Below are positions 1 to 64,000 of a DNA stretch of 64,000 bases, one piece after another. A model generated the notes under the pieces. The model saw nothing but the letters and a program-made list of their open reading frames with translations, was not told the origin of the DNA and ran no database searches. Source of the stretch: Desulfosarcina sp. BuS5. Its GTDB lineage: Bacteria > Desulfobacterota > Desulfobacteria > Desulfobacterales > BuS5. Location: the NCBI RefSeq assembly GCF_028752835.1, contig NZ_CP087952.1, positions 2,027,041 through 2,091,040 on the forward strand, in the 5' to 3' direction. The translations under genes and the position numbers were made by a program. Position 1 is the stretch's first letter. The number at the start of each line of letters is the position of its first letter.

Positions 1-527
1 CAGCTTTCAGGACCTCTCCTGGATTTCCAGTGATTCACAAAAACAATAAATGGCGCTCCTTCTATATTAAGAGTAATCTTTAAAATATTTCTGGCAGAAT
101 CATTATCAACTTTTATTTCCTTTTTATTTATAATTGGAAATTTTGAAATAACTGCACATTTAACTGAAGTCGGTTTTGCTGCTGCTATTTTATAATATGG
201 ATAATTAACAGCATTGTGTTTCAACCTTTCAACCAACAAAATCAGCGCTTTTCTTGATTCAATTTCCTGCAATGCCACCACCTCGGCATTCAGCCCCTTG
301 ATTACCCGGGCCAGGTTTGATATTTTTTTATCAAGCATCTTTTTGGTCCATCCATAATGATTATAGGGCAGATATGCCGAATATTCCGTTCCGTCTCTAT
401 CAAGATCAAAGAGATTTTCAACATTATAGCTGGCTATTTTGAATGTTACCGCTTCAATTGATGTCAGAAAGCCAAAAAAAAGCAGTGTAGATGCGATTAG
501 AATTTTAATTATAAGCCTTGTAAGCAT
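1..527 (-). CDS. Endonuclease/exonuclease/phosphatase-family protein, secreted or membrane-anchored (3' end off the window)
   Basis: The frame opens with ATG at 527 and runs without a stop past the left edge, giving about 175 N-terminal residues. The first ~25 residues form a hydrophobic signal sequence ending near SIEA. This is followed by hallmarks of the EEP (DNase I-like/exonuclease III) fold: ASYNVENLF (metal-binding Asn), then EVVALQEIES (catalytic Glu), and VFVNHWKSRRG (conserved His region) near the edge. Known family members cleave phosphodiester bonds in nucleic acids or other phosphodiesters. An exported member most likely acts on extracellular or periplasmic DNA, but the substrate cannot be read from this fragment. 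It is divergent from the downstream tRNA-Thr. Confidence 0.8.
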   Translation of the reverse strand, partial: MLTRLIIKILIASTLLFFGFLTSIEAVTFKIASYNVENLFDLDRDGTEYSAYLPYNHYGWTKKMLDKKISNLARVIKGLNAEVVALQEIESRKALILLVERLKHNAVNYPYYKIAAAKPTSVKCAVISKFPIINKKEIKVDNDSARNILKITLNIEGAPFIVFVNHWKSRRGPES

Positions 528-580
528 ATTTTTAACTTGACCCTTAGAAATTATGCATGATACATTTTAAAATTATCTAC

Positions 581-653
581 GCCGATGTAGCTCAGTTGGT
601 AGAGCAGCTGATTCGTAATCAGCAGGTCTGCGGTTCAATTCCGCACATCGGCT
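581..653 (+). tRNA. tRNA-Thr (anticodon CGT)
   Basis: A 73-nt cloverleaf: 7-bp acceptor stem (GCCGATG / CATCGGC), D arm with AGTTGG, anticodon loop TTCGTAA giving anticodon CGT, T arm with TTCAATT and discriminator T. The 3' CCA is not encoded. It would read ACG codons. Confidence 0.95.
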
Positions 654-932
654 TCATTCTTAATCAAAAAAATCCACTAATCATACAAATCACAGTTAAT
701 AGATTCTCACCAGTACTTCATCGCTCATCAGTTTTCACCAAACAATTTCTTTGTATAAATTTATATTTTTAATGTCAATTATGTTCTCAGGTTTTTTCCC
801 TTGCTGCTCATAGGGAAATTGAGTTGTTCTCAATGAATATTTAGTGTACTAATGTTATTGTATCACCTTAAGGTTTACAGGTAATTGCAATTCAACATAA
901 TGATTCGTTTTTTTCTTAAAATCTGAAATCCA

Positions 933-1295
933 ATGAAAGATATCATCCAAAAGGTATTAACAAAACATAAAGACCGGATCTTGTTTGCATATCTATTCGG
1001 TTCTCATGTACAAGGGACAGCCTCAAAATCCAGCGATATCGACATTGCTGTCCTTTTGAAGGCTTACTTGGGGGAATCTTATTTTGAAGCATTCGATATA
1101 TTAGGTAACAACGGTATCCTTGATCCTGAATTTGCCTATTCTTTTGAAAAAATTGCAGGTTTTCGAAATTTTCTTGCCCATGATTATGGCAGAATTGAAG
1201 CAAGTGTTATATGCGGAAAGGTTATTGACAGTTTTCCGGATGTGAGAAAGTATATTTTACAGATTCAAAAAAATTGTATAAAAGCGAATCATTAG
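933..1295 (+). CDS. Hybrid MNT nucleotidyltransferase / HEPN (HepT-like) protein, probable fused remnant of an MntA-HepT toxin-antitoxin pair
   Basis: The first ~42 residues carry the MNT nucleotidyltransferase signature: FGSH at 22-25 followed by SDIDIAV with Asp35 and Asp37. From about residue 48 the sequence is instead like the C-terminal half of a HepT/DUF86 HEPN protein (EAFDILGNNGILDPE then GFRNFLAHDY), with the Rx4-6H ribonuclease motif R78...H83 and the adjacent Tyr85. Normal MntA antitoxins are ~100-140 aa and HepT toxins ~130-140 aa in two separate genes. Here 120 aa hold the front of one and the back of the other in one uninterrupted frame. The simplest reading (inference) is an in-frame internal deletion joining the two genes, leaving an antitoxin-less, probably inactive remnant. 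A genuine minimal fusion cannot be excluded. Confidence 0.7.
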   Translation: MKDIIQKVLTKHKDRILFAYLFGSHVQGTASKSSDIDIAVLLKAYLGESYFEAFDILGNNGILDPEFAYSFEKIAGFRNFLAHDYGRIEASVICGKVIDSFPDVRKYILQIQKNCIKANH

Positions 1296-1345
1296 GGAAT
1301 TAATCAATTTAAGGAAATATATTTGGAATGTAAAAGAGTCTGTTT

Positions 1346-3547
1346 ATGCTTGTAAATCTTGATGGCCAGATTGAAAGGATAACTTACTGCAATGAGGAGA
1401 ACGGTTTTACTATTGCCCGGCTTAAGGTCTTTGGGCAGAGAGACCTTGTTACGGTTGTCGGGAATTTGATGTCCCCGACACCCGGGGCAATTCTTAAAAT
1501 GGAGGGGGAATGGTCTGTTCATCCAAAATTCGGTGAACAGTTTAAGGTGGTTAATTATAAGACGGATGTTCCCGCTACTCTTTATGGTATAAAAAAATAT
1601 CTCGGCTCAGGCCTTATTAAGGGTATCGGGCCTGTAATGGCCGGACGGATAGTAAAGAGATTTTCCAAAAAAACCATTAATATTATTGAACATAATATTG
1701 AAAAATTGGTTGAGGTTGATGGTATCGGCAAAAAACGTGTCGCCATGATAGAAAAGGCGTGGGAAGAGCAGAAAGAGATCAGGGATGTCATGCTTTTTCT
1801 TCAGACGCACGGTGTGAGTTCAGGTTATGCGGTAAAGATTTTCAGGGAGTACGGAAATAATTCCGTCCTGGTGGTTACTGAAAATCCATATCGTCTGGCG
1901 GAGGATATTTACGGAATAGGATTCATAACAGCCGATACTATAGCAGAAAAGCTCGGATTTTCCAAAGATTCCGAGCAAAGGATTGAGGCAGGAATACTCT
2001 ATGTCCTGCATCAGCTTTCTGATGAGGGACATGTATATTATCCCTATGAAGAGCTGATAAAGAAGAGCCGGGAGATACTTACGGTTGAGAGGGATGTTGT
2101 TGTTGATGCGATAGCAGCAATTGCTGTTAATAAGAAAATAGTTATTGAGGACTTGAATTCCGGTATTGAAAAATTTGCTGTAAATAACAAGGCTGTATAT
2201 CTTGCAAAGTTTTATCTGTGCGAGACCAGGATTGCCGGCATGATAAAGAGGCTTGTTTTTTCACCTGGCTGCATGCGTAGTATTGATATTGATAGTGCTG
2301 TGGCGTGGGTTCAGGAACAGCTCTCCATACAGCTTGCTGAAAAACAGATTGAAGCGGTTGCCGGTTCCTGTGAAAATAAGATGATGATTATTACAGGCGG
2401 ACCTGGTACCGGCAAGACCACCATAATCAACGCTATCTTAAAAATTTTTTCTAAAATAACAGGCCGTATTATGCTTGCGGCACCCACCGGCAGAGCCGCA
2501 AAACGGATGAGCGAAACCACCGGTTATGGAGCAAAAACAATTCATAGGCTGCTTGAATACAGTTTTGCAAACGGCGGGTTTCAGAAAAATGAAAAAAAAA
2601 CGTTAAATTGTGATCTTCTAATTATAGATGAAGCATCAATGATAGATACTGTCATTATGTATCATCTTTTAAAAGCGATACCACCGGAAGCCACATTTAT
2701 TCTCGTGGGTGATGTTAATCAGCTGCCCTCTGTAGGTGCGGGTAACATATTAAATGATATCATCGGGTCGGGTTTAGTGCCTGTTGTAAAACTTAACGAG
2801 ATTTTTCGTCAGGCCAGGGAAAGCCGGATTATTGTAAATGCTCACAGGATAAATAAAGGTATGATGCCTTACTTGATATCAAAAGATAAAAAGAATGATT
2901 TTTATTTTATTGAACAGGAAGATCCCGAGAGGGTGCTTGATATTATTTTAAGACTGGTAAAGGACAGGGTGCCAAGTTCATTCGGTTTCGATTCTGTAAA
3001 TGATATTCAGGTGTTATCCCCCATGCACAGGGGCGTGGCAGGAGCCGCTAATCTTAATATTAAATTACAGGAAGCATTAAATTCCTCCGGAACCGGGATT
3101 ATACGGGGAAGCAGGAATTTCAGAGTAAATGATAAAGTAATGCAGGTAAGGAATAATTATGACAAGAATGTGTTTAATGGCGATATAGGAAGAATTATAC
3201 GAGTGTCGACCGAGGATCAGGAGGTTACGATTTCCTTTGACGGCAGAAGAATAACCTATGATTTTAATGACCTTGATGAACTCGTGCTCGCCTATGCGGT
3301 TTCAGTTCATAAATCACAGGGTTCGGAATATCCTGTTGTAGTTATACCTGTTCTTACCCAGCATTATATGCTTCTCCAGCGCAATCTTATTTATACGGCA
3401 GTAACCAGGGGGCGGAGGCTTGTTGTTATCGTAGGTACGAAAAAAGCCATGGCAATAGCAGTAAAGAACGACAAGACCCATAGGAGATATACTTATCTGA
3501 AAGAAAGACTAACCCCTATTAAAAAAGGAGTGAAGAGTTGTGATTGA
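1346..3547 (+). CDS. recD2: RecD2-type ATP-dependent DNA helicase
   Basis: A 733-aa SF1B 5'-3' helicase of the RecD2 class, which acts without RecBC. The N-terminal ~330 residues contain the RecD2 OB-like and helix-hairpin-helix region (for example GSGLIKGIGPVMAGRI and VDGIGKKRVAMI). Motif I/Walker A is GGPGTGKT at 351-358 and motif II is IDEAS with Asp428-Glu429. The C-terminal UvrD-like motif VHKSQGSEYPVV lies near 650, followed by VTRGRR. Length fits the family (700-750 aa). It overlaps the next gene by 8 bp, suggesting co-transcription. Known RecD2 proteins act in DNA repair and replication-fork maintenance. Confidence 0.95.
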   Translation: MLVNLDGQIERITYCNEENGFTIARLKVFGQRDLVTVVGNLMSPTPGAILKMEGEWSVHPKFGEQFKVVNYKTDVPATLYGIKKYLGSGLIKGIGPVMAGRIVKRFSKKTINIIEHNIEKLVEVDGIGKKRVAMIEKAWEEQKEIRDVMLFLQTHGVSSGYAVKIFREYGNNSVLVVTENPYRLAEDIYGIGFITADTIAEKLGFSKDSEQRIEAGILYVLHQLSDEGHVYYPYEELIKKSREILTVERDVVVDAIAAIAVNKKIVIEDLNSGIEKFAVNNKAVYLAKFYLCETRIAGMIKRLVFSPGCMRSIDIDSAVAWVQEQLSIQLAEKQIEAVAGSCENKMMIITGGPGTGKTTIINAILKIFSKITGRIMLAAPTGRAAKRMSETTGYGAKTIHRLLEYSFANGGFQKNEKKTLNCDLLIIDEASMIDTVIMYHLLKAIPPEATFILVGDVNQLPSVGAGNILNDIIGSGLVPVVKLNEIFRQARESRIIVNAHRINKGMMPYLISKDKKNDFYFIEQEDPERVLDIILRLVKDRVPSSFGFDSVNDIQVLSPMHRGVAGAANLNIKLQEALNSSGTGIIRGSRNFRVNDKVMQVRNNYDKNVFNGDIGRIIRVSTEDQEVTISFDGRRITYDFNDLDELVLAYAVSVHKSQGSEYPVVVIPVLTQHYMLLQRNLIYTAVTRGRRLVVIVGTKKAMAIAVKNDKTHRRYTYLKERLTPIKKGVKSCD

Positions 3548-4010
3548 AATTAAAATCCCCGGGTACAGGACTTTGCAACTGAAGCATATTGTAATGGATT
3601 ACAACGGCACCTTGTCCTGTGACGGTTACCTGATTGAAGGCGTTGGTGAAAGATTAAAAATTCTTGCGAATGATATTAAACTCCATGTTCTTACGGCGGA
3701 TACATTCGGCAGGGCCGCATCCCGGCTTAAAGGAATACCGGCTCTATTATCGATACTTCCGCTTGACAATCAGGACACCGGAAAACTCGATTATGTTAAA
3801 AAGCTGGGGCCGGATTTTTCGGTATGTATAGGAAACGGCAGAAACGACCGCCTTATGCTTAAAGGTGCTGTGCTGGGCATAGCGCTTATACAGGAGGAAG
3901 GAGCGTCAGTCGAAACCCTTCTGTCTGCGGATGTAGTTTGCAAGGATATCCTGGCGGCCCTTGATCTTTTGACCAAGACTAAACGTCTTGTCGCGACGCT
4001 GCGGTCCTGA
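3540..4010 (+). CDS. HAD-superfamily phosphatase (soluble P-type-ATPase-like family)
   Basis: A 156-aa HAD hydrolase lacking a cap domain. Motif I is MDYNGTL (nucleophile Asp19, with Asn in place of the usual second Asp), motif II is LTADT, and motif IV is GNGRND, giving the metal-binding acidic residues. The DxNGT variant is what I recall as typical of the small soluble family related to the P-domain of P-type ATPases. The start is GTG at 3540, preceded by AAAGGAG and overlapping the recD2 stop, so translation is probably coupled. Natural substrate unknown. Confidence 0.85.
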   Translation: MIEIKIPGYRTLQLKHIVMDYNGTLSCDGYLIEGVGERLKILANDIKLHVLTADTFGRAASRLKGIPALLSILPLDNQDTGKLDYVKKLGPDFSVCIGNGRNDRLMLKGAVLGIALIQEEGASVETLLSADVVCKDILAALDLLTKTKRLVATLRS

Positions 4011-4116
4011 TTGAGGTCCTGATTGAAAGAATGGATAGTCATGCTATGAAGGATAGAGATTATTATTTCTATAAATTTAGATTCCGGTTTAATTCTTTAA
4101 AGTGGGAGGAGATAAT

Positions 4117-5460
4117 ATGAAAGAAGCAGATGTGGTGATTTTAGGTGGATTATCAGGTATTTCCGCGGGGATAAGCTGCAGAAGGCATTATCCTGATAAA
4201 AAGGTCATTTTAATCAGAAAAGAAGGCACTGTTCTTGTTCCATGCGGTATTCCATATATTTACGGCACAGTTGGGGGGCCTGAACATAATGTTATTCCTG
4301 ACGGACTTTTGGAAAAAAACGGCATAGAACTGATAAAGGGTGAAGCCGTGGGAGTGGATCGTGAAAAAAAAATTATCAGTCTTTCAGGCGGAGAAACCGT
4401 CGGGTATGAAAAATTGGTTTTTGCGACTGGTTCAGGGCCGCTGATACCTCCCATTCAAGGAATTAACAAGAAAAATGTGTTTCCCGTAAAAAAGGATTTT
4501 ATTTATTTAGCTAACCTCTTGAATGCGGTTGACAAAGCAGAAAATATTGTCATTATCGGCGGCGGTTTCATAGGTATGGAATTTGCCGATGAGTGCCGTA
4601 AGGGCAGAAACGTTGCAATAACAGTTATAGAGGCATTGCCGCGCTGTTTGCAAAATGCCATGGATGATGAATTCTGTGATGAGGCCCAGGCAAAGATAGA
4701 AGAAACCGGGGTAAAGATCATGGTGAATGAAAAGGTTGAGAGCATCCTTGGTGATGAAGAGGTTACCGGTGTAAAACTGGCAAGCGGCAATGAATTGAAG
4801 GCGGACATGATAATTCTCGGGATAGGGGCCGTCCCCAATACTGGGCTCGCAAAAAAAACAGGCCTGGAATTAGGATTCAGAAATACGATCAAGGTTGATC
4901 GTTATATGAGAACCTATACCGATCCGGATATTTTTGCATGTGGTGACTGTGCTGAAAAAGTTTCATTCTTTGACGGAAAACCGGTCGGTGTCATGCTTGC
5001 TTCGATTGCCACTTCAGAGGCACGAATTGCCGGGGCTAATCTATTCTCTCCAACCCATAATAATTGTGGCGCCATCAGTGTTTTTTCCACAGTTATCAAT
5101 GAAAGGGCATTTGCTGTTGCAGGCCTTACCGAGAGACATACAAAACAAACAGGGGCGGAAGTTGTCATTACAACAGCAGAGGCGCCGGACACACATCCCG
5201 CCGGCATGCCCGATTCCACCCTTACAAAGGTGAGGCTTGTCTTTGCTAAAAATACCGGAATTATTCTCGGAGGCTCTTTGTCCGGCGGTAAGCCGGTGGG
5301 AGAAATGGTGAATGTACTCAGCGCATGCATCATGCACAAAATGACGGCAAACGATATAGTCAAATTCCAGATGGGAACACATCCCGCCCTGACTTCGTCG
5401 CCGTTAATTTATCCTATTGTGAACGCTGCTTGCAAGGCTGTTATTCCACTAACACATTGA
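4117..5460 (+). CDS. FAD-dependent pyridine nucleotide-disulfide oxidoreductase (CoA-disulfide reductase / NADH oxidase-like)
   Basis: A 447-aa flavoprotein. ATG at 4117 is chosen because GGGAGGA lies 7 nt upstream; an in-frame GTG at 4102 would put that ribosome site inside the gene. Order: N-terminal FAD Rossmann motif (VVILGGLSGISAG, slightly degenerate), single redox Cys in VLVPCGIPY, NAD(P)H motif VIIGGGFIGME, FAD-binding DIFACGDCAE, then a dimerisation domain. The single Cys at the N-terminal position is the pattern of CoA-disulfide reductases, NADH oxidases and Npsr (CoA-persulfide/polysulfide reductases), not of two-Cys dithiol reductases. A role in thiol/persulfide or NADH metabolism is likely; the exact acceptor is not determinable. 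Confidence 0.85.
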   Translation: MKEADVVILGGLSGISAGISCRRHYPDKKVILIRKEGTVLVPCGIPYIYGTVGGPEHNVIPDGLLEKNGIELIKGEAVGVDREKKIISLSGGETVGYEKLVFATGSGPLIPPIQGINKKNVFPVKKDFIYLANLLNAVDKAENIVIIGGGFIGMEFADECRKGRNVAITVIEALPRCLQNAMDDEFCDEAQAKIEETGVKIMVNEKVESILGDEEVTGVKLASGNELKADMIILGIGAVPNTGLAKKTGLELGFRNTIKVDRYMRTYTDPDIFACGDCAEKVSFFDGKPVGVMLASIATSEARIAGANLFSPTHNNCGAISVFSTVINERAFAVAGLTERHTKQTGAEVVITTAEAPDTHPAGMPDSTLTKVRLVFAKNTGIILGGSLSGGKPVGEMVNVLSACIMHKMTANDIVKFQMGTHPALTSSPLIYPIVNAACKAVIPLTH

Positions 5461-5545
5461 TTCAATAAAATATTTTGGATCATAGCGGATTATTGTGGAA
5501 ATTCTATTTCTTGAGCATATACTAATTAAACTATGCCATCAGGTA

Positions 5546-5604
5546 TTAGCTTTTAGCTGTTAGTTATTAGCTTTTAGCGTCAATACCTAACAGCTAAAAG
5601 CTAA
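5546..5604. repeat. 18-bp perfect inverted repeat in intergenic spacer
   Basis: Arms at 5546-5563 (TTAGCTTTTAGCTGTTAG) and 5587-5604 are exact reverse complements with a 23-nt spacer. The same 'TTAGCTTTTAGC' module is repeated within the left arm region (5567-5578) and, in inverted form, again at ~5606-5617. It looks like an intergenic palindromic repeat and not a gene; it sits just before the convergent terminator. Confidence 0.7.
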
Positions 5605-5640
5605 GTGCTAATAGCTGTTCATCGATGAACCAATATTTTA

Positions 5641-5680
5641 AAGAGTTCGGCTGGTTGCGTCCGGCCGAACTCTTTACTTT
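5641..5680. terminator. Bidirectional Rho-independent terminator between convergent genes
   Basis: Stem AAGAGTTCGGC (5641-5651) pairs with GCCGAACTCTT (5664-5674), extended by CTGG/CCGG-type pairs around a short loop, with T-rich sequence on the right and A-rich sequence on the left. It separates the + strand flavoprotein gene from the - strand HdrD-like gene and can serve both. Confidence 0.85.
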
Positions 5681-5687
5681 ACTTCAA

Positions 5688-7007
5688 TTATAACGCAGTT
5701 TCAGGATGAAATACAGCAACTTCCTTTAAATCGTCACCCAGATATTCCCGTTCGTTTGGACCGAGTATCCCAAGGGAAAGGCAAATCAAAGTCCATAGAT
5801 GGACAACAGGGTAGTGGCCTCCATAATGTTCGCTAAGTTTGTGAATCTGATCATGACAATTATGACAACCTGCTATACAGTAATCGGCTCCTGTTGCCTT
5901 AATCTGCTCATCTTTAATCTTACCGAAAGCAAGTCGCTGCTCATTAAAACCTGACTGGAGAAAACCGCCGCCGCCGCCACAGCAAAAATTATTTGACCTG
6001 TTTGGAGTCATGTCAATGAAATTTTCTTCTCCAACTATCGATTTTACAACAAAACGCAAATCTTCAGCTACAGGATCTCCATAACTTTTGCGAATAATCT
6101 GGCAAGGATCTTGTACCGTAAATTTAATTTTCAAATCCTTGTTCCAGTCTGAATTTACTTTAAGTTTACCCTCACGTATCCATTTGGCATAATATTGATA
6201 GATGGATACAATTTCAAGATTATGTTTAATATTGAATTTTCTCAGTCCGTCCCGGACTGCAAAGGTAGCGTGACCTCATTCAGTATTAAGATAAACTTTG
6301 CATCCAAGTTCCTGGGCATGATCGGCACTTGTTTTAATAATATGTTTCCATGCATCATCGTCAGCAAGAAACATACAGTAATTTTCTCCGCCCCACCCCT
6401 TGCTGCCGTATGTCCAGTTTGCTCCAGCAAGGTGCAAAATTTTCCAGAGCGGAACCATCTCGTCAGGTTCGGTTACAGGCTCTCTGGAATTCTGGTTTAA
6501 AAAGAATTCTGCTCCTTGTTTATCAACCGGCGCTTCCATATCGGCAAATTCAGGCTGTGCCTCCTTATATTCCTCAAGAACATCTTCAACCACAAATGTA
6601 AAATCTTCAGGAGTTGCTCCCATGGCACTGCAAGAGTCATTTCTCAAGGCCATATCACAAGAACCGAGAATCCCTTTTGGACGTTTTTCCCTGGGCCTGA
6701 GTTGCCTGGCATAATGTACCAGTTGTGGAATATTAATTTCCATGGGGCAGACATAAATGCATCTTTGACATAAGGTACACATCCACGGCCAATTCGATTT
6801 AATAATCTCTTCATCCATTCCCAGCGCAGCCATCCGAAGAAATTTTCTGGGATCCATGTCCTCCAGGCCTGTTGCGGGGCATCCTGAAGAGCATGCCCCG
6901 CATGTAAGACAAAGGTTAAGATTTCCGCCATCAGGGAGGATTTCCTTAACCTTGTCTATAAAATAACTTTTTTCCTTTTTCCCAAGCTTTATAGCTTCCT
7001 TAGCCAT
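5688..7007 (-). CDS. HdrD/DsrK-like heterodisulfide-reductase-type Fe-S oxidoreductase, probable selenoprotein (in-frame TGA = Sec)
   Basis: Read from ATG 7007 (preceded by GGGGG) to 5688 this is one 440-codon frame interrupted only by TGA at 6278-6276 (codon 244). The N-terminus has two [4Fe-4S] motifs, CLTCGACSSGCP and CTLCQRCIYVCP (HdrC-like). The first CCG domain has C-X32 before the TGA, in context NTE-(TGA)-GHATF, matching the CGHA motif of HdrD/DsrK-type proteins with Sec replacing Cys. After the TGA the frame continues with normal family sequence: a second CCG domain FCCGGGGG and CIAGCHNCH. A hairpin suited to a bacterial SECIS lies 15 nt after the TGA. CCG domains bind the noncubane [4Fe-4S] clusters that reduce disulfides. 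It is the last gene of the metV-metF-hdrA operon and is probably the electron-accepting or donating partner of the HdrA-like flavoproteins. Standard gene calling would split it into 6276-7007 and 5688-6134. Confidence 0.88.
6243..6278 (-). promoter_or_regulatory. Sec-encoding TGA with downstream bacterial SECIS-like hairpin
   Basis: On the - strand TGA (6278-6276) is followed by 15-16 nt and then CAGTCC-GGGAC-GGACTG (6259-6243): a perfect 6-bp stem with a 5-nt loop containing G residues. Known bacterial SECIS elements place a small stem-loop with a guanine in the apical loop roughly 16-37 nt after the UGA, bound by SelB. Spacing and loop fit; the fold has not been computed. Confidence 0.75.
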
Positions 7008-7046
7008 TTGTATAAACCCCCTAAATATTTTTTTTTAACGCGAGCC

Positions 7047-8702
7047 TTAAGCTAAATTGTTTATAGTTTTTTCCATGTCGCAAACAATAGCAGAAAATCG
7101 ACTCCCTGTATTGGAAGCCAGGGTGGCAAACTGCAGCCGTTCTTTTCCGAAACCGGATTCCTCCAGCATGCGATGAGCATCGTCGACACGCCATTCGGCA
7201 AAAATATTTCCCCGTTCGGATTTACAATTTCCATTATGACAAGTCAAAACAAGGACCCCGTCTGCACCTTCTACAAAAGCGGTCAATATATAGTCCAGAT
7301 CAATTTTTCCGGCACATGGCACTTTTACCATTTTCAGGCCCTCGGGAACCGGCATATTAAATGTTTTTGCCATCACCCCGGCTTCAAAAGCAGAGTTCCG
7401 GCAGCAAAAAGCGACAATTTGGGGAGCTTTCGCATCAGGTTCAATCGATTGTTTAATCTCCTCTTTCAGGTCGGTATCTGTAAAGCCGCCAACCTGGATT
7501 GCATCCATCGGGCATTCACTAGCACAGATACCGCAAGCCTGACAGGCAAGGGGAGATATGACAGCCTTGTTGTCTTCATCCCAATAAATGGCTCCATGCG
7601 GGCAGCAACGGTAACAGGTAATGCAGAATACACATTTGCCGGTGTCGACAATACCTCTTTCTTTCGGTGCCATCCTTGTGCCGTCACCCAGGAGATTTTT
7701 TACTCCAAGAACAACATTGGCGGCATCTGTTATTTCCAAAGGCAGATTTTGCACTTCGCGGCTCGCGCCTATAACAAAAATGCCTTCCCGGTTGGAAGAA
7801 ACAGGAAAACGGTGAACATTATCTTTTTGCATAAGCCCGGCCGCTTCCATATCTATACGCAAAAGTCCGGCCAGTTCGTCATTACTTTGACCTGGGCAGA
7901 TTTCTTCCTCAACGACCAGTAAGTCGGGGGAAAGTTCCATATCCTGCCTTAATACAGGATCGAAAAAAGTGATTTTTTTTCCGTCCTGGCTGATCTCCGG
8001 CATTTGGGGCAGTTTAAAGTATGTGGCCCCATTATCCCTGCTCTCTTTATAGATCCTTTCCAAAGAGTCTGAGGCTACCTTTAAATCACCGGCATAAACA
8101 TAAGCAGTGCAGCCTTCAATCTGTTCAATTGCAAGAATGCTGCGGACAAGTCTCTCCATCACAATCGGATATCCATAATTCCCGAAACCCAGAAGAAAAG
8201 CAACTGTTTTACCTGCCAGCTTTTCCCTGGCGGATTGATCCCCTGCAGCCAGCATCTCTTCAAGGCTGGACTGGGTTATAACATTGTCTGATAGGGAAAG
8301 CTGATATTTATCATTCAAGGGCTTGATGGTAAAACCGGTCGCGATCACGATAGCGCCTGTTTTTTTTCCAATGATCCCGTCTTTATTTTCCAGTTTAAGA
8401 TTAAAATCACCTGGAACACCGTTAACCCCGACTAAATTTGTATCGGTCAGGATTTCAATCCGGCTGTTTGATAATACCTCTTTTTCAAGCTCTTTAAGAC
8501 CGGTAATATCCTGCTCACCTAATCCGGTCAGCAGCTCTTTTTTTTGAATATCAATCCCGGAGTTACTCTCAATCAGGCATACCTTATATCCGCAGGCTGC
8601 AATTCCCGCTGCCGCCTTTAAGCCTGCAGCGCTGCCGCCTACAATCAGAACTTCGGTATTGACGGTTATTTTTTCCATATCATTATTTGTCATATCATTC
8701 AT
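7047..8702 (-). CDS. HdrA/QmoB-like FAD and Fe-S protein with C-terminal MvhD-like domain
   Basis: 551 aa. Order: N-terminal FAD motif VLIVGGSAAGLKAA; mid-region second dinucleotide-type segment; two [4Fe-4S] ferredoxin motifs CVFCITCYRCCP and CQACGICASECP (~370-405); C-terminal MvhD-type domain from ~430 with FCC, VPCAGKID and LTCHNGNC. HdrA plus MvhD fusion is the layout of QmoB and of bifurcating HdrA-type proteins, although QmoB is usually longer (~750 aa). The usual CCxxC of MvhD reads FCCRNS here, so one cluster ligand seems changed. It overlaps the upstream gene by 4 bp (ATGA), implying translational coupling and a stoichiometric complex. Likely role (inference): routes electrons between MetF, the HdrD-like selenoprotein and ferredoxin/NAD. 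Confidence 0.85.
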   Translation of the reverse strand: MNDMTNNDMEKITVNTEVLIVGGSAAGLKAAAGIAACGYKVCLIESNSGIDIQKKELLTGLGEQDITGLKELEKEVLSNSRIEILTDTNLVGVNGVPGDFNLKLENKDGIIGKKTGAIVIATGFTIKPLNDKYQLSLSDNVITQSSLEEMLAAGDQSAREKLAGKTVAFLLGFGNYGYPIVMERLVRSILAIEQIEGCTAYVYAGDLKVASDSLERIYKESRDNGATYFKLPQMPEISQDGKKITFFDPVLRQDMELSPDLLVVEEEICPGQSNDELAGLLRIDMEAAGLMQKDNVHRFPVSSNREGIFVIGASREVQNLPLEITDAANVVLGVKNLLGDGTRMAPKERGIVDTGKCVFCITCYRCCPHGAIYWDEDNKAVISPLACQACGICASECPMDAIQVGGFTDTDLKEEIKQSIEPDAKAPQIVAFCCRNSAFEAGVMAKTFNMPVPEGLKMVKVPCAGKIDLDYILTAFVEGADGVLVLTCHNGNCKSERGNIFAEWRVDDAHRMLEESGFGKERLQFATLASNTGSRFSAIVCDMEKTINNLA

Positions 8703-9877
8703 CCGCTCACCCCCAAATGTTTTAAAACTTCACCCGCAGCCTGGATTGCATGAGCCATGGAAGCCGGTATACTCTTGGGACCTTGCACAGTTCCGGCAAT
8801 AAAAATACCATCTTTTGATGTAGAGGTTCTGCTTAATGTGTTCGTGCATGCAAAAAAACCGTCTATATTAAGATCAATGCCCAGCACTTCCGATAATTTT
8901 TCATTATCGCTGCCCGGCGTTATTCCGACTGACAATGCAACCATATCAAAAACATCCTCGACCGCCGAACCATCCTCATCATTCAGGTACCGCGTCCGCA
9001 GCTTGTCATCCTCCATTGGATAAACATCTACAGGTATGTTCCGGATAAAATTAAATTCCTCTTTGCATTTATCATAAAATAGAGAAGAATTTTTGCCCGC
9101 ATTCTGGATATCCATGTAGAAAATTGTGATATCCGCCTCAGGGTTTCTAAATTTGATGCCACTGGCCATTCTGAGTGCGTAAGGGCAGCAAATCTGTGAG
9201 CACCATAAATTCCCCAGATTTTGATCCCGACTGCCGACACACTGAATAAATGCGATTTTTTGCGGCTCCTTGCCATCAGATGGCCTGACAATAAAACCAT
9301 TTTCTCTTTTGCTTCGCTCAAGGTCGAGACCGGTAACTACATTTTCGAATTTACCATAGCCATAAGTCCCCTTTTGGCCGGCATCAAAAGCTTTGAAACC
9401 ACTGGCCAGGATTATGGCATCCACATCAATATCACCGTCAAAACCTAATTCATTAAATTCAACCGAACCTTCAGGGATATTTGAACAAGCGTTTTTATCA
9501 GTAACCACATAAAGAGGTGAATTGTTTTTTGAGAAGGCCTTGATTAGACCTTTACCATCCTGGTCATCCGGTAAAGCACTTTTTTTAAGGCTGACGGAAT
9601 AGCCGTTGTTTTTAGTAATTTGCTCAATTTCTGTTGCAAGGTGAACTTGAATCCCGGGTTCATTTACCACATTCTGCAGCATATCCTCAGCCGAACAGGC
9701 TCCGCATGTCAGGCATTCATCCGTGGCTTTGCAGCAAAACTGGATTGCATGCCCACCTAAAAAGCATGTCTTTTCAACCAGTACCACATCAATGTTGAAT
9801 TTTGACAGCTCCCAGGCGGCAGTCAAACCGGCAATTCCACCCCCGACGACCAAAACTCGTTTATTCATATTACCCAC
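8699..9877 (-). CDS. HdrA/QmoA-like FAD-dependent oxidoreductase
   Basis: 392 aa. The FAD Rossmann motif VLVVGGGIAGLTAA at the N-terminus is followed by a Cys-rich insertion FCCKATDECLTCGACS (~46-62), which supplies HdrA-type Fe-S ligands, and by GGHA in the QmoA/HdrA context. The segment KIAFIQCVGSRD is typical of HdrA. Length matches QmoA (~400 aa) and lacks the ferredoxin domains of full HdrA. The GTG start at 9877 is chosen because AAAGGAG lies 7 nt upstream; ATG at 9868 would be 16 nt away. Together with the downstream MvhD-containing paralogue it forms a QmoAB-like pair, here tied to metVF and not to aprBA or qmoC. Confidence 0.88.
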   Translation of the reverse strand: MGNMNKRVLVVGGGIAGLTAAWELSKFNIDVVLVEKTCFLGGHAIQFCCKATDECLTCGACSAEDMLQNVVNEPGIQVHLATEIEQITKNNGYSVSLKKSALPDDQDGKGLIKAFSKNNSPLYVVTDKNACSNIPEGSVEFNELGFDGDIDVDAIILASGFKAFDAGQKGTYGYGKFENVVTGLDLERSKRENGFIVRPSDGKEPQKIAFIQCVGSRDQNLGNLWCSQICCPYALRMASGIKFRNPEADITIFYMDIQNAGKNSSLFYDKCKEEFNFIRNIPVDVYPMEDDKLRTRYLNDEDGSAVEDVFDMVALSVGITPGSDNEKLSEVLGIDLNIDGFFACTNTLSRTSTSKDGIFIAGTVQGPKSIPASMAHAIQAAGEVLKHLGVSG

Positions 9878-9935
9878 TTGGAAACTCCTTTAATTTGTGA
9901 CTGTTGAGTTTTTTTTATTAAAAATCATCAAACGT

Positions 9936-10859
9936 TTATACCTTCGGTCTGGGCAACACCTTTGCCAGCTCAGCAATTTCAGGCACCTTATGTTCCCATT
10001 CAATAGCCATAAGATGAACTCCGGCAACGCCTTTCATCTCTTTGAATTCTTCAATCTGCTCGCAAGCCATTTTTATACCTTCATCGGCCTGTTTTTTCTT
10101 TTCAACGCCCTTGAGACGATTAATAACATTATCAGGTACATCCATCCCAGGGACTTTAGCTTTCATATATCTGGCCATACCAAGACTTTTCATGGGGGTT
10201 ACTCCGGCCAGGATGTAAACTTTTTCGGTAAGTCCCATATCATTGGCGCGCCTGATCCATTCCCGCATTTTGTCCATATTATAAATACATTGAGTCTGAA
10301 CAAAGTCCGCGCCGGCCTTGACTTTTTTTGCCAGGCGATGTACGCGCCATTCAAATGGATCTGCAAAGGGATTAGCGGCGGCACCTATAAAAAGTTTGGG
10401 CGGTGTATCGATATCTGCTCCGCCGAGGAACTTCCCTTCGTCGCGCATTTTTTTAACCATGCCGATAAGCTGCATTGAATCAATATCAAAGACTCCTTTT
10501 GCCTGGGGATGGTCTCCGAATTGCTGATGATCACCTGACAAACAGAGTATGTTCCGGATTCCGTGGGCATATGCGCCCAGGATATCGGCTTGCATGGCCA
10601 AACGGTTGCGGTCACGGCATACCATTTGGTAGTTAGGCTCCAGTCCTTCCTGCATAACAAACATGGAAGCCGCCCAACTGGACATTCGTACCATGGCAGT
10701 CTGGTTGTCAGTGATATTAACAGAATCGACAAGCCCCTTTAAAAATCCGGCTTTTTTCTTAACAGCCTCAACATTAGCTCCTCGAGGAGGTCCGACTTCA
10801 CCAGTAAAAGCAAAATGTCCTGCTTCTAAAACTTTTTCAAGATTGCTTTCTGCTTTCAT
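9936..10859 (-). CDS. metF: Methylenetetrahydrofolate reductase, catalytic subunit
   Basis: 307 aa. It has the TIM-barrel features of MetF: FTGEVGPPRGAN near the N-terminus (conserved Glu), SVNITDNQ, LCLSGDH, and ADFVQTQ with the FAD/folate-binding barrel strands. It interconverts methylene- and methyl-tetrahydrofolate in the Wood-Ljungdahl methyl branch. It lies between metV and the HdrA-like genes, so the physiological electron partner is probably the Hdr-like complex and not free NADH (inference from context and from known MetFV-Hdr complexes of acetogens). Confidence 0.95.
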   Translation of the reverse strand: MKAESNLEKVLEAGHFAFTGEVGPPRGANVEAVKKKAGFLKGLVDSVNITDNQTAMVRMSSWAASMFVMQEGLEPNYQMVCRDRNRLAMQADILGAYAHGIRNILCLSGDHQQFGDHPQAKGVFDIDSMQLIGMVKKMRDEGKFLGGADIDTPPKLFIGAAANPFADPFEWRVHRLAKKVKAGADFVQTQCIYNMDKMREWIRRANDMGLTEKVYILAGVTPMKSLGMARYMKAKVPGMDVPDNVINRLKGVEKKKQADEGIKMACEQIEEFKEMKGVAGVHLMAIEWEHKVPEIAELAKVLPRPKV

Positions 10860-10931
10860 ATCAAAAATTTCCTATATTGTTTATAATAACCGGGGCATGC
10901 AAAGAATGCTTATTTCTCCGCTGCATCCGGG

Positions 10932-11603
10932 TTAAGATTGATAACGTTTTGCATAAGCCGGTTGAATTACTGTCCGGGGTGTCTGATTACGCCAGTCAAT
11001 AGGTTCACAAATTTCAAGAATATTCTCAAGCCGTCCCTGTTTCTCCAGTCTTTCATAAATCTGAAACCAGGCGCATGGCTGATCCTGGCTGATTTCGCAG
11101 TTACCCTGGTTTGTTCCTCCGCAAGGACCGTTGAGAAGACTTTTGGCACACATGGTTACAGGGCAGATCCCCCCGGTCATTCCAAGTACGCATGTGCCGC
11201 ATCCCCGGCATCGTTCCTCATACCAGCCCACATCCCTGTTAACTCCAATAAAAGTTGTATCAACAGCCGGAAAAACCGGTAAATCCGGAAACCTTTCCGC
11301 CAGAAACTGGATGCCGGCACCACAGGCCATGGATAAGAGTGCGTCATATCCGCCAACCAGGTCGTCCAGTTCAGCCAGAAACTCCATGTCGCATTGCCGT
11401 TCAACAGTAATCCCGCCAAACTCAATTTGATTATTATCAACTTTAGCGGCAAGTTTAAGTTCGGAATTTAAAATTCCCACCTCCTTTTCACCGCCGGCAA
11501 GGCAGACAGCGACGCAAGTTCCACAACCCACTGTAAGAACTTTTTTGTAGCCCCCCAGCAACGCCCTGATTTCATCAAAGGGCTTCCTCTGTGCAACAAT
11601 CAT
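10932..11603 (-). CDS. metV: Methylenetetrahydrofolate reductase accessory subunit MetV (zinc/Fe-S, MTHFR C-terminal family)
   Basis: A 223-aa Cys-rich protein. Motifs include VGCGTCVAVCLAGG near the N-terminus, CRGCGTCVLGMTGGICP in the middle, and LLNGPCGGTNQGNCEI followed by PCAWFQIYERL, which is diagnostic of the MTHFR C-terminal/MetV family. ATG at 11603 is preferred because AGGAGG lies 5 nt upstream; the longer GTG reading from 11624 would run through that site. MetV binds MetF and supplies Fe-S centres for electron delivery. It is the first gene of the five-gene operon. Confidence 0.92.
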   Translation of the reverse strand: MIVAQRKPFDEIRALLGGYKKVLTVGCGTCVAVCLAGGEKEVGILNSELKLAAKVDNNQIEFGGITVERQCDMEFLAELDDLVGGYDALLSMACGAGIQFLAERFPDLPVFPAVDTTFIGVNRDVGWYEERCRGCGTCVLGMTGGICPVTMCAKSLLNGPCGGTNQGNCEISQDQPCAWFQIYERLEKQGRLENILEICEPIDWRNQTPRTVIQPAYAKRYQS

Positions 11604-11943
11604 GAATCCTCCTGTTTTAATCACTCAATATTTGTATCATATATAAATACCAACAATAATTTAAAAAAAATATTCTGGCGCAATATTTGGAAAATATTGA
11701 TTTACAAAAATTGCTATATACCCTTAAATTTTAACCTTAATATTATGTCATACATCCTAAAAATGTCAAGGAAATTAATTTTCCCGAATATTGGATATAT
11801 GGCAACTGTTTTAATCTCGTTCCCACGCTGCCGCATGGGAACGTATATGGATGGGGAAAGATGATGATGCAAAAGCACTGGAGATGTTCAACTGCGAGCA
11901 ATGGTTTGGGGGTGTAAGGGATGGAGGTTCTGTTAAAGAAGCT
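11604..11943. other. Intergenic region upstream of the metV operon
   Basis: 340 bp, very AT-rich near 11640-11780, which would hold the leftward promoter of the metV operon. No convincing -35/-10 pair could be fixed. A REP-like palindrome lies at 11818-11843. Short + strand frames here have no ribosome site or recognisable protein and overlap the zinc-ribbon gene antisense. Confidence 0.6.
11818..11843. repeat. REP-like palindrome (CGTTCCCACGC...GGGAACG)
   Basis: CGTTCCCA and TGGGAACG arms around a short GC loop. The same GTTCCCACGC core recurs at 59620-59645 and 59659-59684 and, in weaker form, at 53371-53397, so this is a dispersed palindromic family. Confidence 0.7.
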
Positions 11944-12129
11944 TTATGCGGCTCCATCCAGAGTGCAAAGTGTGAAATCTATCTCTTTGCCGCACGCTTT
12001 GCAGATATGCGTCTTGTCAAATTCATCAGAAAATATTTCATTTTCTTCTCCGCAGCTAGGGCATTTGCATTTGAAAGCCTTTAGATTTTTGAATTGTTCA
12101 AAACCGGGACAATGTTTTGGTGTAGACAT
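11944..12129 (-). CDS. Small zinc-ribbon protein
   Basis: 61 aa starting at ATG 12129, 7 nt after AAAGGAG. Two CxxC pairs (CPSC and CKAC) at ~24-47 form a probable zinc ribbon. The separating segment is acidic (EENEIFSDEF), and an additional CKC precedes the first knuckle. No catalytic motif is present. Function is not recognised; such proteins can be metal-binding regulators or accessory subunits. It sits alone between the metV promoter region and the universal stress gene. Confidence 0.75.
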   Translation of the reverse strand: MSTPKHCPGFEQFKNLKAFKCKCPSCGEENEIFSDEFDKTHICKACGKEIDFTLCTLDGAA

Positions 12130-12242
12130 AATATTCTCCTTTATATTGTAACATGAATTTAAAAAAATTGTTCCCGTAAACATGAACATCTATAGGTGAA
12201 AATCTATAATTATCAATCCGCTCTTCATTTTTATGCCAGCCA

Positions 12243-13139
12243 TTATGTTATCCATACAGCCATTTCGCTAGCGGTATCGAGTACCTTATTACTAACCCTT
12301 CCTATAACAGCTTCTTCAATAAATGTAACAAGGCTTCGCCGCCCTATGACAATTGTACCGTAATCTCCCGCTACGGCTTCACCCACAATGCCGGCGGCCA
12401 GGCTTTTATATACGGTTAGTATTTTATTTTGCACGGCCGATTCCGCCATTCCGGCTTCAATAATTTTTTCTACGGCTTTTTTGAAATCTAATTCTATCTG
12501 TTCTTTTTGCAATTCAATGTTTTTGCCTGCTTTAACGAGATGACACATCATTATTTCGCATTCCGAATGACTAAGAGCCAGTCCGACATTTATTAAACCC
12601 TTTAGAGCACTGTGAGAACCGTCAAAGGCCATCAATACTTTTTTGGATGACGGAATTCCTCCGACCACAATGATCGGAATGTGGCTTATTGCTCCTACCA
12701 GCTTGGTGGCCAGGCTCTTAACAAACATATCCTTAAGTTTGCTGATACCGGTGCGGCCCATCAAAACGGCGGTATAATCATTATATGATTCCTTCGAAAT
12801 GTCTCTGCTGACACTAAGTTTTTTTGTCTGGGTTTTGACGACTACGGAATTTTTTGGAAATCCGGCCTTAATCAGAATATCGGAACATACTTTAAAAAAA
12901 TTGCCCATCTGCATTTGCTGGTCTGCCATCCAGCGTTTAAGTTCGGGCATCTTCGATTGATATAGCGGGTTCCTGTCCATATCAAAAAAGAGTTGGGAAA
13001 ATTTATCGCCTATATAAAAAAGTACTACCTCCGTATGTTTGCAGGGCATAACTAAGCTGGCATACCTGACTGCCTGCAGGGACTGATCGGATCCGTCAAC
13101 AGCAATTAATATTTTATTTATATTTTCATTTTCAATCAC
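12243..13139 (-). CDS. Tandem-domain universal stress protein (UspA family)
   Basis: ~298 aa with two UspA repeats. Repeat 1 begins KILIAVDGSDQSLQAVRYA and repeat 2 begins KVLMAFDGSHSALKGLINV, each with a Rossmann-like alpha/beta fold. Late nucleotide-binding segments are MGRTGISKLKDM in repeat 1 and IGRRSLVTFIEEAVIGRVS in repeat 2; the first lacks the complete G-x9-G-S/T pattern. GTG at 13139 follows AGGTGG by 5 nt and is preferred to GTG at 13148, which overlaps that site. A cytoplasmic stress-response role is known for the family; the ligand is unknown here. Confidence 0.88.
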   Translation of the reverse strand: MIENENINKILIAVDGSDQSLQAVRYASLVMPCKHTEVVLFYIGDKFSQLFFDMDRNPLYQSKMPELKRWMADQQMQMGNFFKVCSDILIKAGFPKNSVVVKTQTKKLSVSRDISKESYNDYTAVLMGRTGISKLKDMFVKSLATKLVGAISHIPIIVVGGIPSSKKVLMAFDGSHSALKGLINVGLALSHSECEIMMCHLVKAGKNIELQKEQIELDFKKAVEKIIEAGMAESAVQNKILTVYKSLAAGIVGEAVAGDYGTIVIGRRSLVTFIEEAVIGRVSNKVLDTASEMAVWIT

Positions 13140-13613
13140 AAAAGCCACCTATTTTTTTTGTTGAAATCAAAAAATGATATCATGTTATTGCATTATATAG
13201 CTTAGCAGGGAAAAGCTTACGTTAAATAATACGATTTCATTATCCTTATATTCTGTCAATCATTTTTTTGTTAAAAAGAGATATAATACCTGTTGGATAA
13301 AAAAAATTAAAGTAGTATATATTTTTCTTGACATTGTGAGAGTTGTTTTATAGTTTAAATACTTTAGGTACTTATCCTGCTTCTTGATAAAAAATCGAAA
13401 CTTCACGACAGGGTAGATATAATTGCTTGATGATGTCTGTAAGATCATTACGAACTACAATTTTTCAAAATTACAGATAAATTGAGACTTTGAAAAATGT
13501 TCCATTTTGTTAAAGTTCAAGAATTGGATGAAATGGGTATCTTTTACAAGGCTTTCAAATTATTTTTTTTTTAAATGGGTTATTTTCCGGGTCTCGGTTT
13601 GCGTGGAGATATT
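13140..13613. other. Divergent intergenic region between usp and rnfC
   Basis: 474 bp of AT-rich sequence with no supported gene. It contains a plausible rightward promoter (13328-13354) and long T and A tracts. A 62-codon frame on the - strand has neither ribosome site nor recognisable sequence. Confidence 0.6.
13328..13354 (+). promoter_or_regulatory. Putative sigma70-type promoter for the rnf operon
   Basis: TTGACA at 13328-13333 and TATAGT at 13349-13354 with a 15-bp spacer, slightly shorter than the optimum. It lies ~260 bp upstream of the rnfC start and is the best match in the spacer. Confidence 0.35.
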
Positions 13614-14978
13614 ATGAGATTAGGCTTGAAAGGTTTTGCAGGTGGAGGCACTTTTGCGCATGGTGTACATCCTCCTGGAAGGAAGCATTATTCATCAGAT
13701 GCACAGATTGAGGTAGTGCCGGCTCCTGAAACACTGCTTCTGCCATTACAGCAGAATATCGGAGCGCCATCCAAACCGATAGTCAAAGCGAGGCAGGATG
13801 TTCTTTACGGAGACGTGGTGGCAAAAAGCGGGGGTTTTGTATCTGTGCCGCTCCACTCACCTGTTTCTGGCAAGGTTAAAAAATCGGCTGTAACGACACT
13901 TCCGACCGGCCTGCACATTGAAGCTATTGTAATCAAAGCCGAAGAAAATCAGACAGCAGGTAACGATTTTTATGCGGATCTGACCGGCGCTGATTGGCCA
14001 AAAAACGGAATTGGTGAATATGATCCGAACAAGATAGCCGAAGCAATAAATAACGCCGGCATAGTGGGGCTTGGCGGAGCCACCTTTCCAACCCATGTCA
14101 AGTTTATGCCTAATGACAAAAAGCCTGTTCATACTCTTTTGGTAAACGGTTGTGAATGCGAGCCGTACCTTACATCCGATTACAGGCTTATGCTTGAAGC
14201 TCCGGCGGCAATCATCACAGGCGCTTTGCTGGCGGGGCATGCGCTTGGCGCCAGGGATATTGTTATCAATGTTGAGGACAATAAGATGGATGCCGTGGAT
14301 GCATTGCGCCAGGCTGCCCAGGATACTATTATTCGGATTGCGGTTCTGAAAACAAAGTATCCCCAGGGGAGCGAAAAGCATCTGATCTTGGCTTTGACCA
14401 AACATGAGGTCCCCCTTGGAGGACTCCCTTCGGATGTCGGCATGGCGGTGAGTAATGTGGGCACCATTGCTGCCGTTGCGATGGCGTTGATAAAAGACAA
14501 GCCCCTTACACACAGGGTTGTAAGCGTAACCGGCGGAGGAGTGGCCAGGCCGGCCAATCTTCTGGCACCCATAGGCATCAGTTGCGGAGAACTCATAGAG
14601 TTTTGCGGCGGCCTGAATGAAAATGCATCCAGGATGATAGCCGGCGGGCCAATGATGGGCTTCCCCTTTATAGATTTGGAAACTCCTGTTACCAAAGGAA
14701 CCAGCGGCCTTACCATTCTTACCGAAGAAGATGTACAAAAAGCTGAAGAAACATCCTGCGTGCATTGCGGGCGTTGTGTGGATGTATGCCCCATGCGGCT
14801 GGTACCGACAAAAATAGCTTTGGCGGGGCGTCATAAAGATCTTGAACTCGCCCGGCGGTATAATATTATGGCTTGTTTTGAGTGCGGCTGCTGCGCATAT
14901 ATCTGCCCGGCCGGCATACCGCTGGTTCAGTTGATCCGGGCAGGTAAGGTCCTTATTGCAGCGATGAACAAGCCATAG
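13614..14978 (+). CDS. rnfC: Rnf electron transport complex subunit C
   Basis: 454 aa from ATG 13614, chosen because GTGGAGAT lies just upstream; an ATG at 13575 gives a longer leader with no ribosome site. The N-terminus GTFAHGVHPPGRK is typical of RnfC. NADH/FMN-binding segments (GIVGLGGATFPTHVK, LVNGCECEPYL, GLPSDVGMAVSNV) lead to two [4Fe-4S] motifs near the C-terminus, CVHCGRCVDVCP and CFECGCCAYICP. RnfC is the peripheral NADH-oxidoreductase subunit. First gene of rnfCDGEAB. Confidence 0.96.
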   Translation: MRLGLKGFAGGGTFAHGVHPPGRKHYSSDAQIEVVPAPETLLLPLQQNIGAPSKPIVKARQDVLYGDVVAKSGGFVSVPLHSPVSGKVKKSAVTTLPTGLHIEAIVIKAEENQTAGNDFYADLTGADWPKNGIGEYDPNKIAEAINNAGIVGLGGATFPTHVKFMPNDKKPVHTLLVNGCECEPYLTSDYRLMLEAPAAIITGALLAGHALGARDIVINVEDNKMDAVDALRQAAQDTIIRIAVLKTKYPQGSEKHLILALTKHEVPLGGLPSDVGMAVSNVGTIAAVAMALIKDKPLTHRVVSVTGGGVARPANLLAPIGISCGELIEFCGGLNENASRMIAGGPMMGFPFIDLETPVTKGTSGLTILTEEDVQKAEETSCVHCGRCVDVCPMRLVPTKIALAGRHKDLELARRYNIMACFECGCCAYICPAGIPLVQLIRAGKVLIAAMNKP

Positions 14979-15054
14979 TGGCGCGGACAAGAACTGCTGA
15001 TTTTTCCAATAGTTATCTTTAAATTTTAATCCTCTAACGAGACTATCAAATTTA

Positions 15055-16047
15055 ATGACAAAAAAAGAAAAAGATAAATTAACTGCTTTTGAGAAGGCCA
15101 CCTGCAAAATTAATGTGGCTTCATCACCGCATTTAGCCGACTCGGCGATGACCACGCGGAGCATGATGATAGATGTTCTAATATCTCTTTTGCCGGTTAT
15201 ACTGGTGTCGGTTTATGTTTTTCACTGGTACGCAGTCAAACAACTTCTGATCTGTATCGCGAGCTGTCTGGCTGCCGAGGCGCTTTTTACCAGGATGCGT
15301 AATAAGCCGTTTAGCCTTTTAGACTATTCGGCAGTAATTACAGGCGTAATCATTGCCCTGTCAATCCCTGGAACCGCTCCATGGTTTGTATCTGTAATAG
15401 CATCCTTTGTGGGTATAGGTATAGGCAAATCTGTGTTTGGCGGTATCGGCATGAATATCTTTAACCCTGCGATGGTAGGCCGCGCATTTGTTATGATTGC
15501 CTTTGCGGGATATATGGGAGCATCCGGATATCAAAATGCCGGCAGCCTGGTGGATGCTATCACCCAGGCGACACCGATGGATCTCTTCAAGCAGAGTGGC
15601 GTGGTGCCTTCGCTTTCCGTACTCTTTTGGGGGGTTACCAATGGTTCCCTTGGAGAAACAAGCGCTATTGCATGCATCATCGGCGGGGTTTATCTCTGTA
15701 TCCGCAGAACAGCATCCTGGGAAATTCCCCTGGGTGTGATCCTGACGGTTGCGGTTTTGGGCGGCATTCAAAATATTGTATCTCCTGATTCCGGCTGGAC
15801 TGTTTTGCACCATCTTTTTGGCGGAGCGTTACTCTTCGGAGCATTTTTCATAGCCACGGATCCTGTGACCAGCCCGCTTACGCCAAAGGGCAAGTTTATA
15901 TTCGGTGCCGGTGTAGGTGCTATTATTATGCTGCTAAGGCTTTTCAGCGGATATCCGGAAGGCGTGATGTTTGCTGTATTATTAATGAATGCCCTTACGC
16001 CGCTTATAAATAGATGGAATGTACCGAAGCCGCTTGGCGAGTATTAA
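15055..16047 (+). CDS. rnfD: Rnf electron transport complex subunit D
   Basis: 330 aa integral membrane protein with multiple hydrophobic helices. The FMN-attachment region is TDPVTSPLTPKGK near residue 270, where the Thr of SPLT is the conserved phosphodiester-linked FMN site in the family. NIFNPAMVGRAFV is also diagnostic. It is separated from rnfC by 76 bp and followed 19 bp later by rnfG. It forms part of the ion-translocating core. Confidence 0.95.
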   Translation: MTKKEKDKLTAFEKATCKINVASSPHLADSAMTTRSMMIDVLISLLPVILVSVYVFHWYAVKQLLICIASCLAAEALFTRMRNKPFSLLDYSAVITGVIIALSIPGTAPWFVSVIASFVGIGIGKSVFGGIGMNIFNPAMVGRAFVMIAFAGYMGASGYQNAGSLVDAITQATPMDLFKQSGVVPSLSVLFWGVTNGSLGETSAIACIIGGVYLCIRRTASWEIPLGVILTVAVLGGIQNIVSPDSGWTVLHHLFGGALLFGAFFIATDPVTSPLTPKGKFIFGAGVGAIIMLLRLFSGYPEGVMFAVLLMNALTPLINRWNVPKPLGEY

Positions 16048-16066
16048 TTTTAACAGGAATTTATAA

Positions 16067-16753
16067 ATGATGATGGAATCAGGAAGAAGAGAAATAAAGG
16101 ATTCCCCAGGCATGTTGGAGCGCATCAAAAAGAACAACCTGGTTCAGGGGTGGCTGGTTCTTCTCCTTGCCCTTTTCTTTGGATCTGCCCTTGCAAGTGT
16201 TCAACTTTCCCTTGGTCCGAAAATTGAGATGAACAAATTAAATGAAACCCTCAGCAAGGTGCCTGAACTTGTACTTGGAGCTTCGCGGGCCCATGAAATG
16301 GAAGCAAAAAATCAAGAGCTTGGCATAGAAGCCATGACTATAGATGTTAATAAAAATAATAAAAGGGTTTTGTATAATGTTTATAAAACAACATACAATG
16401 GAGAGATAACCGGGTGGGTTGTCAAAACCGGCGGGCAGGGATATGCTAGCAAGCTTGAGCTTCTTATAGGTCTTGATCCCGGTATGGAATCGATCACAGG
16501 CCTTTTTATTCTAGCTCAGAAAGAGACACCCGGTCTCGGCAACAAGATTATAACCGAAAAATGGCGCAAACAGTTCATCAATAAACCGACTAAAAATCGA
16601 CTGGTAGTAGTTAAAGACGGAGCCGATGCTTTAAATGAAATAGATGCCATAACCGGCGCCACAATTTCATCCAGAAGTGTAACTGATATACTGAATACCG
16701 CTATCAGTGATCTTAAGGGGCAATTGATCTCAGGACAAAGTTCAAACCGCTAA
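16067..16753 (+). CDS. rnfG: Rnf electron transport complex subunit G (covalent-FMN protein)
   Basis: 228 aa. One N-terminal transmembrane helix (~residues 27-47) is followed by a periplasmic FMN-binding domain. The attachment motif TGATISS is at 196-202, with Thr199 the expected FMN-linked residue. ETPGLGNKI is also conserved. Flavin attachment normally needs ApbE, which is not encoded in this cluster. AGGAA precedes the ATG. Confidence 0.94.
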   Translation: MMMESGRREIKDSPGMLERIKKNNLVQGWLVLLLALFFGSALASVQLSLGPKIEMNKLNETLSKVPELVLGASRAHEMEAKNQELGIEAMTIDVNKNNKRVLYNVYKTTYNGEITGWVVKTGGQGYASKLELLIGLDPGMESITGLFILAQKETPGLGNKIITEKWRKQFINKPTKNRLVVVKDGADALNEIDAITGATISSRSVTDILNTAISDLKGQLISGQSSNR

Positions 16754-16765
16754 AAGGAAATTTTT

Positions 16766-17368
16766 ATGGCCGATCAACCCACAGCAACAGAGAGGTTCAT
16801 TCAGGGTATTCTGCCTGAGAACCCGGTATACAGGCAACTGCTCGGGTTATGCGCGACCCTCGCTGTAAGTAATAACATGAAAGCAGCGCTCACGATGGCA
16901 GCCTCCGTAACATTTGTGCTTCTTTGCGCCAATGTTGTAACGAGTTTGATAAGAAATCTCTTAAAACCACATCTGCGCATCGTAGTTTTTACTTTAACAA
17001 TAGCTACCTTCGTAACTATTGCAGACAGATTTTTGGCCGCTTATTTGTACCAGATGAGCAAAACTCTCGGTCCCTATATTCCCCTTATTATCGTTAATTG
17101 TATTATTATTTGCCGGTGTGAAGTGTGCGCCTCTAAACAATCGGTATTTACAGCGGCATCCGACGCGATAGGGCAGTCCCTTGGATTTGCTCTGGCTCTT
17201 TCGAGCATTGCGGCCATACGCGAAATCCTGGGAACGGGCATGTTTTTCGGGTTAAGAGTTCTTCCTGCCGCATGGCCGGACTGGGTGATAATGGCACTGC
17301 CGCCTGGAGCTTTTTTAACCTTTGGTCTAATGCTGGCCGCAATAAACTGGATCAGTTCAAATAAATAA
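16766..17368 (+). CDS. rnfE: Rnf electron transport complex subunit E
   Basis: 200-aa membrane protein of the RnfA/RnfE/NqrD/NqrE family, with about six helices. NPVYRQLLGLCATLAVS and YIPLIIVNCIIICRCE (conserved Cys in the membrane [2Fe-2S] region) are family hallmarks. AAAAGGAA lies 6 nt before ATG 16766. Partner of RnfA in the membrane core. Confidence 0.95.
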   Translation: MADQPTATERFIQGILPENPVYRQLLGLCATLAVSNNMKAALTMAASVTFVLLCANVVTSLIRNLLKPHLRIVVFTLTIATFVTIADRFLAAYLYQMSKTLGPYIPLIIVNCIIICRCEVCASKQSVFTAASDAIGQSLGFALALSSIAAIREILGTGMFFGLRVLPAAWPDWVIMALPPGAFLTFGLMLAAINWISSNK

Positions 17369-17388
17369 AACCTTAGAGGTCAATATCC

Positions 17389-18090
17389 ATGAGCTATCTT
17401 ACAGATATATTCCTGATTGCTTTAGGCGCCGCTCTGATTAACAATTTCGTACTCTATTATTTTGTTGGCATATGCCCATTTGTAGGTGTCTCAAGGCGGG
17501 TGGAAATGGCATTCGGCATGGGATGCGCCGTGACTTTTGTTATGACTATTGCGGCATTTTTGTGTTGGATCCTTACCACATTCGTCCTGATGCCCGGCGC
17601 TCCGTTATCAAAATGGGTTGCAGGTTTTTTTGTTTCTGCCGATGTTGCGGCCGGTATAGATCTGACCATATTAAGTTATATCGTATATATCTTTGTTATT
17701 GCTTCATCTGTGCAGTTTGTGGAGATGTATGTCCGTAAATTTTTTCCTGTTTTGTACAGTTCTTTTGGTGTATTTCTCCCCCTGATTACCACTAATTGCG
17801 CTATTCTTTTTGCATGCCTGATGATAATGAGCAATATTGTCGGAGTTGATAATCCGGCCGATGCCTGGGACCTTGGCAGAGCCCTGACCCTTGCAATATT
17901 CGGAGGGGTAGGCTTTATCATTGCCATTGTGATTATGGCCGGCATACGTGAGGATTTGGAACTTTGTGATATACCCAAGCCATTTCAGGGTGTCGCCATT
18001 ACCCTGATCGTTGGCGGAATCCTTGCAATGGCTTTTATGGGATTTACCGGGGTCGACTCCGGTCTCAGGAATGCAATGATTCCAATGTAG
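17389..18090 (+). CDS. rnfA: Rnf electron transport complex subunit A
   Basis: 233-aa multi-helix membrane protein. [18 protein letters not shown] near the N-terminus and [13 protein letters not shown] near residue 145 each carry the conserved Cys that coordinates the intramembrane cluster. It is about 40 residues longer than the typical ~193-aa RnfA, with extra sequence around 68-90 (between helices) and at the C-terminus. The position between rnfE and rnfB follows the C-D-G-E-A-B order. Confidence 0.93.
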
Positions 18091-18120
18091 TAAAAATCTC
18101 AGAGACTGAATGAGGATATT

Positions 18121-18936
18121 ATGAACCTGGTGACCATATTTATTTCAGCCGGAACCATGCTGGGACTGGCAGTAATCTTTTCATATATACTTGGATGGGC
18201 CAACAATGCCTTTCGAGTTGAAATTGATCCAAGAGCAGAGGCTGCGATGGAAGTGCTTCCCGGAGCTAATTGCGGTGGTTGCTCCTATGTTGGTTGTGGC
18301 GATTATGCCGTAGCTGTTGCCGCGGGAGAAGCTCCTGTCAATCTATGTGTCGTTGGCGGGCCGACCTGCGCCGCAGAATTGGCTGCTATTATGGGCGTTG
18401 AACTGGGGGAAACATTTCCAAATTATGCGATTGTTCATTGCGGCGCGCATAGTGAAGATCGACTTCATCGCAGCGAATATCTTGGCGAGCAAAGCTGTTT
18501 TACCGCAAATCTTGTAAAAAGCATCCAGGGCTGTGTTTACGGCTGCCTTGGTTTTGGCGATTGTGTGGAAGCTTGTAATTATGATGCAATCCAAGTTATT
18601 GATGGCCTTGCCACAGTAGATTATGAAAAATGTATCGGTTGCGGCGCGTGTGCAAAAGCCTGCCCGAGAAATATTATCAGCATCAATCCCTTTGAAAAAA
18701 ATTCGATACTCGTTGTGAAATGCGCAAATCATGATGCCGGCAAGGCTGTAAAAGGGGTTTGCAAGACAGGTTGTATCGGATGCAAGGCATGTGCAAAGGT
18801 TTCAAGTACTTTTACAATCACAGATAATCTTTCGGTTATCGATTACGATAAATATATTCAAGCCGATACAGAAGAAATAGATAAGGCTGTTAAGAAATGT
18901 CCTGTGAAATGCCTTGGCTTTGCAGGGAAACCGTAA
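18121..18936 (+). CDS. rnfB: Rnf electron transport complex subunit B (polyferredoxin)
   Basis: 271 aa. An N-terminal membrane helix (~4-25) is followed by the four-Cys cluster domain CGGCSYVGCGDYAVAV and then ferredoxin-type [4Fe-4S] motifs, including GCLGFGDCVEAC, CIGCGACAKACP and CIGCKACAK. RnfB accepts electrons from reduced ferredoxin at the cytoplasmic face. It ends the operon; the convergent aat gene begins 31 bp later. Confidence 0.95.
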   Translation: MNLVTIFISAGTMLGLAVIFSYILGWANNAFRVEIDPRAEAAMEVLPGANCGGCSYVGCGDYAVAVAAGEAPVNLCVVGGPTCAAELAAIMGVELGETFPNYAIVHCGAHSEDRLHRSEYLGEQSCFTANLVKSIQGCVYGCLGFGDCVEACNYDAIQVIDGLATVDYEKCIGCGACAKACPRNIISINPFEKNSILVVKCANHDAGKAVKGVCKTGCIGCKACAKVSSTFTITDNLSVIDYDKYIQADTEEIDKAVKKCPVKCLGFAGKP

Positions 18937-18967
18937 ATAGATTCCCACAATTTAATTATTTTAAAAT

Positions 18968-19666
18968 CTACAGCCTTTTACTGAATAATTCAGTCCATTT
19001 ACCTTCCATTGCCGGTAATTTGAGAGATTCTTTAAGCTGGCCAAGAAATCGGCTCCTTGGTATTTCCCTTGCTCCCAGGCTTACCAGGTGCTTTGTGGTA
19101 ACCTGGCAGTCTATGAAGTCAAAGGAAAAACGCTTCAGGTATTCCACCAGCCTGACAAATGCTGCCTTTGAAGCATTGCTTACGTGAGTAAACATCGATT
19201 CTCCAAAAAAGCACCGTCCCAGGGAGACTCCGTATAATCCACCTGCCAGTTCTCCTTGATACCACGCTTCAATGGAATGGGCAAAGCCTGCTTCATGCAG
19301 GAGGGAGTAAGCTTTGATCATTTCGTCTACTATCCATGTGCCTTCGTTGTTATTGCGTTTAACCAGCGCGCAGGCTTTTATCACTCTATCGAAAGAAGTG
19401 TCTGCCGTAATATGAAAACGGCCATGTTTTATTGTTTTTTTTAGGGATTTTGAGACCTTAAGTTCTTCAGGATAGAGTACCAGGCGCGGATCAGGAGACC
19501 ACCACAAAAGAGGTTCTTCATCTGAAAACCAGGGAAAAATTCCCTGGCGGTAGGCCAACAGAAGACGTTCAGGGCTAAGATCCCCACCAACTGCCAGAAG
19601 GCCTTCAGGTGTTGCAAGGTGAGGAGTCGGAAAGACTAATTGTTCTGATAAGATAAAAATCGGCAT
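18968..19666 (-). CDS. aat: Leucyl/phenylalanyl-tRNA-protein transferase
   Basis: 232 aa. Family motifs: FPTPHLATPEGLLAVGGDLSPERLL, YRQGIFPWF, WWSPDPRLVL, EGTWIVDEMIKAY, ELAGGLYGVSLG, FFGESMF, FDFIDCQ. It adds Leu or Phe to N-terminal Arg/Lys for N-degron turnover by ClpAP. Length and order match the family. The upstream RAYT element starts only ~20 bp from its start codon, so its promoter may have been altered by that insertion. Confidence 0.96.
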   Translation of the reverse strand: MPIFILSEQLVFPTPHLATPEGLLAVGGDLSPERLLLAYRQGIFPWFSDEEPLLWWSPDPRLVLYPEELKVSKSLKKTIKHGRFHITADTSFDRVIKACALVKRNNNEGTWIVDEMIKAYSLLHEAGFAHSIEAWYQGELAGGLYGVSLGRCFFGESMFTHVSNASKAAFVRLVEYLKRFSFDFIDCQVTTKHLVSLGAREIPRSRFLGQLKESLKLPAMEGKWTELFSKRL

Positions 19667-19687
19667 CCAGGTCCCAGAAAAAAGGGG

Positions 19688-20717
19688 GTCAAGTCTACGT
19701 TTGACACTTATTGATATTGCCTTGTATTTTACCTATCCGTTTTTTAATCTTTCCGTCATATTTTTTAAGCCTCGAAACTCTTCGTAATATGCTGCTTACA
19801 GTACTGTATGTTTTAATATTAAACAACTCACCTATGTTGTTAAGGTTTTCGCCTCGCATTTGACGTAATAGATAAACTGCAATATTTCGCGGTTCATTAA
19901 AAACACCGCGTCTTGTTATCAATAATTCATTAAACGATACATCATAATTCTCACACACTGCTGAAATTATTGAATCAGATGCCGGAGCAAGATTTTTTGA
20001 TTCAGGTACTTCATAGCTTTTTTTCTTAAAATAATATTTTTCTTTTATTCCTGTTATGAAACTTTCCGGGCCAAAAAATGATGGGAGTTTCTTTAAAGAA
20101 AACAGCCTGATAACCTCTTCTGAATCATCTTTCCGCATAAATTCAATAAACGATTTCAGTCGGCCCCGTTTTTTTGGGGTTATCATGGAGAAAATATAAT
20201 CTTTATGTAGCCATTTCCACTTGTTCGCATATGACAGATAACCTTTGTAGCTGCTCCATTCATAATCCGGCATATCTTTAACTATGCCCGCTTTTACCGG
20301 GTTCTTGTGGATATATCTTATTAGTTGCAGAAGATGGCTGTCATTACAAACAAGAATCGACTTGTACCTTCCCCTGAAAAGCTGACCATCAAATCCATGC
20401 CTTTTGTTATATTTCTGGGTATATACGCTATTCAGATGCCTCATGCATCTTGAGATATTCCCATCCGGGGTTTGCAGCAAAATATGGTAATGATTTGTCA
20501 TTAAACAGTATGCCGCTATATTTACATTACACATTTCAGATACTTCAATCAGCAGATCAATAAACATTAAATAATCATGTTTATCTAAAAAAATGGATTC
20601 GGACCGCATCCCACGGTTCATTACATGATACCATGCTCCAGGATATTTTATTCTAAGTGGACGTGACATGTTGTAATATATAACATTTTATATTTCATGG
20701 GTCAACAGTAGACTTGA
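19688..20717. mobile_element. RAYT element: REP-associated tyrosine transposase flanked by inverted hairpin ends
   Basis: Each end carries a small palindrome: GTCAAGTCTACGTTTGAC at 19688-19705 and its near-inverse, GTCAACAGTAGACTTGAT, at 20701-20718. The 10-mer TCAAGTCTAC/GTAGACTTGA is exactly inverted between the two ends. Such REP hairpins are the substrates of RAYT enzymes. The unit lies between aat and the group II intron. Confidence 0.65.
19695..20669 (-). CDS. REP-associated tyrosine (Y1/HUH) transposase
   Basis: 324 aa. N-terminal Y1_Tnp domain: YHVMNRG, the metal-binding HUH motif in MTNHYHILLQT, and the catalytic-Tyr helix RYIHKNPVKAGI near residue 113. The C-terminal ~80 residues (RNIAVYLLRQMRGENLNNIG and onward) resemble a DnaA-like helix-turn-helix, a common extension in longer RAYTs. 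Known RAYTs nick and process REP hairpins. The gene is intact. Confidence 0.9.
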   Translation of the reverse strand: MSRPLRIKYPGAWYHVMNRGMRSESIFLDKHDYLMFIDLLIEVSEMCNVNIAAYCLMTNHYHILLQTPDGNISRCMRHLNSVYTQKYNKRHGFDGQLFRGRYKSILVCNDSHLLQLIRYIHKNPVKAGIVKDMPDYEWSSYKGYLSYANKWKWLHKDYIFSMITPKKRGRLKSFIEFMRKDDSEEVIRLFSLKKLPSFFGPESFITGIKEKYYFKKKSYEVPESKNLAPASDSIISAVCENYDVSFNELLITRRGVFNEPRNIAVYLLRQMRGENLNNIGELFNIKTYSTVSSILRRVSRLKKYDGKIKKRIGKIQGNINKCQT

Positions 20718-21602
20718 TAATCATATAAAGGTCATAGCGAAATTCGATAGGTTTTTGTTTAACTCATGCTGTGGGGACTCTGTCCCCCAGACCCCCTGGG
20801 ATTTTTCGCTTATGGTCTTCCGAATGGGGATAAAAAAAGGAAGGACACGGCAATGCCCTCCTCGTGCCAAGATAAATCCGAATCGTTGGGATAAGACACA
20901 AGGTCTTTGAAACTCGATATTGTTACCAAGTGGGTGCTCGGGAAACGGTTTGTTTCCTTCATCTCTGCAGGGCTTGCTCTGGCATTGATGTTAAGATAGT
21001 CCCACCTGACTAAAGACTAACCAGCAGGTCAGTAGCGAAGTCCACAGGTAAACCCGGTAACGGGAGTCTGGAGCTGGACGGAGCAAGATTGCAGGCTCTG
21101 TATTGAGCCCCGAAAAATGTATGGTTGTGGTCATTGTGATAATCCTGCTTGCAGGAAAAAGCCGACGCTTTGGAGACAGCGGAAGGCAGCAGTCCTGAAT
21201 ATGCTAAGGCAAGTATTCAGGACACCACCGGGGTCTTAGACCAGGGCATGTACTCAAAGGGGTAGCTCGGGAACTTGGGAGACCCGGATGTTTCCTTGGG
21301 TAAAAAGAACGGTAACAGGAAATCCAGCGCAAGCGAAATCCCGGCGTTGCATAGGAATGTCCCGCCTTGCAACGAGTCTGCCATTGGCAGAAACACAAAC
21401 ATTAAAAGATGGGCGATACAAGGTATCAGGGGAGGATAGCGAAGAGCGAACGAACCTGAGATAAACATTCGGAAGTCTTAGCAGATCATAGTACCGATGA
21501 TTAAGAATTGAACTATCTTGATCGGAAAGGTGGGGAAGTGATGCCCAAGCGACCCACTGCAGGGAAGGTGAAGCAGGGTATAACGTTTTTTTGGCAGGAA
21601 TT

Positions 21603-22976
21603 ATGGGAGATACACAGATGTCACAAACCATATCAACAAAAAGCCGAGAAATTGCAAGAACGGTCGCTTGCAATTCCAGACCGATAGAATGGGGACAACC
21701 ACCGGTGTTAACAGGTGGGTCATCCCTTATCAAAATCGAGCTGCTTGCTCAAAGTAATCCTGAACTGGTATTTACATCAGTAGTCCATCGGATAGACTTT
21801 GATTTACTGAAACAATCCTTTCGTAAAATTCGGAAAAGCAAATCTGCAGGAGTGGACAAGGTTACGGCAAAGGAGTATGCCGAAAATCTTGATCAAAACC
21901 TCTATAATCTGTATGAACGACTGCGGAGAGGACAGTACGTTGCGTCTCCTGTAAAGCGTATCTGGATAGACAAGGAAGGAGGGAAAAAGCGTCCAATTGG
22001 CATACCTGTACTTGAGGATAAAATTGTCCAGAAAGCAGCAGCAGCCATATTGAATGTCATATTTGACAGGAATTTTTACAATTTTTCCCATGCATTCAGA
22101 AAAGGTCGGAGCCAACACATGGCAATCAAAGATTTACGTGAGCAATGCTTGAAGCAGAATATCAGCTGGATAGTAAGCGCAGATATTACAGGACTATTTG
22201 ACAATATTAATCACGAGTTACTTAAAGACATGATACGTCGGAGAGTAAGTGACGGCGGAATGATTCGCCTGATAGGGAAGTGGTTGAATGCAGGCGTAAT
22301 GGAGGAAGGCAACCTGACGTACTCTGAAACGGGCACTCCACAGGGAGGAGTAATTTCCCCTGTGCTCAGTAATATCTTTCTTCATTATGTTTTAGATGAC
22401 TGGTACGTGAAAGAAGTGATCCCCCGGATGAAAGGGAGATGCTCCATCATACGCTGGGCGGATGATTTCATCCTCGGGTTCGAGTATGAAAAAGACGCAT
22501 TGCGTGTCATGGATGTATTACCCAGGCGGTTCGAACAGTTCGAGCTGTCACTTCACCCGGAAAAGACAAAACTGATTCGATTTTCCAAACGCATTAGCGG
22601 AAAGGGAAACGGGACGTTTGATTTTTTAGGGTTTACATTTTACTGGTCAAAATCATTAAAAGGGTACATGGTAATAAAGAAAAAGACGGCAAGAAAGCGT
22701 TCAAGCCGTTTTATGAAGAGAATATGGATATGGTGCAAGGATAACCGTCATAAGCCAATGGCCGAGCAGTATGAGATTCTTTGCAGTAAACTGCGAGGTT
22801 TTTACCAGTACTTTGGAGTAATAAGTAACTACAAAGTGCTGGAAGTTGTGTTTGAATATACTGAGAAAGCATGGCGTCGATGGTTAAGCCGAAGAAGTCA
22901 CAAGGGCGAAGTAATGTTCGAGGACTTGCGCACAACATACCCACTGCCATTACCCAGAATAGTCCATAATATTTGA
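21603..22976 (+). CDS. ltrA: Group II intron reverse transcriptase/maturase
   Basis: ~457 aa. RT domain: KSKSAGVDKVT, KRPIGIPVLEDKIVQ, DITGLFDNI, the TGTPQGGVISPVLSN block, and the catalytic motif as RWADDF (Trp in place of the common Tyr). The maturase X-like region follows (LRGFYQYFGVISNYK). No HNH endonuclease domain is visible, so mobility would rely on nicked or replicating DNA. ATG at 21603 has AGGA just upstream; ATG at 21618 with GGGAG is an alternative. Confidence 0.92.
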   Translation: MGDTQMSQTISTKSREIARTVACNSRPIEWGQPPVLTGGSSLIKIELLAQSNPELVFTSVVHRIDFDLLKQSFRKIRKSKSAGVDKVTAKEYAENLDQNLYNLYERLRRGQYVASPVKRIWIDKEGGKKRPIGIPVLEDKIVQKAAAAILNVIFDRNFYNFSHAFRKGRSQHMAIKDLREQCLKQNISWIVSADITGLFDNINHELLKDMIRRRVSDGGMIRLIGKWLNAGVMEEGNLTYSETGTPQGGVISPVLSNIFLHYVLDDWYVKEVIPRMKGRCSIIRWADDFILGFEYEKDALRVMDVLPRRFEQFELSLHPEKTKLIRFSKRISGKGNGTFDFLGFTFYWSKSLKGYMVIKKKTARKRSSRFMKRIWIWCKDNRHKPMAEQYEILCSKLRGFYQYFGVISNYKVLEVVFEYTEKAWRRWLSRRSHKGEVMFEDLRTTYPLPLPRIVHNI

Positions 22977-23057
22977 TGCCGTAAGGGCTGCAAAGTTATA
23001 CGCCAAACGGGGTGTCGCCTGTTTGGTTGATAATCCGGTAAAAAGGATTTGAACCGA

Positions 23058-23125
23058 GGAACCGTATGAGGGAAATCTTCACGTACGGGTCTGTAGGGGG
23101 GGCGTCGGGTAACCGATGCTCCTAC
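23058..23125 (+). ncRNA. Group II intron domains V and VI
   Basis: ACCGTATGAGGGAAATCTTC followed by ACGTACGGGT forms the domain V hairpin (CCGTA/TACGG, bulge, GAGG-GAAA-TCTTC tetraloop stem). Next is a GGCGTCGGGTAACCGATGC hairpin consistent with domain VI, ending in CTAC. The base triad preceding CCGTATG reads AAC, not the usual AGC or CGC. Confidence 0.7.
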
Positions 23126-23126
23126 C

Positions 23127-23371
23127 TGGAACATTCGTATAAACGCCTTGCAGCTTTCCTGTTTGAAACCTTCAAAGAAGACGTGACAGCAGAAGTAATA
23201 CCTATAAGAAGTTATGCCACATCTGTACGCCGCAAGATAGTCGATATAGGAGCTAAAATTGTAAAAAAAAGTCATATGATCACTTTAAAGCTATCTCAAT
23301 CTGTTATGCAAGCCATTAAGTTTGATAAACTATGGGCCAATTGCCAGAATCCATCTCCCATCCTGATTTAA
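23127..23371 (+). pseudogene. C-terminal remnant of an IS1380-type transposase
   Basis: The frame through 23127-23371 encodes a ~80-residue tail, including YKRLAAFLFETFKEDV and SYATSVRRKIVDIGAKIV, which resembles the end of IS1380/DDE group 1 transposases. The preceding part of the gene is absent; the group II intron abuts the fragment directly. The family assignment is from recall of that C-terminal pattern and is moderate. Confidence 0.6.
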
Positions 23372-23500
23372 AATTCATTTCTCCATTTCCAATATACAAT
23401 AATAATTGAACAACCTATGGTGAGCTATACTCAAAATTTAGCATGAATGCCGCTAAATTCAAAAAAAAGTGCCTGATTGTTGCAATTTTCGAATTTTTTC

Positions 23501-24808
23501 CAGTAGTGTCCGGTTAGGTTTTTGCATGTTATATGGGATAAAAAAATTAGAAAAATGTTCATTTTTTACTTGACAAACCAAATAAAAATTTTTTATCGTT
23601 TTGTTATAAAATATAATTATAACAAGGAGTTAAGACAAAAATGGACATATTCAATATCCCAAAAAAGAATTTTAATCCCCAATCTCATGCTCGATTTCTC
23701 AAACCTTTGCAAAAGATTTTTCCTGACACGCCACAGCTTAAATCCCGAGGTCACAGGCCATTGAAAATGACTTTTGAAGATCAGCTTCACGCACTGATAT
23801 TTTTCCATCTACAAGAACATGAATCAGCTCGTGATCTTATTCAACACCTTAAAGAAGACGATTTTGCCAAAGAATGTGTCGCTCCAGATGGAGGGATCAG
23901 TCGTAGCAGTTTTTCCGAAATTATCAATTCTCGAGGGCTTGAACAGCTTGAATATGTTTTTCAAGCTCTTTGCAGCCAGGCACAAAATGCTTTACCATCA
24001 AATTATTCAGATCTCGGTGAACTCGTTTCCATTGATGGATCTTTAATTGATGCAGTTCTGTCCATGTACTGGGCTGATTACAGAAAAGGCGCTAAAAAAG
24101 CAAAAGGCCATTTCGGCTTTGATGTCAATCGCAAGATTCCTATAAAAATTCATCTGACAAATGGAAATGGCGCTGAACGCCCCTTTGTCAGGTCTATCCT
24201 TACAAAAGGCCAAACAGGAATCATGGATCGGGGGTATCAATCACATAAGGATTTTGATCTTCTTCAGGATGAAAAAAAACATTTTGTTTGCCGCATCAAA
24301 GCGAAAACAACAAGAACTATTATCAAAGAGCAGCCTGTTGATCCCGACAGCTATATTTTTTATGATGCTGTGGTTCTTCTTGGCACTCCTGGGGTAAACC
24401 AGACCAGAAAGCCGGTTCGACTGGTTGGTTATAAAATTGCCGGTGTCAAATATTTTGTGGCAACTGATCGTTATGATCTTACAGCCGAGCAGGTTGCAAC
24501 CGTTTATAAGCTTAGATGGGATATCGAAACTTTTTTCAAATGGTGGAAGAAACATTTAAAAGTGTACCACTTGATTGCTCACAGTAGATATGGCCTGATG
24601 GTTCAAATCCTTGCGGGGTTAATAACCTACCTGCTTATGGCCATATACTGCCATGAACAGTTTAATGAACCTGTATTAATAAAGAGGATTCGTCAGCTTA
24701 GAAATACCATCCAGAACGAATTACGTACTGACGAAAAAAACGTATGGTCTAATAATCTTATTATCAAAGAGCAAATGCTATATGCAAAAACTTAACCGGA
24801 CACTACTG
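23501..24808 (+). mobile_element. IS4-family insertion sequence, copy 1
   Basis: 1308 bp bounded by inverted ends beginning CAGTAGTGTCCGGTTA (27 bp with one mismatch). A promoter-like TTGACA and a GTTATAA...TTATAAC palindrome precede the transposase. No direct repeat is seen between the 9-bp flanks (AATTTTTTC left, ATTTCATCT right), so this copy is old or its neighbourhood has been rearranged. Confidence 0.92.
23641..24795 (+). CDS. IS4-family DDE transposase (copy 1)
   Basis: 384 aa. Catalytic residues: Asp132 in SIDGSL, Asp196 in MDRGYQ, Glu296 in the Y-(2)-R-(3)-E-(6)-K signature YKLRWDIETFFKWWK, which defines the IS4 group. AAGGAGTT precedes the ATG. It differs from the other two window copies at a handful of positions (for example VLIKR against VSIKR). 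It appears intact. Confidence 0.95.
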   Translation: MDIFNIPKKNFNPQSHARFLKPLQKIFPDTPQLKSRGHRPLKMTFEDQLHALIFFHLQEHESARDLIQHLKEDDFAKECVAPDGGISRSSFSEIINSRGLEQLEYVFQALCSQAQNALPSNYSDLGELVSIDGSLIDAVLSMYWADYRKGAKKAKGHFGFDVNRKIPIKIHLTNGNGAERPFVRSILTKGQTGIMDRGYQSHKDFDLLQDEKKHFVCRIKAKTTRTIIKEQPVDPDSYIFYDAVVLLGTPGVNQTRKPVRLVGYKIAGVKYFVATDRYDLTAEQVATVYKLRWDIETFFKWWKKHLKVYHLIAHSRYGLMVQILAGLITYLLMAIYCHEQFNEPVLIKRIRQLRNTIQNELRTDEKNVWSNNLIIKEQMLYAKT

Positions 24809-24930
24809 ATTTCATCTTTTAATTTACCGGAAAAAATTTTAACTATTTTTATCGATGAAAGCAATTTTAATGCCAACCGTCATTTGCGATTATAGGTACG
24901 GATGATGGATTTTACCTGACCCTGGGGACG

Positions 24931-26622
24931 CTACATCCTCCCGCTTCGTAAAATCAATATCAGCAGCCAGAAGCCCATAACTCCTGCAAAAAGAAAGCCT
25001 ATTAAACCTATTACGGGTATATCATGCCATTTGGGTGGAACATCCGACAAAACAATCAAGGCGGACCCGATAATCAGGGATGCCAGCACTATGGCAAATA
25101 CTAATCTGTTGCTGATCCTGTCATGGGTGGCAAGCATCGGCTTTAATCCCCGATGCTCAAATTCCATTTTGATGGTACCCCGTTTTATCATCTTTAGTAT
25201 ATCTCGAATCTCACCGGGTACCTCCTGCAAAAGATGATAAAATTCTGATCCGGAATCAGCCATATTTTCTACTATTCTGCGTGGGTTAAAACGTTTTAAA
25301 TGTAATCGGCGCACAAAAGGAGCCGCCTGTTTTACAACATCAAAATCCGGATCCAGTTTAGTGCCCAGCCCTTCAATAGTGCTCAAAGCCTTTATCATAA
25401 GAAAGAGATCGGGAGGTATATTAAGACAGTGCCTGGTAGTCAACTCAAGCAACTGGTGCAGCAAATTGCCAAGCTTCACCTCCTTTAAAGGCCTGTAACA
25501 ATATTTATCCATAAACTCGGTGACGTCCCTTTCCAGGGAGTGGTAGTCCGGTGAATCGTCATATTCTGTGAGATTAAGAATAGCGTCTACCACTTTCATC
25601 TCATCTCTCTTGACAATGCTTAATATTAAATCTGCAAAATTCTCTCTACTCCTTAAGTTTATACGCCCCATCATCCCGAAATCTATAAAACAGATAATAT
25701 TACCGGGTAAAACAAAAATGTTGCCCGGGTGGGGGTCAGCATGAAAAAAACCATTTACGAAAATCTGCTTCATAATGAGATCAAAACCGACCCGGGCGAT
25801 TTTAAATCGATCCAACCCGTTTTTTTCCAATCCATCCAGATCTGAAGATTTCACTCCCTCAATACATTCCATGGTAAGGAGACGTTTTGTCATGAATTCT
25901 CTGTATATTTTTGGAACATGAATCCGCGTGTCACCTTCAAACTGCCTGGCAAAACGCTCCATGTAAACAGCTTCAAGAGTATAATCGAGTTCTTTTTCCA
26001 GGGTTGCGGCAAATTCCTGCACTATTTTTGTCGGATGCTGTATATCCCATCCTTCCAGGTGTCTTTCCATCAGGCCCGCCAGATGAAGCATTATCTCCAG
26101 GTCTACTTCAATTATACGTTTGATGCCGGGACGCTGTATCTTTACAACCACCCTTTCTCCATCCAGGCTCACAGCTTTGTGTACCTGTCCGATGGAAGCG
26201 GCTGCGATGGGCTGCTCGTCAAATTCCGAGAAAATTTCGTTAACAGGTTTTTTAAACTCATCTTCGATAATTTTTTGAACATCGGAGAAAGTAAACGGGA
26301 GTACATCATCCTGCAGCTTGGGCAGCTCTTTGATATATTCAACCGGCAGAAGATCCGGCCTGGTGGAAAGAATCTGGCCCATTTTTATAAAAGTCGGCCC
26401 CAGCTTTTCCAATACCATCCTGACCCTTTCAGCCCGCGACAAGGATTCCATCTTCCCTCTGCGCTTACGGGAGACAATCTTTAAGCCGATCTCCAGATAT
26501 TGCTCGATCTTCAAAACATCCACCAGATCTCCGAAACCGTATTTTATCAGCACTGTCACAATTTGACGGTATCGCTGCATATGTCTGTAGGTACGCCCGA
26601 TTCGGCCTATTTTAAAACGCAT
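24931..26622 (-). CDS. ubiB: ABC1/UbiB-family atypical protein kinase
   Basis: 563 aa. The N-terminal KxGQ motif region (GPTFIKMGQILSTRPDLLP) is followed by AAASIGQVHKA, replacing the usual P-loop with an Ala-rich loop, the nucleotide-binding Lys in VVKIQRPG, the catalytic segment FFHADPHPGNIF and the DFG-like IDFGMMG. The C-terminus ends in two transmembrane helices (~505-560). Known members support ubiquinone/menaquinone or lipid metabolism. No ubi or men genes are adjacent, so the substrate pathway is not evident. It overlaps none of the flanking insertions. Confidence 0.93.
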   Translation of the reverse strand: MRFKIGRIGRTYRHMQRYRQIVTVLIKYGFGDLVDVLKIEQYLEIGLKIVSRKRRGKMESLSRAERVRMVLEKLGPTFIKMGQILSTRPDLLPVEYIKELPKLQDDVLPFTFSDVQKIIEDEFKKPVNEIFSEFDEQPIAAASIGQVHKAVSLDGERVVVKIQRPGIKRIIEVDLEIMLHLAGLMERHLEGWDIQHPTKIVQEFAATLEKELDYTLEAVYMERFARQFEGDTRIHVPKIYREFMTKRLLTMECIEGVKSSDLDGLEKNGLDRFKIARVGFDLIMKQIFVNGFFHADPHPGNIFVLPGNIICFIDFGMMGRINLRSRENFADLILSIVKRDEMKVVDAILNLTEYDDSPDYHSLERDVTEFMDKYCYRPLKEVKLGNLLHQLLELTTRHCLNIPPDLFLMIKALSTIEGLGTKLDPDFDVVKQAAPFVRRLHLKRFNPRRIVENMADSGSEFYHLLQEVPGEIRDILKMIKRGTIKMEFEHRGLKPMLATHDRISNRLVFAIVLASLIIGSALIVLSDVPPKWHDIPVIGLIGFLFAGVMGFWLLILILRSGRM

Positions 26623-26667
26623 AAAAATCTTTCTCCGTTTATTCGTATCATTTCTGACAATCTATAT

Positions 26668-27855
26668 TTATAATTCATTTATTTTGAACGTTATATTATC
26701 AACAATACCCTGAAGCCAGGCTGTCCCTTTTGCTTTATCAACAGCACCGATATTTTTTATCACAGAGATGTAATCCTTACCTGTCTGCAATATAATAGAA
26801 TGAATCCCCTCAAGAAAATCATCTCTCAACCCCGTATCCCCTTTGTGGTATTTCTCATTATCAAGTAATCCCTCAATCTTCGGCCATGAAGTATAAAGAT
26901 CGGATCCAGGAATCTTCAGACAGACCTTCTTTAATCTTTCCACCCTTTCATCCAGGGCCAGGCCGATATTCTCCTTTAGCCCCGATAAAAGGGCGTCCGC
27001 AAAATCATCTGAAATACACATTGAACGTACATGCAGATACCACTCCCTTAAGGCAATAAGATTTGCAATATATACAATATTATTCTGCAAAATTTTTTTT
27101 CTGTTCTGATATCGACCGGGTGAAAATGGAATATTACCGCTTTTAACTGCGCCGGGGATAATCAGTCTGTTCTCCCTGGTTTCGTCTTTTCGGCAGATCG
27201 ACCCTGCGGCAGTCACAGTTCCGAATGCCAGGCGGCAAGGCCCCACAAGACCTCCCTGTCCGCCGAGAAATAAAGGCCGCTGATCCAGCATGACTCCCTT
27301 CGGTACATCACCAAGAAGAGAAGGGGTGGCCTTATCCTGTTCGGGGGTATAATTAAAATGAATATAGGAACTTCCGACCTCGCTATGATCCTTTCTGCTG
27401 GTTCCGCCTGACATAAAACAGTCACAAAAATTAATAAGACTGCCCAGGGTTACAAACGGAAAAAGAATAGTCTGTTTTAACCCCACCGTATGGGCGGCGC
27501 ATGCCTCCTCTTCAAGAATAGTCCCTTCCCGCACATGGGCGCCGGACCCCATGGAAGAATTTTTTAAAAAAACCGCTTGCTTGAAAAACCCTCCTTTCAG
27601 GTCAACTTCAGGGCCTATAAAACAATTATCCACAGTGACCGATCCTTCAAACCCAATTTTTGAATTTCGTAAAATCAGCGTGGAGCTTCCGAAAATCTTA
27701 CACCCGGAATAGATAACAACCCCGCTGCCTGAAATTCTGCTTATATCAACCTCTTCGCCGATATATACAGTTTCGGGATTGGATATTTTTACGCCTTTTT
27801 TTATTAAATTATTTACCTGTTCACTTGTCCGGCCTTTGGGATGCTGTTCGTGCAT
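26668..27855 (-). CDS. Left-handed beta-helix (hexapeptide-repeat) protein, GlmU C-domain-like
   Basis: 395 aa from ATG 27855 (AGAGGA 7 nt upstream). The first ~250 residues show hexapeptide-like turns (VYIGEEVDISR, GSGVVIYSGCKIFG, NSKIGFEGSVTV, SSMGSGAHVREGTI) and a segment resembling acetyltransferase-type sugar-nucleotide enzymes (FCDCFMSGGTSRKDHSEVGSSYIHFNYTP is split over 27500-27350). The last ~140 residues are alpha-helical and unrecognised. There is no N-terminal nucleotidyltransferase domain. An acyltransferase or a structural role is possible; function not assigned. It lies 45 bp upstream of ubiB on the same strand. Confidence 0.7.
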   Translation of the reverse strand: MHEQHPKGRTSEQVNNLIKKGVKISNPETVYIGEEVDISRISGSGVVIYSGCKIFGSSTLILRNSKIGFEGSVTVDNCFIGPEVDLKGGFFKQAVFLKNSSMGSGAHVREGTILEEEACAAHTVGLKQTILFPFVTLGSLINFCDCFMSGGTSRKDHSEVGSSYIHFNYTPEQDKATPSLLGDVPKGVMLDQRPLFLGGQGGLVGPCRLAFGTVTAAGSICRKDETRENRLIIPGAVKSGNIPFSPGRYQNRKKILQNNIVYIANLIALREWYLHVRSMCISDDFADALLSGLKENIGLALDERVERLKKVCLKIPGSDLYTSWPKIEGLLDNEKYHKGDTGLRDDFLEGIHSIILQTGKDYISVIKNIGAVDKAKGTAWLQGIVDNITFKINEL

Positions 27856-27925
27856 GATATATCCTCTTAAAAAAATATTTTTAAATTTATTTTTTTAAAT
27901 TTAATTTAAAAACAGTAGTGTCCGG

Positions 27926-29080
27926 TTAAGTTTTTGCATATAGCATTTGCTCTTTGATAATCAGATTATTAGACCATACGTTTTTTTCGTCAGTACGTAA
28001 TTCGTTCTGGATGGTATTTCTAAGCTGACGAATCCTCTTTATTGATACAGGTTCATTAAACTGTTCATGGCAGTATATGGCCATAAGCAGGTAGGTTATT
28101 AACCCCGCAAGGATTTGAACCATCAGGCCATATCTACTGTGAGCAATCAAGTGGTACACTTTTAAATGTTTCTTCCACCATTTGAAAAAAGTTTCGATAT
28201 CCCATCTAAGCTTATAAACGGTTGCAACCTGCTCGGCTGTAAGATCATAACGATCAGTTGCCACAAAATATTTGACACCGGCAATTTTATAACCAACCAG
28301 TCGAACCGGCTTTCTGGTCTGGTTTACCCCAGGAGTGCCAAGAAGAACCACAGCATCATAAAAAATATAGCTGTCGGGATCAACAGGCTGCTCTTTGATA
28401 ATAGTTCTTGTTGTTTTCGCTTTGATGCGGCAAACAAAATGTTTTTTTTCATCCTGAAGAAGATCAAAATCCTTATGTGATTGATACCCCCGATCCATGA
28501 TTCCTGTTTGGCCTTTTGTAAGGATAGACCTGACAAAGGGGCGTTCAGCGCCATTTCCATTTGTCAGATGAATTTTTATAGGAATCTTGCGATTGACATC
28601 AAAGCCGAAATGGCCTTTTGCTTTTTTAGCGCCTTTTCTGTAATCAGCCCAGTACATGGACAGAACTGCATCAATTAAAGATCCATCAATGGAAACGAGT
28701 TCACCGAGATCTGAATAATTTGATGGTAAAGCATTTTGTGCCTGGCTGCAAAGAGCTTGAAAAACATATTCAAGCTGTTCAAGCCCTCGAGAATTGATAA
28801 TTTCGGAAAAACTGCTACGACTGATCCCTCCATCTGGAGCGACACATTCTTTGGCAAAATCGTCTTCTTTAAGGTGTTGAATAAGATCACGAGCTGATTC
28901 ATGTTCTTGTAGATGGAAAAATATCAGTGCGTGAAGCTGATCTTCAAAAGTCATTTTCAATGGCCTGTGACCTCGGGATTTAAGCTGTGGCGTGTCAGGA
29001 AAAATCTTTTGCAAAGGTTTGAGAAATCGAGCATGAGATTGGGGATTAAAATTCTTTTTTGGGATATTGAATATGTCCAT
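27926..29080 (-). CDS. IS4-family DDE transposase (copy 2)
   Basis: 384 aa, identical to copy 1 except for a Ser/Leu difference near residue 345. It has the same D-D-E residues and the YKLRWDIETFFKWWK signature. Opposite in orientation to copy 1. Intact. Confidence 0.95.
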   Translation of the reverse strand: MDIFNIPKKNFNPQSHARFLKPLQKIFPDTPQLKSRGHRPLKMTFEDQLHALIFFHLQEHESARDLIQHLKEDDFAKECVAPDGGISRSSFSEIINSRGLEQLEYVFQALCSQAQNALPSNYSDLGELVSIDGSLIDAVLSMYWADYRKGAKKAKGHFGFDVNRKIPIKIHLTNGNGAERPFVRSILTKGQTGIMDRGYQSHKDFDLLQDEKKHFVCRIKAKTTRTIIKEQPVDPDSYIFYDAVVLLGTPGVNQTRKPVRLVGYKIAGVKYFVATDRYDLTAEQVATVYKLRWDIETFFKWWKKHLKVYHLIAHSRYGLMVQILAGLITYLLMAIYCHEQFNEPVSIKRIRQLRNTIQNELRTDEKNVWSNNLIIKEQMLYAKT

Positions 29081-29172
29081 TTTTGTCTTAACTCCTTGTT
29101 ATAATTATATTTTATAACAAAACGATAAAAAATTTTTATTTGGTTTGTCAAGTAAAAAATGAACATTTTTCT

Positions 29173-29268
29173 AATTTTTTTATCCCATATAACATGCAAA
29201 AACCTAACCGGACACTACTGAATTTTTTTATCCCATATAACATGCAAAAACCTAACCGGACACTACTG
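29173..29268. repeat. Tandem 48-bp duplication of the IS4-family terminus
   Basis: 29173-29220 and 29221-29268 are identical 48-mers, each ending with CCTAACCGGACACTACTG. The outer copy abuts the 9-bp target duplication. Confidence 0.9.
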
Positions 29269-29321
29269 ATTTAAAAAGTTCTTTTCAAAAATAAAAAATG
29301 AAATCCTACCGGGTGCAATGC

Positions 29322-29425
29322 AAAAAAGCTACAAAAAAATAGAATCCTCCATATCACTTTAAAAATAATTTACACTTTTTTAGGCATCCTTCAATTTTAG
29401 TTTACAATTTTGCCAAATGAATATC
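29322..29425. repeat. 104-bp direct repeat, left copy, abutting the IS66-type element
   Basis: Identical to 32872-32975. It ends exactly where the IS66-type inverted end begins (29426). It contains GGCATCCTTCAATTTTAG, resembling the end of the miniature elements at 53.1 and 59.6 kb. Confidence 0.88.
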
Positions 29426-29551
29426 GTGTCCTTTCGGCAAGCGTGCATAGCGCAAAAAAAAATTTAGCGTAGGTAAGCAGTCAGCAGTTAGGTGCCTGTT
29501 TTTTGCAGGCACCCGGCTGATCAATCAGGATGGAAATATTAAAAAGTGATT

Positions 29552-31111
29552 TTATGCTTCAGGATTGTCCGGTTCAATCAGTGCGGATTTATAATTCCAC
29601 GGCATCCATTTATCTGGGGATTCTGACAACTCAGAGGCATGTTCCAGCAGTGCTGTCAGGTAATCAAAAGGATTGGTACCGGATAAATTACAGGTATGAA
29701 TCAGACTCATGAACAGATCACCTACCATGGCACCATGCTCAGTTTTATAAAACAGAGCATTCTTGCGATGCAGAACGACCTTTTTCAAAGCCTGTTCGCA
29801 AATATTGTTGTCCAAAGGTACACCTGGTTCCCTGAGAAAAAGGGTCAACGCCTCCCAATGTTTGAGCATGTAGCCAATAGCCTGGCCCAGCCCGCTGTTG
29901 GGCTCCACCAAATGTTGGTCTATTTGTTTGTGAAACCAGGTGTTGAGCTTTTTCATCAGCGGACCGCTGTTGTCCTGATGAAACCGCAGCCGTTCTTCAG
30001 CTTCCATGTTCTGTTCTTTGGTAATCTTATCATTTTTATATACCTCTGCGAGGATTTCGAGTACATAACTGCACTCTTCCGGGAAGCTTTGCAGTACGTC
30101 AACAAACTGTCTTCGTCCATGTGTAAGACAATTTGCCAGCAGAGTTTCGAATTCTTTGGGAACATTTCTGGACAGAGCATCACACATCTGAATGGGTGGG
30201 CTCAGACCAATACGACGCTTAAGTAAATCCATCAAGTTTTCTCCGGCATGCTGACGGCCGGTAAAAAACAGTGCAATTTTATGATCATCGGTTTTTGACA
30301 GTATACCCGTGGTAAATATACCTTTACGTTCCGGGTTATTTTCTTTGTTTTCCTTCATCAGGGACAAAACCTTCATAGTGGTGTCATCATTATGAATGAT
30401 ATCGCCCTGAGCGCCCTGACGGATAAATTCCTGATAAATCGGAGTAAGTTCCATTGCCATTTGATCGACAATCTCGAACTGTGTCGATGCAGGCAATGGT
30501 ATGCCAAGACTTTGCTGAAGATCTTTAAGTCTGTTAAATGGCATACCGGTACCATATTTCAAAAGAGCAATCATGGCCTTGGCTTTTGCATCATATTTGT
30601 CTTCACCCACATTTTCAGGTGTCGATGCGGTGAAAATTGCTCCACAGAGATTACAGCGTAAACGCTGCATTTCATAGACAGTTCCACTTAATGGAGCGTT
30701 TCCGGTGATGCGTATGATTCGCTGCGGCTCCTTTAATTCATATACCTTGCCCTTTAAACATTCAGGGCAGTTGTCTCCAGGTTTAAGAGTATCATGGAAG
30801 ACTCTGACTTTTTTTGCCCCGGTATAATTTTTAGCAGGTTTGCGGCCATGACCTTTTTTAGCTTTAACAGAATTCTTCTTTTTTGGGTGAGCCTTTGTTT
30901 TTCCAGTTTTTTCGGTAGTTGCACCAAACAGCATGCGCAACAGCCGTCGTATGGAGGCGGCTTTATTGTCCACACACTGACTTAAAAGGTAGATAGTGTC
31001 AGCCATAGCCTTGATGAGTTCATAGTCCTCAGGTGGCAACAGTTCTTTAACACGCTTTAAAAGAGCATCTAACTGCTTGACGTCCAGGTCTATACGTTCC
31101 GGGGTCTTCAC
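29552..31111 (-). CDS. tnpC: IS66-family transposase TnpC
   Basis: 519 aa from GTG 31111, which overlaps the druA stop (GTGA) and follows GGGGGG by 6 nt; a longer reading to 31165 lies inside druA. N-terminal coiled region (LDALLKRVKELL), zinc-ribbon region CPEC...CNLC (~95-150), DDE-type core with HNDDTTMKV, CDALSRN and the C-terminal LDNNICEQALK motif. Normal IS66 transposase, intact. Confidence 0.93.
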   Translation of the reverse strand: MKTPERIDLDVKQLDALLKRVKELLPPEDYELIKAMADTIYLLSQCVDNKAASIRRLLRMLFGATTEKTGKTKAHPKKKNSVKAKKGHGRKPAKNYTGAKKVRVFHDTLKPGDNCPECLKGKVYELKEPQRIIRITGNAPLSGTVYEMQRLRCNLCGAIFTASTPENVGEDKYDAKAKAMIALLKYGTGMPFNRLKDLQQSLGIPLPASTQFEIVDQMAMELTPIYQEFIRQGAQGDIIHNDDTTMKVLSLMKENKENNPERKGIFTTGILSKTDDHKIALFFTGRQHAGENLMDLLKRRIGLSPPIQMCDALSRNVPKEFETLLANCLTHGRRQFVDVLQSFPEECSYVLEILAEVYKNDKITKEQNMEAEERLRFHQDNSGPLMKKLNTWFHKQIDQHLVEPNSGLGQAIGYMLKHWEALTLFLREPGVPLDNNICEQALKKVVLHRKNALFYKTEHGAMVGDLFMSLIHTCNLSGTNPFDYLTALLEHASELSESPDKWMPWNYKSALIEPDNPEA

Positions 31112-31986
31112 TGTGTGTCCCCCCGTAAAAGGCTGCGAAAATTTTTGGCTAATGGATATCCCCAAACAGCCTTTATAGATCGGTTCGGTTTAAATGTCTG
31201 ATCATTTTTACCCCTGCCGGTGGTGTCTCCAAGATACTTCCAGTTCGCAGCCTTGTAACAGGTACCGGCAAAACGGGTTTTGTCCACAAAAGTTTCAAGG
31301 TACCAGATGGGATGATTGTAGATTTTACGCCAATCCAGGGCCAAGATTTTTATCATGTGACCAAGAAGATGGGAGGCCAGATGTGGTACGCGCACCCATG
31401 GTAGAATTAAAAATCGTGTATTATACGCCAAAAGGTGCAGATTTTTTTTACGCGTCTTCGCATCCCAGCCGATAAACCTGTCCCTGCAGCCTATATGCCT
31501 CGCTGCAGAAGACCAGGCAAAACATGCTATTGGCCGCCCATCAGTATAAACGATGTATTTCAGCTGTTCGCCCACTGGATGGCAGTAACCCAGATAATGG
31601 TAATACTCGATCAGGCTGTTGAACATTTTTTCATGCGGGCTTCTGCGTACCTGGCAAAATTCAAGCGGCCGTATTTTGGCTAATTTTGTTTCCAGTAAAG
31701 TTTGATTGATCTGAATTTTTTTAGGTTTTCTACGTTCTACAAATGGATTATGGGGATTACATTTTTTGTCCGGCAGACGTATGAATCCTGCACGGTGCAG
31801 TTCTAACATCATACCCCGACAGACCATATCACGCAATGCCCCATTGGCCTGGACCCAATTCCAGGCTATGCACAGTTTTCTGGAAAGCGCCCGGCGGCTG
31901 GCATCCGGATTTTGAGCAATAAGCTCCTTGATAAAAATAATATCTTTGTCAGTAACGACTCTGCCTCTATACGTAAACATGGGCAT
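31108..31986 (-). CDS. druA: DruA-like (DUF4338) protein, passenger of the IS66-type element
   Basis: 292 aa. Matches the DUF4338/DruA pattern: YYHYLGYCHPVGEQLKYIV, ACFAWSSAA, RDRFIGWD, NTRFLILPWVRVPHLASHLLG, WYLETFVDK, GTCYKAANWKYLGDTTGRG. DruA is the defining protein of Druantia anti-phage systems, where it accompanies large helicase-type partners; none is present here. Embedded between tnpB and tnpC and translationally coupled to tnpC, it is more likely part of the element's own biology or a cargo. Start could be ATG 31986 or ATG 31980. Confidence 0.85.
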   Translation of the reverse strand: MPMFTYRGRVVTDKDIIFIKELIAQNPDASRRALSRKLCIAWNWVQANGALRDMVCRGMMLELHRAGFIRLPDKKCNPHNPFVERRKPKKIQINQTLLETKLAKIRPLEFCQVRRSPHEKMFNSLIEYYHYLGYCHPVGEQLKYIVYTDGRPIACFAWSSAARHIGCRDRFIGWDAKTRKKNLHLLAYNTRFLILPWVRVPHLASHLLGHMIKILALDWRKIYNHPIWYLETFVDKTRFAGTCYKAANWKYLGDTTGRGKNDQTFKPNRSIKAVWGYPLAKNFRSLLRGDTQ

Positions 31987-32033
31987 CAAATATCACATTT
32001 TTTACTGGAACGCAAGTCATTAAATATTTTTTT

Positions 32034-32396
32034 CTATTTTTTTACAGGAATTGGCCGCCACAATGGTGCAACATGAGCCTTTACAGGATTACCGTTCCAG
32101 ATCAGAAGCTGCAGTTCATGAACGGCCAGAGGCCTGACCGCCTCACCGGATTTGTTTGGCCACCAGTTGAAACGTCCCTTAGACAGCCTTTTCTGACACA
32201 TCCAGAATCCTTGGCCATCATACATAATGATCTTTATGGCAGTTGCCTTTTTATTACGAAAAATAAAAACATACCCTGAAAATGGATCGGAGCGCAGCAC
32301 CTGCCGACAAACAGCATTTAGACCGTCGATACCTTTTCTGAAATCCACCGGGTCTATGGCCAGCAGGATACGCATTTGCGGAGTTATCTGAATCAT
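32034..32396 (-). CDS. tnpB: IS66-family accessory protein TnpB
   Basis: 120 aa. The IS66 Orf2 signature is clear: ILLAIDPVDFRKGIDGL, then VFIFRNKKATAIKIIMYDGQGFWMCQKRLSKGRF. ATG 32396 overlaps the tnpA stop (ATGA) and has GGAG 6 nt upstream, so it is preferred to the in-frame ATG at 32408. Needed for transposition in known IS66 members. Confidence 0.93.
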   Translation of the reverse strand: MIQITPQMRILLAIDPVDFRKGIDGLNAVCRQVLRSDPFSGYVFIFRNKKATAIKIIMYDGQGFWMCQKRLSKGRFNWWPNKSGEAVRPLAVHELQLLIWNGNPVKAHVAPLWRPIPVKK

Positions 32397-32779
32397 GGCT
32401 GACTCCAAAACTGTTGGGTTATATTGATCAAGTCAGAACTGTCCGCAATTTGCATTGTCATCCTGGCACCGTTCTGATGTTGCATCTCGATAATGCCCTT
32501 GAAAGGCAAAGGGGCTTGGGCTACATCAAGTTCGATGAAAGATGCCGTCGGCACGGACGGATTTGGTGATATATTCTGGACGTAATGCTTTAGCTTGGTA
32601 TGGTTGAGGCTCAAGGCTTTTGATATACGGTGCAGAGAATAGGCAGGGTATAACGAGGCAGCGGCTTCCCATAATGCTTCCGGAATGGCTTTACCTCTAT
32701 CCCGGCTGTTACGCCATTGTTTAAATTTTTCCCGTACTTCATCCAGACTGTACTCGCCTGAAGGCTGCATAAGATTCAT
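32393..32779 (-). CDS. tnpA: IS66-family accessory protein TnpA
   Basis: 128 aa. N-terminal helix-turn-helix-like region (VREKFKQWRNS, IPEALWEAAASLYPAYSLHRISKALSLNHTKLKHYV), then a beta-rich half with FIELDVAQAP. Ribosome site AAGGAGG upstream of ATG 32779. First gene of the IS66 operon. Confidence 0.9.
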   Translation of the reverse strand: MNLMQPSGEYSLDEVREKFKQWRNSRDRGKAIPEALWEAAASLYPAYSLHRISKALSLNHTKLKHYVQNISPNPSVPTASFIELDVAQAPLPFKGIIEMQHQNGARMTMQIADSSDLINITQQFWSQP

Positions 32780-32871
32780 CGGTCATCCTCCTTATATAAT
32801 ATTACGTGATTTGAATGACCGATACTACCTTATTTGAATTTGTTTTTCATGCACGCTTGCCGAAAGGACAC

Positions 32872-32975
32872 AAAAAAGCTACAAAAAAATAGAATCCTCC
32901 ATATCACTTTAAAAATAATTTACACTTTTTTAGGCATCCTTCAATTTTAGTTTACAATTTTGCCAAATGAATATC
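32872..32975. repeat. 104-bp direct repeat, right copy, abutting the IS66-type element
   Basis: Identical to 29322-29425. It starts immediately after the right IS66 end (32871) and ends 9 bp before IS4 copy 3. Confidence 0.88.
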
Positions 32976-32984
32976 TAAAAAAAT

Positions 32985-34292
32985 CAGTAGTGTCCGGTTA
33001 AGTTTTTGCATATAGCATTTGCTCTTTGATAATCAGATTATCAGACCATACGTTTTTTTCGTCAGTACGCAATTCGTTCTGGATGGTATTTCTAAGCTGA
33101 CGAATCCTCTTTATTGATACAGGTTCATTAAACTGTTCATGGCAGTATATGGCCATAAGCAGGTAGGTTATTAACCCCGCAAGGATTTGAACCATCAGGC
33201 CATATCTACTGTGAGCAATCAAGTGGTACACTTTTAAATGTTTCTTCCACCATTTGAAAAAAGTTTCGATATCCCATCTAAGCTTATAAACGGTTGCAAC
33301 CTGCTCGGCTGTAAGATCATAACGATCAGTTGCCACAAAATATTTGACACCGGCAATTTTATAACCAACCAGTCGAACCGGCTTTCTGGTCTGGTTTACC
33401 CCAGGAGTGCCAAGAAGAACCACAGCATCATAAAAAATATAGCTGTCGGGATCAACAGGCTGCTCTTTGATAATAGTTCTTGTTGTTTTCGCTTTGATGC
33501 GGCAAACAAAATGTTTTTTTTCATCCTGAAGAAGATCAAAATCCTTATGTGATTGATACCCCCGATCCATGATTCCTGTTTGGCCTTTTGTAAGGATAGA
33601 CCTGACAAAGGGGCGTTCAGCGCCATTTCCATTTGTCAGATGAATTTTTATAGGAATCTTGCGATTGACATCAAAGCCGAAATGGCCTTTTGCTTTTTTA
33701 GCGCCTTTTCTGTAATCAGCCCAGTACATGGACAGAACTGCATCAATTAAAGATCCATCAATGGAAACGAGTTCACCGAGATCTGAATAATTTGATGGTA
33801 AAGCATTTTGTGCCTGGCTGCAAAGAGCTTGAAAAACATACTCAAGCTGTTCAAGTCCTCGAGAATTGATAATTTCGGAAAAACTGCTACGACTGATTCC
33901 TCCATCTGGAGCGACACATTCTTTGGCAAAATCGTCCTCTTTAAGGTGTTGAATAAGATCACGAGCTGATTCATGTTCTTGTAGATGGAAAAATATCAGT
34001 GCGTGAAGCTGATCTTCAAAAGTCATTTTCAATGGCCTGTGCCCCCGGGATTTAAGCTGTGGCGTGTCAGGAAAAATCTTTTGCAAAGGTTTGAGAAATC
34101 GAGTATGAGATTGGGGATTAAAATTCTTTTTTGGGATATTGAATATGTCCATTTTTGCCTTAACTCCTTGTTATAATTATATTTTATAACAAAACAACAA
34201 AAATTTTTTATTTAGTTTGTCAAGTAAAAAATGAACATTTTTCTAATTTTTTTATCCCATATAACATGCAAAAACCTAACCGGACACTACTG
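32985..34292 (-). mobile_element. IS4-family insertion sequence, copy 3
   Basis: 1308 bp with the same CAGTAGTGTCCGGTTA ends as copies 1 and 2. The left 9-bp flank is TAAAAAAAT. The right terminus (…CACTACTG) is the exact target of the IS21-type insertion that follows. No 9-bp direct repeat is recognisable even after removing the IS21. Confidence 0.92.
32998..34152 (-). CDS. IS4-family DDE transposase (copy 3)
   Basis: 384 aa, near-identical to copies 1 and 2 (for example SHTRFL against SHARFL, and WSDNL against WSNNL). Catalytic D-D-E and the Y-R-E-K signature are retained. Intact. Confidence 0.95.
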   Translation of the reverse strand: MDIFNIPKKNFNPQSHTRFLKPLQKIFPDTPQLKSRGHRPLKMTFEDQLHALIFFHLQEHESARDLIQHLKEDDFAKECVAPDGGISRSSFSEIINSRGLEQLEYVFQALCSQAQNALPSNYSDLGELVSIDGSLIDAVLSMYWADYRKGAKKAKGHFGFDVNRKIPIKIHLTNGNGAERPFVRSILTKGQTGIMDRGYQSHKDFDLLQDEKKHFVCRIKAKTTRTIIKEQPVDPDSYIFYDAVVLLGTPGVNQTRKPVRLVGYKIAGVKYFVATDRYDLTAEQVATVYKLRWDIETFFKWWKKHLKVYHLIAHSRYGLMVQILAGLITYLLMAIYCHEQFNEPVSIKRIRQLRNTIQNELRTDEKNVWSDNLIIKEQMLYAKT

Positions 34293-34484
34293 ACTGTCAG
34301 CGGTAACTTAAAAATGCCATAAAACTGGCGGTTTAAAAATGTATTTTTCTTTCGTGTGATTTTCTTCCAATCCATTCATTATTTTCAAACTATTCTTCCA
34401 TCTTCTTCCTTGTATTTTTTTCATATTTCCCATTTCTGAATTTCAAAATTATTCATATTGTCACCGTAAGGGGGTGCTTTGTGA

Positions 34485-35054
34485 ATGAAATCCATAAAAC
34501 AAACTAAATGTTGTCATTGCGGCAAGTTGTTCATACCCGATGCTCGCAATAGAAGTCGGCAGAAGCACTGTTTTAATCCTGCGTGTCGAAAAGCCAGTAA
34601 GGTTGCAAGTCAGAAGAAATGGCTGAGTAAACCTGAGAATCAAAATTATTTTAGCGGGCCGGAGAATGTCCAGCGGGTTCAGGAGTGGCGAAAAAGAAAT
34701 CCGGGGTACTGGCGGCGATCAGCAAAAAAACGGGATGCGTTACAAGATTCCTTAACGGCTCAACCATCTGAAAACAAAGACGATAATCCTCAAAACACAG
34801 GCTTTGCGTTACAAGATGCCTTAATAATGCAACCTGCTGTTTTGCTTGGCTTAATAGCCAATATTACCGGAAATGCGTTACAAGATGACATTGTAAATAC
34901 CCTCCGTGGTTTGCAACAATTGGGGGCGGATATTTTAAAGAATTCACCCCAAACCAAAGGAGGAAATCATGATTGTCAAAACACCGATTTTATCACAACG
35001 GGTACGTCAGGTACCCAAAAGCTTCAGTTGGATAGATCACCGCCTGGTCAGTGA
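34485..35054 (+). CDS. IS21-associated Cys-rich accessory protein
   Basis: 189 aa. The N-terminus CCHCGKLFIPDARNRSRQKHC followed by NPACRKASK looks like a compact zinc-binding or recombinase-associated DNA-binding domain. The next segment KWLSKPENQNYFSGPENVQRV and EWRKRNPGYWRR recurs, from my recall, in proteins encoded upstream of istA in related IS21 elements. The C-terminal half has repeated ALQDxL motifs (residues ~86-150) and is low in recognisable structure. It overlaps the next gene by 86 bp. Role in transposition is unproven. Confidence 0.75.
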   Translation: MKSIKQTKCCHCGKLFIPDARNRSRQKHCFNPACRKASKVASQKKWLSKPENQNYFSGPENVQRVQEWRKRNPGYWRRSAKKRDALQDSLTAQPSENKDDNPQNTGFALQDALIMQPAVLLGLIANITGNALQDDIVNTLRGLQQLGADILKNSPQTKGGNHDCQNTDFITTGTSGTQKLQLDRSPPGQ

Positions 35055-35352
35055 TTGTTATATAAATAAATGCAGCCACGCGGCCGCGGCCTTGTATCTG
35101 TTTTTGGTTTGCGTCGGCGATCGCCGGGGACTCAGCTATTACAGCGATAAATCGATTGCCGAAAAGTTGAAAATGGACGCCGGACTTTTGGAAAAAGCCC
35201 GTTCAGAACTGATTCGCAGCGATCTGCTGGCCTGGCGGAGTCCTATATATCAGGTGCTCTCTATGGAGTCGGCAACCGTTAAGAAACGATCTTCACAGGG
35301 TGTAATGCGTTTGAGCGATATTTTCAAACAAGCAAGGGAGGGCAGCCCATGA
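34969..35352 (+). CDS. IS21-associated small helix-turn-helix-like protein
   Basis: 127 aa with a strong ribosome site AAAGGAGG 5 nt before ATG. KSFSWIDHRLVSDCYINKCSH opens the domain, and YYSDKSIAEKLKMDAGLLEKARSEL resembles a winged helix used in replication or plasmid proteins. Its stop overlaps the istA start (ATGA), indicating translational coupling. Function not assigned; probably regulates or assists the element. Confidence 0.75.
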   Translation: MIVKTPILSQRVRQVPKSFSWIDHRLVSDCYINKCSHAAAALYLFLVCVGDRRGLSYYSDKSIAEKLKMDAGLLEKARSELIRSDLLAWRSPIYQVLSMESATVKKRSSQGVMRLSDIFKQAREGSP

Positions 35353-36842
35353 TTGACTATGAAACTTATGTGCGTATCCGCAACCATCTGGAAAAAGACG
35401 GTCTCAACTACAGTCAGATTGCCGAATGCTTGTCCCTGGATCATAGGACGGTAGCCAGATGGGCCAACCAGAAATGCTATCAGCAGCGTAAGCTCGGAAA
35501 ACGGGCCAGCAAGCTGGATCCTTTTAAAAAAGAGATTGTGCGTATGCTGAACAAGCATCCTTATACCGCCGTCCAGATTTATCAACACCTCAGAGAAGAG
35601 GGCTTTGACGGCGGCTATACCATCGTAAAGGATTATGTCAGCCGGGTGCGGCCCAAAAAAACAAAAGCCTACCTGAAACTATACTTTGCGCCCGGTGAAT
35701 GCGCACAGGTGGATTGGGGTTCTTATGGTTCCGTCCCAGTCGGTTCCACTACCCGGCGATTGAGCTTTTTTGTGATGGTATTGTGCAACAGCAGGATGAT
35801 TTATGTGGAATTTACCGTCTCGCAAACCATGGAGCATTTTTTAGCCTGCCAGCAGCATGCCTTTTGTTTTTTCGGAGGAGTACCCCAAAAAGTCATGGTG
35901 GATAATTTAAAATCGGCAGTATTGAAACGCGCCATCGGCCAGGCACCGATATTTAATCCCCGGTATCTTGATTTTGCCAACCATTACGGTTTTACGATTG
36001 TTCCCTGCGGTATACGCAAAGGCAATGAAAAAGGCCGGGTGGAAAGCGGGGTTGGGTATGTCAAAAAGAACCTTTTATCCGGCCTGGATATCCCGGATTT
36101 CAAGGTAATGAAACCAATCGCCGAACATTGGCTGGAGACCGTGGCCAATGTCCGTGTTCATCGCGAGACAGGGAAAAAGCCGGTTGATCTGTTTGAACAA
36201 GAAAAAGCCAGTCTGCAGCCGTTGCCGGTGGAAGCCTATGATGTGGCTGTCATCAATCAGGTTAGGGCGTCCCGGCAGTTCAGGGTGACTGTGGATACCA
36301 ACCGTTACAGCGTCCCGGCTCAACTATCAGGTGTAGGTGTTACTGTAAGGCAGTATCCCGACCGGATATGTATTTATCATGAGGGTAATCTTGTTGCCCG
36401 TCATGTCAGGAGTTATGACCGTCGTCAGGACTTTGAGCTCCCGGACCACCCCAAAGAACTGCTGGCTCAGCGTAGAAAAGCGCGGGATCAAAAACTCTTA
36501 ATGCGGTTTTTAGTTTTGTCCGACAAGGCCGAGGCCTATTACCAACAACTTAACGAGCGGCGGCTCAATACGCTCCACCATATCCGTCAGATCGTGGCCT
36601 TAAGCGAGATATATCCGCTCGAACAAGTTCAACGTGCCATTGACGACGCTTTTATCTTCCAGGCCTTTTCTTGTGAATATATCGCCAACCTGCTTGAACA
36701 CCGTACCCGCCCTGCCCGGGAATCAGGGGCGCTGCATGTGACCCGCCGCAGCGATCTTTTGGATCTTACAATAGCCCAGCCTAACCTGGGTATTTACGAT
36801 TATTCAATTATGGAGGATGAAGATGACAACAAGGGAAACTGA
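35349..36842 (+). CDS. istA: IS21-family transposase IstA
   Basis: 497 aa. N-terminal helix-turn-helix (LNYSQIAECLSLDHRTVARW), then an rve integrase core: first Asp in AQVDWGSYG, second Asp in KVMVDNLKSAV, Glu in KGRVESGVGYVKK. The C-terminal Mu-transposase-like segment is present. Length is typical of IS21. Intact. Confidence 0.95.
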   Translation: MIDYETYVRIRNHLEKDGLNYSQIAECLSLDHRTVARWANQKCYQQRKLGKRASKLDPFKKEIVRMLNKHPYTAVQIYQHLREEGFDGGYTIVKDYVSRVRPKKTKAYLKLYFAPGECAQVDWGSYGSVPVGSTTRRLSFFVMVLCNSRMIYVEFTVSQTMEHFLACQQHAFCFFGGVPQKVMVDNLKSAVLKRAIGQAPIFNPRYLDFANHYGFTIVPCGIRKGNEKGRVESGVGYVKKNLLSGLDIPDFKVMKPIAEHWLETVANVRVHRETGKKPVDLFEQEKASLQPLPVEAYDVAVINQVRASRQFRVTVDTNRYSVPAQLSGVGVTVRQYPDRICIYHEGNLVARHVRSYDRRQDFELPDHPKELLAQRRKARDQKLLMRFLVLSDKAEAYYQQLNERRLNTLHHIRQIVALSEIYPLEQVQRAIDDAFIFQAFSCEYIANLLEHRTRPARESGALHVTRRSDLLDLTIAQPNLGIYDYSIMEDEDDNKGN

Positions 36843-37572
36843 TATCACAAAACAGCTTTCTTACCTGAAACTGCCATATATCCGAGAAAACCATGCCACC
36901 TGTGCTCAAACCGCTGCACAAAAGCAATGGACACATCTGCATTACCTGGCCGAATTGGTCCGGGGAGAAGCGGATATGCGAAGAGATCGCACCATCCAGC
37001 GCCGTATCCGATCAGCCCGGTTTTCGGTTATTAAAACCCTGGATCAGTTTAACTGGTCCTGGCCAAAAACAATCAACCGGGCACAGGTGCAGAACCTCTT
37101 TCATCTGAAATTTATCGAGGATAAAAGCAATGTGGTGTTCATCGGCGGTGTCGGCCTGGGGAAAACCCATTTAGCCACGGCTCTGGGCTATCAGGCCTGC
37201 CTGAAAGGGCATACCGTACTTTTTATCTCCGCAATCGAAACCATCAATAACCTTTATTCCGCCCAGCAGGCCGACCGCTTAAAACAGGAGTTAAAAAAAT
37301 ATCTCAAACCGGCTCTCTTGATACTGGATGAATTAGGCTACCTGCCCATTGACAAAATCGGCGCTGACCTGCTCTTCCAGGTTATAAGCCAGCGCTATGA
37401 ACAAGGTGCCATTATTATAACCACCAATCGCGTTTTTAAAGATTGGCCGCAAATATTTAACAACGACAACATGCTTACTTCTGCCCTGCTGGACCGGCTG
37501 CTGCACCACATCGAAGCAGCAGTGGTGGTGGAAGGAAAAAGTTACAGGATGAAGGATGTGGTAAAAGAATAA
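36823..37572 (+). CDS. istB: IS21-family helper ATPase IstB
   Basis: 249 aa. AAA+ ATPase of the DnaC/IstB group: Walker A GGVGLGKTH, Walker B LLILDELGYLP, sensor-type TTNRVFKDW. ATG 36823 lies 6 nt after GGAGG; the overlapping ATG at 36817 directly abuts that site. It overlaps the istA end. Regulates target choice for IstA. Confidence 0.95.
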   Translation: MTTRETDITKQLSYLKLPYIRENHATCAQTAAQKQWTHLHYLAELVRGEADMRRDRTIQRRIRSARFSVIKTLDQFNWSWPKTINRAQVQNLFHLKFIEDKSNVVFIGGVGLGKTHLATALGYQACLKGHTVLFISAIETINNLYSAQQADRLKQELKKYLKPALLILDELGYLPIDKIGADLLFQVISQRYEQGAIIITTNRVFKDWPQIFNNDNMLTSALLDRLLHHIEAAVVVEGKSYRMKDVVKE

Positions 37573-37578
37573 ACGCTT

Positions 37579-37619
37579 GCGGTTCACCGGGGAAAAAGCC
37601 GGTGAACCGCATTTTTTTC
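37579..37619 (+). terminator. Rho-independent terminator after istB
   Basis: 12-bp perfect stem GCGGTTCACCGG / CCGGTGAACCGC with an 8-nt loop, followed by a run of T residues at 37612-37618. Confidence 0.93.
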
Positions 37620-37674
37620 TATACATTTTTAAAACGGCGCTTTGGGTACATTTTTACACCGCCGCTAACAACTG

Positions 37675-38235
37675 ACTGGTATGCGGTTTGGCGAGATATC
37701 TGCTTTGAAGTGGCAGAATGTAGATTTCAAATTAGGAGTCATCAAAGTTAGGGAGACCTTGGTTAGAGGTGAAGAGGGTCGCCCCAAAACACCTGGTTCG
37801 ATTCGGGATATAAAGATGTTGCCTCCGGTTGCCGAGGCGATACGAAATCAGCGCAAACACACCATGGGCAAATCTAATTACGTATTCCTTAATCAGAAAG
37901 GACGGCCACTTCTGCCAAACTCCATAAATTATCACATTTGGAAGCCAGCATTGAAAAGGGCTGGATTAAAGCCTATGTCGCTTTATCAAACAAGGCATAC
38001 TTTTGCCACGCTAATGCTGGATGCCGGTGAATTACCTGGTTGGGTTCAACAAATGATGGGTCATCAAACGCTGAAAATGATACTGGAACGATATTATTCC
38101 TATATCAAAAATTATCAGCGTGATGATGGTTCGGCTTTCATGGACAATGTCTATAAGCCGAGCGTAAAAGACAATGCGCCCGAGCTACCCAACGAGGATA
38201 TGAACAAAGCATACGGTAAGAGTAAATCTGCCTAG
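37675..38235 (+). pseudogene. Tyrosine recombinase/integrase, 5'-truncated by the IS21-type insertion
   Basis: Only the catalytic half remains. The frame enters from the IS21 end with TGMRFGEISALKW (first catalytic Arg), then RHT in LYQTRHTFATL, MGHQTLKMILERYY with the His and the nucleophile Tyr. The N-terminal arm and core-binding domains are missing and are not found on the other side of the insertions. The gene points toward the 3' end of ssrA 114 bp away, the classical arrangement of an island integrase using tmRNA as attachment site. An internal ATG at 37681 could still start a catalytic-domain-only peptide. Confidence 0.88.
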
Positions 38236-38348
38236 GCCGAAGATAGAAAATCTGCGTATTTTACACCAAATTTACACCAATCGAAAAATTGGGAAGTCGA
38301 GATATTTTCTAACTTCCCGTTATAGCAGGTATTTCTGTAACAATAAAA

Positions 38349-38698
38349 TGGTGGAGGCGGCGGGAGTCGAACCCGCGTCCGAAAACATTCCACACAGGCA
38401 TCTACATACTTATCCCGAATTTTGATTGTCGGCTTTCAAATCTCCTTCGAGCGGGATTTTTGAAAACGTATTCTGTTATATTTCGCCTGACATGTTACAG
38501 ACACACATGAGAGACTATCCTGCAAGTCGACGCCCTTTCCGGATCCGCAGGAAAAACCCGGAAGGACGTTAGCCTAAGCGGCTAAAGCGTAATTATAATC
38601 ATCTGCGATTATTTTAAGTTTCCGTCTTTTTTACGAGCTGACAGTTGCTCGGTATGCAGCCGGAGCTTCATCATCCCCGTCGAAGCCGTTTCGCCCCC
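38349..38698 (-). ncRNA. ssrA: tmRNA (10Sa RNA)
   Basis: 350 nt. The 5' end GGGGGCGAAACGGCTTCGAC pairs with the 3' CGCCTCCACCA, forming a 7-bp acceptor with one G-U. The T arm is GGGTTCGACTCCC, and CCA is encoded. The tag reading frame lies at 38606-38574, encoding ADDYNYALAA and then TAG, with a GCA resume codon. The tag end ALAA is the normal proteolysis signal. smpB lies immediately upstream on the same strand. Confidence 0.96.
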
Positions 38699-38742
38699 AT
38701 GAGGTATTGCTATTTATAAAATAAACAGACAATGAAGATATG

Positions 38743-39201
38743 TCAAGTATTTCTCAGCGCTCTGTCAAGATCTCTTTTTTCATCCCGTTTTCTTATGGTT
38801 GCTCGTTTGTCATACTTTCGTTTACCCCTGGCAAGCGCTATCTCTATTTTGGCTTTTCCATTAATAAAATAAACTTTTAGGGGTATCAGGGAAAAACCCA
38901 TTTCATTTACCTTGCCGTACAGTTTTTTTATTTCTTGTTGATGCAGCAGGAGCTTTCTTGGCCTTAAGGGAGCATGGTTTTCATAATGGGCAAAAGGGTA
39001 TTCTCCGATATGCATCTGATAAACAAAGACTTCACCTTTGATGATTCTGGCATAGGAATCTTTAAGGTGGGCACGTCCGAGTCTTAGCGATTTTACTTCG
39101 GTGCCTTTAAGTACAAGCCCGGCTTCGTACTTATCTTCAAGAAAGTAGTTATGCCTGGCTTTTCTGTTTTCGGTTACAATTTTTTTATGTTTTTTTGTCA
39201 A
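38743..39201 (-). CDS. smpB: SsrA-binding protein SmpB
   Basis: ~152 aa. NRKARHNYFLEDKYEAGLVLKGTEVKSLR, HIGEYPFAHYENHAPLRPRKLLLH and the basic tail ARGKRKYDKRATIRKRDEKRD are diagnostic (each over a short span of the gene). The TTG at 39201 gives the usual N-terminus (TKKHKKIVTENRKA); a longer ATG reading from 39276 would extend 65 bp into ptsI and add 25 atypical residues. Acts with tmRNA in ribosome rescue. Confidence 0.93.
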   Translation of the reverse strand: MTKKHKKIVTENRKARHNYFLEDKYEAGLVLKGTEVKSLRLGRAHLKDSYARIIKGEVFVYQMHIGEYPFAHYENHAPLRPRKLLLHQQEIKKLYGKVNEMGFSLIPLKVYFINGKAKIEIALARGKRKYDKRATIRKRDEKRDLDRALRNT

Positions 39202-39211
39202 GTTGGCACCG

Positions 39212-40972
39212 CTATCTGTATACTTTGTTTGAAACAAGAATTCCGTAAGTATCTTCCAGTAAATCCATAATCTCATTGGCTGTTGCTTTTTTAAGTATTT
39301 CTTTAAGAAATAGCCTTGTATCTTTTATGTTGAGAGATCTCACCATACTTTTTATAGCCGGCATGGACTGCGGGCTCATACTTAATTCATCCATTCCGAG
39401 TCCTAAAAGTATGGGTATATTAATGGGGTCGGACGCCATTTCACCGCACATAAACATTCCTATGCCTTTGTCCCTGGCCACGTCTGCAACATGTTTTAAC
39501 ATGCGGATCACAGCGGGATTAAGAGGGTTGTAAAGATAGGCGACATCTTTATTCCCCCGGTCAATAGCCAGGGAATATTGAATAAGATCGTTTGTGCCGA
39601 TACTGAAAAAATCGACTTCATTTGCCATTACATCAGCCATAATTACTGCTGATGGGACTTCAATCATAATACCTATCTTGATATCCCGGTTAAAAACCGC
39701 TCCTTCTTTATCTAAGGAATCAGCCGCCTCATCTAAAAGTCTTTTAGCTTCAATTATTTCATCATAGTTAGATATCAGCGGAAATAATATTCTGACGTTT
39801 CCGAATGCAGCCGCCCGGAGTATGGCGCGCAACTGGGTTAGAAAAACTTCTTGTTTTTTCAGGCAATATCTTATTGCGCGAAGTCCCAGGACCGGATTTG
39901 CCTCATCAGAAGTATTACCAAAAGCAACCGCTTTGTCTCCGTTTATATCAAGGGTGCGGATTGTTACGGGTTTCGGTGCCATGACTTCCACAACATCCTG
40001 GTATTTATCAAAAAGTTCACTTTCATCAGGAAAAGAAGGACGGCTTAGATATTGAAATTCGGTTCTGTACAGGCCTATGCCGTCACCTCCATGCGCAAGA
40101 ACAGATACCACCTCTTCGGGGAGCTCTATATTACCCATAATCTGCAGGTGAATACCGTCGGTTGTTTGAGCATGATGATGACTTTCACGGGTAATAACTG
40201 ATTGATATTCTTCAAATTTTACTTTACGTCCATAAAATCTGACTAATGTCTCCTCTTCGGGATGAACAATAACAGTGCCGGACGAGCCATCCACAATTAT
40301 CAGGTCGTCATTGTTAATGACTTCAGTTACATTATCAAGTCCCAGGACAGCGGGAATTCCGAGTGTGCGTGCGACAATGCCGGTATGAGATGTCTTCCCG
40401 CCAAGTTCCGTGACAAGCCCCATAATCTTTTCCAGTTGGATCTGACTGGTCTCAGCAGGAGAAAGGTCATGGGCAACCAGTATGACCCGTTTGTCGATTT
40501 TGGCTATATCAACCGGTTTAGCTCCCAAAAGGTTCCTTATTATACGGTCAGACACATGAACAATATCTGATGCCCGTGCATTCAAATACGGATCTTTAAT
40601 ATTCTGAAACATTGTCTTAAGTTTTGATGTAACCTTCTTTACAGCCCATTCTGCATTGACCCGTTCCTTTTCGCATGTTTCTATAATCTTGTCATAAAAA
40701 TTTTTATCCCTGAGCAGCATCATATGGGATTCAACAATGTATGCGTGTTTCTGCACAGCTTCAGAGGAGTCTTTAATCAGGAGCTGAAGGCCGTCGCCGG
40801 TTTTTTTGACTGCATTTTTGAATCGTTGAATTTCATCTTGTAGATCCTGACCCGTTATTAAATATTTTTCAACTACATCAACGCCTTCTTGATCAACAAT
40901 ATATGCTTTTCCAATACAGATACCAGGAGAAACTTTTAATCCCGTCAAAGTAATTTCGTTCGATTTAGTCAT
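39212..40972 (-). CDS. ptsI: Phosphoenolpyruvate-protein phosphotransferase (PTS enzyme I)
   Basis: 586 aa. N-terminal HPr-binding/phospho-His domain with GGKTSHTGIVARTLGIPAVLG (active His), then the PEP-binding TIM barrel with GIGLYRTEFQYL, RTLDINGDK, FFSIGTNDLIQY and FMCGEMASDP. Length and order are those of enzyme I. It lies 6 bp downstream of ptsH and 10 bp upstream of smpB, so all three may be co-transcribed. No EII permease is visible in the window. Confidence 0.96.
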   Translation of the reverse strand: MTKSNEITLTGLKVSPGICIGKAYIVDQEGVDVVEKYLITGQDLQDEIQRFKNAVKKTGDGLQLLIKDSSEAVQKHAYIVESHMMLLRDKNFYDKIIETCEKERVNAEWAVKKVTSKLKTMFQNIKDPYLNARASDIVHVSDRIIRNLLGAKPVDIAKIDKRVILVAHDLSPAETSQIQLEKIMGLVTELGGKTSHTGIVARTLGIPAVLGLDNVTEVINNDDLIIVDGSSGTVIVHPEEETLVRFYGRKVKFEEYQSVITRESHHHAQTTDGIHLQIMGNIELPEEVVSVLAHGGDGIGLYRTEFQYLSRPSFPDESELFDKYQDVVEVMAPKPVTIRTLDINGDKAVAFGNTSDEANPVLGLRAIRYCLKKQEVFLTQLRAILRAAAFGNVRILFPLISNYDEIIEAKRLLDEAADSLDKEGAVFNRDIKIGIMIEVPSAVIMADVMANEVDFFSIGTNDLIQYSLAIDRGNKDVAYLYNPLNPAVIRMLKHVADVARDKGIGMFMCGEMASDPINIPILLGLGMDELSMSPQSMPAIKSMVRSLNIKDTRLFLKEILKKATANEIMDLLEDTYGILVSNKVYR

Positions 40973-40978
40973 ACTATT

Positions 40979-41260
40979 TTATTCCTCGAATCCTTGTGTA
41001 ATCAATTCTATAATGTCGTTGAGAATTTTTTTATCTGTCTTGTTATTTATTTCCAAAGTTACTGAAGAACCTTGTGCGCAAAGTAATGAAAGGATATCTA
41101 TAATACTTGAAGCATCAACCCTGTCCCCGTTTTTTATCATCCATATCCCGAATTTGGCATTTTTTGCCAGTTTTGCTATCAAGCCGGCGGGCTTTGCATG
41201 AATGCCAAGGCGATTAGGGATAATGACGGTTTTTGATAATTCGTTACAGGATGTACTCAT
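40979..41260 (-). CDS. ptsH: Phosphocarrier protein HPr
   Basis: 93 aa. Phosphorylation site His21 in RLGIHAKPAG, regulatory-type Ser region ASSIIDILSLL and C-terminal helix. It carries phosphate between enzyme I (next gene) and EIIA proteins. No EIIA or HPr kinase gene is in view, so whether this PTS is for sugar uptake or regulation cannot be told. Confidence 0.94.
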   Translation of the reverse strand: MSTSCNELSKTVIIPNRLGIHAKPAGLIAKLAKNAKFGIWMIKNGDRVDASSIIDILSLLCAQGSSVTLEINNKTDKKILNDIIELITQGFEE

Positions 41261-41494
41261 GGTTATTACAAAATATTTGGGGCTCGCTCAAAAATAACTT
41301 TAAATTTTGATGAGTCGATCAATCTACAATGGCTGCGTTGCCCGTTTTTTAAATAGTGCGTGAACGAATCTGTTTACTGATTTAATCAGTATCTAACATA
41401 TACGGTTAATCAATGCAAATCCGATTTATTACTTGCTCAATAAACGATAAATTCGTAAAAAGTTTTTAACCTGATCGGAAAATGTCAAACATGG

Positions 41495-42817
41495 GTGTTA
41501 ATCTTGATTTTTATTTATAATATACTGCTTTTAATCATAATAATTATTTTCTTACCATTTCTTGTTCCTGTTCTAATAATATCGGGAAAAAGACGCAAAA
41601 CATTTCTCCCGAGGCTGGGAATCAGCAATATGCTTCCCTGTTTTAAGCATAATGGGCTGCATGCAATACAGGAACATACTATCTGGGTTCATGCTCTTTC
41701 TGTTGGGGAAGTTCTTTCCTCCGTCCCCCTTGTAAAAAGGTTGAAGGAAGATATTGCAAATAAGGGGATTGTTTTTTCCGTTTCCACTAAAACCGGTTAT
41801 GAAATTGCCTGCAAGCTGTTCTTTGACAAAGTAGATACAATATTTTTTTTCCCTTATGATCTTTATTTTTCAGTTAAATCTGTTGCCAAAAAAGTTGACC
41901 CCTCGATTGTTGTTATAATTGAGTCGGATATATGGCCGAATTTTCTTTTTGAAATGAAATGCCGCGGTGTTCCCGTACTTCTTGTCAACGCAAGGCTTTC
42001 CGACAGATCCTTTAGAGGATATAAACGTTTTGCATTTGTTGCGAAAAGGGTTTTATCTTTATTCTCTAAAATTTGTGCGCAGTCCGGGCAGGATGCAGAA
42101 CGTTATTCAATAATCGGAGTCCCTTCGGAAACATTGACAATTACGGGTAATATAAAATTTGATCAGGATAATGTTGAATTTTCAGAAGCCGAAACCCGTG
42201 AATTGAAAAGTTCTATGAGAATCCAGCCTGATCATAAAATTCTTTTGGCCGGAAGCACTCATCAAGGGGAAGAGACTATTATACTGGAGGCTTTTAGAAA
42301 ATTAAAAAATCATATTAATGGTCTTATTCTGATAATTGCGCCCAGGGACCCTGAACGTTCTGAAAGCGTATGCGGGATTTATAAATCAGCAGGATATACG
42401 GCTGTTCAATTAAAAAATATTTCCAGTTCCAATCCGGACATGGAATGCGACGTTGTAATAATTGATATTATAGGAATTTTGAAAAAACTTTACTCTATCG
42501 CAGATCTTGCCTTTATTGGGGGAAGCCTGGTAACAAGGGGAGGGCATAATCCCCTTGAACCTGCCGCATTTTCCAAGCCTATTATCTTTGGACCTGATAT
42601 GAGTAATTTTGCCGAGATATCGGGGATGCTCTTAGAGGCCAAGGCTGCAATACAGGTTTTTGACGCGACAGAGTTTTATGAAGCCGCTTTTACCCTTTTG
42701 GAAGATGAAAAAGAATCGGTTCAGATGGGAAAGAACGCTTATGGAGTTTTTTGTTTCAACAAAGGGGCTGTTGAAAAGACCGTGGATGAGATAAGCAGAT
42801 ATTTGGCGCCGTTATGA
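41495..42817 (+). CDS. waaA: 3-deoxy-D-manno-octulosonic-acid (Kdo) transferase
   Basis: 440 aa. N-terminal membrane anchor (LIFIYNILLLIIIIIFLPFLVPVLII), catalytic Glu in HALSVGEVLSSVPLV, then the GT-B features IESDIWPNFLFE, GNIKFD, LLAGSTHQGEE, IAPRDPER and FIGGSLVTRGGHNPLEPA. Adds Kdo to lipid IVA at the inner membrane, giving direct evidence of LPS. The start is a GTG with a poor ribosome site. Its stop overlaps the lpxK start (ATGA). Confidence 0.95.
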   Translation: MLILIFIYNILLLIIIIIFLPFLVPVLIISGKRRKTFLPRLGISNMLPCFKHNGLHAIQEHTIWVHALSVGEVLSSVPLVKRLKEDIANKGIVFSVSTKTGYEIACKLFFDKVDTIFFFPYDLYFSVKSVAKKVDPSIVVIIESDIWPNFLFEMKCRGVPVLLVNARLSDRSFRGYKRFAFVAKRVLSLFSKICAQSGQDAERYSIIGVPSETLTITGNIKFDQDNVEFSEAETRELKSSMRIQPDHKILLAGSTHQGEETIILEAFRKLKNHINGLILIIAPRDPERSESVCGIYKSAGYTAVQLKNISSSNPDMECDVVIIDIIGILKKLYSIADLAFIGGSLVTRGGHNPLEPAAFSKPIIFGPDMSNFAEISGMLLEAKAAIQVFDATEFYEAAFTLLEDEKESVQMGKNAYGVFCFNKGAVEKTVDEISRYLAPL

Positions 42818-43962
42818 GGAATATAGTCAAGCAGATTGAATCAGTTATGTATAGCGCCAGGGAAAAGAATTCTCTCCTTGCTCGTCTTCTGTCGGTTATT
42901 TCCACAGGTTATTCCGGTATTGTAAGAATCAGGGAATCTCTTTACAAAAAAAGGATTTTTAAATCAGAGAAACTGCCGTGCACCGTTATTTCCATTGGCA
43001 ATATTACCGTGGGTGGCACAGGCAAGACCCCCATGACAATCTATCTGGCGGAATTGATTAAGGATTTCGGGTTGAGCGTGGCGGTGGTCAGTAGGGGATA
43101 CAAAGGCAGGGCAGAGAAAAAAGGCGGTATTGTAAGTAATGGAAAAAAGATATATATGGATGCAGCCGATGCAGGCGACGAACCTTGCATGATTGCTGCA
43201 CGGCTTAAAGGGATTCCCGTTATTATCGGTGGAGACAGGTTTGCAGCGGGAAGTATGGCCGTAAAACAATTTAATCCGGATGTGATAATTCTTGATGATG
43301 CTTTCCAGCACTTGAAGATACAACGTGATATTAATTTGGTACTCCTTGATAATGATTTGCCTTTTGGCAACAGACACATGCTGCCGAGAGGAATTTTAAG
43401 AGAGCCTGTTTCAGCACTTAAGCGTGGCGATGCTTTTCTTTTAACCAGGGCTGATTATGAGATTAATGGATTGCCGGAAGAGTTGAGTAATATTGCACGC
43501 GACATTCCTGTTTTCAGATCATCTCATATACCGTATCTTAATAGTGTTGTGAAATGCGGTGTTTCAGGGGCCGGATTAAAAACGGATTCAAAAACGCAAT
43601 TAAAAGGTTACCTGGGTCTGAATATCTTGCAACATAAAAAACTTTTTCTTTTTTCAGGGATTGCAAGAAATAGAGATTTTTACAATTCTGTTAACTTGAT
43701 TGAAAAAAAGATAAAAGGTTCTTTGGAGTTTCCGGATCATTATATTTATACCAATAATGATATAAAGAGAATCACACAATCAGCAATCGAATCCAATGCT
43801 GATTATATAGTGACAACTGAAAAGGATTACGCGCGTATGGACCGTGAGATAACCTGGCCTTTAGATCTGATAGTTATAGGTGTTGAAATTTCATTGGGAA
43901 AAGATAAAGAGGCTTTTAGTCTCTTCATAAAGAAACGTATTTTAGGATCTTTAACACATTGA
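42814..43962 (+). CDS. lpxK: Tetraacyldisaccharide 4'-kinase
   Basis: 382 aa. Walker A-like ISIGNITVGGTGKTPM, VVSRGYKGR, ILDDAFQHLKIQRDINLVLLD and the late VTTEKDYARM motif are characteristic. It phosphorylates the lipid A precursor. The 4-bp overlap with waaA indicates translational coupling. Slightly longer than the E. coli enzyme (~330 aa). Confidence 0.95.
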   Translation: MRNIVKQIESVMYSAREKNSLLARLLSVISTGYSGIVRIRESLYKKRIFKSEKLPCTVISIGNITVGGTGKTPMTIYLAELIKDFGLSVAVVSRGYKGRAEKKGGIVSNGKKIYMDAADAGDEPCMIAARLKGIPVIIGGDRFAAGSMAVKQFNPDVIILDDAFQHLKIQRDINLVLLDNDLPFGNRHMLPRGILREPVSALKRGDAFLLTRADYEINGLPEELSNIARDIPVFRSSHIPYLNSVVKCGVSGAGLKTDSKTQLKGYLGLNILQHKKLFLFSGIARNRDFYNSVNLIEKKIKGSLEFPDHYIYTNNDIKRITQSAIESNADYIVTTEKDYARMDREITWPLDLIVIGVEISLGKDKEAFSLFIKKRILGSLTH

Positions 43963-43993
43963 AATTATTTATAGATTTAACAGAATATGAATC

Positions 43994-44980
43994 ATGTCTG
44001 ATAGAATAACACGGGCTATAGGCCTTTCTTCAGGGGGCCTTGACAGTATATTGTCCGCCCTTTTATTACAACGGCAGAATATATATGTTGAATGGGTGAC
44101 TTTTGAAACTCCTTTTTTTTCATCTGAAAAAGCTGAAAAAGCGGCGCGTACCCATAACATTCCCTTAACGGTTTTGAATATAACCGAATCTTATCTCAAA
44201 ATGCTGAAAAATCCAGCCTGCGGCTATGGCAGATATATGAATCCATGCATGGATTGTCATGCTTTGATGTTCAAACACGCAGGTAAAATGATGGAAGATA
44301 AAAGGTTCGATTTTCTGTTCAGCGGCGAGGTTCTTGGCCAGCGGCCCATGTCCCAAACAAGGCCTTCTTTGCGTTATGTCGAAAAAAGATCAGGTTATGA
44401 CGGCTACATACTTCGTCCTTTGAGCGCCGGAAGATTACCTGAAACTATTCCAGAGCAAAAGGGGCTGGTCAACAGAGCTTTACTTATGAATATTACCGGA
44501 AGATCCAGAAAAATTCAGATCAAATTGGCGGAACAGATGAATGTCAACGGATACCCCACTCCGGCAGGAGGCTGCCTGCTTACAGATAAAGGTTACTCAA
44601 TACGGCTTAAAGATCTATTCACGCACCAGGGCGGATATGCCGAAGAGGAACTTCATCTTCTAAGGTATGGGCGCCACATCCGCTTGAATGAAAAGACTAA
44701 AATAATCGTCGGCCGAAACCAAAAAGATAATGACGACATAATCAAATACTATAGATCCGGCACTGATATTCTGATCAAAATACAAGAAATTCCAAGTCCC
44801 ACAGTTCTCCTTTCTCCAGGAAGCAGAGAGGATATTACAGCCGCCGCGGCAATTTGCGCCGGTTACAGTAAGGCTCAAAAGGGCAGGGAGGTAATTGCAG
44901 AGGTCACTACTCCGGAAGGTAGCAATACTGTCAGGGTAGTCGGCATTCCGCCGTCGGAAAACAGAAGCAGGATGATATAG
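43994..44980 (+). CDS. PP-loop ATPase, MnmA/ThiI-like tRNA sulfurtransferase-type protein
   Basis: 328 aa. The N-terminal ATP-binding PP-loop is IGLSSGGLDSILSALLL. CMDCHALMFKHA (~76-87) and GGCLLTDKGYS (~188-198) supply candidate catalytic cysteines, and FSGEVLGQRPMSQ resembles the adenylation region of thiouridylases. It lacks the MnmA C-terminal barrel; the tail (LLRYGRHIRLNEKTKIIVGRNQKDN onward) is a small beta-rich domain. Likely acts in tRNA or another sulfur transfer; exact target not assigned. Follows lpxK by 31 bp. Confidence 0.8.
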   Translation: MSDRITRAIGLSSGGLDSILSALLLQRQNIYVEWVTFETPFFSSEKAEKAARTHNIPLTVLNITESYLKMLKNPACGYGRYMNPCMDCHALMFKHAGKMMEDKRFDFLFSGEVLGQRPMSQTRPSLRYVEKRSGYDGYILRPLSAGRLPETIPEQKGLVNRALLMNITGRSRKIQIKLAEQMNVNGYPTPAGGCLLTDKGYSIRLKDLFTHQGGYAEEELHLLRYGRHIRLNEKTKIIVGRNQKDNDDIIKYYRSGTDILIKIQEIPSPTVLLSPGSREDITAAAAICAGYSKAQKGREVIAEVTTPEGSNTVRVVGIPPSENRSRMI

Positions 44981-45048
44981 GCGGACCGACTTTTTTATCG
45001 ATTTCCACCACCACACAATATACCGCCAACCTATATAAAAATGGGACG

Positions 45049-45153
45049 TATAGATTTTCACATAAATAATTTCACTGCGTTATCGGTCGTCGAAGTATTA
45101 CAATACGCCTTTCTCCCTCTGGCCTTGTGAAATTAATTATCTGAAAATCTATA
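45049..45153. repeat. 105-bp palindromic repeat, copy A
   Basis: Outer arms TATAGATTTTCA and TGAAAATCTATA are perfect complements. Inner arms AATTTCAC/GTGAAATT and an ~50-bp conserved centre are shared with the copy at 54252-54356. The spacer contains no gene. Confidence 0.88.
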
Positions 45154-45195
45154 TGTGGAACGTGGGGGTACGGTCAACAGCCTTAAAATATATAT

Positions 45196-46770
45196 TCATA
45201 ATTTTTCCCAGCAGATTTCTTCCGAGTCGAACATAGGCCCATCCGTACAGACGCGCGAGTATTCCTCCCGGTTATCCTTTATTGTTCTGCAGACGCATGA
45301 CATGCAGACTCCGATGCCGCATCCCATCCTTTTTTCAAGGAGAACTTTCATCGGAATCTTGAATTTATCAATAATCTTTTTTAAAGCCGTAATCATAGGT
45401 TTAGGCCCGCAAGTGATAATCATTATCTTTTTATGAGATTTCAGCTTTCCAAGATATGCTTTATACTGTTCAGTTATAAAGCCATTATGGAGGTTACTTT
45501 CTGAAATTTTATTCATGATTAATTTTTTATCGATTCTATTTTCGGAAGATAAGAATATTTCACCGGACTTAAGACCGATTTTTGACAATTCGTCAATATA
45601 AACAAGAGCATGCTCTGTTTTCGACGCAAATGTTTTTGCAAAAGGAGCCGATTTTATTAAGGTCTCAATTTTGTCTATACCTAAAAAAGCTTTTATATTA
45701 TAAGAATAAAACTTTAGCGCCTGCCCAAAAAAAACAAGAGGTGCCATTCCAACGCCTCCACCCACAAGATGTATTTCTTCAATACCGTTTAATCGCCAGG
45801 ATACAGGATTTTCGGGTTTCCCAAGAGGCCCCAGCATCTTTATCCGTTCGCCTTTCTTGATTTCCTTTAACTCATTGGTCCCTGTGCCGTCTGGAATAAG
45901 CTTATATAAAATTTCAAACTCATGGGGAAAAAGAGTATGGCTTATTTCTGCAAGATCCGGTGGAAGAGATAGATGTTTTAAATAATTCAGCTTAAAATAT
46001 TTGTAATAGCAGCGATGGATACCAAAAGGCCTTTTTAAAAAAGATTTACGTTTGAAATTTTTGTTCGTCAAATCGACTGAACGATAAGTGGAACGAAACC
46101 GGGGATTATTATAATGATTAAAATCTACTTGCGTTCTTTTGCCGACCGGGAGAGTATCTACCATGACAAACTGTCCGGGGAGTATCCTATCCAGACCTGT
46201 TGCTTTGAATTTCAGGATATAGTGTTCAGGATTTTTTCCATATCCGACTGGAGAATTACTGATAATTTCCGCTGTGAAATGTTTTATGCTTCTTTTTAAG
46301 TGGGCTTTATTATTTTTTTTATGAAATTTAGCCGGTATAAAATCGGGATCAACTTTATCGATCTGTTCGGCTTTTTTTTCAAGCTCTTCAAAGGAGATAA
46401 AGAATCCCCTTTGCCAGTTTTCCGCCCATTCCAGGGTCCTGAATTTATTCATCTCTTCAGAAGACGGGAAGAGCATGTAATATAAAATATTGAACGATTC
46501 CTTATCCGCTGCACTAATCTCCGCTGATAACTTTTTAAAAAGTTTTTCTCGATCCTTGTCATAATACGAAAAAAAGATTGTGCGGCCATCAGGATTATGC
46601 GCCATAAAATCAAAAGCGCCCGCAGCCCGGGATAGCGTAGGATAATTTTTGGGTGGGGTGTACCCGGAGCATTCAGTAGTAATAATATAACCGTACTGCT
46701 GCAAAATTCTGCTAAGGAATAAAAAAGTTTTTTCTTTATAGGTGCTCTGCTCGGTCTCTTTTTTCATCAT
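45196..46770 (-). CDS. PyrK-like NAD(P)H-dependent flavin/[2Fe-2S] oxidoreductase with large N-terminal extension
   Basis: 524 aa. The C-terminal ~330 residues follow the dihydroorotate dehydrogenase electron-transfer subunit pattern: FAD-binding LPGQFVMVDTLP, NAD-binding LVGGGVGMAPLVF, IITCGPKPM, and the terminal [2Fe-2S] motif RMGCGIGVCMSCVC with a later Cys. Two things are odd: a ~170-residue unrecognised N-terminal extension, and ~90 extra residues between the flavin segment and the KMLGPLGKPF-like loop. No pyrD is adjacent, so the partner is unknown. Confidence 0.8.
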   Translation of the reverse strand: MMKKETEQSTYKEKTFLFLSRILQQYGYIITTECSGYTPPKNYPTLSRAAGAFDFMAHNPDGRTIFFSYYDKDREKLFKKLSAEISAADKESFNILYYMLFPSSEEMNKFRTLEWAENWQRGFFISFEELEKKAEQIDKVDPDFIPAKFHKKNNKAHLKRSIKHFTAEIISNSPVGYGKNPEHYILKFKATGLDRILPGQFVMVDTLPVGKRTQVDFNHYNNPRFRSTYRSVDLTNKNFKRKSFLKRPFGIHRCYYKYFKLNYLKHLSLPPDLAEISHTLFPHEFEILYKLIPDGTGTNELKEIKKGERIKMLGPLGKPENPVSWRLNGIEEIHLVGGGVGMAPLVFFGQALKFYSYNIKAFLGIDKIETLIKSAPFAKTFASKTEHALVYIDELSKIGLKSGEIFLSSENRIDKKLIMNKISESNLHNGFITEQYKAYLGKLKSHKKIMIITCGPKPMITALKKIIDKFKIPMKVLLEKRMGCGIGVCMSCVCRTIKDNREEYSRVCTDGPMFDSEEICWEKL

Positions 46771-46910
46771 ATAAGTATTGCCGATTTATGAAAAATTCGG
46801 GCTAACCTGTTATTTTTAAAATCTATAATAAAGACTTAACAACTACTATTACCATATGCTATGGGTATGTTAAACACCTAAATATCAGGAACGTTGACAA
46901 AATAACTTGT

Positions 46911-48026
46911 ATGGATGAAGTACAAATTACAATAATCGGCGCGGGGGTAATCGGCTTGGCAATAGCTGCAAGGCTCTCTGCCAACTATGATAATATTGTT
47001 GTTCTGGATCAAAATTGTCGTTTCGGCATGGATACTTCAAGCCGAAACAGTGAAGTGATTCATTCAGGTATTTACTACAGGCCCGGTTCCTTAAAGGCGT
47101 CTCTATGCTTGCAGGGCGCTGAGATGCTTTATAGTACATGCAAAGAATTTTCCGTTCCTCACAAAAAAATCGGTAAATTAATAGTAGCCCGAAATCAAAA
47201 CGAACAAAAGACTTTGGAGGTACTTTTTGAAAACGGAATTAAAAATGGAGTCAACGGGTTAGAATTTATTGATAAAAAAGATATCCAGACCATGGAACCG
47301 AATGTTAATGCAATCAGCGCTATATATTCTTCCAATACCGGTATTGTCAACTCCCACGGGCTGATGCAGCTCTTTATCAGCCAGGCTGAGTCTAATCAGG
47401 TTATGTTTGCTTATAACTCCAAAGTAATTTCATTAAAAAAACAGGATAAAGGCTTTATAATCGGAATTGAACAGGGTGGGTATAAATTTAAATCAAAGAT
47501 AGTTATAAACGCGGCCGGACTTTTTGCGGATAAAATTGCATCATTGGCAGGAATTGATGTTGTCAAAAACAATTACCGCCTTTTTTATTGCAAGGGTTCA
47601 TATTTCTTTTATGGTAAGCGCTCTCCAATAAACATGCTGGTATATCCTGTGCCGCAGAATAGCCTGACAGGGCTCGGCGTACATGCCACCCTCGATCTTG
47701 GGAAACGTCTTCGTTTTGGGCCTGATACGGAGTATGTTGACAGTCTGGATTATAAAGTAGATAAGAGAAAGTTAAATTCATTCTATAGTTCCATCTCCGA
47801 AATAATAAAAGGCCTTGACAAAGATGCCTTTGCTCCTGATATGGCCGGGATTCGACCTAAATTATCAGGCCCCAAAGAAAAAGCAAGAGATTTTATAATA
47901 AATGATGAAAGGGACAAAGGACTCTATGGGCTGATAAACCTGATAGGGATTGAGTCCCCCGGACTTACAAGCAGCCCTGCCATAGCATTGAAGGTGGAAA
48001 GGATGGTAAAGGAGTTGTGCCTGTAA
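46911..48026 (+). CDS. FAD-dependent oxidoreductase, L-2-hydroxyglutarate oxidase (LhgO)-like
   Basis: 371 aa. N-terminal dinucleotide motif ITIIGAGVIGLAIAARLS, SSRNSEVIHSGIYY (typical of the LhgO/DAO family), KGSYFFYG, and a C-terminal GIESPGLTSSPAIA. Family members oxidise L-2-hydroxyglutarate or related 2-hydroxyacids to the quinone pool. Genomic context does not test the substrate. Divergent from the PyrK-like gene. Confidence 0.87.
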   Translation: MDEVQITIIGAGVIGLAIAARLSANYDNIVVLDQNCRFGMDTSSRNSEVIHSGIYYRPGSLKASLCLQGAEMLYSTCKEFSVPHKKIGKLIVARNQNEQKTLEVLFENGIKNGVNGLEFIDKKDIQTMEPNVNAISAIYSSNTGIVNSHGLMQLFISQAESNQVMFAYNSKVISLKKQDKGFIIGIEQGGYKFKSKIVINAAGLFADKIASLAGIDVVKNNYRLFYCKGSYFFYGKRSPINMLVYPVPQNSLTGLGVHATLDLGKRLRFGPDTEYVDSLDYKVDKRKLNSFYSSISEIIKGLDKDAFAPDMAGIRPKLSGPKEKARDFIINDERDKGLYGLINLIGIESPGLTSSPAIALKVERMVKELCL

Positions 48027-48071
48027 AATTATTTATGTGACGGTCTTGTTTGGTGGTATATAGATGGTTTG

Positions 48072-48147
48072 TGGTGGAGATGAGGGGGCTCGAACCCCTG
48101 ACCTCGGCATTGCGAACGCCGCACTCTCCCAGCTGAGCTACATCCCC
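48072..48147 (-). tRNA. tRNA-Ala (anticodon CGC)
   Basis: 76 nt with encoded CCA. Acceptor GGGGATG/CATCTCC, D arm AGCTGGGA, anticodon loop TTCGCAA giving CGC, T loop TTCGAGC. Reads GCG codons. Confidence 0.95.
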
Positions 48148-48276
48148 ACGTAAAAATTGTTTACATATCAAATCATAACTGACTGGTCAATTGATAAAAT
48201 CGATGGCGCCTTAAAAAGTTTCACTTAACCAGTACTTTGTCACTATTTGGATTAAAATTTAACAAAGGATAATCAC

Positions 48277-49413
48277 ATGAAGGAGCCGAAAGTAAAAAAA
48301 GTTGTGCGCAAAATCTTTGAGCCTTCGGATGTTCAGATTAATGGGAACAGACCATGGGATATCCGGATACATAACCACAATTTTTATGAAAGGGTCTTAT
48401 CAGGAGGTTCTCTTGCCCTGGGAGAAAGTTACATGGATGGCTGGTGGGATTGTGAATCCCTTGATCAATTCTTTGAAAGAATCCTGGAAGATAAGTTGGA
48501 CAAGAAAATAAAAGTAAATACGAAACAATTCCTGTGGGCCATGCTCAAGGCAAAAATACTGAATGCTCAAAAAAAATCAAAAGCCTATATCATTGGTGAG
48601 CGGCATTATGACATCGGAAATAATCTTTTCTTTGTTATGTTAGACAAAGGGCTAAACTATTCTTGTGGGTATTGGGAAAAAGCGAAAACACTGGATAAGG
48701 CACAGGAAGACAAGTTGGACTTAATTTGTCGAAAAATAGGGTTAAGATCCGGTATGAAGGTTTTAGATATTGGGTGTGGCTGGGGTGGTTTTGCAAAATA
48801 CGCGGCTGAAAAATATGGCGCAAATATACATGGCATAACAGTGTCCCGGGAGCAGGTGAAATGTGCCAAAAAATTCTGCCAAGGGCTTGATGTTAAAATC
48901 GAACTAAAGGATTATCGGGAGTTAAAAGAAAAATTCGATTGCATTGTTTCTATAGGCATGTTCGAACATGTGGGGTGCGGAAACTACAGGACTTTTATGA
49001 AAGTTGTCCACCAATGTTTAAAAGCAGATGGCCTTTTTTTGTTGCATACGATAGCTGGAAACAATTCTGTGAATTCAACAGATCCTTGGATTAATAAGTA
49101 TATTTTTCCAAATTCAATGCTGCCGTCTGCAAAACAGATCACCTCGGCAACCGAGGGATTGTTTGTGCTCGAGGATTGGCATAGCTTTGGGCAATATTAT
49201 GACAAAACTTTGATGGCCTGGTACAACAATTTCATAGAAAATTGGACCAAAATAAAAGATGAATATGATGAGCGGTTTTATCGTATGTGGACATATTATC
49301 TTCTTTCATGTGCGGGGAGTTTCAGGGCAAGCAGGAATCGGTTGTGGCAGATTGTGTTATCAAAAAAAGGGATAAAAGGAGGTTATCGGTGTAGGGGACA
49401 ATTATTCGCCTGA
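48277..49413 (+). CDS. cfa: Cyclopropane-fatty-acyl-phospholipid synthase
   Basis: 378 aa. LALGESYMDGWWDCESLDQFFERIL at the N-terminus, YIGERHYDIGNNLF-like HYDIGN motif, LNYSCGYWEKAKTLDKAQEDKL, SAM site VLDIGCGWGGFAKYAAEKYG, IVSIGMFEHVG, and IFPNSMLPSAKQI. These follow CFA synthase order and length. It transfers a methylene group from SAM to membrane lipid double bonds. AAAGGA lies upstream of the ATG. Confidence 0.95.
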   Translation: MKEPKVKKVVRKIFEPSDVQINGNRPWDIRIHNHNFYERVLSGGSLALGESYMDGWWDCESLDQFFERILEDKLDKKIKVNTKQFLWAMLKAKILNAQKKSKAYIIGERHYDIGNNLFFVMLDKGLNYSCGYWEKAKTLDKAQEDKLDLICRKIGLRSGMKVLDIGCGWGGFAKYAAEKYGANIHGITVSREQVKCAKKFCQGLDVKIELKDYRELKEKFDCIVSIGMFEHVGCGNYRTFMKVVHQCLKADGLFLLHTIAGNNSVNSTDPWINKYIFPNSMLPSAKQITSATEGLFVLEDWHSFGQYYDKTLMAWYNNFIENWTKIKDEYDERFYRMWTYYLLSCAGSFRASRNRLWQIVLSKKGIKGGYRCRGQLFA

Positions 49414-49449
49414 TCAATTCTCAATCTAAGGGTACCAGGGGAAAATTGA

Positions 49450-50028
49450 TTATTTTTTAAGGTCATCCCCAACCGCAACAAAAACCACCTCTCCCTTTTC
49501 ATCCTCCCAGGTGGCAACAACAGGCAGCGCCTTGACAACTCCTTTTACCTTTTCTTCCTTCACCGAAAAGAATTGCGAAAGGAGCAGATACTTTTCTCCT
49601 TTTCCTGGAAGAGAAATACGTTCGTGATCTTCAAGGTATTCGACAGAGGATATGTGAATACCTTTTTTTAGGCCGAGCAAAAAACGTATGGCTTTAAGGC
49701 GGGCGATTTTTTCCGCCTTTACATATGAGTCCTGAATTCGCGCCGAGCCGATTGATATCAGGACTCTGCGAGTATCTCCAAGCATAAAACCTCGCACCCC
49801 TCCGGTTTCGCAAAAAACAGGCGAGGCGTAGAGAATCGAAAGGAAAGGCTCTTTGCCCTTAATATTTCGTATACACAAAGAGCTGTTCAGGCCCGTGCTT
49901 ACAGGCTGGAAACCCTTTTGACCGGAGGCCGTTATTATTTTTCCCACAGCAGCGTAAAAGGTTGCGTGATCTTTTGACCACCAAGTGCCGATTGTTGGAA
50001 GTTGTTCGATTTTTAAAGTGGACCCCAT
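49450..50028 (-). pseudogene. 5'-truncated gene, LPP20-like hypothetical, now starting inside an IS3-family end
   Basis: The 192-codon frame begins ATG GGG TCC A, which is the terminal sequence of the IS3-type remnant (50019-50028), so native sequence starts only at 50018. The protein contains IQDSYVKAEKIARLKAIRFLLG, a helix pattern seen in LPP20/flagellar-type periplasmic proteins (weak resemblance), and a beta-rich C-terminus. The original N-terminus, presumably with an export signal given its neighbours, is lost. It was probably the last gene of the operon starting at 53046. Confidence 0.7.
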
Positions 50029-50941
50029 GTCAAGACCGATTTTGTTATTTTTTAAGCTACATTTTCGATCCTATTTGGGAACGAAAAAGTGCCAATCTTT
50101 TTGTTAAATTCAATCTTCTTTGACCTTACTGTCAGCAAAGTCTTGAAATTTGATTTTGCCCTGGTATAATACCGCTGCCAGCTCGGAGGAGATGGCAATG
50201 CTGGGAAGCATTGCCTGAGCGTCGCGCTGGTGACTGAAGCATGGGAGGCGGGTGTCGGCTGATGCTCTGACATCGCCTTTCATATTTCCCCCATGCTTTG
50301 GTCCCTATGCGTTAAATCCCGAGGGCTTGGGGGCTGGTCCCCAATCCAATAAGATAGAATTCTTTTTAATTTTCAGCGGATTTCCCCCAATAGATAAACT
50401 CAGGGGTCTTGTATTGCAATGCCTGATGAAGCCCCTCCTTATTATAAAATTTAAAATATTGCTTTAATGAACTTTTGGCCTCGGCTGGTAATAAAGGGCT
50501 CCCTTAGACACCTGCAACAACTCACATTGCTTGTTGATACTGATATCGGGGTGACCCATATCTATCAGGTGTCTACGGTCAGGAACGGATTGTCTCAACC
50601 TTTTTTTAGCCAGTCATTCTCTACTTCGAGTTGACCGATCTTTTGGTATAGGACTTCTATCAATTTTTGATCATCATTTCCCTTCTTCTTTGTTGTCGAA
50701 AGGATTCCTGGTAATCTTTCTATGGCCTCCTTTTTCCATCTTGTGAGCAGTGAGCGATGAATCTCATACTTAGATGATAATTCTGCTACTGTCTCCTGTT
50801 CTTTCATAACATCAACGACAACTTTGGTTTTAAATTTTCCACTGTAATTTTTTCTCATGGACCTCCTTTTCTGGTGTCAAATTGAACCTGCCTTTACCAC
50901 TTGTTTTGTAGCTTAGCAACTGGTTCAAATTTTGGGGTCCA
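50019..50941 (-). mobile_element. Decayed IS3-family element
   Basis: Inverted ends TGGACCCC at both borders (50941 on the - strand, 50019 on the + strand). orfA is present, but orfB is reduced to its first ~45 codons fused out of frame at the GTTCATTAAAG junction (~50470) to its last ~35 codons (SLKQYFKFYNKEGLHQALQ), so most of the catalytic region is deleted. No target repeat is evident. Confidence 0.8.
50595..50858 (-). CDS. IS3-family OrfA (helix-turn-helix protein) in the decayed element
   Basis: 87 aa. RKNYSGKFKTKVVVDVMKEQETVAELSSKYEIHRSLLTRWKKEA is the IS3-group OrfA DNA-binding region (shown over its length at the gene start), ending in the leucine-zipper-like LIEVLYQKIGQLEVENDWLKK. 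It ends where the orfB fusion would normally shift frame. Non-functional for transposition without orfB. Confidence 0.85.
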   Translation of the reverse strand: MRKNYSGKFKTKVVVDVMKEQETVAELSSKYEIHRSLLTRWKKEAIERLPGILSTTKKKGNDDQKLIEVLYQKIGQLEVENDWLKKG

Positions 50942-50967
50942 TTATAGTTCACTTCGGATCCTGTTGA

Positions 50968-51171
50968 TCAGATAAAAATAGAGAGCAAAAAGAACTCCAA
51001 AAGGAACAAAGGAACAATAGATAATTTAAGGTGCCGGTAGACTGCAGCCAGGGGATGTAGAAGCCAGTCCGGGGAAGCGGTAATCGTGATCATGCCGCTG
51101 AAAACCCCGGCACAGATAAACAAAAAGCTCCAGAATATTGAAAGAATTAAAACAGTAAATATGGACCGCAT
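50968..51171 (-). CDS. Small two-helix membrane protein (unknown)
   Basis: 67 aa from ATG 51171, chosen for AAAGG 8 nt upstream; a longer frame to 51222 would overlap the preceding gene by 40 bp. Two hydrophobic segments: FTVLILSIFWSFLFICAGVF and LSIVPLFLLEFFLLSIFI. No recognised domain. It lies 11 bp after the previous gene and 26 bp before the IS3 remnant, so it belongs to the interrupted operon. Confidence 0.65.
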   Translation of the reverse strand: MRSIFTVLILSIFWSFLFICAGVFSGMITITASPDWLLHPLAAVYRHLKLSIVPLFLLEFFLLSIFI

Positions 51172-51182
51172 AAGACTTGCCT

Positions 51183-51773
51183 TTATGGTTGATTTTGGCT
51201 GGTTTTGTGAAGATCCGAACACATCCTTTCAAGCTCTTTTTCAGCCGACTCAATTTCGCTATTCATAAGAATTATCCCTTTTGCAATAAACCCGATTTTT
51301 TTCAGCTCCATTTCCCTGGTAAATTCCAACCGGATTTTATCGCAATCACCAGCGCCTTCAATGTTCTGCAGGGTGACGAAATTTTTCCAGAAGCTCATTT
51401 TTAAAAATCTTTGAACCCTCTCTTCATCAAGTCCTTCCTCTTCCTTTAAAAATTTTTTGAACTGCTCTTCAATATCAGCCGTCCCTTCTTCAACCGCGGC
51501 CCGCAAAAAACCGGCTGCGTTTTCAAAAACAATCTTTTGCCGGTCTGTTTTAGGTATAGGTTCAGGTTCAGGCAAAGGTTCAAGATTATCCTCAACCGGT
51601 GTTTTCAGTATGGTATCCTGAACTTTGTGAAAAACAGCTTCCGCTTTTTTAATTTCCGTTTTCAACGGTTCCATATCATTTTTTTTAAAACTGATAATCC
51701 CTGTTAAAACAAGGATCAGACAAATAACCGCAGCCAGAACAGATGATATAATTATGGCAGACGGAATTTTCAT
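51183..51773 (-). CDS. Membrane-anchored hypothetical protein with Pro/Glu linker
   Basis: 196 aa. One N-terminal transmembrane helix (AIIISSVLAAVICLILVLTG), a linker of PEP repeats (LEPLPEPEPIPK, ~67-78), then a charged, helical periplasmic-type domain with FLKEEEGLDEERVQRFLKM. Single-pass topology suggests the domain lies outside the cytoplasm. Function not recognised. Spacing to the neighbours (34 and 11 bp) implies one transcript. Confidence 0.7.
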   Translation of the reverse strand: MKIPSAIIISSVLAAVICLILVLTGIISFKKNDMEPLKTEIKKAEAVFHKVQDTILKTPVEDNLEPLPEPEPIPKTDRQKIVFENAAGFLRAAVEEGTADIEEQFKKFLKEEEGLDEERVQRFLKMSFWKNFVTLQNIEGAGDCDKIRLEFTREMELKKIGFIAKGIILMNSEIESAEKELERMCSDLHKTSQNQP

Positions 51774-51807
51774 TCAATTCTCCAGGATGAATAGATAGAT
51801 GTTCAGG

Positions 51808-52368
51808 TCAATCAACTTCATGACAGACCGCCCACATGGTGTTGTAAACATACATTGCATTTAAAAAATGAGCGTCGGGATTTCCCTGTTGGCAGGCTGC
51901 AAAACCTTCCTGTTTGAGCCTGTATTCCTTTTCAATATTCTTTTTTATATCGACCAGCTTGTTACAGCATTGTTCTATGGAATCCACAGACGGCAAGCTG
52001 ACGAACTGCGCTGAGAAATAAGAGTTCCACAGATTTTTTACCAAATCCGGCGGCACCTTGCCGGTATGGTTTAATGGCGATACAAAATTATTCCAGATAA
52101 TATCGGCATTTTCAGGCGCTGCGCTGTTTTTGCATTGCTCCACAAGCTTTGCAAAAATTTTTTCGAATAATTCCTGATTATAAGGATTGCTGTTTACTAC
52201 CTCAATAGCCTGGCGGCAGGCGACTTCCGGTTTAAAGGAATCGATTTGTGAAATCATGGTTAAGGGGGGCGGAGAGTCTGCTCCTCTATTTGTCAATTTT
52301 TTTATTCCTGCGCATCCTGAAGCAAGGATGCAGATAAGTGCAACTATAAGTATTGTTATTTTTTTCAT
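51808..52368 (-). CDS. Putative lipoprotein (unknown)
   Basis: 186 aa. Lipoprotein signal with lipobox LASGC at residues 16-20, so Cys20 would be lipidated. The mature part has six to seven further cysteines, including ACRQAIEVV, EQCKNSAA, EQCCNKLVD and FAACQQG, and a tetratricopeptide-like helical look, but no confident repeat. Function not recognised. Starts 6 bp after the preceding frame. Confidence 0.75.
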   Translation of the reverse strand: MKKITILIVALICILASGCAGIKKLTNRGADSPPPLTMISQIDSFKPEVACRQAIEVVNSNPYNQELFEKIFAKLVEQCKNSAAPENADIIWNNFVSPLNHTGKVPPDLVKNLWNSYFSAQFVSLPSVDSIEQCCNKLVDIKKNIEKEYRLKQEGFAACQQGNPDAHFLNAMYVYNTMWAVCHEVD

Positions 52369-52373
52369 TATAT

Positions 52374-53046
52374 TTATCCTCCTTGTCTGAAATATGACCA
52401 GAGATTATAATCGGGGTTTAAACCCGCCGACTTTTTTTCCTTTAAAACCGGCGATGCAGGCATATTTTTTTTGCGGTAATATTCTATTACTTTAGCATTC
52501 GGCCTGGCTGAAAGACCTGCCCCGGTGTACTGCAACCCAAGTACCTGCGGCATTGCGCTGACAGCTTTTGTGGCATTGAAAATGATTTCGCCGTATTCAC
52601 GCTGGGATTCTAAAATAAATTTTGCTTTTTCAAATTTTTCCGCCAGGTATCCGGCCCACAGCTTTTTTGTTAATGATTCGGTTGGCGGATCCGGCGCCTT
52701 GCTCATACCTGGCAGCCACATCCGGAAGGTAGTCAGACAGGCTTCCGTAAAGGAGTATACCGGTTTCACGCATCTGGGACGCCATCGACTTGCACGCGTC
52801 GCTGACATTTTCAGGGTCAAAATTTTCCCCTCCTCCGCAGGAGTTGCTCCAGGTTTCATATTGCGTATCGAATTTTTTCATAAGTTCGGTAATTTTGCGG
52901 GCCTTTGACGATGAAGCAAGCTGGCCGAGCTCGGAGCGGGTATTTGTTATCACCCTCTGGATAGCTACCCCTTCGCCTGTAATGCCCTCGGACGCCGTGC
53001 CGACAAGAAAAAAAATTGCGAAAAGAATAAAGCCTGTTTTTTTCAT
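52374..53046 (-). pseudogene. Exported hypothetical protein with homopolymer frameshift (two overlapping frames)
   Basis: Frame 1 (ATG 53046, ends 52630) starts with a signal peptide MKKTGFILFAIFFLVGTASE and runs through YETWSNSCGGG and LSDYLPDVAARYEQGAG. From ~52668 coding character moves to a second frame that ends at 52374 (LWAGYLAEKFEKAKFILESQ ... DYNLWSYFRQGG). The run of six T (52663-52668; A on the coding strand) would restore one ~223-aa protein if it were five. This could be a true frameshift, phase variation or a sequencing error. First gene of the operon 53046-49450. Confidence 0.6.
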
Positions 53047-53147
53047 TTTTCCCCTCCCTGGATATTAAACGTTAAAAAAATATTGGTTTTTAAAAGCTGT
53101 TTTTAAAGTATATTGACGGATAAATTGAAAAAATATTCAATTTTTTT

Positions 53148-53342
53148 GGCATCTTTCATTAATGCCCAAAAGTAGTTAACACTTTTTTTTAATGTCAGAA
53201 TTAGTATTTTACCGCAGGGTTCGCTGAAAACGCTGAGATATTACATTAAAAATCAAGTAGTTTTCTCTGCGTTTTTTGCGTTCTCGGCGGTAAAATTTAA
53301 TTTTTTATACAAAATAAATGTAAACTGAGAATGAAGGATGCC
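53148..53342. mobile_element. Miniature inverted-repeat element (copy 1) with 8-bp target duplication
   Basis: 195 bp. Ends GGCATCTTTCATT and AATGAAGGATGCC (12 of 13 complementary) are followed inward by AGTTAACACTTTT/ATGTAAACT-like subterminal repeats. The interior has a TTTTACCGC/GCGGTAAAAT palindrome and no coding capacity. Direct repeats ATTTTTTT at 53140-53147 and 53343-53350 mark insertion. Confidence 0.8.
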
Positions 53343-53370
53343 ATTTTTTTAAAATTAAGACGAGATATCT

Positions 53371-53397
53371 TTCCCCACGCTACATCGTGGAAATGCA
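53371..53397. repeat. REP-like hairpin
   Basis: CCACG (53375-53379) pairs with CGTGG (53386-53390). The context TTCCCCACGCTACATCGTGG resembles the GTTCCCACGC palindromes at 11.8 and 59.6 kb. Confidence 0.55.
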
Positions 53398-53599
53398 TAA
53401 ATAACAAGATCATGATATGATGCCAATTTTGCCATGTCAATAATGTTGCATATCTGGTAAAATTATTTATCAGCTTGATATTGTGCCTATTTTCAAGGCA
53501 AAAAATTGTTAAAGGAACACTTATATTAACTTTTTATAAGTACTCAGCATTATAAGTAAAATTAAATAATTTTCTTAAATAATTTTCTGGGAGATATGC

Positions 53600-54229
53600 A
53601 TGCAAGTTATACAGATAGGCTTAACACCTATGGATACTTTCTGTTATATTTTAGGTGACGAGGCGACAAAGAGCTGTGCTCTTATAGATCCTGCTTTTGA
53701 GACAAAAAAAATACTCGATATGGTAAAAAAAGCCGGATATCGCGTGACCCACCTTATAAATACTCACTGTCATTCCGATCATACCGCCGGGAATGCAAAA
53801 ATCATTGCGGCAACAGGCGCCAGGCTGCTGATACATTCAATCGATACCAAAGCCCTGGGTAGAATGTTAAACAGCGCTTTTTCAAGAATGCTGGGAGGCA
53901 AAGGTTCACCTGGGCCGGACGTCCTGCTTGAGGATGGTGATATTATCAATATCGGAGATTCGGAATTAAAAGTAATCCATACTCCCGGACATACCCCTGG
54001 AAGCATATGTATATATTTTGACGGAAATATTTTTACAGGGGATACTCTTTTTGTCGAGGCGGTGGGGATGACCGATTTGCCGGGAGGCTCAATAAAAACC
54101 CTGGGGGAGTCGATTCATAAAAAAATCTACACGCTTCCGGATGAGACAATAGTATGGCCCGGGCATGATTACGGCCCAATGAGGCATTCAACTGTTGGAT
54201 ATGAAAAGGCAAATAATCTCTTTACTTGA
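53600..54229 (+). CDS. Metallo-beta-lactamase-fold hydrolase (glyoxalase II-like)
   Basis: 209 aa. Metal motif HCHSDH at ~58-63, further ligands in HTPGHTPGS and the C-terminal PGHD. LGDEATKSCALIDPAF and TGDTLFVEAVGMTDLPGG fit the glyoxalase II/persulfide-dioxygenase-like branch. It lacks the C-terminal domain of true GloB. Likely a thioester or related hydrolase; substrate not determined. GGGAGA lies upstream of the ATG. Confidence 0.88.
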   Translation: MQVIQIGLTPMDTFCYILGDEATKSCALIDPAFETKKILDMVKKAGYRVTHLINTHCHSDHTAGNAKIIAATGARLLIHSIDTKALGRMLNSAFSRMLGGKGSPGPDVLLEDGDIINIGDSELKVIHTPGHTPGSICIYFDGNIFTGDTLFVEAVGMTDLPGGSIKTLGESIHKKIYTLPDETIVWPGHDYGPMRHSTVGYEKANNLFT

Positions 54230-54251
54230 ATAAATTATAGTTAATAGGTTA

Positions 54252-54356
54252 TATAGACCGTCACATAAATAATTTCACTGCGTTATCGGTCGTCGGAGTA
54301 TTATAATACGCCTTCCTCCCTCTGGCCTTGTGAAATTAATTATCTGACGGTCTATA
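54252..54356. repeat. 105-bp palindromic repeat, copy B
   Basis: Outer arms TATAGACCGTCA and TGACGGTCTATA are perfect complements; they differ from copy A at three adjacent positions on each side (TTT/AAA against CCG/CGG). The centre is nearly identical to 45049-45153. Lies between the MBL gene and the fusion helicase gene. Confidence 0.88.
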
Positions 54357-54380
54357 GCTCTTAAGAAAATTGTTTTTACT

Positions 54381-57300
54381 ATGAGCTATGAACTGAATAA
54401 AATTCTACGGGGCGGGGTTGCTCTGGATCTGGAAATCAACCCGTCCGATAACTCCCTTCTTAAAATAGGGGCGATTGATCTTTTGACCGGGGATAGAAGC
54501 CTCTGCTTTAAGGGAAGGTTCGACGAGGGCCGGGCTTTAAATTCTTTGGATCAATTCTGCTGTAATGCCCCGTTTCTCCTGGGGCACAACATAAGCCGTT
54601 ATGATGTTGTCTGGCTTAAAAAAAATCACCCCGATCTTAATCTTTTATCCATTCCATTAATCGATACCCTCTTTTTATCTCCCCTGGCTTTTCCACGAAA
54701 TCCATACCACCGGCTTGTAAAAGACTATAAAATCGTCAAAGAATCCGTCAATGATCCGGTTGCAGATGCAAAGGCCGCTTTCACACTCTTTATTGATCAG
54801 GTAGATGCCTTTAAAAATATGAAAAACAGTCTGGCCGGTTTTTACGGCTGGGCGCTTTCCCTCTATTTTCCTGATGATTTTTATGGGGTCCTGTTTCACA
54901 AAATAACCGGCGATCAAGCCACTTCCAGTTTGGAGGTGCGCAAGATATGGCTCGATTTAACTTTTGAGAAAGTTTGCCTTAAAAGGGCAGGGGAGGTGTT
55001 TGATCTTGCGGTGCATACTCCGAAATCGGCTGTATGTCTTGCTTATGCCCTGGCCTGGGTTCAGGTAGCCGGTGACAATTCGGTCTTGCCGCCCTGGATA
55101 AGGCACCAGTTTCCGTCAATTCCCGCTTTACTCGATTCTCTTCGAGCAACACCCTGCCTGCAGCAGGATTGCGTTTTTTGTAAAGAACATTATGACCTTA
55201 ACCTGAATTTAAAACGATTCCTCGGGTTTGACAATTTTTTGCCTGTAAAAAATGAATCTCCTTCAATGCAAAAGGTAATAGTGGAAGAGATCGTGCGGGG
55301 CGGGAGCTGTCTGGCGGTGCTGCCGACCGGCGCGGGCAAGTCTTTATGCTATCAGCTTCCGGGCCTGATGAAGGCCAGGCAGCGCAATCAGCTCGTTCTG
55401 ATTATATCTCCATTGCAGTCCTTGATGAAAGACCAGGTTGACGGGCTTAAAAAAAAGGGGATTATCAATGTCGGCACAATCAACGGGCTGCTCACCATGC
55501 TTGAAAGGAGCCGCACCCTGGAAGACGTCCGCATGGGCGACATAGATCTTCTCTGGCTGGCTCCTGAACAGTTGCGCAACACCATCGTCAAATCTGTTAT
55601 CAGGCAAAGGGAACTCGGCCTGGTGGTGATTGATGAGGCCCACTGCTTTTCAAAGTGGGGACATGATTTCAGGACCGATTATCTTTATATATCCCGTTTT
55701 CTGACTGAATATAATTCTTGCGGCGCTTCCAAAATTCCCCAGATAGTCTGTTTTACCGCAACCGCAAAAAAAGAGGTTATAGATGAAATCCGTACTTATT
55801 TTAAAGCTGAACTCGACCTGGAGCTTGTTATTTTCGAAGGCGGTCATGAGAGAACAAACCTGAATTATCAGGTGGAAAATGTCATCGACAGTGAAAAAGC
55901 CGAAATCATCCATAATATTTTATCGGATGTTTTCGGGGAAGGGGATGTTGACGGCGGTGGTATTATTTTCGCTTCCACCCGCGCCAGGGTGGAAGATTTC
56001 AGCCGAAGCCTGGGGGAAAAAGGATGGATAGTCGATTATTTCCACGGCGGCCGGACACCCGAAGAGAAGCGCATGGTGCAGGAAAGTTTTTTGGCTGGGG
56101 AACTCAAGGTTATAGCGGCTACCAACGCTTTCGGAATGGGGGTTGATAAGCCGGATATAAGGGTGGTGATTCATGCAGACATTCCCGGTTCCCTGGAAAA
56201 TTACCTCCAGGAGGCGGGCAGGGCAGGGCGTGACCGGAAACCTGCGACTTGCGTGCTCCTCTTTGATCCCGAGGACCTTGAGACCCAGTTTAAACTTAAT
56301 TCATTCAGCCGGCTTGAATGGCGTGATATCAGTGGTTTTCTTACGGGTTTAAAACATCTTGCTGCCAAAAATCCGGAAAAAAATCTGGTGCTTACAAGCG
56401 GTGAACTTTTAAGAACAGATGAAATTGATGAGCAGAACCTGACCGATATCTCCATGGATGAGCCGATGTATGACACCAAGGTAAAAACCGCCCTGGCCTG
56501 GCTCGAAAAAAGCGGCAAGGTGTTGAGAGGAGACAACCGGACCCAGGTTGTCCAGGGACAGGTAATGGTCGAAAACATGGCTCTGGCCAGGGAGAAAATA
56601 TCCGGACTCCGTTTATCCTCAAAAGAATCTGGAAACTGGCTCAGACTGTTGGAGGTTCTCTTTCAGAGTGATCGGAAAGAGCTGTTAAATACCGATAATC
56701 TGTCTCTGGTAACCGGCATTGAGCCTGAAAAACTGATTTCCGTCATACATTCCATGCGTGAAGCCGGAATCATTAATCATGATATCAACATGACAGCCTA
56801 TGTTCACAAAGGCGTTGCAGATGATTCCCTGAAACGTTTTCAGAAATATATGAGCATTGAGCAATCATTATTATCCATTATGGAAGAAGAACATCCTGAT
56901 ATGGATTCAGACAGCTTCTCGATTATAAGACCCGGCATGATCTGCAGGATCATGAATGAAGAAAAGGATATTAAGGCCCGGCCGGACAGGATTCTGCTGC
57001 TGCTGGAACTTATGAGCCAGGATAATCTTTTGCGCCGTACAAGAACAGGGGAGGATACCTACAAAATATTTTTCAAAGCAGACTGGCTGGCTATAAAAAA
57101 GGCGGTTCATACAAGAACGTCGGTCGGCATGGTTATTCTGCGGCATCTTCTGGCCAAACTTTCCGTGGAACTCCGGGGCCGGGATCTGCTGGTTTCGTTC
57201 CGAAGCGGCGAACTGAGCATGGCATTAAAAGATGATCTTTCCACCAGGCACCTGGACAAGACCGATGAGAAAATAAAGCAGGCTCTGCTGGCGCTGCATA

Positions 57301-59516
57301 CAATGCGCGCCATCTGTTTACAGAGCGGTTTGAGTGTATTCAGACCGGCCATGACGATACAAGTAACAGCGAACAAAAACGAAAGATTTACCAAAAACGA
57401 ATTCCTGCCCCTGGAAGAATTTCATAAGCAAAAAATCATCCAGGTACATATAATCGGCAGATACGCAGAATATGCGATGGAGACCGTCAAAAAGGCGTTG
57501 GCGTTTGTTACAAGTTATTTCTCAACCGGAAAAGACGCTTTTTTAAAAATTTATTTTGACAGAGAATTAAAATTTCTGGAAATGCCGACCACCCGGACAT
57601 CATTTAACAAAATAGTCACAGAACTTGATAGTCCTGTTCAGGAAAAAGCGGTTGCCTCGCCCCGTTATAAAAATCTGCTGATCGTGGCCGGTCCCGGTTC
57701 CGGCAAAACCCGTATTATCGTTCACAGGATAGCATATCTTATCCGTGTCAAAAGAGTTATGCCGCGGCATATTATGGCCCTGGCTTTTAACAGAAGCGCA
57801 GTGACCCAGCTTAAGCTGCGACTGAAAGAATTGATCGGCCGTGAAGCCGGTCCGGTGCGCATCCGGACCTATCACAGCCTGGCTCTCTCAATAACAGGCA
57901 GTTTAAAAGCGGTCCGAAATTCAGATAAAGATAATTCCGCCTTTTTCAGCGGTTTTCTTAAAGATGCGGTGGAGATTCTGTCGGAAGAATCGGGTCTGGA
58001 TCATGGAGCCCTGGGATGGAGAGATACCATCCTTTCAGGGCTCCGTTATATCCTGGTGGATGAATACCAGGATATCAACGAACTTGAGTATCGTTTTTTA
58101 TCAATTCTGGCCGGCCGGAATGAAAAAGATAGCGGCCGCCGGCCAAGTCTTGTGGCGGTCGGCGACGACGATCAGAACATCTATGCCTGGCAGGGATCGA
58201 ATGTAAAATTTATTCACGGCTTCCAAAAGGATTATGATGCCGAAATCGTCTATATGACGGAAAATTACCGATCTTCCGGGGCGATTATTGAAGCCTCCAA
58301 TGCTTTAATTTCAAACAATAAAGACCGGATGAAAACAACCCCCATAAAACCGTCTGCCAGGGCGGAGGAACCTGCTGCAGATGAAAAGGTTACGATCATC
58401 AAAAGCCCTGACCCGGTCTCAACCTTCCGGGCTGCCATAGAGCTGGCAGGAGATTTGCTGGCAGAAGATCTCCTGAAAACCGATAAATCGATAACACCTT
58501 CTCAAATATGTATCCTCTGCCGCACCAACAAAGAGCTCGACACAATTCAGATAATGGCCCGCAATATGTCCATCCCGGTAAAAAGCATTCGCCCGAGAAG
58601 GCTACCGCTTGTTTATACCAGGGAGTTCCTTTTGCTGCTGGATCTTCTGGGCTCCTGCCGGCAGCAGATCCTGAAGCCTGAAACATTAAACAGCCTTATA
58701 TGCGGGCTGATTCAGGATAGCGGTTTTTCCAAGAATAATATCTGGCTCGGGACTTTCAGATCTATCCTGGAGAATTATCTGGCTGAAATAGCAGGCGCAC
58801 GGCTGCCTGTGGGAAATTTTATTGATTATATTTATGATGCCGCCCGGGATCCCCGGCAGTTGATTCAGGCAGATGATAAAAAGATCCTGCTGGCCACCAT
58901 GCACATGGCCAAGGGGCTCGAATTTCCCGTGGTCATTATTGCCGGTCAGCCCCTTATGCCCCTTATAAAGAAGGGTCTGGAGGATGAAAGACGCCTTTAC
59001 TATGTTGCCATGACTCGTGCCATGCAGCGGCTTTTCTGCCTGTATAATGATGAAACCGATAACCCTTTTATCAATGAGATCACGGATTGCGGCCAGGTAA
59101 CCCGGAAAACAGTAAAACCGGTAATAACGGAAGACGACAAAAATTCATTAAACACTTTAATTTGGGAACTTGAACTTACTGATATTATAATATCTTTTCC
59201 TGCGTGGAAAAAAATTAAAAAAAAGTCCCAAATAATTTTGGCAGGACTTGAACCGGGTAACTCCAGCGGCTTGTTCATAAAAGAACATGACCATAACTAT
59301 ACAATCTACTGCCGGACTTTTCCCATAGCGCGACTTTCCGCCAAAGGCGCCGCAAGGTACGGAAAGCTTCTGTCGGAAGGAATGACAACAGAAAAGATCA
59401 TTTTTCTGGCTTCAATAAAATGGAGCGAGGAGATGGAATCAGACAACCAGGAGACCGCCAGCGAAAATAGAGGCCGATGGTTTACCGGCCTGTATCAGAT
59501 AGTGATGGGCAAATAG
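54381..59516 (+). CDS. Giant fusion helicase: DEDD-type exonuclease-like + RecQ + UvrD
   Basis: 1711 aa in one frame. The N-terminal ~150 residues look like a DnaQ-type 3'-5' exonuclease (ALDLEINP with D16/E18, LGHNISRYD, DPVADAKAAF). RecQ-type SF2 helicase: motif I TGAGKSLCYQLP at ~316-327, DEAH at 418-421, TSTRAR-like segment, AGRAGRD. A winged-helix-like middle follows. UvrD-type SF1 helicase: GPGSGKT at 1104-1110, DEYQD at 1227-1231, GDDDQNIYAWQG, then MHMAKGLEFPVVII and VAMTRAM. Combining 3'-5' helicases of two superfamilies with a nuclease suggests end processing or repair, possibly defence, since it precedes a restriction-like locus. No frameshift is seen. Confidence 0.9.
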   Translation: MSYELNKILRGGVALDLEINPSDNSLLKIGAIDLLTGDRSLCFKGRFDEGRALNSLDQFCCNAPFLLGHNISRYDVVWLKKNHPDLNLLSIPLIDTLFLSPLAFPRNPYHRLVKDYKIVKESVNDPVADAKAAFTLFIDQVDAFKNMKNSLAGFYGWALSLYFPDDFYGVLFHKITGDQATSSLEVRKIWLDLTFEKVCLKRAGEVFDLAVHTPKSAVCLAYALAWVQVAGDNSVLPPWIRHQFPSIPALLDSLRATPCLQQDCVFCKEHYDLNLNLKRFLGFDNFLPVKNESPSMQKVIVEEIVRGGSCLAVLPTGAGKSLCYQLPGLMKARQRNQLVLIISPLQSLMKDQVDGLKKKGIINVGTINGLLTMLERSRTLEDVRMGDIDLLWLAPEQLRNTIVKSVIRQRELGLVVIDEAHCFSKWGHDFRTDYLYISRFLTEYNSCGASKIPQIVCFTATAKKEVIDEIRTYFKAELDLELVIFEGGHERTNLNYQVENVIDSEKAEIIHNILSDVFGEGDVDGGGIIFASTRARVEDFSRSLGEKGWIVDYFHGGRTPEEKRMVQESFLAGELKVIAATNAFGMGVDKPDIRVVIHADIPGSLENYLQEAGRAGRDRKPATCVLLFDPEDLETQFKLNSFSRLEWRDISGFLTGLKHLAAKNPEKNLVLTSGELLRTDEIDEQNLTDISMDEPMYDTKVKTALAWLEKSGKVLRGDNRTQVVQGQVMVENMALAREKISGLRLSSKESGNWLRLLEVLFQSDRKELLNTDNLSLVTGIEPEKLISVIHSMREAGIINHDINMTAYVHKGVADDSLKRFQKYMSIEQSLLSIMEEEHPDMDSDSFSIIRPGMICRIMNEEKDIKARPDRILLLLELMSQDNLLRRTRTGEDTYKIFFKADWLAIKKAVHTRTSVGMVILRHLLAKLSVELRGRDLLVSFRSGELSMALKDDLSTRHLDKTDEKIKQALLALHTMRAICLQSGLSVFRPAMTIQVTANKNERFTKNEFLPLEEFHKQKIIQVHIIGRYAEYAMETVKKALAFVTSYFSTGKDAFLKIYFDRELKFLEMPTTRTSFNKIVTELDSPVQEKAVASPRYKNLLIVAGPGSGKTRIIVHRIAYLIRVKRVMPRHIMALAFNRSAVTQLKLRLKELIGREAGPVRIRTYHSLALSITGSLKAVRNSDKDNSAFFSGFLKDAVEILSEESGLDHGALGWRDTILSGLRYILVDEYQDINELEYRFLSILAGRNEKDSGRRPSLVAVGDDDQNIYAWQGSNVKFIHGFQKDYDAEIVYMTENYRSSGAIIEASNALISNNKDRMKTTPIKPSARAEEPAADEKVTIIKSPDPVSTFRAAIELAGDLLAEDLLKTDKSITPSQICILCRTNKELDTIQIMARNMSIPVKSIRPRRLPLVYTREFLLLLDLLGSCRQQILKPETLNSLICGLIQDSGFSKNNIWLGTFRSILENYLAEIAGARLPVGNFIDYIYDAARDPRQLIQADDKKILLATMHMAKGLEFPVVIIAGQPLMPLIKKGLEDERRLYYVAMTRAMQRLFCLYNDETDNPFINEITDCGQVTRKTVKPVITEDDKNSLNTLIWELELTDIIISFPAWKKIKKKSQIILAGLEPGNSSGLFIKEHDHNYTIYCRTFPIARLSAKGAARYGKLLSEGMTTEKIIFLASIKWSEEMESDNQETASENRGRWFTGLYQIVMGK

Positions 59517-59993
59517 TAATGGGCAGATAGTGATAGGCGCAAAGAAAATTTATAGGAACCGTGGGCATCCTTCATTAATACTCAAAAGTAGTTTACACTT
59601 TTAACGGTTCTCGCTTTATCGTTCCCACGCTCCAGCGTGGAAACGCATACCATGTGGGGTTCCCACGCTGGAGCATGGGAACCAGGCAATAAGCAATATC
59701 TAAAAAGTGTAAACTAAATTTGAAGGATGCCGAACCGTGCAAATCAAAACTTCTATCAGCCCTGAAAGGGCGTGAAATATATTTATTTTTCGGCATCTTA
59801 TCTTCAGGCCACATTTACATGTTCCTCATTTCGCACCAAATTTTATAAAATTGGCCTTGAAATAATTTTTAATAATAATGGAGACATACTTTGGGGCTTC
59901 CCATGGAATGAATATCGACAAATTGTTCCTTAACTGATAAAAAAATATCCGGATGATTTTTCGGTTTTATAGCATTGATGATAAGGAAAAAAT
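59517..59993. other. Intergenic region upstream of the PLD-SNF2 gene
   Basis: 477 bp. Holds the 168-bp miniature element (59564-59731) with its internal REP-like palindromes. The remaining ~250 bp shows no gene or clear promoter. Confidence 0.7.
59564..59731. mobile_element. Miniature inverted-repeat element (copy 2) with 8-bp target duplication
   Basis: 168 bp. Ends GGCATCCTTCA and TGAAGGATGCC with subterminal AGTTTACACTTTT/AAAAGTGTAAACT on both sides. Direct repeats GAACCGTG at 59556-59563 and 59732-59739. The interior carries two GTTCCCACGC-type palindromes (59620-59645, 59659-59684) and no gene. Confidence 0.85.
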
Positions 59994-62900
59994 ATGAACA
60001 GCATACCTTCTTCAATAAAAGATAATCATGCACGGGGTTGCATTGGAGATTTCCTGAAGCAGCAAATTAAAAAAGAAAGCCGCCTTTCTATTTTATCAGC
60101 ATATTTTACAATTTATGCATATCAGCACCTAAAGGATAATTTAGACAATATTGAAACACTTGATTTTTTATTTGGGGAACCGACTTTTATTAAAGCCATT
60201 GATCCTTTAAAAACAGATAAAAAAGAATTTAAAATCGAAGATAACAACCTTGTAATTCCACTTGAAAAAAGATTGCAGCAAAAGTCTGTAGCAAGAGAAT
60301 GCAGCGACTGGATAAAAAATAAAGTTAATATTAAATCAATGGTAAAGCCAAATTTCCTGCATGGCAAGATGTACCATATTATAAACAAAAACGGCGTTCA
60401 AAAGGCTATTCTTGGAAGCTCGAATTTTACGGTTAACGGCCTTGGTTTGGGAAAAAACTCAAACATTGAACTTAATATGGAAATAACTGATGATAGAGAC
60501 AGAAAAGACCTGTTTAACTGGTTTGAAGAGATCTGGAACGATGATACCGGTCTGGTGGAAGATGTAAAAGCTGAAGTGCTCAGCTATATTGAACAGCTTT
60601 ACGCGGATAATGATCCTGAATTTATTTATTTTAAGATGCTTTATCACCTGTTTGACAAGTTTTTGTCAGATCAAAAGCAGTGGGGCCTGTTAGATGAAAA
60701 AACAGGTTTTTTTGAAACAAAAGTTTGGGATATGCTTTATGAATTTCAAAAAGATGCTGTTAAAGGCGCAATCAATAAAATTATAAAACATAATGGGTGT
60801 GTGATTGCCGACAGTGTCGGACTTGGGAAAACATTTGAAGCCCTGGCGGTTATAAAATATTTCGAGCTGCTTAATAATAAGGTGCTTGTTTTATGCCCGA
60901 AAAAACTGAGCGATAACTGGACTATCTACCAGGCACAGAACAACAGCCTGTTAAACCCTCTGGTGGATGACAGGCTGGGATATACTGTTCTTTGTCATAC
61001 TGATTTGAGCAGGGAGTCAGGCCGTTCTATCAGCAATATTGATCTTGGAACAATAAACTGGGGCAATTATGACCTTGTTGTAATAGATGAATCCCATAAT
61101 TTCAGAAATAATACCAAGGGCAAGCGTGACGAAGACGGAAATATAATAAGGAAAAGCAGGTATGAAAAATTGATGGATGATATTATAAATTCCGGTGTCA
61201 ATACTAAAGTACTTCTGCTTTCGGCCACTCCGGTTAATAATAACCTGAAAGATTTAAGAAACCAGCTCTATTTTATTTCAGGCGGCAAGGATGATGCATT
61301 TTATGAAAACACAGGTGTAAAAAATATTGCCCGGACAATGAAAAACGCACAAACTGTATTTACGCATTGGGCCGACCCGAAAAAAAATTCAACCCGCAAT
61401 GTCAAAGAGTTGCTTGAGAGACTTGATTCCTCTTTTTTTAAAATTCTCGATGCGCTGACCATCGCCCGCTCCAGAAAGCATATCAAAACCTATTACCGCA
61501 ATGAAATGAAGCGGATCGGAGCATTTCCGAAAAGAGTGCCGGTAATTTCAAAAGCGCCGGATATTGATATTAAAAATGAGTTTCCGTCATATGACAGAAT
61601 AAATAAAGAGATAATGACATATAAGCTTTCTTTGTTTAATCCATCATTTTATGTAAAAGAGGACTGGAAAAGTCATTATGAGGCAAAAGCCGGAAAGGCG
61701 GTTGCCGCTTTTTCCCAGGAGGCAAGGGAAAATTTTTTGATTGGAATGATGAAAGTAAATTTTCTCAAAAGGCTTGAAAGCTCTATTGAATCTTTTGAAA
61801 TTTCCATGCAAAGAACAATAGAAAAAATTACCGATTTGGAAAATAAAATCAAAAACTATCAAAACGCAGCCCCGGGTTCATCAGAAATAGAGCCGCCTGA
61901 AATCTATGACGAAGATGATGAGGAGCTTAATGACGCCAACAGCATCGGCAAAAAATTGCTCTTTAACCTTGCTCATTTAAACCTGGCTTTATGGTTAAAA
62001 GATTTAAAAAGCGACAAAGACGCCCTGTCTCTTCTTAAAACAGCCGCCCAGGCAGTTACACCGGCAAGAGATAATAAACTTGCGGTATTAAAAGAGCTGA
62101 TAAACAGAAAAATAAAAAATCCGATTAATGAAAATAACAGAAAAATAATTATATTTACAGCATTTGCTGACACTGCAAATTATCTTTATAATAATCTTGA
62201 AAATTTTGCGGGTAAAGATTTAAACGTACATATTGCCCTTGTTGCCGGAAGCGGCGCAAATAAAACTACCCTTGGGAAAAGCAGGTTTGACCACATCATA
62301 ACCAATTTTTCTCCTGTCTCTAAAAACAGGGATAAAATCAAAGAGATGCCTCAAAATGAAGAGATAGATATTTTAATAGCCACGGATTGTATCTCCGAAG
62401 GGCAAAACCTGCAGGATTGCGACTATCTTGTTAATTATGACATCCACTGGAATCCGGTCAAGATAATCCAGCGCTTTGGGCGGATTGACAGACTGGGCAG
62501 TAAAAATAAAAAAATTCAGCTTGTAAATTTCTGGCCGACGGATGATCTGAATAATTATATTAATCTTAAAGACAGGGTTGAAGCAAGAATGGCGCTGGTT
62601 GATATTGCGGCAACCGGTGAAGAGAACCTTCTTGAAACAGATCAAATCCAGGAGTTAATCGAAGATGACTTGAAATTTAGAAACAGGCAATTGAAAAAAC
62701 TGCAAAAAGAGGTTCTTGATTTAGAAGATCTGGATGAAAATATTTCTCTAAGTGAATTTACCCTTGATGATTTCAGGATCGAACTTTCCAATTACATAGA
62801 AAATAACAGACAAAAACTTGAAAATGCGCCTTTTGGCCTTTATGCAATAGTTCCGGCGCCTGAAAACCGGCATGTCAATAATGCCGGTTTGTCGGATATA

Positions 62901-63332
62901 AGCGAGAGCACAAAAAAAATAATTAAACCCGGTGTTATCTATTGCCTTAAACAAAAAGGTAATACAGATGGAAATGAAGCTGTAAACCCCTTATCACCCT
63001 ATTTTCTGGTTTATGTCCGGGATGATGGCACTGTCCGTTTTAATTATACCCATGTTAAACAGATTCTTGAAATTTTCAGGCTTTTAAGTGCAGGAGTTGA
63101 TACGCCTTATGAAAAGTTGTGTGATGTTTTTAATAATGAAACTGATAATGGATCAAAAATGGAAAAATACAGCACATTATTAAAAATCGCTGTCAAAGAG
63201 ATTAATTCCGTATTTAAGAAAAAGGTAAATATAAAACTTACCCAAAGCAGAGGCGCCCTGCTTATTCCAAAAACAAAGCATGCCCGAACAAGCGAACATT
63301 TTGAGCTTATAACCTGGTTGATTATCAGGTAG
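59994..63332 (+). CDS. PLD-like nuclease domain fused to SNF2-type helicase
   Basis: 1112 aa. N-terminal phospholipase D-like domain: HGKMYHI with His123/Lys125 and AILGSSNFTVNG. SF2/SNF2 helicase: motif I DSVGLGKT at 273-280, motif II VIDESHNFRN, motif III LLSATPVNN, motif V DILIATDCISEGQNLQ and motif VI IIQRFGRIDRLGS. A charged insertion lies between the helicase lobes (~540-680). A C-terminal ~230-residue region is unrecognised. PLD-SNF2 proteins are found in restriction and anti-phage loci. It is followed 9 bp later by a methylase-type gene, supporting such a role. Confidence 0.9.
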   Translation: MNSIPSSIKDNHARGCIGDFLKQQIKKESRLSILSAYFTIYAYQHLKDNLDNIETLDFLFGEPTFIKAIDPLKTDKKEFKIEDNNLVIPLEKRLQQKSVARECSDWIKNKVNIKSMVKPNFLHGKMYHIINKNGVQKAILGSSNFTVNGLGLGKNSNIELNMEITDDRDRKDLFNWFEEIWNDDTGLVEDVKAEVLSYIEQLYADNDPEFIYFKMLYHLFDKFLSDQKQWGLLDEKTGFFETKVWDMLYEFQKDAVKGAINKIIKHNGCVIADSVGLGKTFEALAVIKYFELLNNKVLVLCPKKLSDNWTIYQAQNNSLLNPLVDDRLGYTVLCHTDLSRESGRSISNIDLGTINWGNYDLVVIDESHNFRNNTKGKRDEDGNIIRKSRYEKLMDDIINSGVNTKVLLLSATPVNNNLKDLRNQLYFISGGKDDAFYENTGVKNIARTMKNAQTVFTHWADPKKNSTRNVKELLERLDSSFFKILDALTIARSRKHIKTYYRNEMKRIGAFPKRVPVISKAPDIDIKNEFPSYDRINKEIMTYKLSLFNPSFYVKEDWKSHYEAKAGKAVAAFSQEARENFLIGMMKVNFLKRLESSIESFEISMQRTIEKITDLENKIKNYQNAAPGSSEIEPPEIYDEDDEELNDANSIGKKLLFNLAHLNLALWLKDLKSDKDALSLLKTAAQAVTPARDNKLAVLKELINRKIKNPINENNRKIIIFTAFADTANYLYNNLENFAGKDLNVHIALVAGSGANKTTLGKSRFDHIITNFSPVSKNRDKIKEMPQNEEIDILIATDCISEGQNLQDCDYLVNYDIHWNPVKIIQRFGRIDRLGSKNKKIQLVNFWPTDDLNNYINLKDRVEARMALVDIAATGEENLLETDQIQELIEDDLKFRNRQLKKLQKEVLDLEDLDENISLSEFTLDDFRIELSNYIENNRQKLENAPFGLYAIVPAPENRHVNNAGLSDISESTKKIIKPGVIYCLKQKGNTDGNEAVNPLSPYFLVYVRDDGTVRFNYTHVKQILEIFRLLSAGVDTPYEKLCDVFNNETDNGSKMEKYSTLLKIAVKEINSVFKKKVNIKLTQSRGALLIPKTKHARTSEHFELITWLIIR

Positions 63333-63341
63333 GAAATGGAA

Positions 63342-64000
63342 ATGGAGATCAAGCAGAAAATACAAAGTGCAATAAACGGATTCGGCAAGAACAATCTTTT
63401 TGACGGCAGTATCAACCTTTTTAAAATTCTCGGCTACAACACAGAAAGACAAAGCAGGCTTGATAGTCCGACCTTTGAAGGTTTTTGTAATAGTTTTATT
63501 GACGGCAATGATAATATCTCTGATTTAGACAAATTCAAAAAAAAGGCTCTTGCTGCTGACTGGCAGAGAATTGAACTGCTTTTTCAGCTTACAGAAGCTG
63601 AAATGAGCAGTCAGGGATCCCTGTTTGATACCGGCAAGGTTGATAACATTATTATAGAAGCCTACCTCTTTTTTGCAGTAGAATTGAAAAATACAGACTA
63701 CAGCCGGACAAAGCTGGCCGATATTACAAGACAGTTAAACAAGGTCTTTCCAATGCCGGTTATGGTTCTTTTTAAATACGGTGAATATTTGACCCTGTCG
63801 GTGATTAAAAGAAGGCTGCATAAAAAAGATGACACCCGGGATGTACTTGAAAAAGTAACCCTTATTAAAGATATAAATATCAATAATACTCATCGGGCGC
63901 ATATTGAGATACTTTTTGATTTAAGTCTGGAGGAATTAAGAAAAAAATATGCCGTCACAAACTTTGTAGGGCTTTATAATGCATGGCAAAAGACTCTGGA
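63342..64000 (+). CDS. N-terminal part of an Eco57I/type-IIG-like DNA methyltransferase (runs off the right edge)
   Basis: About 219 residues in an open frame to the window end. ATG 63342 has AGGA 7 nt upstream; ATG 63336 is too close to it. The segments LFKILGYNTERQSRLDSP, RIELLFQLTEAEM, LFFAVELKNTDYSRTKLADITRQLNKVFPMPVMVLFKYGEYLTL (over 63665-63800), RRLHKKDDTRDVLEKVTLI and THRAHIEILFDL match, by recall, the N-terminal domain of large Eco57I-type methylase/restriction proteins. The catalytic NPPY motif would lie beyond the edge, so methylase activity is inferred. Probable operon with the PLD-SNF2 gene. Confidence 0.75.
   Translation, partial: MEIKQKIQSAINGFGKNNLFDGSINLFKILGYNTERQSRLDSPTFEGFCNSFIDGNDNISDLDKFKKKALAADWQRIELLFQLTEAEMSSQGSLFDTGKVDNIIIEAYLFFAVELKNTDYSRTKLADITRQLNKVFPMPVMVLFKYGEYLTLSVIKRRLHKKDDTRDVLEKVTLIKDININNTHRAHIEILFDLSLEELRKKYAVTNFVGLYNAWQKTL

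Follow-up and report, generated by a model that had tools for sequence, protein, structure and literature searches.

A predicted selenocysteine codon within an HdrD-like gene of Desulfosarcina sp. BuS5

Two open reading frames (6276-7007 and 5688-6134) lie in one frame on the reverse strand of the window, i.e., of the whole 64,000-nt stretch of Desulfosarcina sp. BuS5 DNA analysed here. Is the TGA codon between them a stop or is it read as selenocysteine (Sec), such that a single HdrD-like protein results? The original prediction had argued for the latter. Both reading frames are present as it described, and the stretch between them is open apart from this codon, i.e., TGA codon 244 is the only stop of the 439-residue frame. 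Its central claim, an Hdr-type subunit with an in-frame UGA for Sec, agrees with the SECIS-type hairpin, the Cys homologues and the complete sel machinery that we found, and those of its refutation criteria that we examined spoke for it. Table 1 lists the features of the locus.

Table 1. Coordinates of the HdrD-like gene, its recoding elements and its upstream neighbours in the window
Feature	Position	Strand	Details
Predicted hdrD-like selenoprotein gene, HdrC-type ferredoxin domain and HdrB-type CCG region fused	5688..7007	-	439 residues, Sec244
UGA codon 244, predicted Sec reading, motif N-T-E-U-G-H	6276..6278	-	TGA 133, TGC 21, TGT 3 of 157
SECIS-type hairpin, 7 bp, GGA loop	6243..6259	-	covaries in UGA genes, absent in Cys genes
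HdrA-like flavoprotein fused to MvhD/FlpD domain	7047..8702	-	FlpD 1.1e-33; HdrA2 7.7e-71, under curated cut-off
HdrA-like flavoprotein	8699..9877	-	HdrA2 1.7e-73, under curated cut-off
MetF, methylenetetrahydrofolate reductase	9936..10859	-	MTHFR PF02219 2.7e-38
MetV-like partner of MetF	10932..11624	-	PF12225 (MTHFR C-terminal) 1.2e-36

Codon 244 in the window and among homologues

Codon 244 stands in the context NTE-U-GHA. For the read-through protein, Pfam reports a 4Fe-4S dicluster domain (Fer4, residues 30-91) and one CCG domain (residues 297-388). We scanned the window for TGA codons that bridge open stretches of about 100 codons on the 5' and 60 on the 3' side and obtained 7 sites, of which, judged by eye, 6278 alone falls within a recognisable gene family. 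Among the matches listed, dozens of full-length relatives carry a single TGA.

The read-through protein was searched against 96 genomes (own genome included), all of which yield matches. The listed matches of at least 74% identity that span codon 244 all show an internal TGA, and two of them also carry a TAG, namely at codon 229 (L153) and at codon 433 near the end (L154). The former is located 15 codons ahead of the conserved TGA in a homologue of 78% identity from a one-contig genome; it may reflect an error, decay or a second recoding.

Within the loci fetched first, 119 matches cross codon 244 (112 TGA, 4 TGC, 2 TGT, 1 CCC), where the lone CCC belongs to a remote paralogue of 24% identity (L003). 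For 60 further stretches, chosen from the listed matches to take in Cys copies and more distant ones, we counted 38 TGA, 20 TGC and 2 TGT codons, a ratio of TGA to Cys that is a biased estimate because of this choice. The original prediction had named the codon 244 column of homologues as a check; within the resulting non-redundant set (E 1e-20 or better, at least 200 aligned columns, identical rows removed, own copy and own paralogue included, the CCC of L003 thereby excluded), all 157 sequences carry a Cys or Sec codon there (counts in Table 1). TGA copies are spread over many families of the order and include the cultured species Desulfonema magnum (L063), Desulfobacter vibrioformis (L088), Desulfatitalea alkaliphila (L089) and Desulfobacter latus (L116).

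Alignments were hand-picked (A1 with 48 rows, A2 with 30 rows, A3 with 42 of 105 distinct UGA rows). E243, U/C244, G245 and H246 are unchanged in 30/30 aligned sequences, even in those of 35% identity. A tree of 84 rows (61 U, 23 C), which excludes rows with more than 150 gaps and samples 21 UGA rows from those of at least 78% identity, requires three U/C changes (counted without direction), all three forced by well-supported branches.

The hairpin downstream of the UGA

The stem that had been proposed downstream of the TGA is real, with 7 bp instead of 6, a GGA loop and a distance of 16 nt between UGA and stem (CAGUCCG-GGA-CGGACUG). It is part of the minimum free energy structure of a 43-nt stretch (-13.9 kcal/mol, z -2.1), and 7/200 shuffles fold as well as this stretch.

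We assessed the conservation of pairing in a set of 42 UGA sequences that had been selected by hand from 105 distinct ones so as to be diverse. Standard pairs occupy 98.0% of the stem pair cells, and 23 cells show changes on both sides. The pairing score, the covariation score and the count of cells changed on both sides lie beyond all 500 shuffles; two of the five measures are within the shuffle range (pairs with a double change, 79/500; further pair types, 320/500). Sliding the partner by 1-3 columns lets the pairing drop to 11-44%. One stem pair is changed from G-C to U-A in 15 sequences and to U-G in one more, another from G-C to A-U in 6 sequences. Among the 105 distinct UGA sequences, the six outer pairs are complete in 96, and five of them are formed in the remaining 9 (wobble counted).

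In the same columns, the 22 distinct Cys sequences are paired at 48.1%, which is equal to shuffles, and the own Cys paralogue does not form the hairpin (folding z -0.4). Ten distant UGA relatives (35-40% identity) show a shorter and displaced hairpin; folded alone, L168 (z -1.0) and L184 (z +0.9) are no better than shuffles.

Synonymous constraint was computed as normalised conservation in ten-codon windows along the whole gene. For 123 UGA sequences, the peak is found at codons 249-258 (0.70 vs. a mean of 0.11, rank 1/425), while the same codons rank 355/371 in 23 Cys sequences. In UGA copies, and in these alone, synonymous constraint within the gene is strongest at the hairpin codons. The hairpin is under selection and beyond chance.

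Given that 133/157 sequences, spread over many families within the order, keep the TGA, that the window copy is free of frameshifts and that the hairpin is under selection, a decaying pseudogene with a nonsense mutation at codon 244 is extremely improbable; the two reading frames yielded by the standard code are the sole point that speaks for decay. If the UGA were a true stop, the part at 5688-6134 could be translated alone, since its reading frame offers a possible TTG start. We consider such a pair of products very unlikely: a start 48 codons past the UGA would lose the conserved residues in between, and the Cys homologues are single chains. The same two arguments, together with codon conservation and hairpin covariation, led us to reject a split gene.

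Judged from its sequence, this is an intact gene for a selenoprotein and not a pseudogene, because of the TGA/Cys conservation, the hairpin covariation and constraint confined to UGA copies, and the sel machinery described below. A gene split by the standard code would thereby be recovered as one selenoprotein.

Decoding machinery and a second UGA-type tRNA

A search for selA, selB, selC and selD, suggested by the original prediction, retrieves all four in the own genome. SelA scores 617 bits, SelB 385 bits (above cut-off) and SelD 382 bits, where selD itself shows one in-frame TGA; the canonical tRNA-Sec (G73) reaches 75.6 bits and is above cut-off. Among the 96 genomes, 79 have a tRNA-Sec match at E 1e-7 and 17 have none, and at least 13 of these 17 hold UGA copies of the hdrD-like gene. 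A laxer search of the 13 yields only 42-48 bits (G025 just above the cut-off) compared to 72-81 bits for canonical tRNA-Sec. Since SelB is found above cut-off in 9/13, assembly gaps are likely, i.e., missing contigs are the likely explanation for the absent tRNA-Sec. Within the mechanism we propose, SelB and tRNA-Sec would read UGA 244 as Sec, guided by the hairpin that follows at a distance of 16 nt, as suggested by conservation, covariation and gene content.

The own genome also encodes a Cys paralogue (73% identical) with NTECGHA at the place of residue 244. At C1:1780104-1780191 we find a second tRNA that has an 8-bp acceptor stem and U73 and starts with G; a sense anticodon is ruled out, since its anticodon is UCA. 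It adjoins a second SelB-like gene above the family cut-off, with the Cys paralogue 4.5 kb away. Along L124:6349-12192 (own C1, about 1774348-1780191), this tRNA and the second SelB are thus found near the Cys paralogue and an HdrL gene. Two 461-codon reading frames of L124 (2858-4243 and 8639-10024) with identical, reverse-transcriptase-like translation, of group II intron type by appearance, are located where HdrL and, at its end, the second SelB gene are interrupted; the frames of these two genes terminate at TGA within an inserted element. At 20996-23131 and near 24243, 28478 and 33550, the window shows Rfam matches to group II introns as well as three occurrences of one coding stretch, a sign of a repeated element.

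A 2017 paper by Mukai and others reportedly deals with selC*. In a review, selC* tRNA-Cys is described together with SelB* for Desulfobacterales, in a form where A1 pairs with U72 (A1:U72) and a separate CysRS* occurs (PMC7609411). The second tRNA of the own genome, with the second SelB beside it, resembles this system, but it begins with G, unlike the A1:U72 form. A CysRS search of the own genome gives a single match above cut-off; five others are weak, at 20-41 bits.

Inspection of 20 stretches that surround weaker tRNA-Sec-type matches showed several of these matches to be tRNA-Ser, -Leu or -Ile. A tRNA with UCA and U73 is present in nine genomes (own, G051, G016, G084, G026, G019, G092, G020, G013), and a tenth (G008) has one with GCA and U73; G072 and G024 are left outside this count. 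A second-type SelB match lies nearby in 10/10 (two cut by the contig end). The Cys paralogue and HdrL are part of the same cluster in 3/10 (own, G051 with L133, G016 with L140), and the HdrD, HdrL and MvhD reading frames near the second tRNA of L133 and L140 show no in-frame TGA as a candidate target of this tRNA (HdrL of L133 being cut by the stretch end). The Cys paralogue of G019 is 11 kb away from the second-type tRNA, G008 has a remote HdrD-like gene between tRNA and SelB, and a molybdopterin oxidoreductase is close to the second-type tRNA in G026 and G020. In L225:8001-9900, a tRNA-Cys (GCA, U73) of tRNA-Sec-like shape is followed by an HdrD-like gene of 29% identity and a second-type SelB. 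In L229:1-3734 and L233:3379-6003, molybdopterin oxidoreductase genes stand beside second-type tRNA and SelB; our guess is formate dehydrogenase.

Among genomes of at least 95% completeness, 12 (G007, G017, G038, G045, G048, G053, G061, G063, G067, G071, G075, G094) have a UGA copy and, among the matches listed, exactly one tRNA-Sec-type match of at least 74 bits, counted at E 1e-7 with strict filters that lose some weak matches. Since these genomes hold UGA copies along with a single such match, the second tRNA seems dispensable for reading codon 244.

This count bears on whether UGA 244 is read as Cys, always or under selenium scarcity, by the second tRNA and the second SelB. The features of this tRNA (UCA, 8-bp acceptor stem, U73) next to an above-cut-off second SelB in the own genome speak for such a reading, and selC* tRNA-Cys with SelB* has been reviewed for Desulfobacterales (PMC7609411). 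We nevertheless rate it as quite unlikely given the single tRNA-Sec-type match of the 12 genomes, the full canonical Sec set of the own genome, its second tRNA starting with G in place of A1:U72, and its one above-cut-off and five weak CysRS matches. A dual reading, where UGA 244 is translated as Sec via SelB and tRNA-Sec but as Cys, via the second SelB and the UCA/U73 tRNA, when selenium is short, is unlikely. Sec and Cys would both be tolerated in this case because residue 244 would be a redox-active chalcogen opposite the noncubane cluster, standing in for the second HdrB cluster. The second tRNA/SelB cluster is possibly a selenium-shortage module, a role that it would share with the nearby Cys paralogue and its HdrL partner if the dual reading were true. 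A Cys paralogue and a second UGA-type tRNA within one genome offer a natural comparison of Sec and Cys at one codon.

Gene neighbourhood, cluster ligands and known relatives

The original prediction placed the Hdr-type gene next to MetF, and we confirm a MetV-MetF-HdrA-HdrA/MvhD neighbourhood, where all four genes are upstream of the hdrD-like gene in the same direction (Table 1). The PF12225 gene is the one we take to be MetV. We investigated the 60 loci with at least 5 kb upstream out of 123 non-redundant UGA sequences (more than 50% identity). Here, 20/60 loci have MetF on the same strand at a distance of up to 5.5 kb (7 upstream, 13 downstream), and upstream HdrA-type as well as upstream MvhD-type genes are found in 22/60 each. 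The window's own upstream order is present in 5/80 loci (L070, L080, L086, L094, L121), many of the 80 being too short to show it. Acetogens possess a MetFV-HdrABC-MvhD complex. By likeness and gene order, an Hdr-type complex joined to methylenetetrahydrofolate reductase is suggested. Within such a MetV-MetF-HdrA-HdrA/MvhD complex, the product would serve as the subunit for electron transfer, and the complex might couple methyl-tetrahydrofolate chemistry to a disulfide, a thiol or a similar acceptor.

Alignment predicts a soluble fusion of HdrC and HdrB parts. It would hold two cubane [4Fe-4S] sites, with 8 invariant Cys, along with a single noncubane [4Fe-4S] site. The putative ligands of the latter are C302, C342, C343, C381 and C384, which match noncubane ligands and are invariant in 30/30 aligned sequences, probably along with His246. 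The TGA had been read as replacing the second cysteine in a CCG domain (C-X32-U). As a complete domain, this did not hold up: the N-terminal CCG half is degenerate, with C211 (Gly in 9/30 aligned sequences) and U244, i.e., the two complete CCG sites (ten Cys) of HdrB/HdrD are absent from this protein, for which Pfam reports one CCG domain.

The respective clusters can be related to Mycobacterium smegmatis EtfD (9ojn). EtfD binds a linear [3Fe-4S] cluster (D1) via C581 and C584 with C503 and C538, and a noncubane cluster (D2) via H583, C637, C672, C673, C709 and C712 (PMC13083937). In a profile alignment, C302, C342, C343, C381, C384 and H246 align with C637, C672, C673, C709, C712 and H583, i.e., with the full D2 set, and U244-G245-H246-A247 align with C581-P582-H583-C584. 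The four-Cys D1 set is incomplete here, since C581 is replaced by Sec and C584 by Ala247, while C503 and C538 are beyond the printed alignment. The earlier wording of Sec as a ligand of the noncubane cluster therefore has to be revised: Sec244 aligns with C581, a ligand of the other cluster. An AlphaFold model (48 sequences; pLDDT 85.4, pTM 0.87) has EtfD 9ojn as its best structural match (Z 23.0, 3.3 A, 375 residues), followed by the Helicobacter protein 3kwl (Z 20.5) and HdrB chains (Z 18.1-18.8; 5odc_B 18.1).

By inference, Sec244 corresponds to C78 of HdrB and would stand at the place of a second-cluster ligand, within a half-domain that lacks most other ligands. Since the N-terminal half has lost most ligands, the second cluster of HdrB/EtfD is presumably absent and replaced by Sec244. 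The selenol would then most likely be placed beside the remaining noncubane cluster, next to the predicted ligand His246, and probably be redox-active there. For Hdr, cleavage of the disulfide is ascribed to two noncubane clusters (PMC13083937, with reference to Wagner 2017); by analogy, one of them would be replaced by a selenol here. The same paper states that the EtfD histidine aligned with His246 makes the noncubane cluster non-catalytic (PMC13083937), which is why the cluster of the HdrD-like protein may be an electron relay only. This remark slightly lowers our confidence in the overall explanation, i.e., Sec at UGA 244, one noncubane cluster, an Hdr-MetF complex and a selenol beside the cluster, which we still consider highly probable as a whole.

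On sequence grounds, the hdrD-like gene belongs to the known UGH Fe-S oxidoreductase (GlpC) selenoproteins, a family that has been described since 2006 and is not new. The Sec-containing Fe-S oxidoreductase (GlpC) family goes back to Zhang 2006 (PMC1794560); a 2026 review assigns it the motif UGH, lists it as PTHR43551 and counts it among the selenoproteins largely without known function (PMC13188914). The gene shows UGA followed by Gly-His (E-[U/C]-G-H in 30/30 rows), a SECIS hairpin directly downstream, Cys homologues at the Sec column (TGC or TGT in 24/157) and Sec-decoding genes in its genome. For this old family, our results provide a structural hypothesis, namely a Sec two residues from a predicted noncubane-ligating histidine; within the open-licence literature, we found no paper that ties the UGH Sec to a noncubane site.

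No NCBIfam model is above its own cut-off for the read-through protein. The HdrB cut-off is missed (30.4 bits vs. 345), and so are, by far, the equivalog cut-offs of DsrK (117/400 bits), HmcF (184/750) and TmcB (172/735). These proteins of sulfate reducers are nevertheless related to it along most of the chain (117-184 bits). Methanogen HdrB (5odc_B, Z 18.1) shares the CCG fold and the C-terminal noncubane ligand set, but has two complete CCG sites, whereas the N-terminal site is degenerate here and retains Sec244. EtfD (9ojn), the top structural match, aligns in its five noncubane Cys and the His; unlike the HdrD-like protein, it has a linear [3Fe-4S] site, of which C581 became Sec and C584 Ala here, and a membrane domain. 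With the GlpC/UGH family, the gene shares U-G-H, the UGA with SECIS-type hairpin, Cys homologues, the bacterial group and hdrA and frhD/mvhD-type neighbours. The operon described for that family is glpC-hdrA-frhD-frhG-frhA, whereas the present gene is accompanied by MetV, MetF and two genes of HdrA type. Finally, the genome paper of Desulfobacterium autotrophicum reports Sec in HdrD4 (PMC2702500). By this published description, HdrD4 is alike in being a soluble HdrC-HdrB fusion with Sec from a related sulfate reducer.
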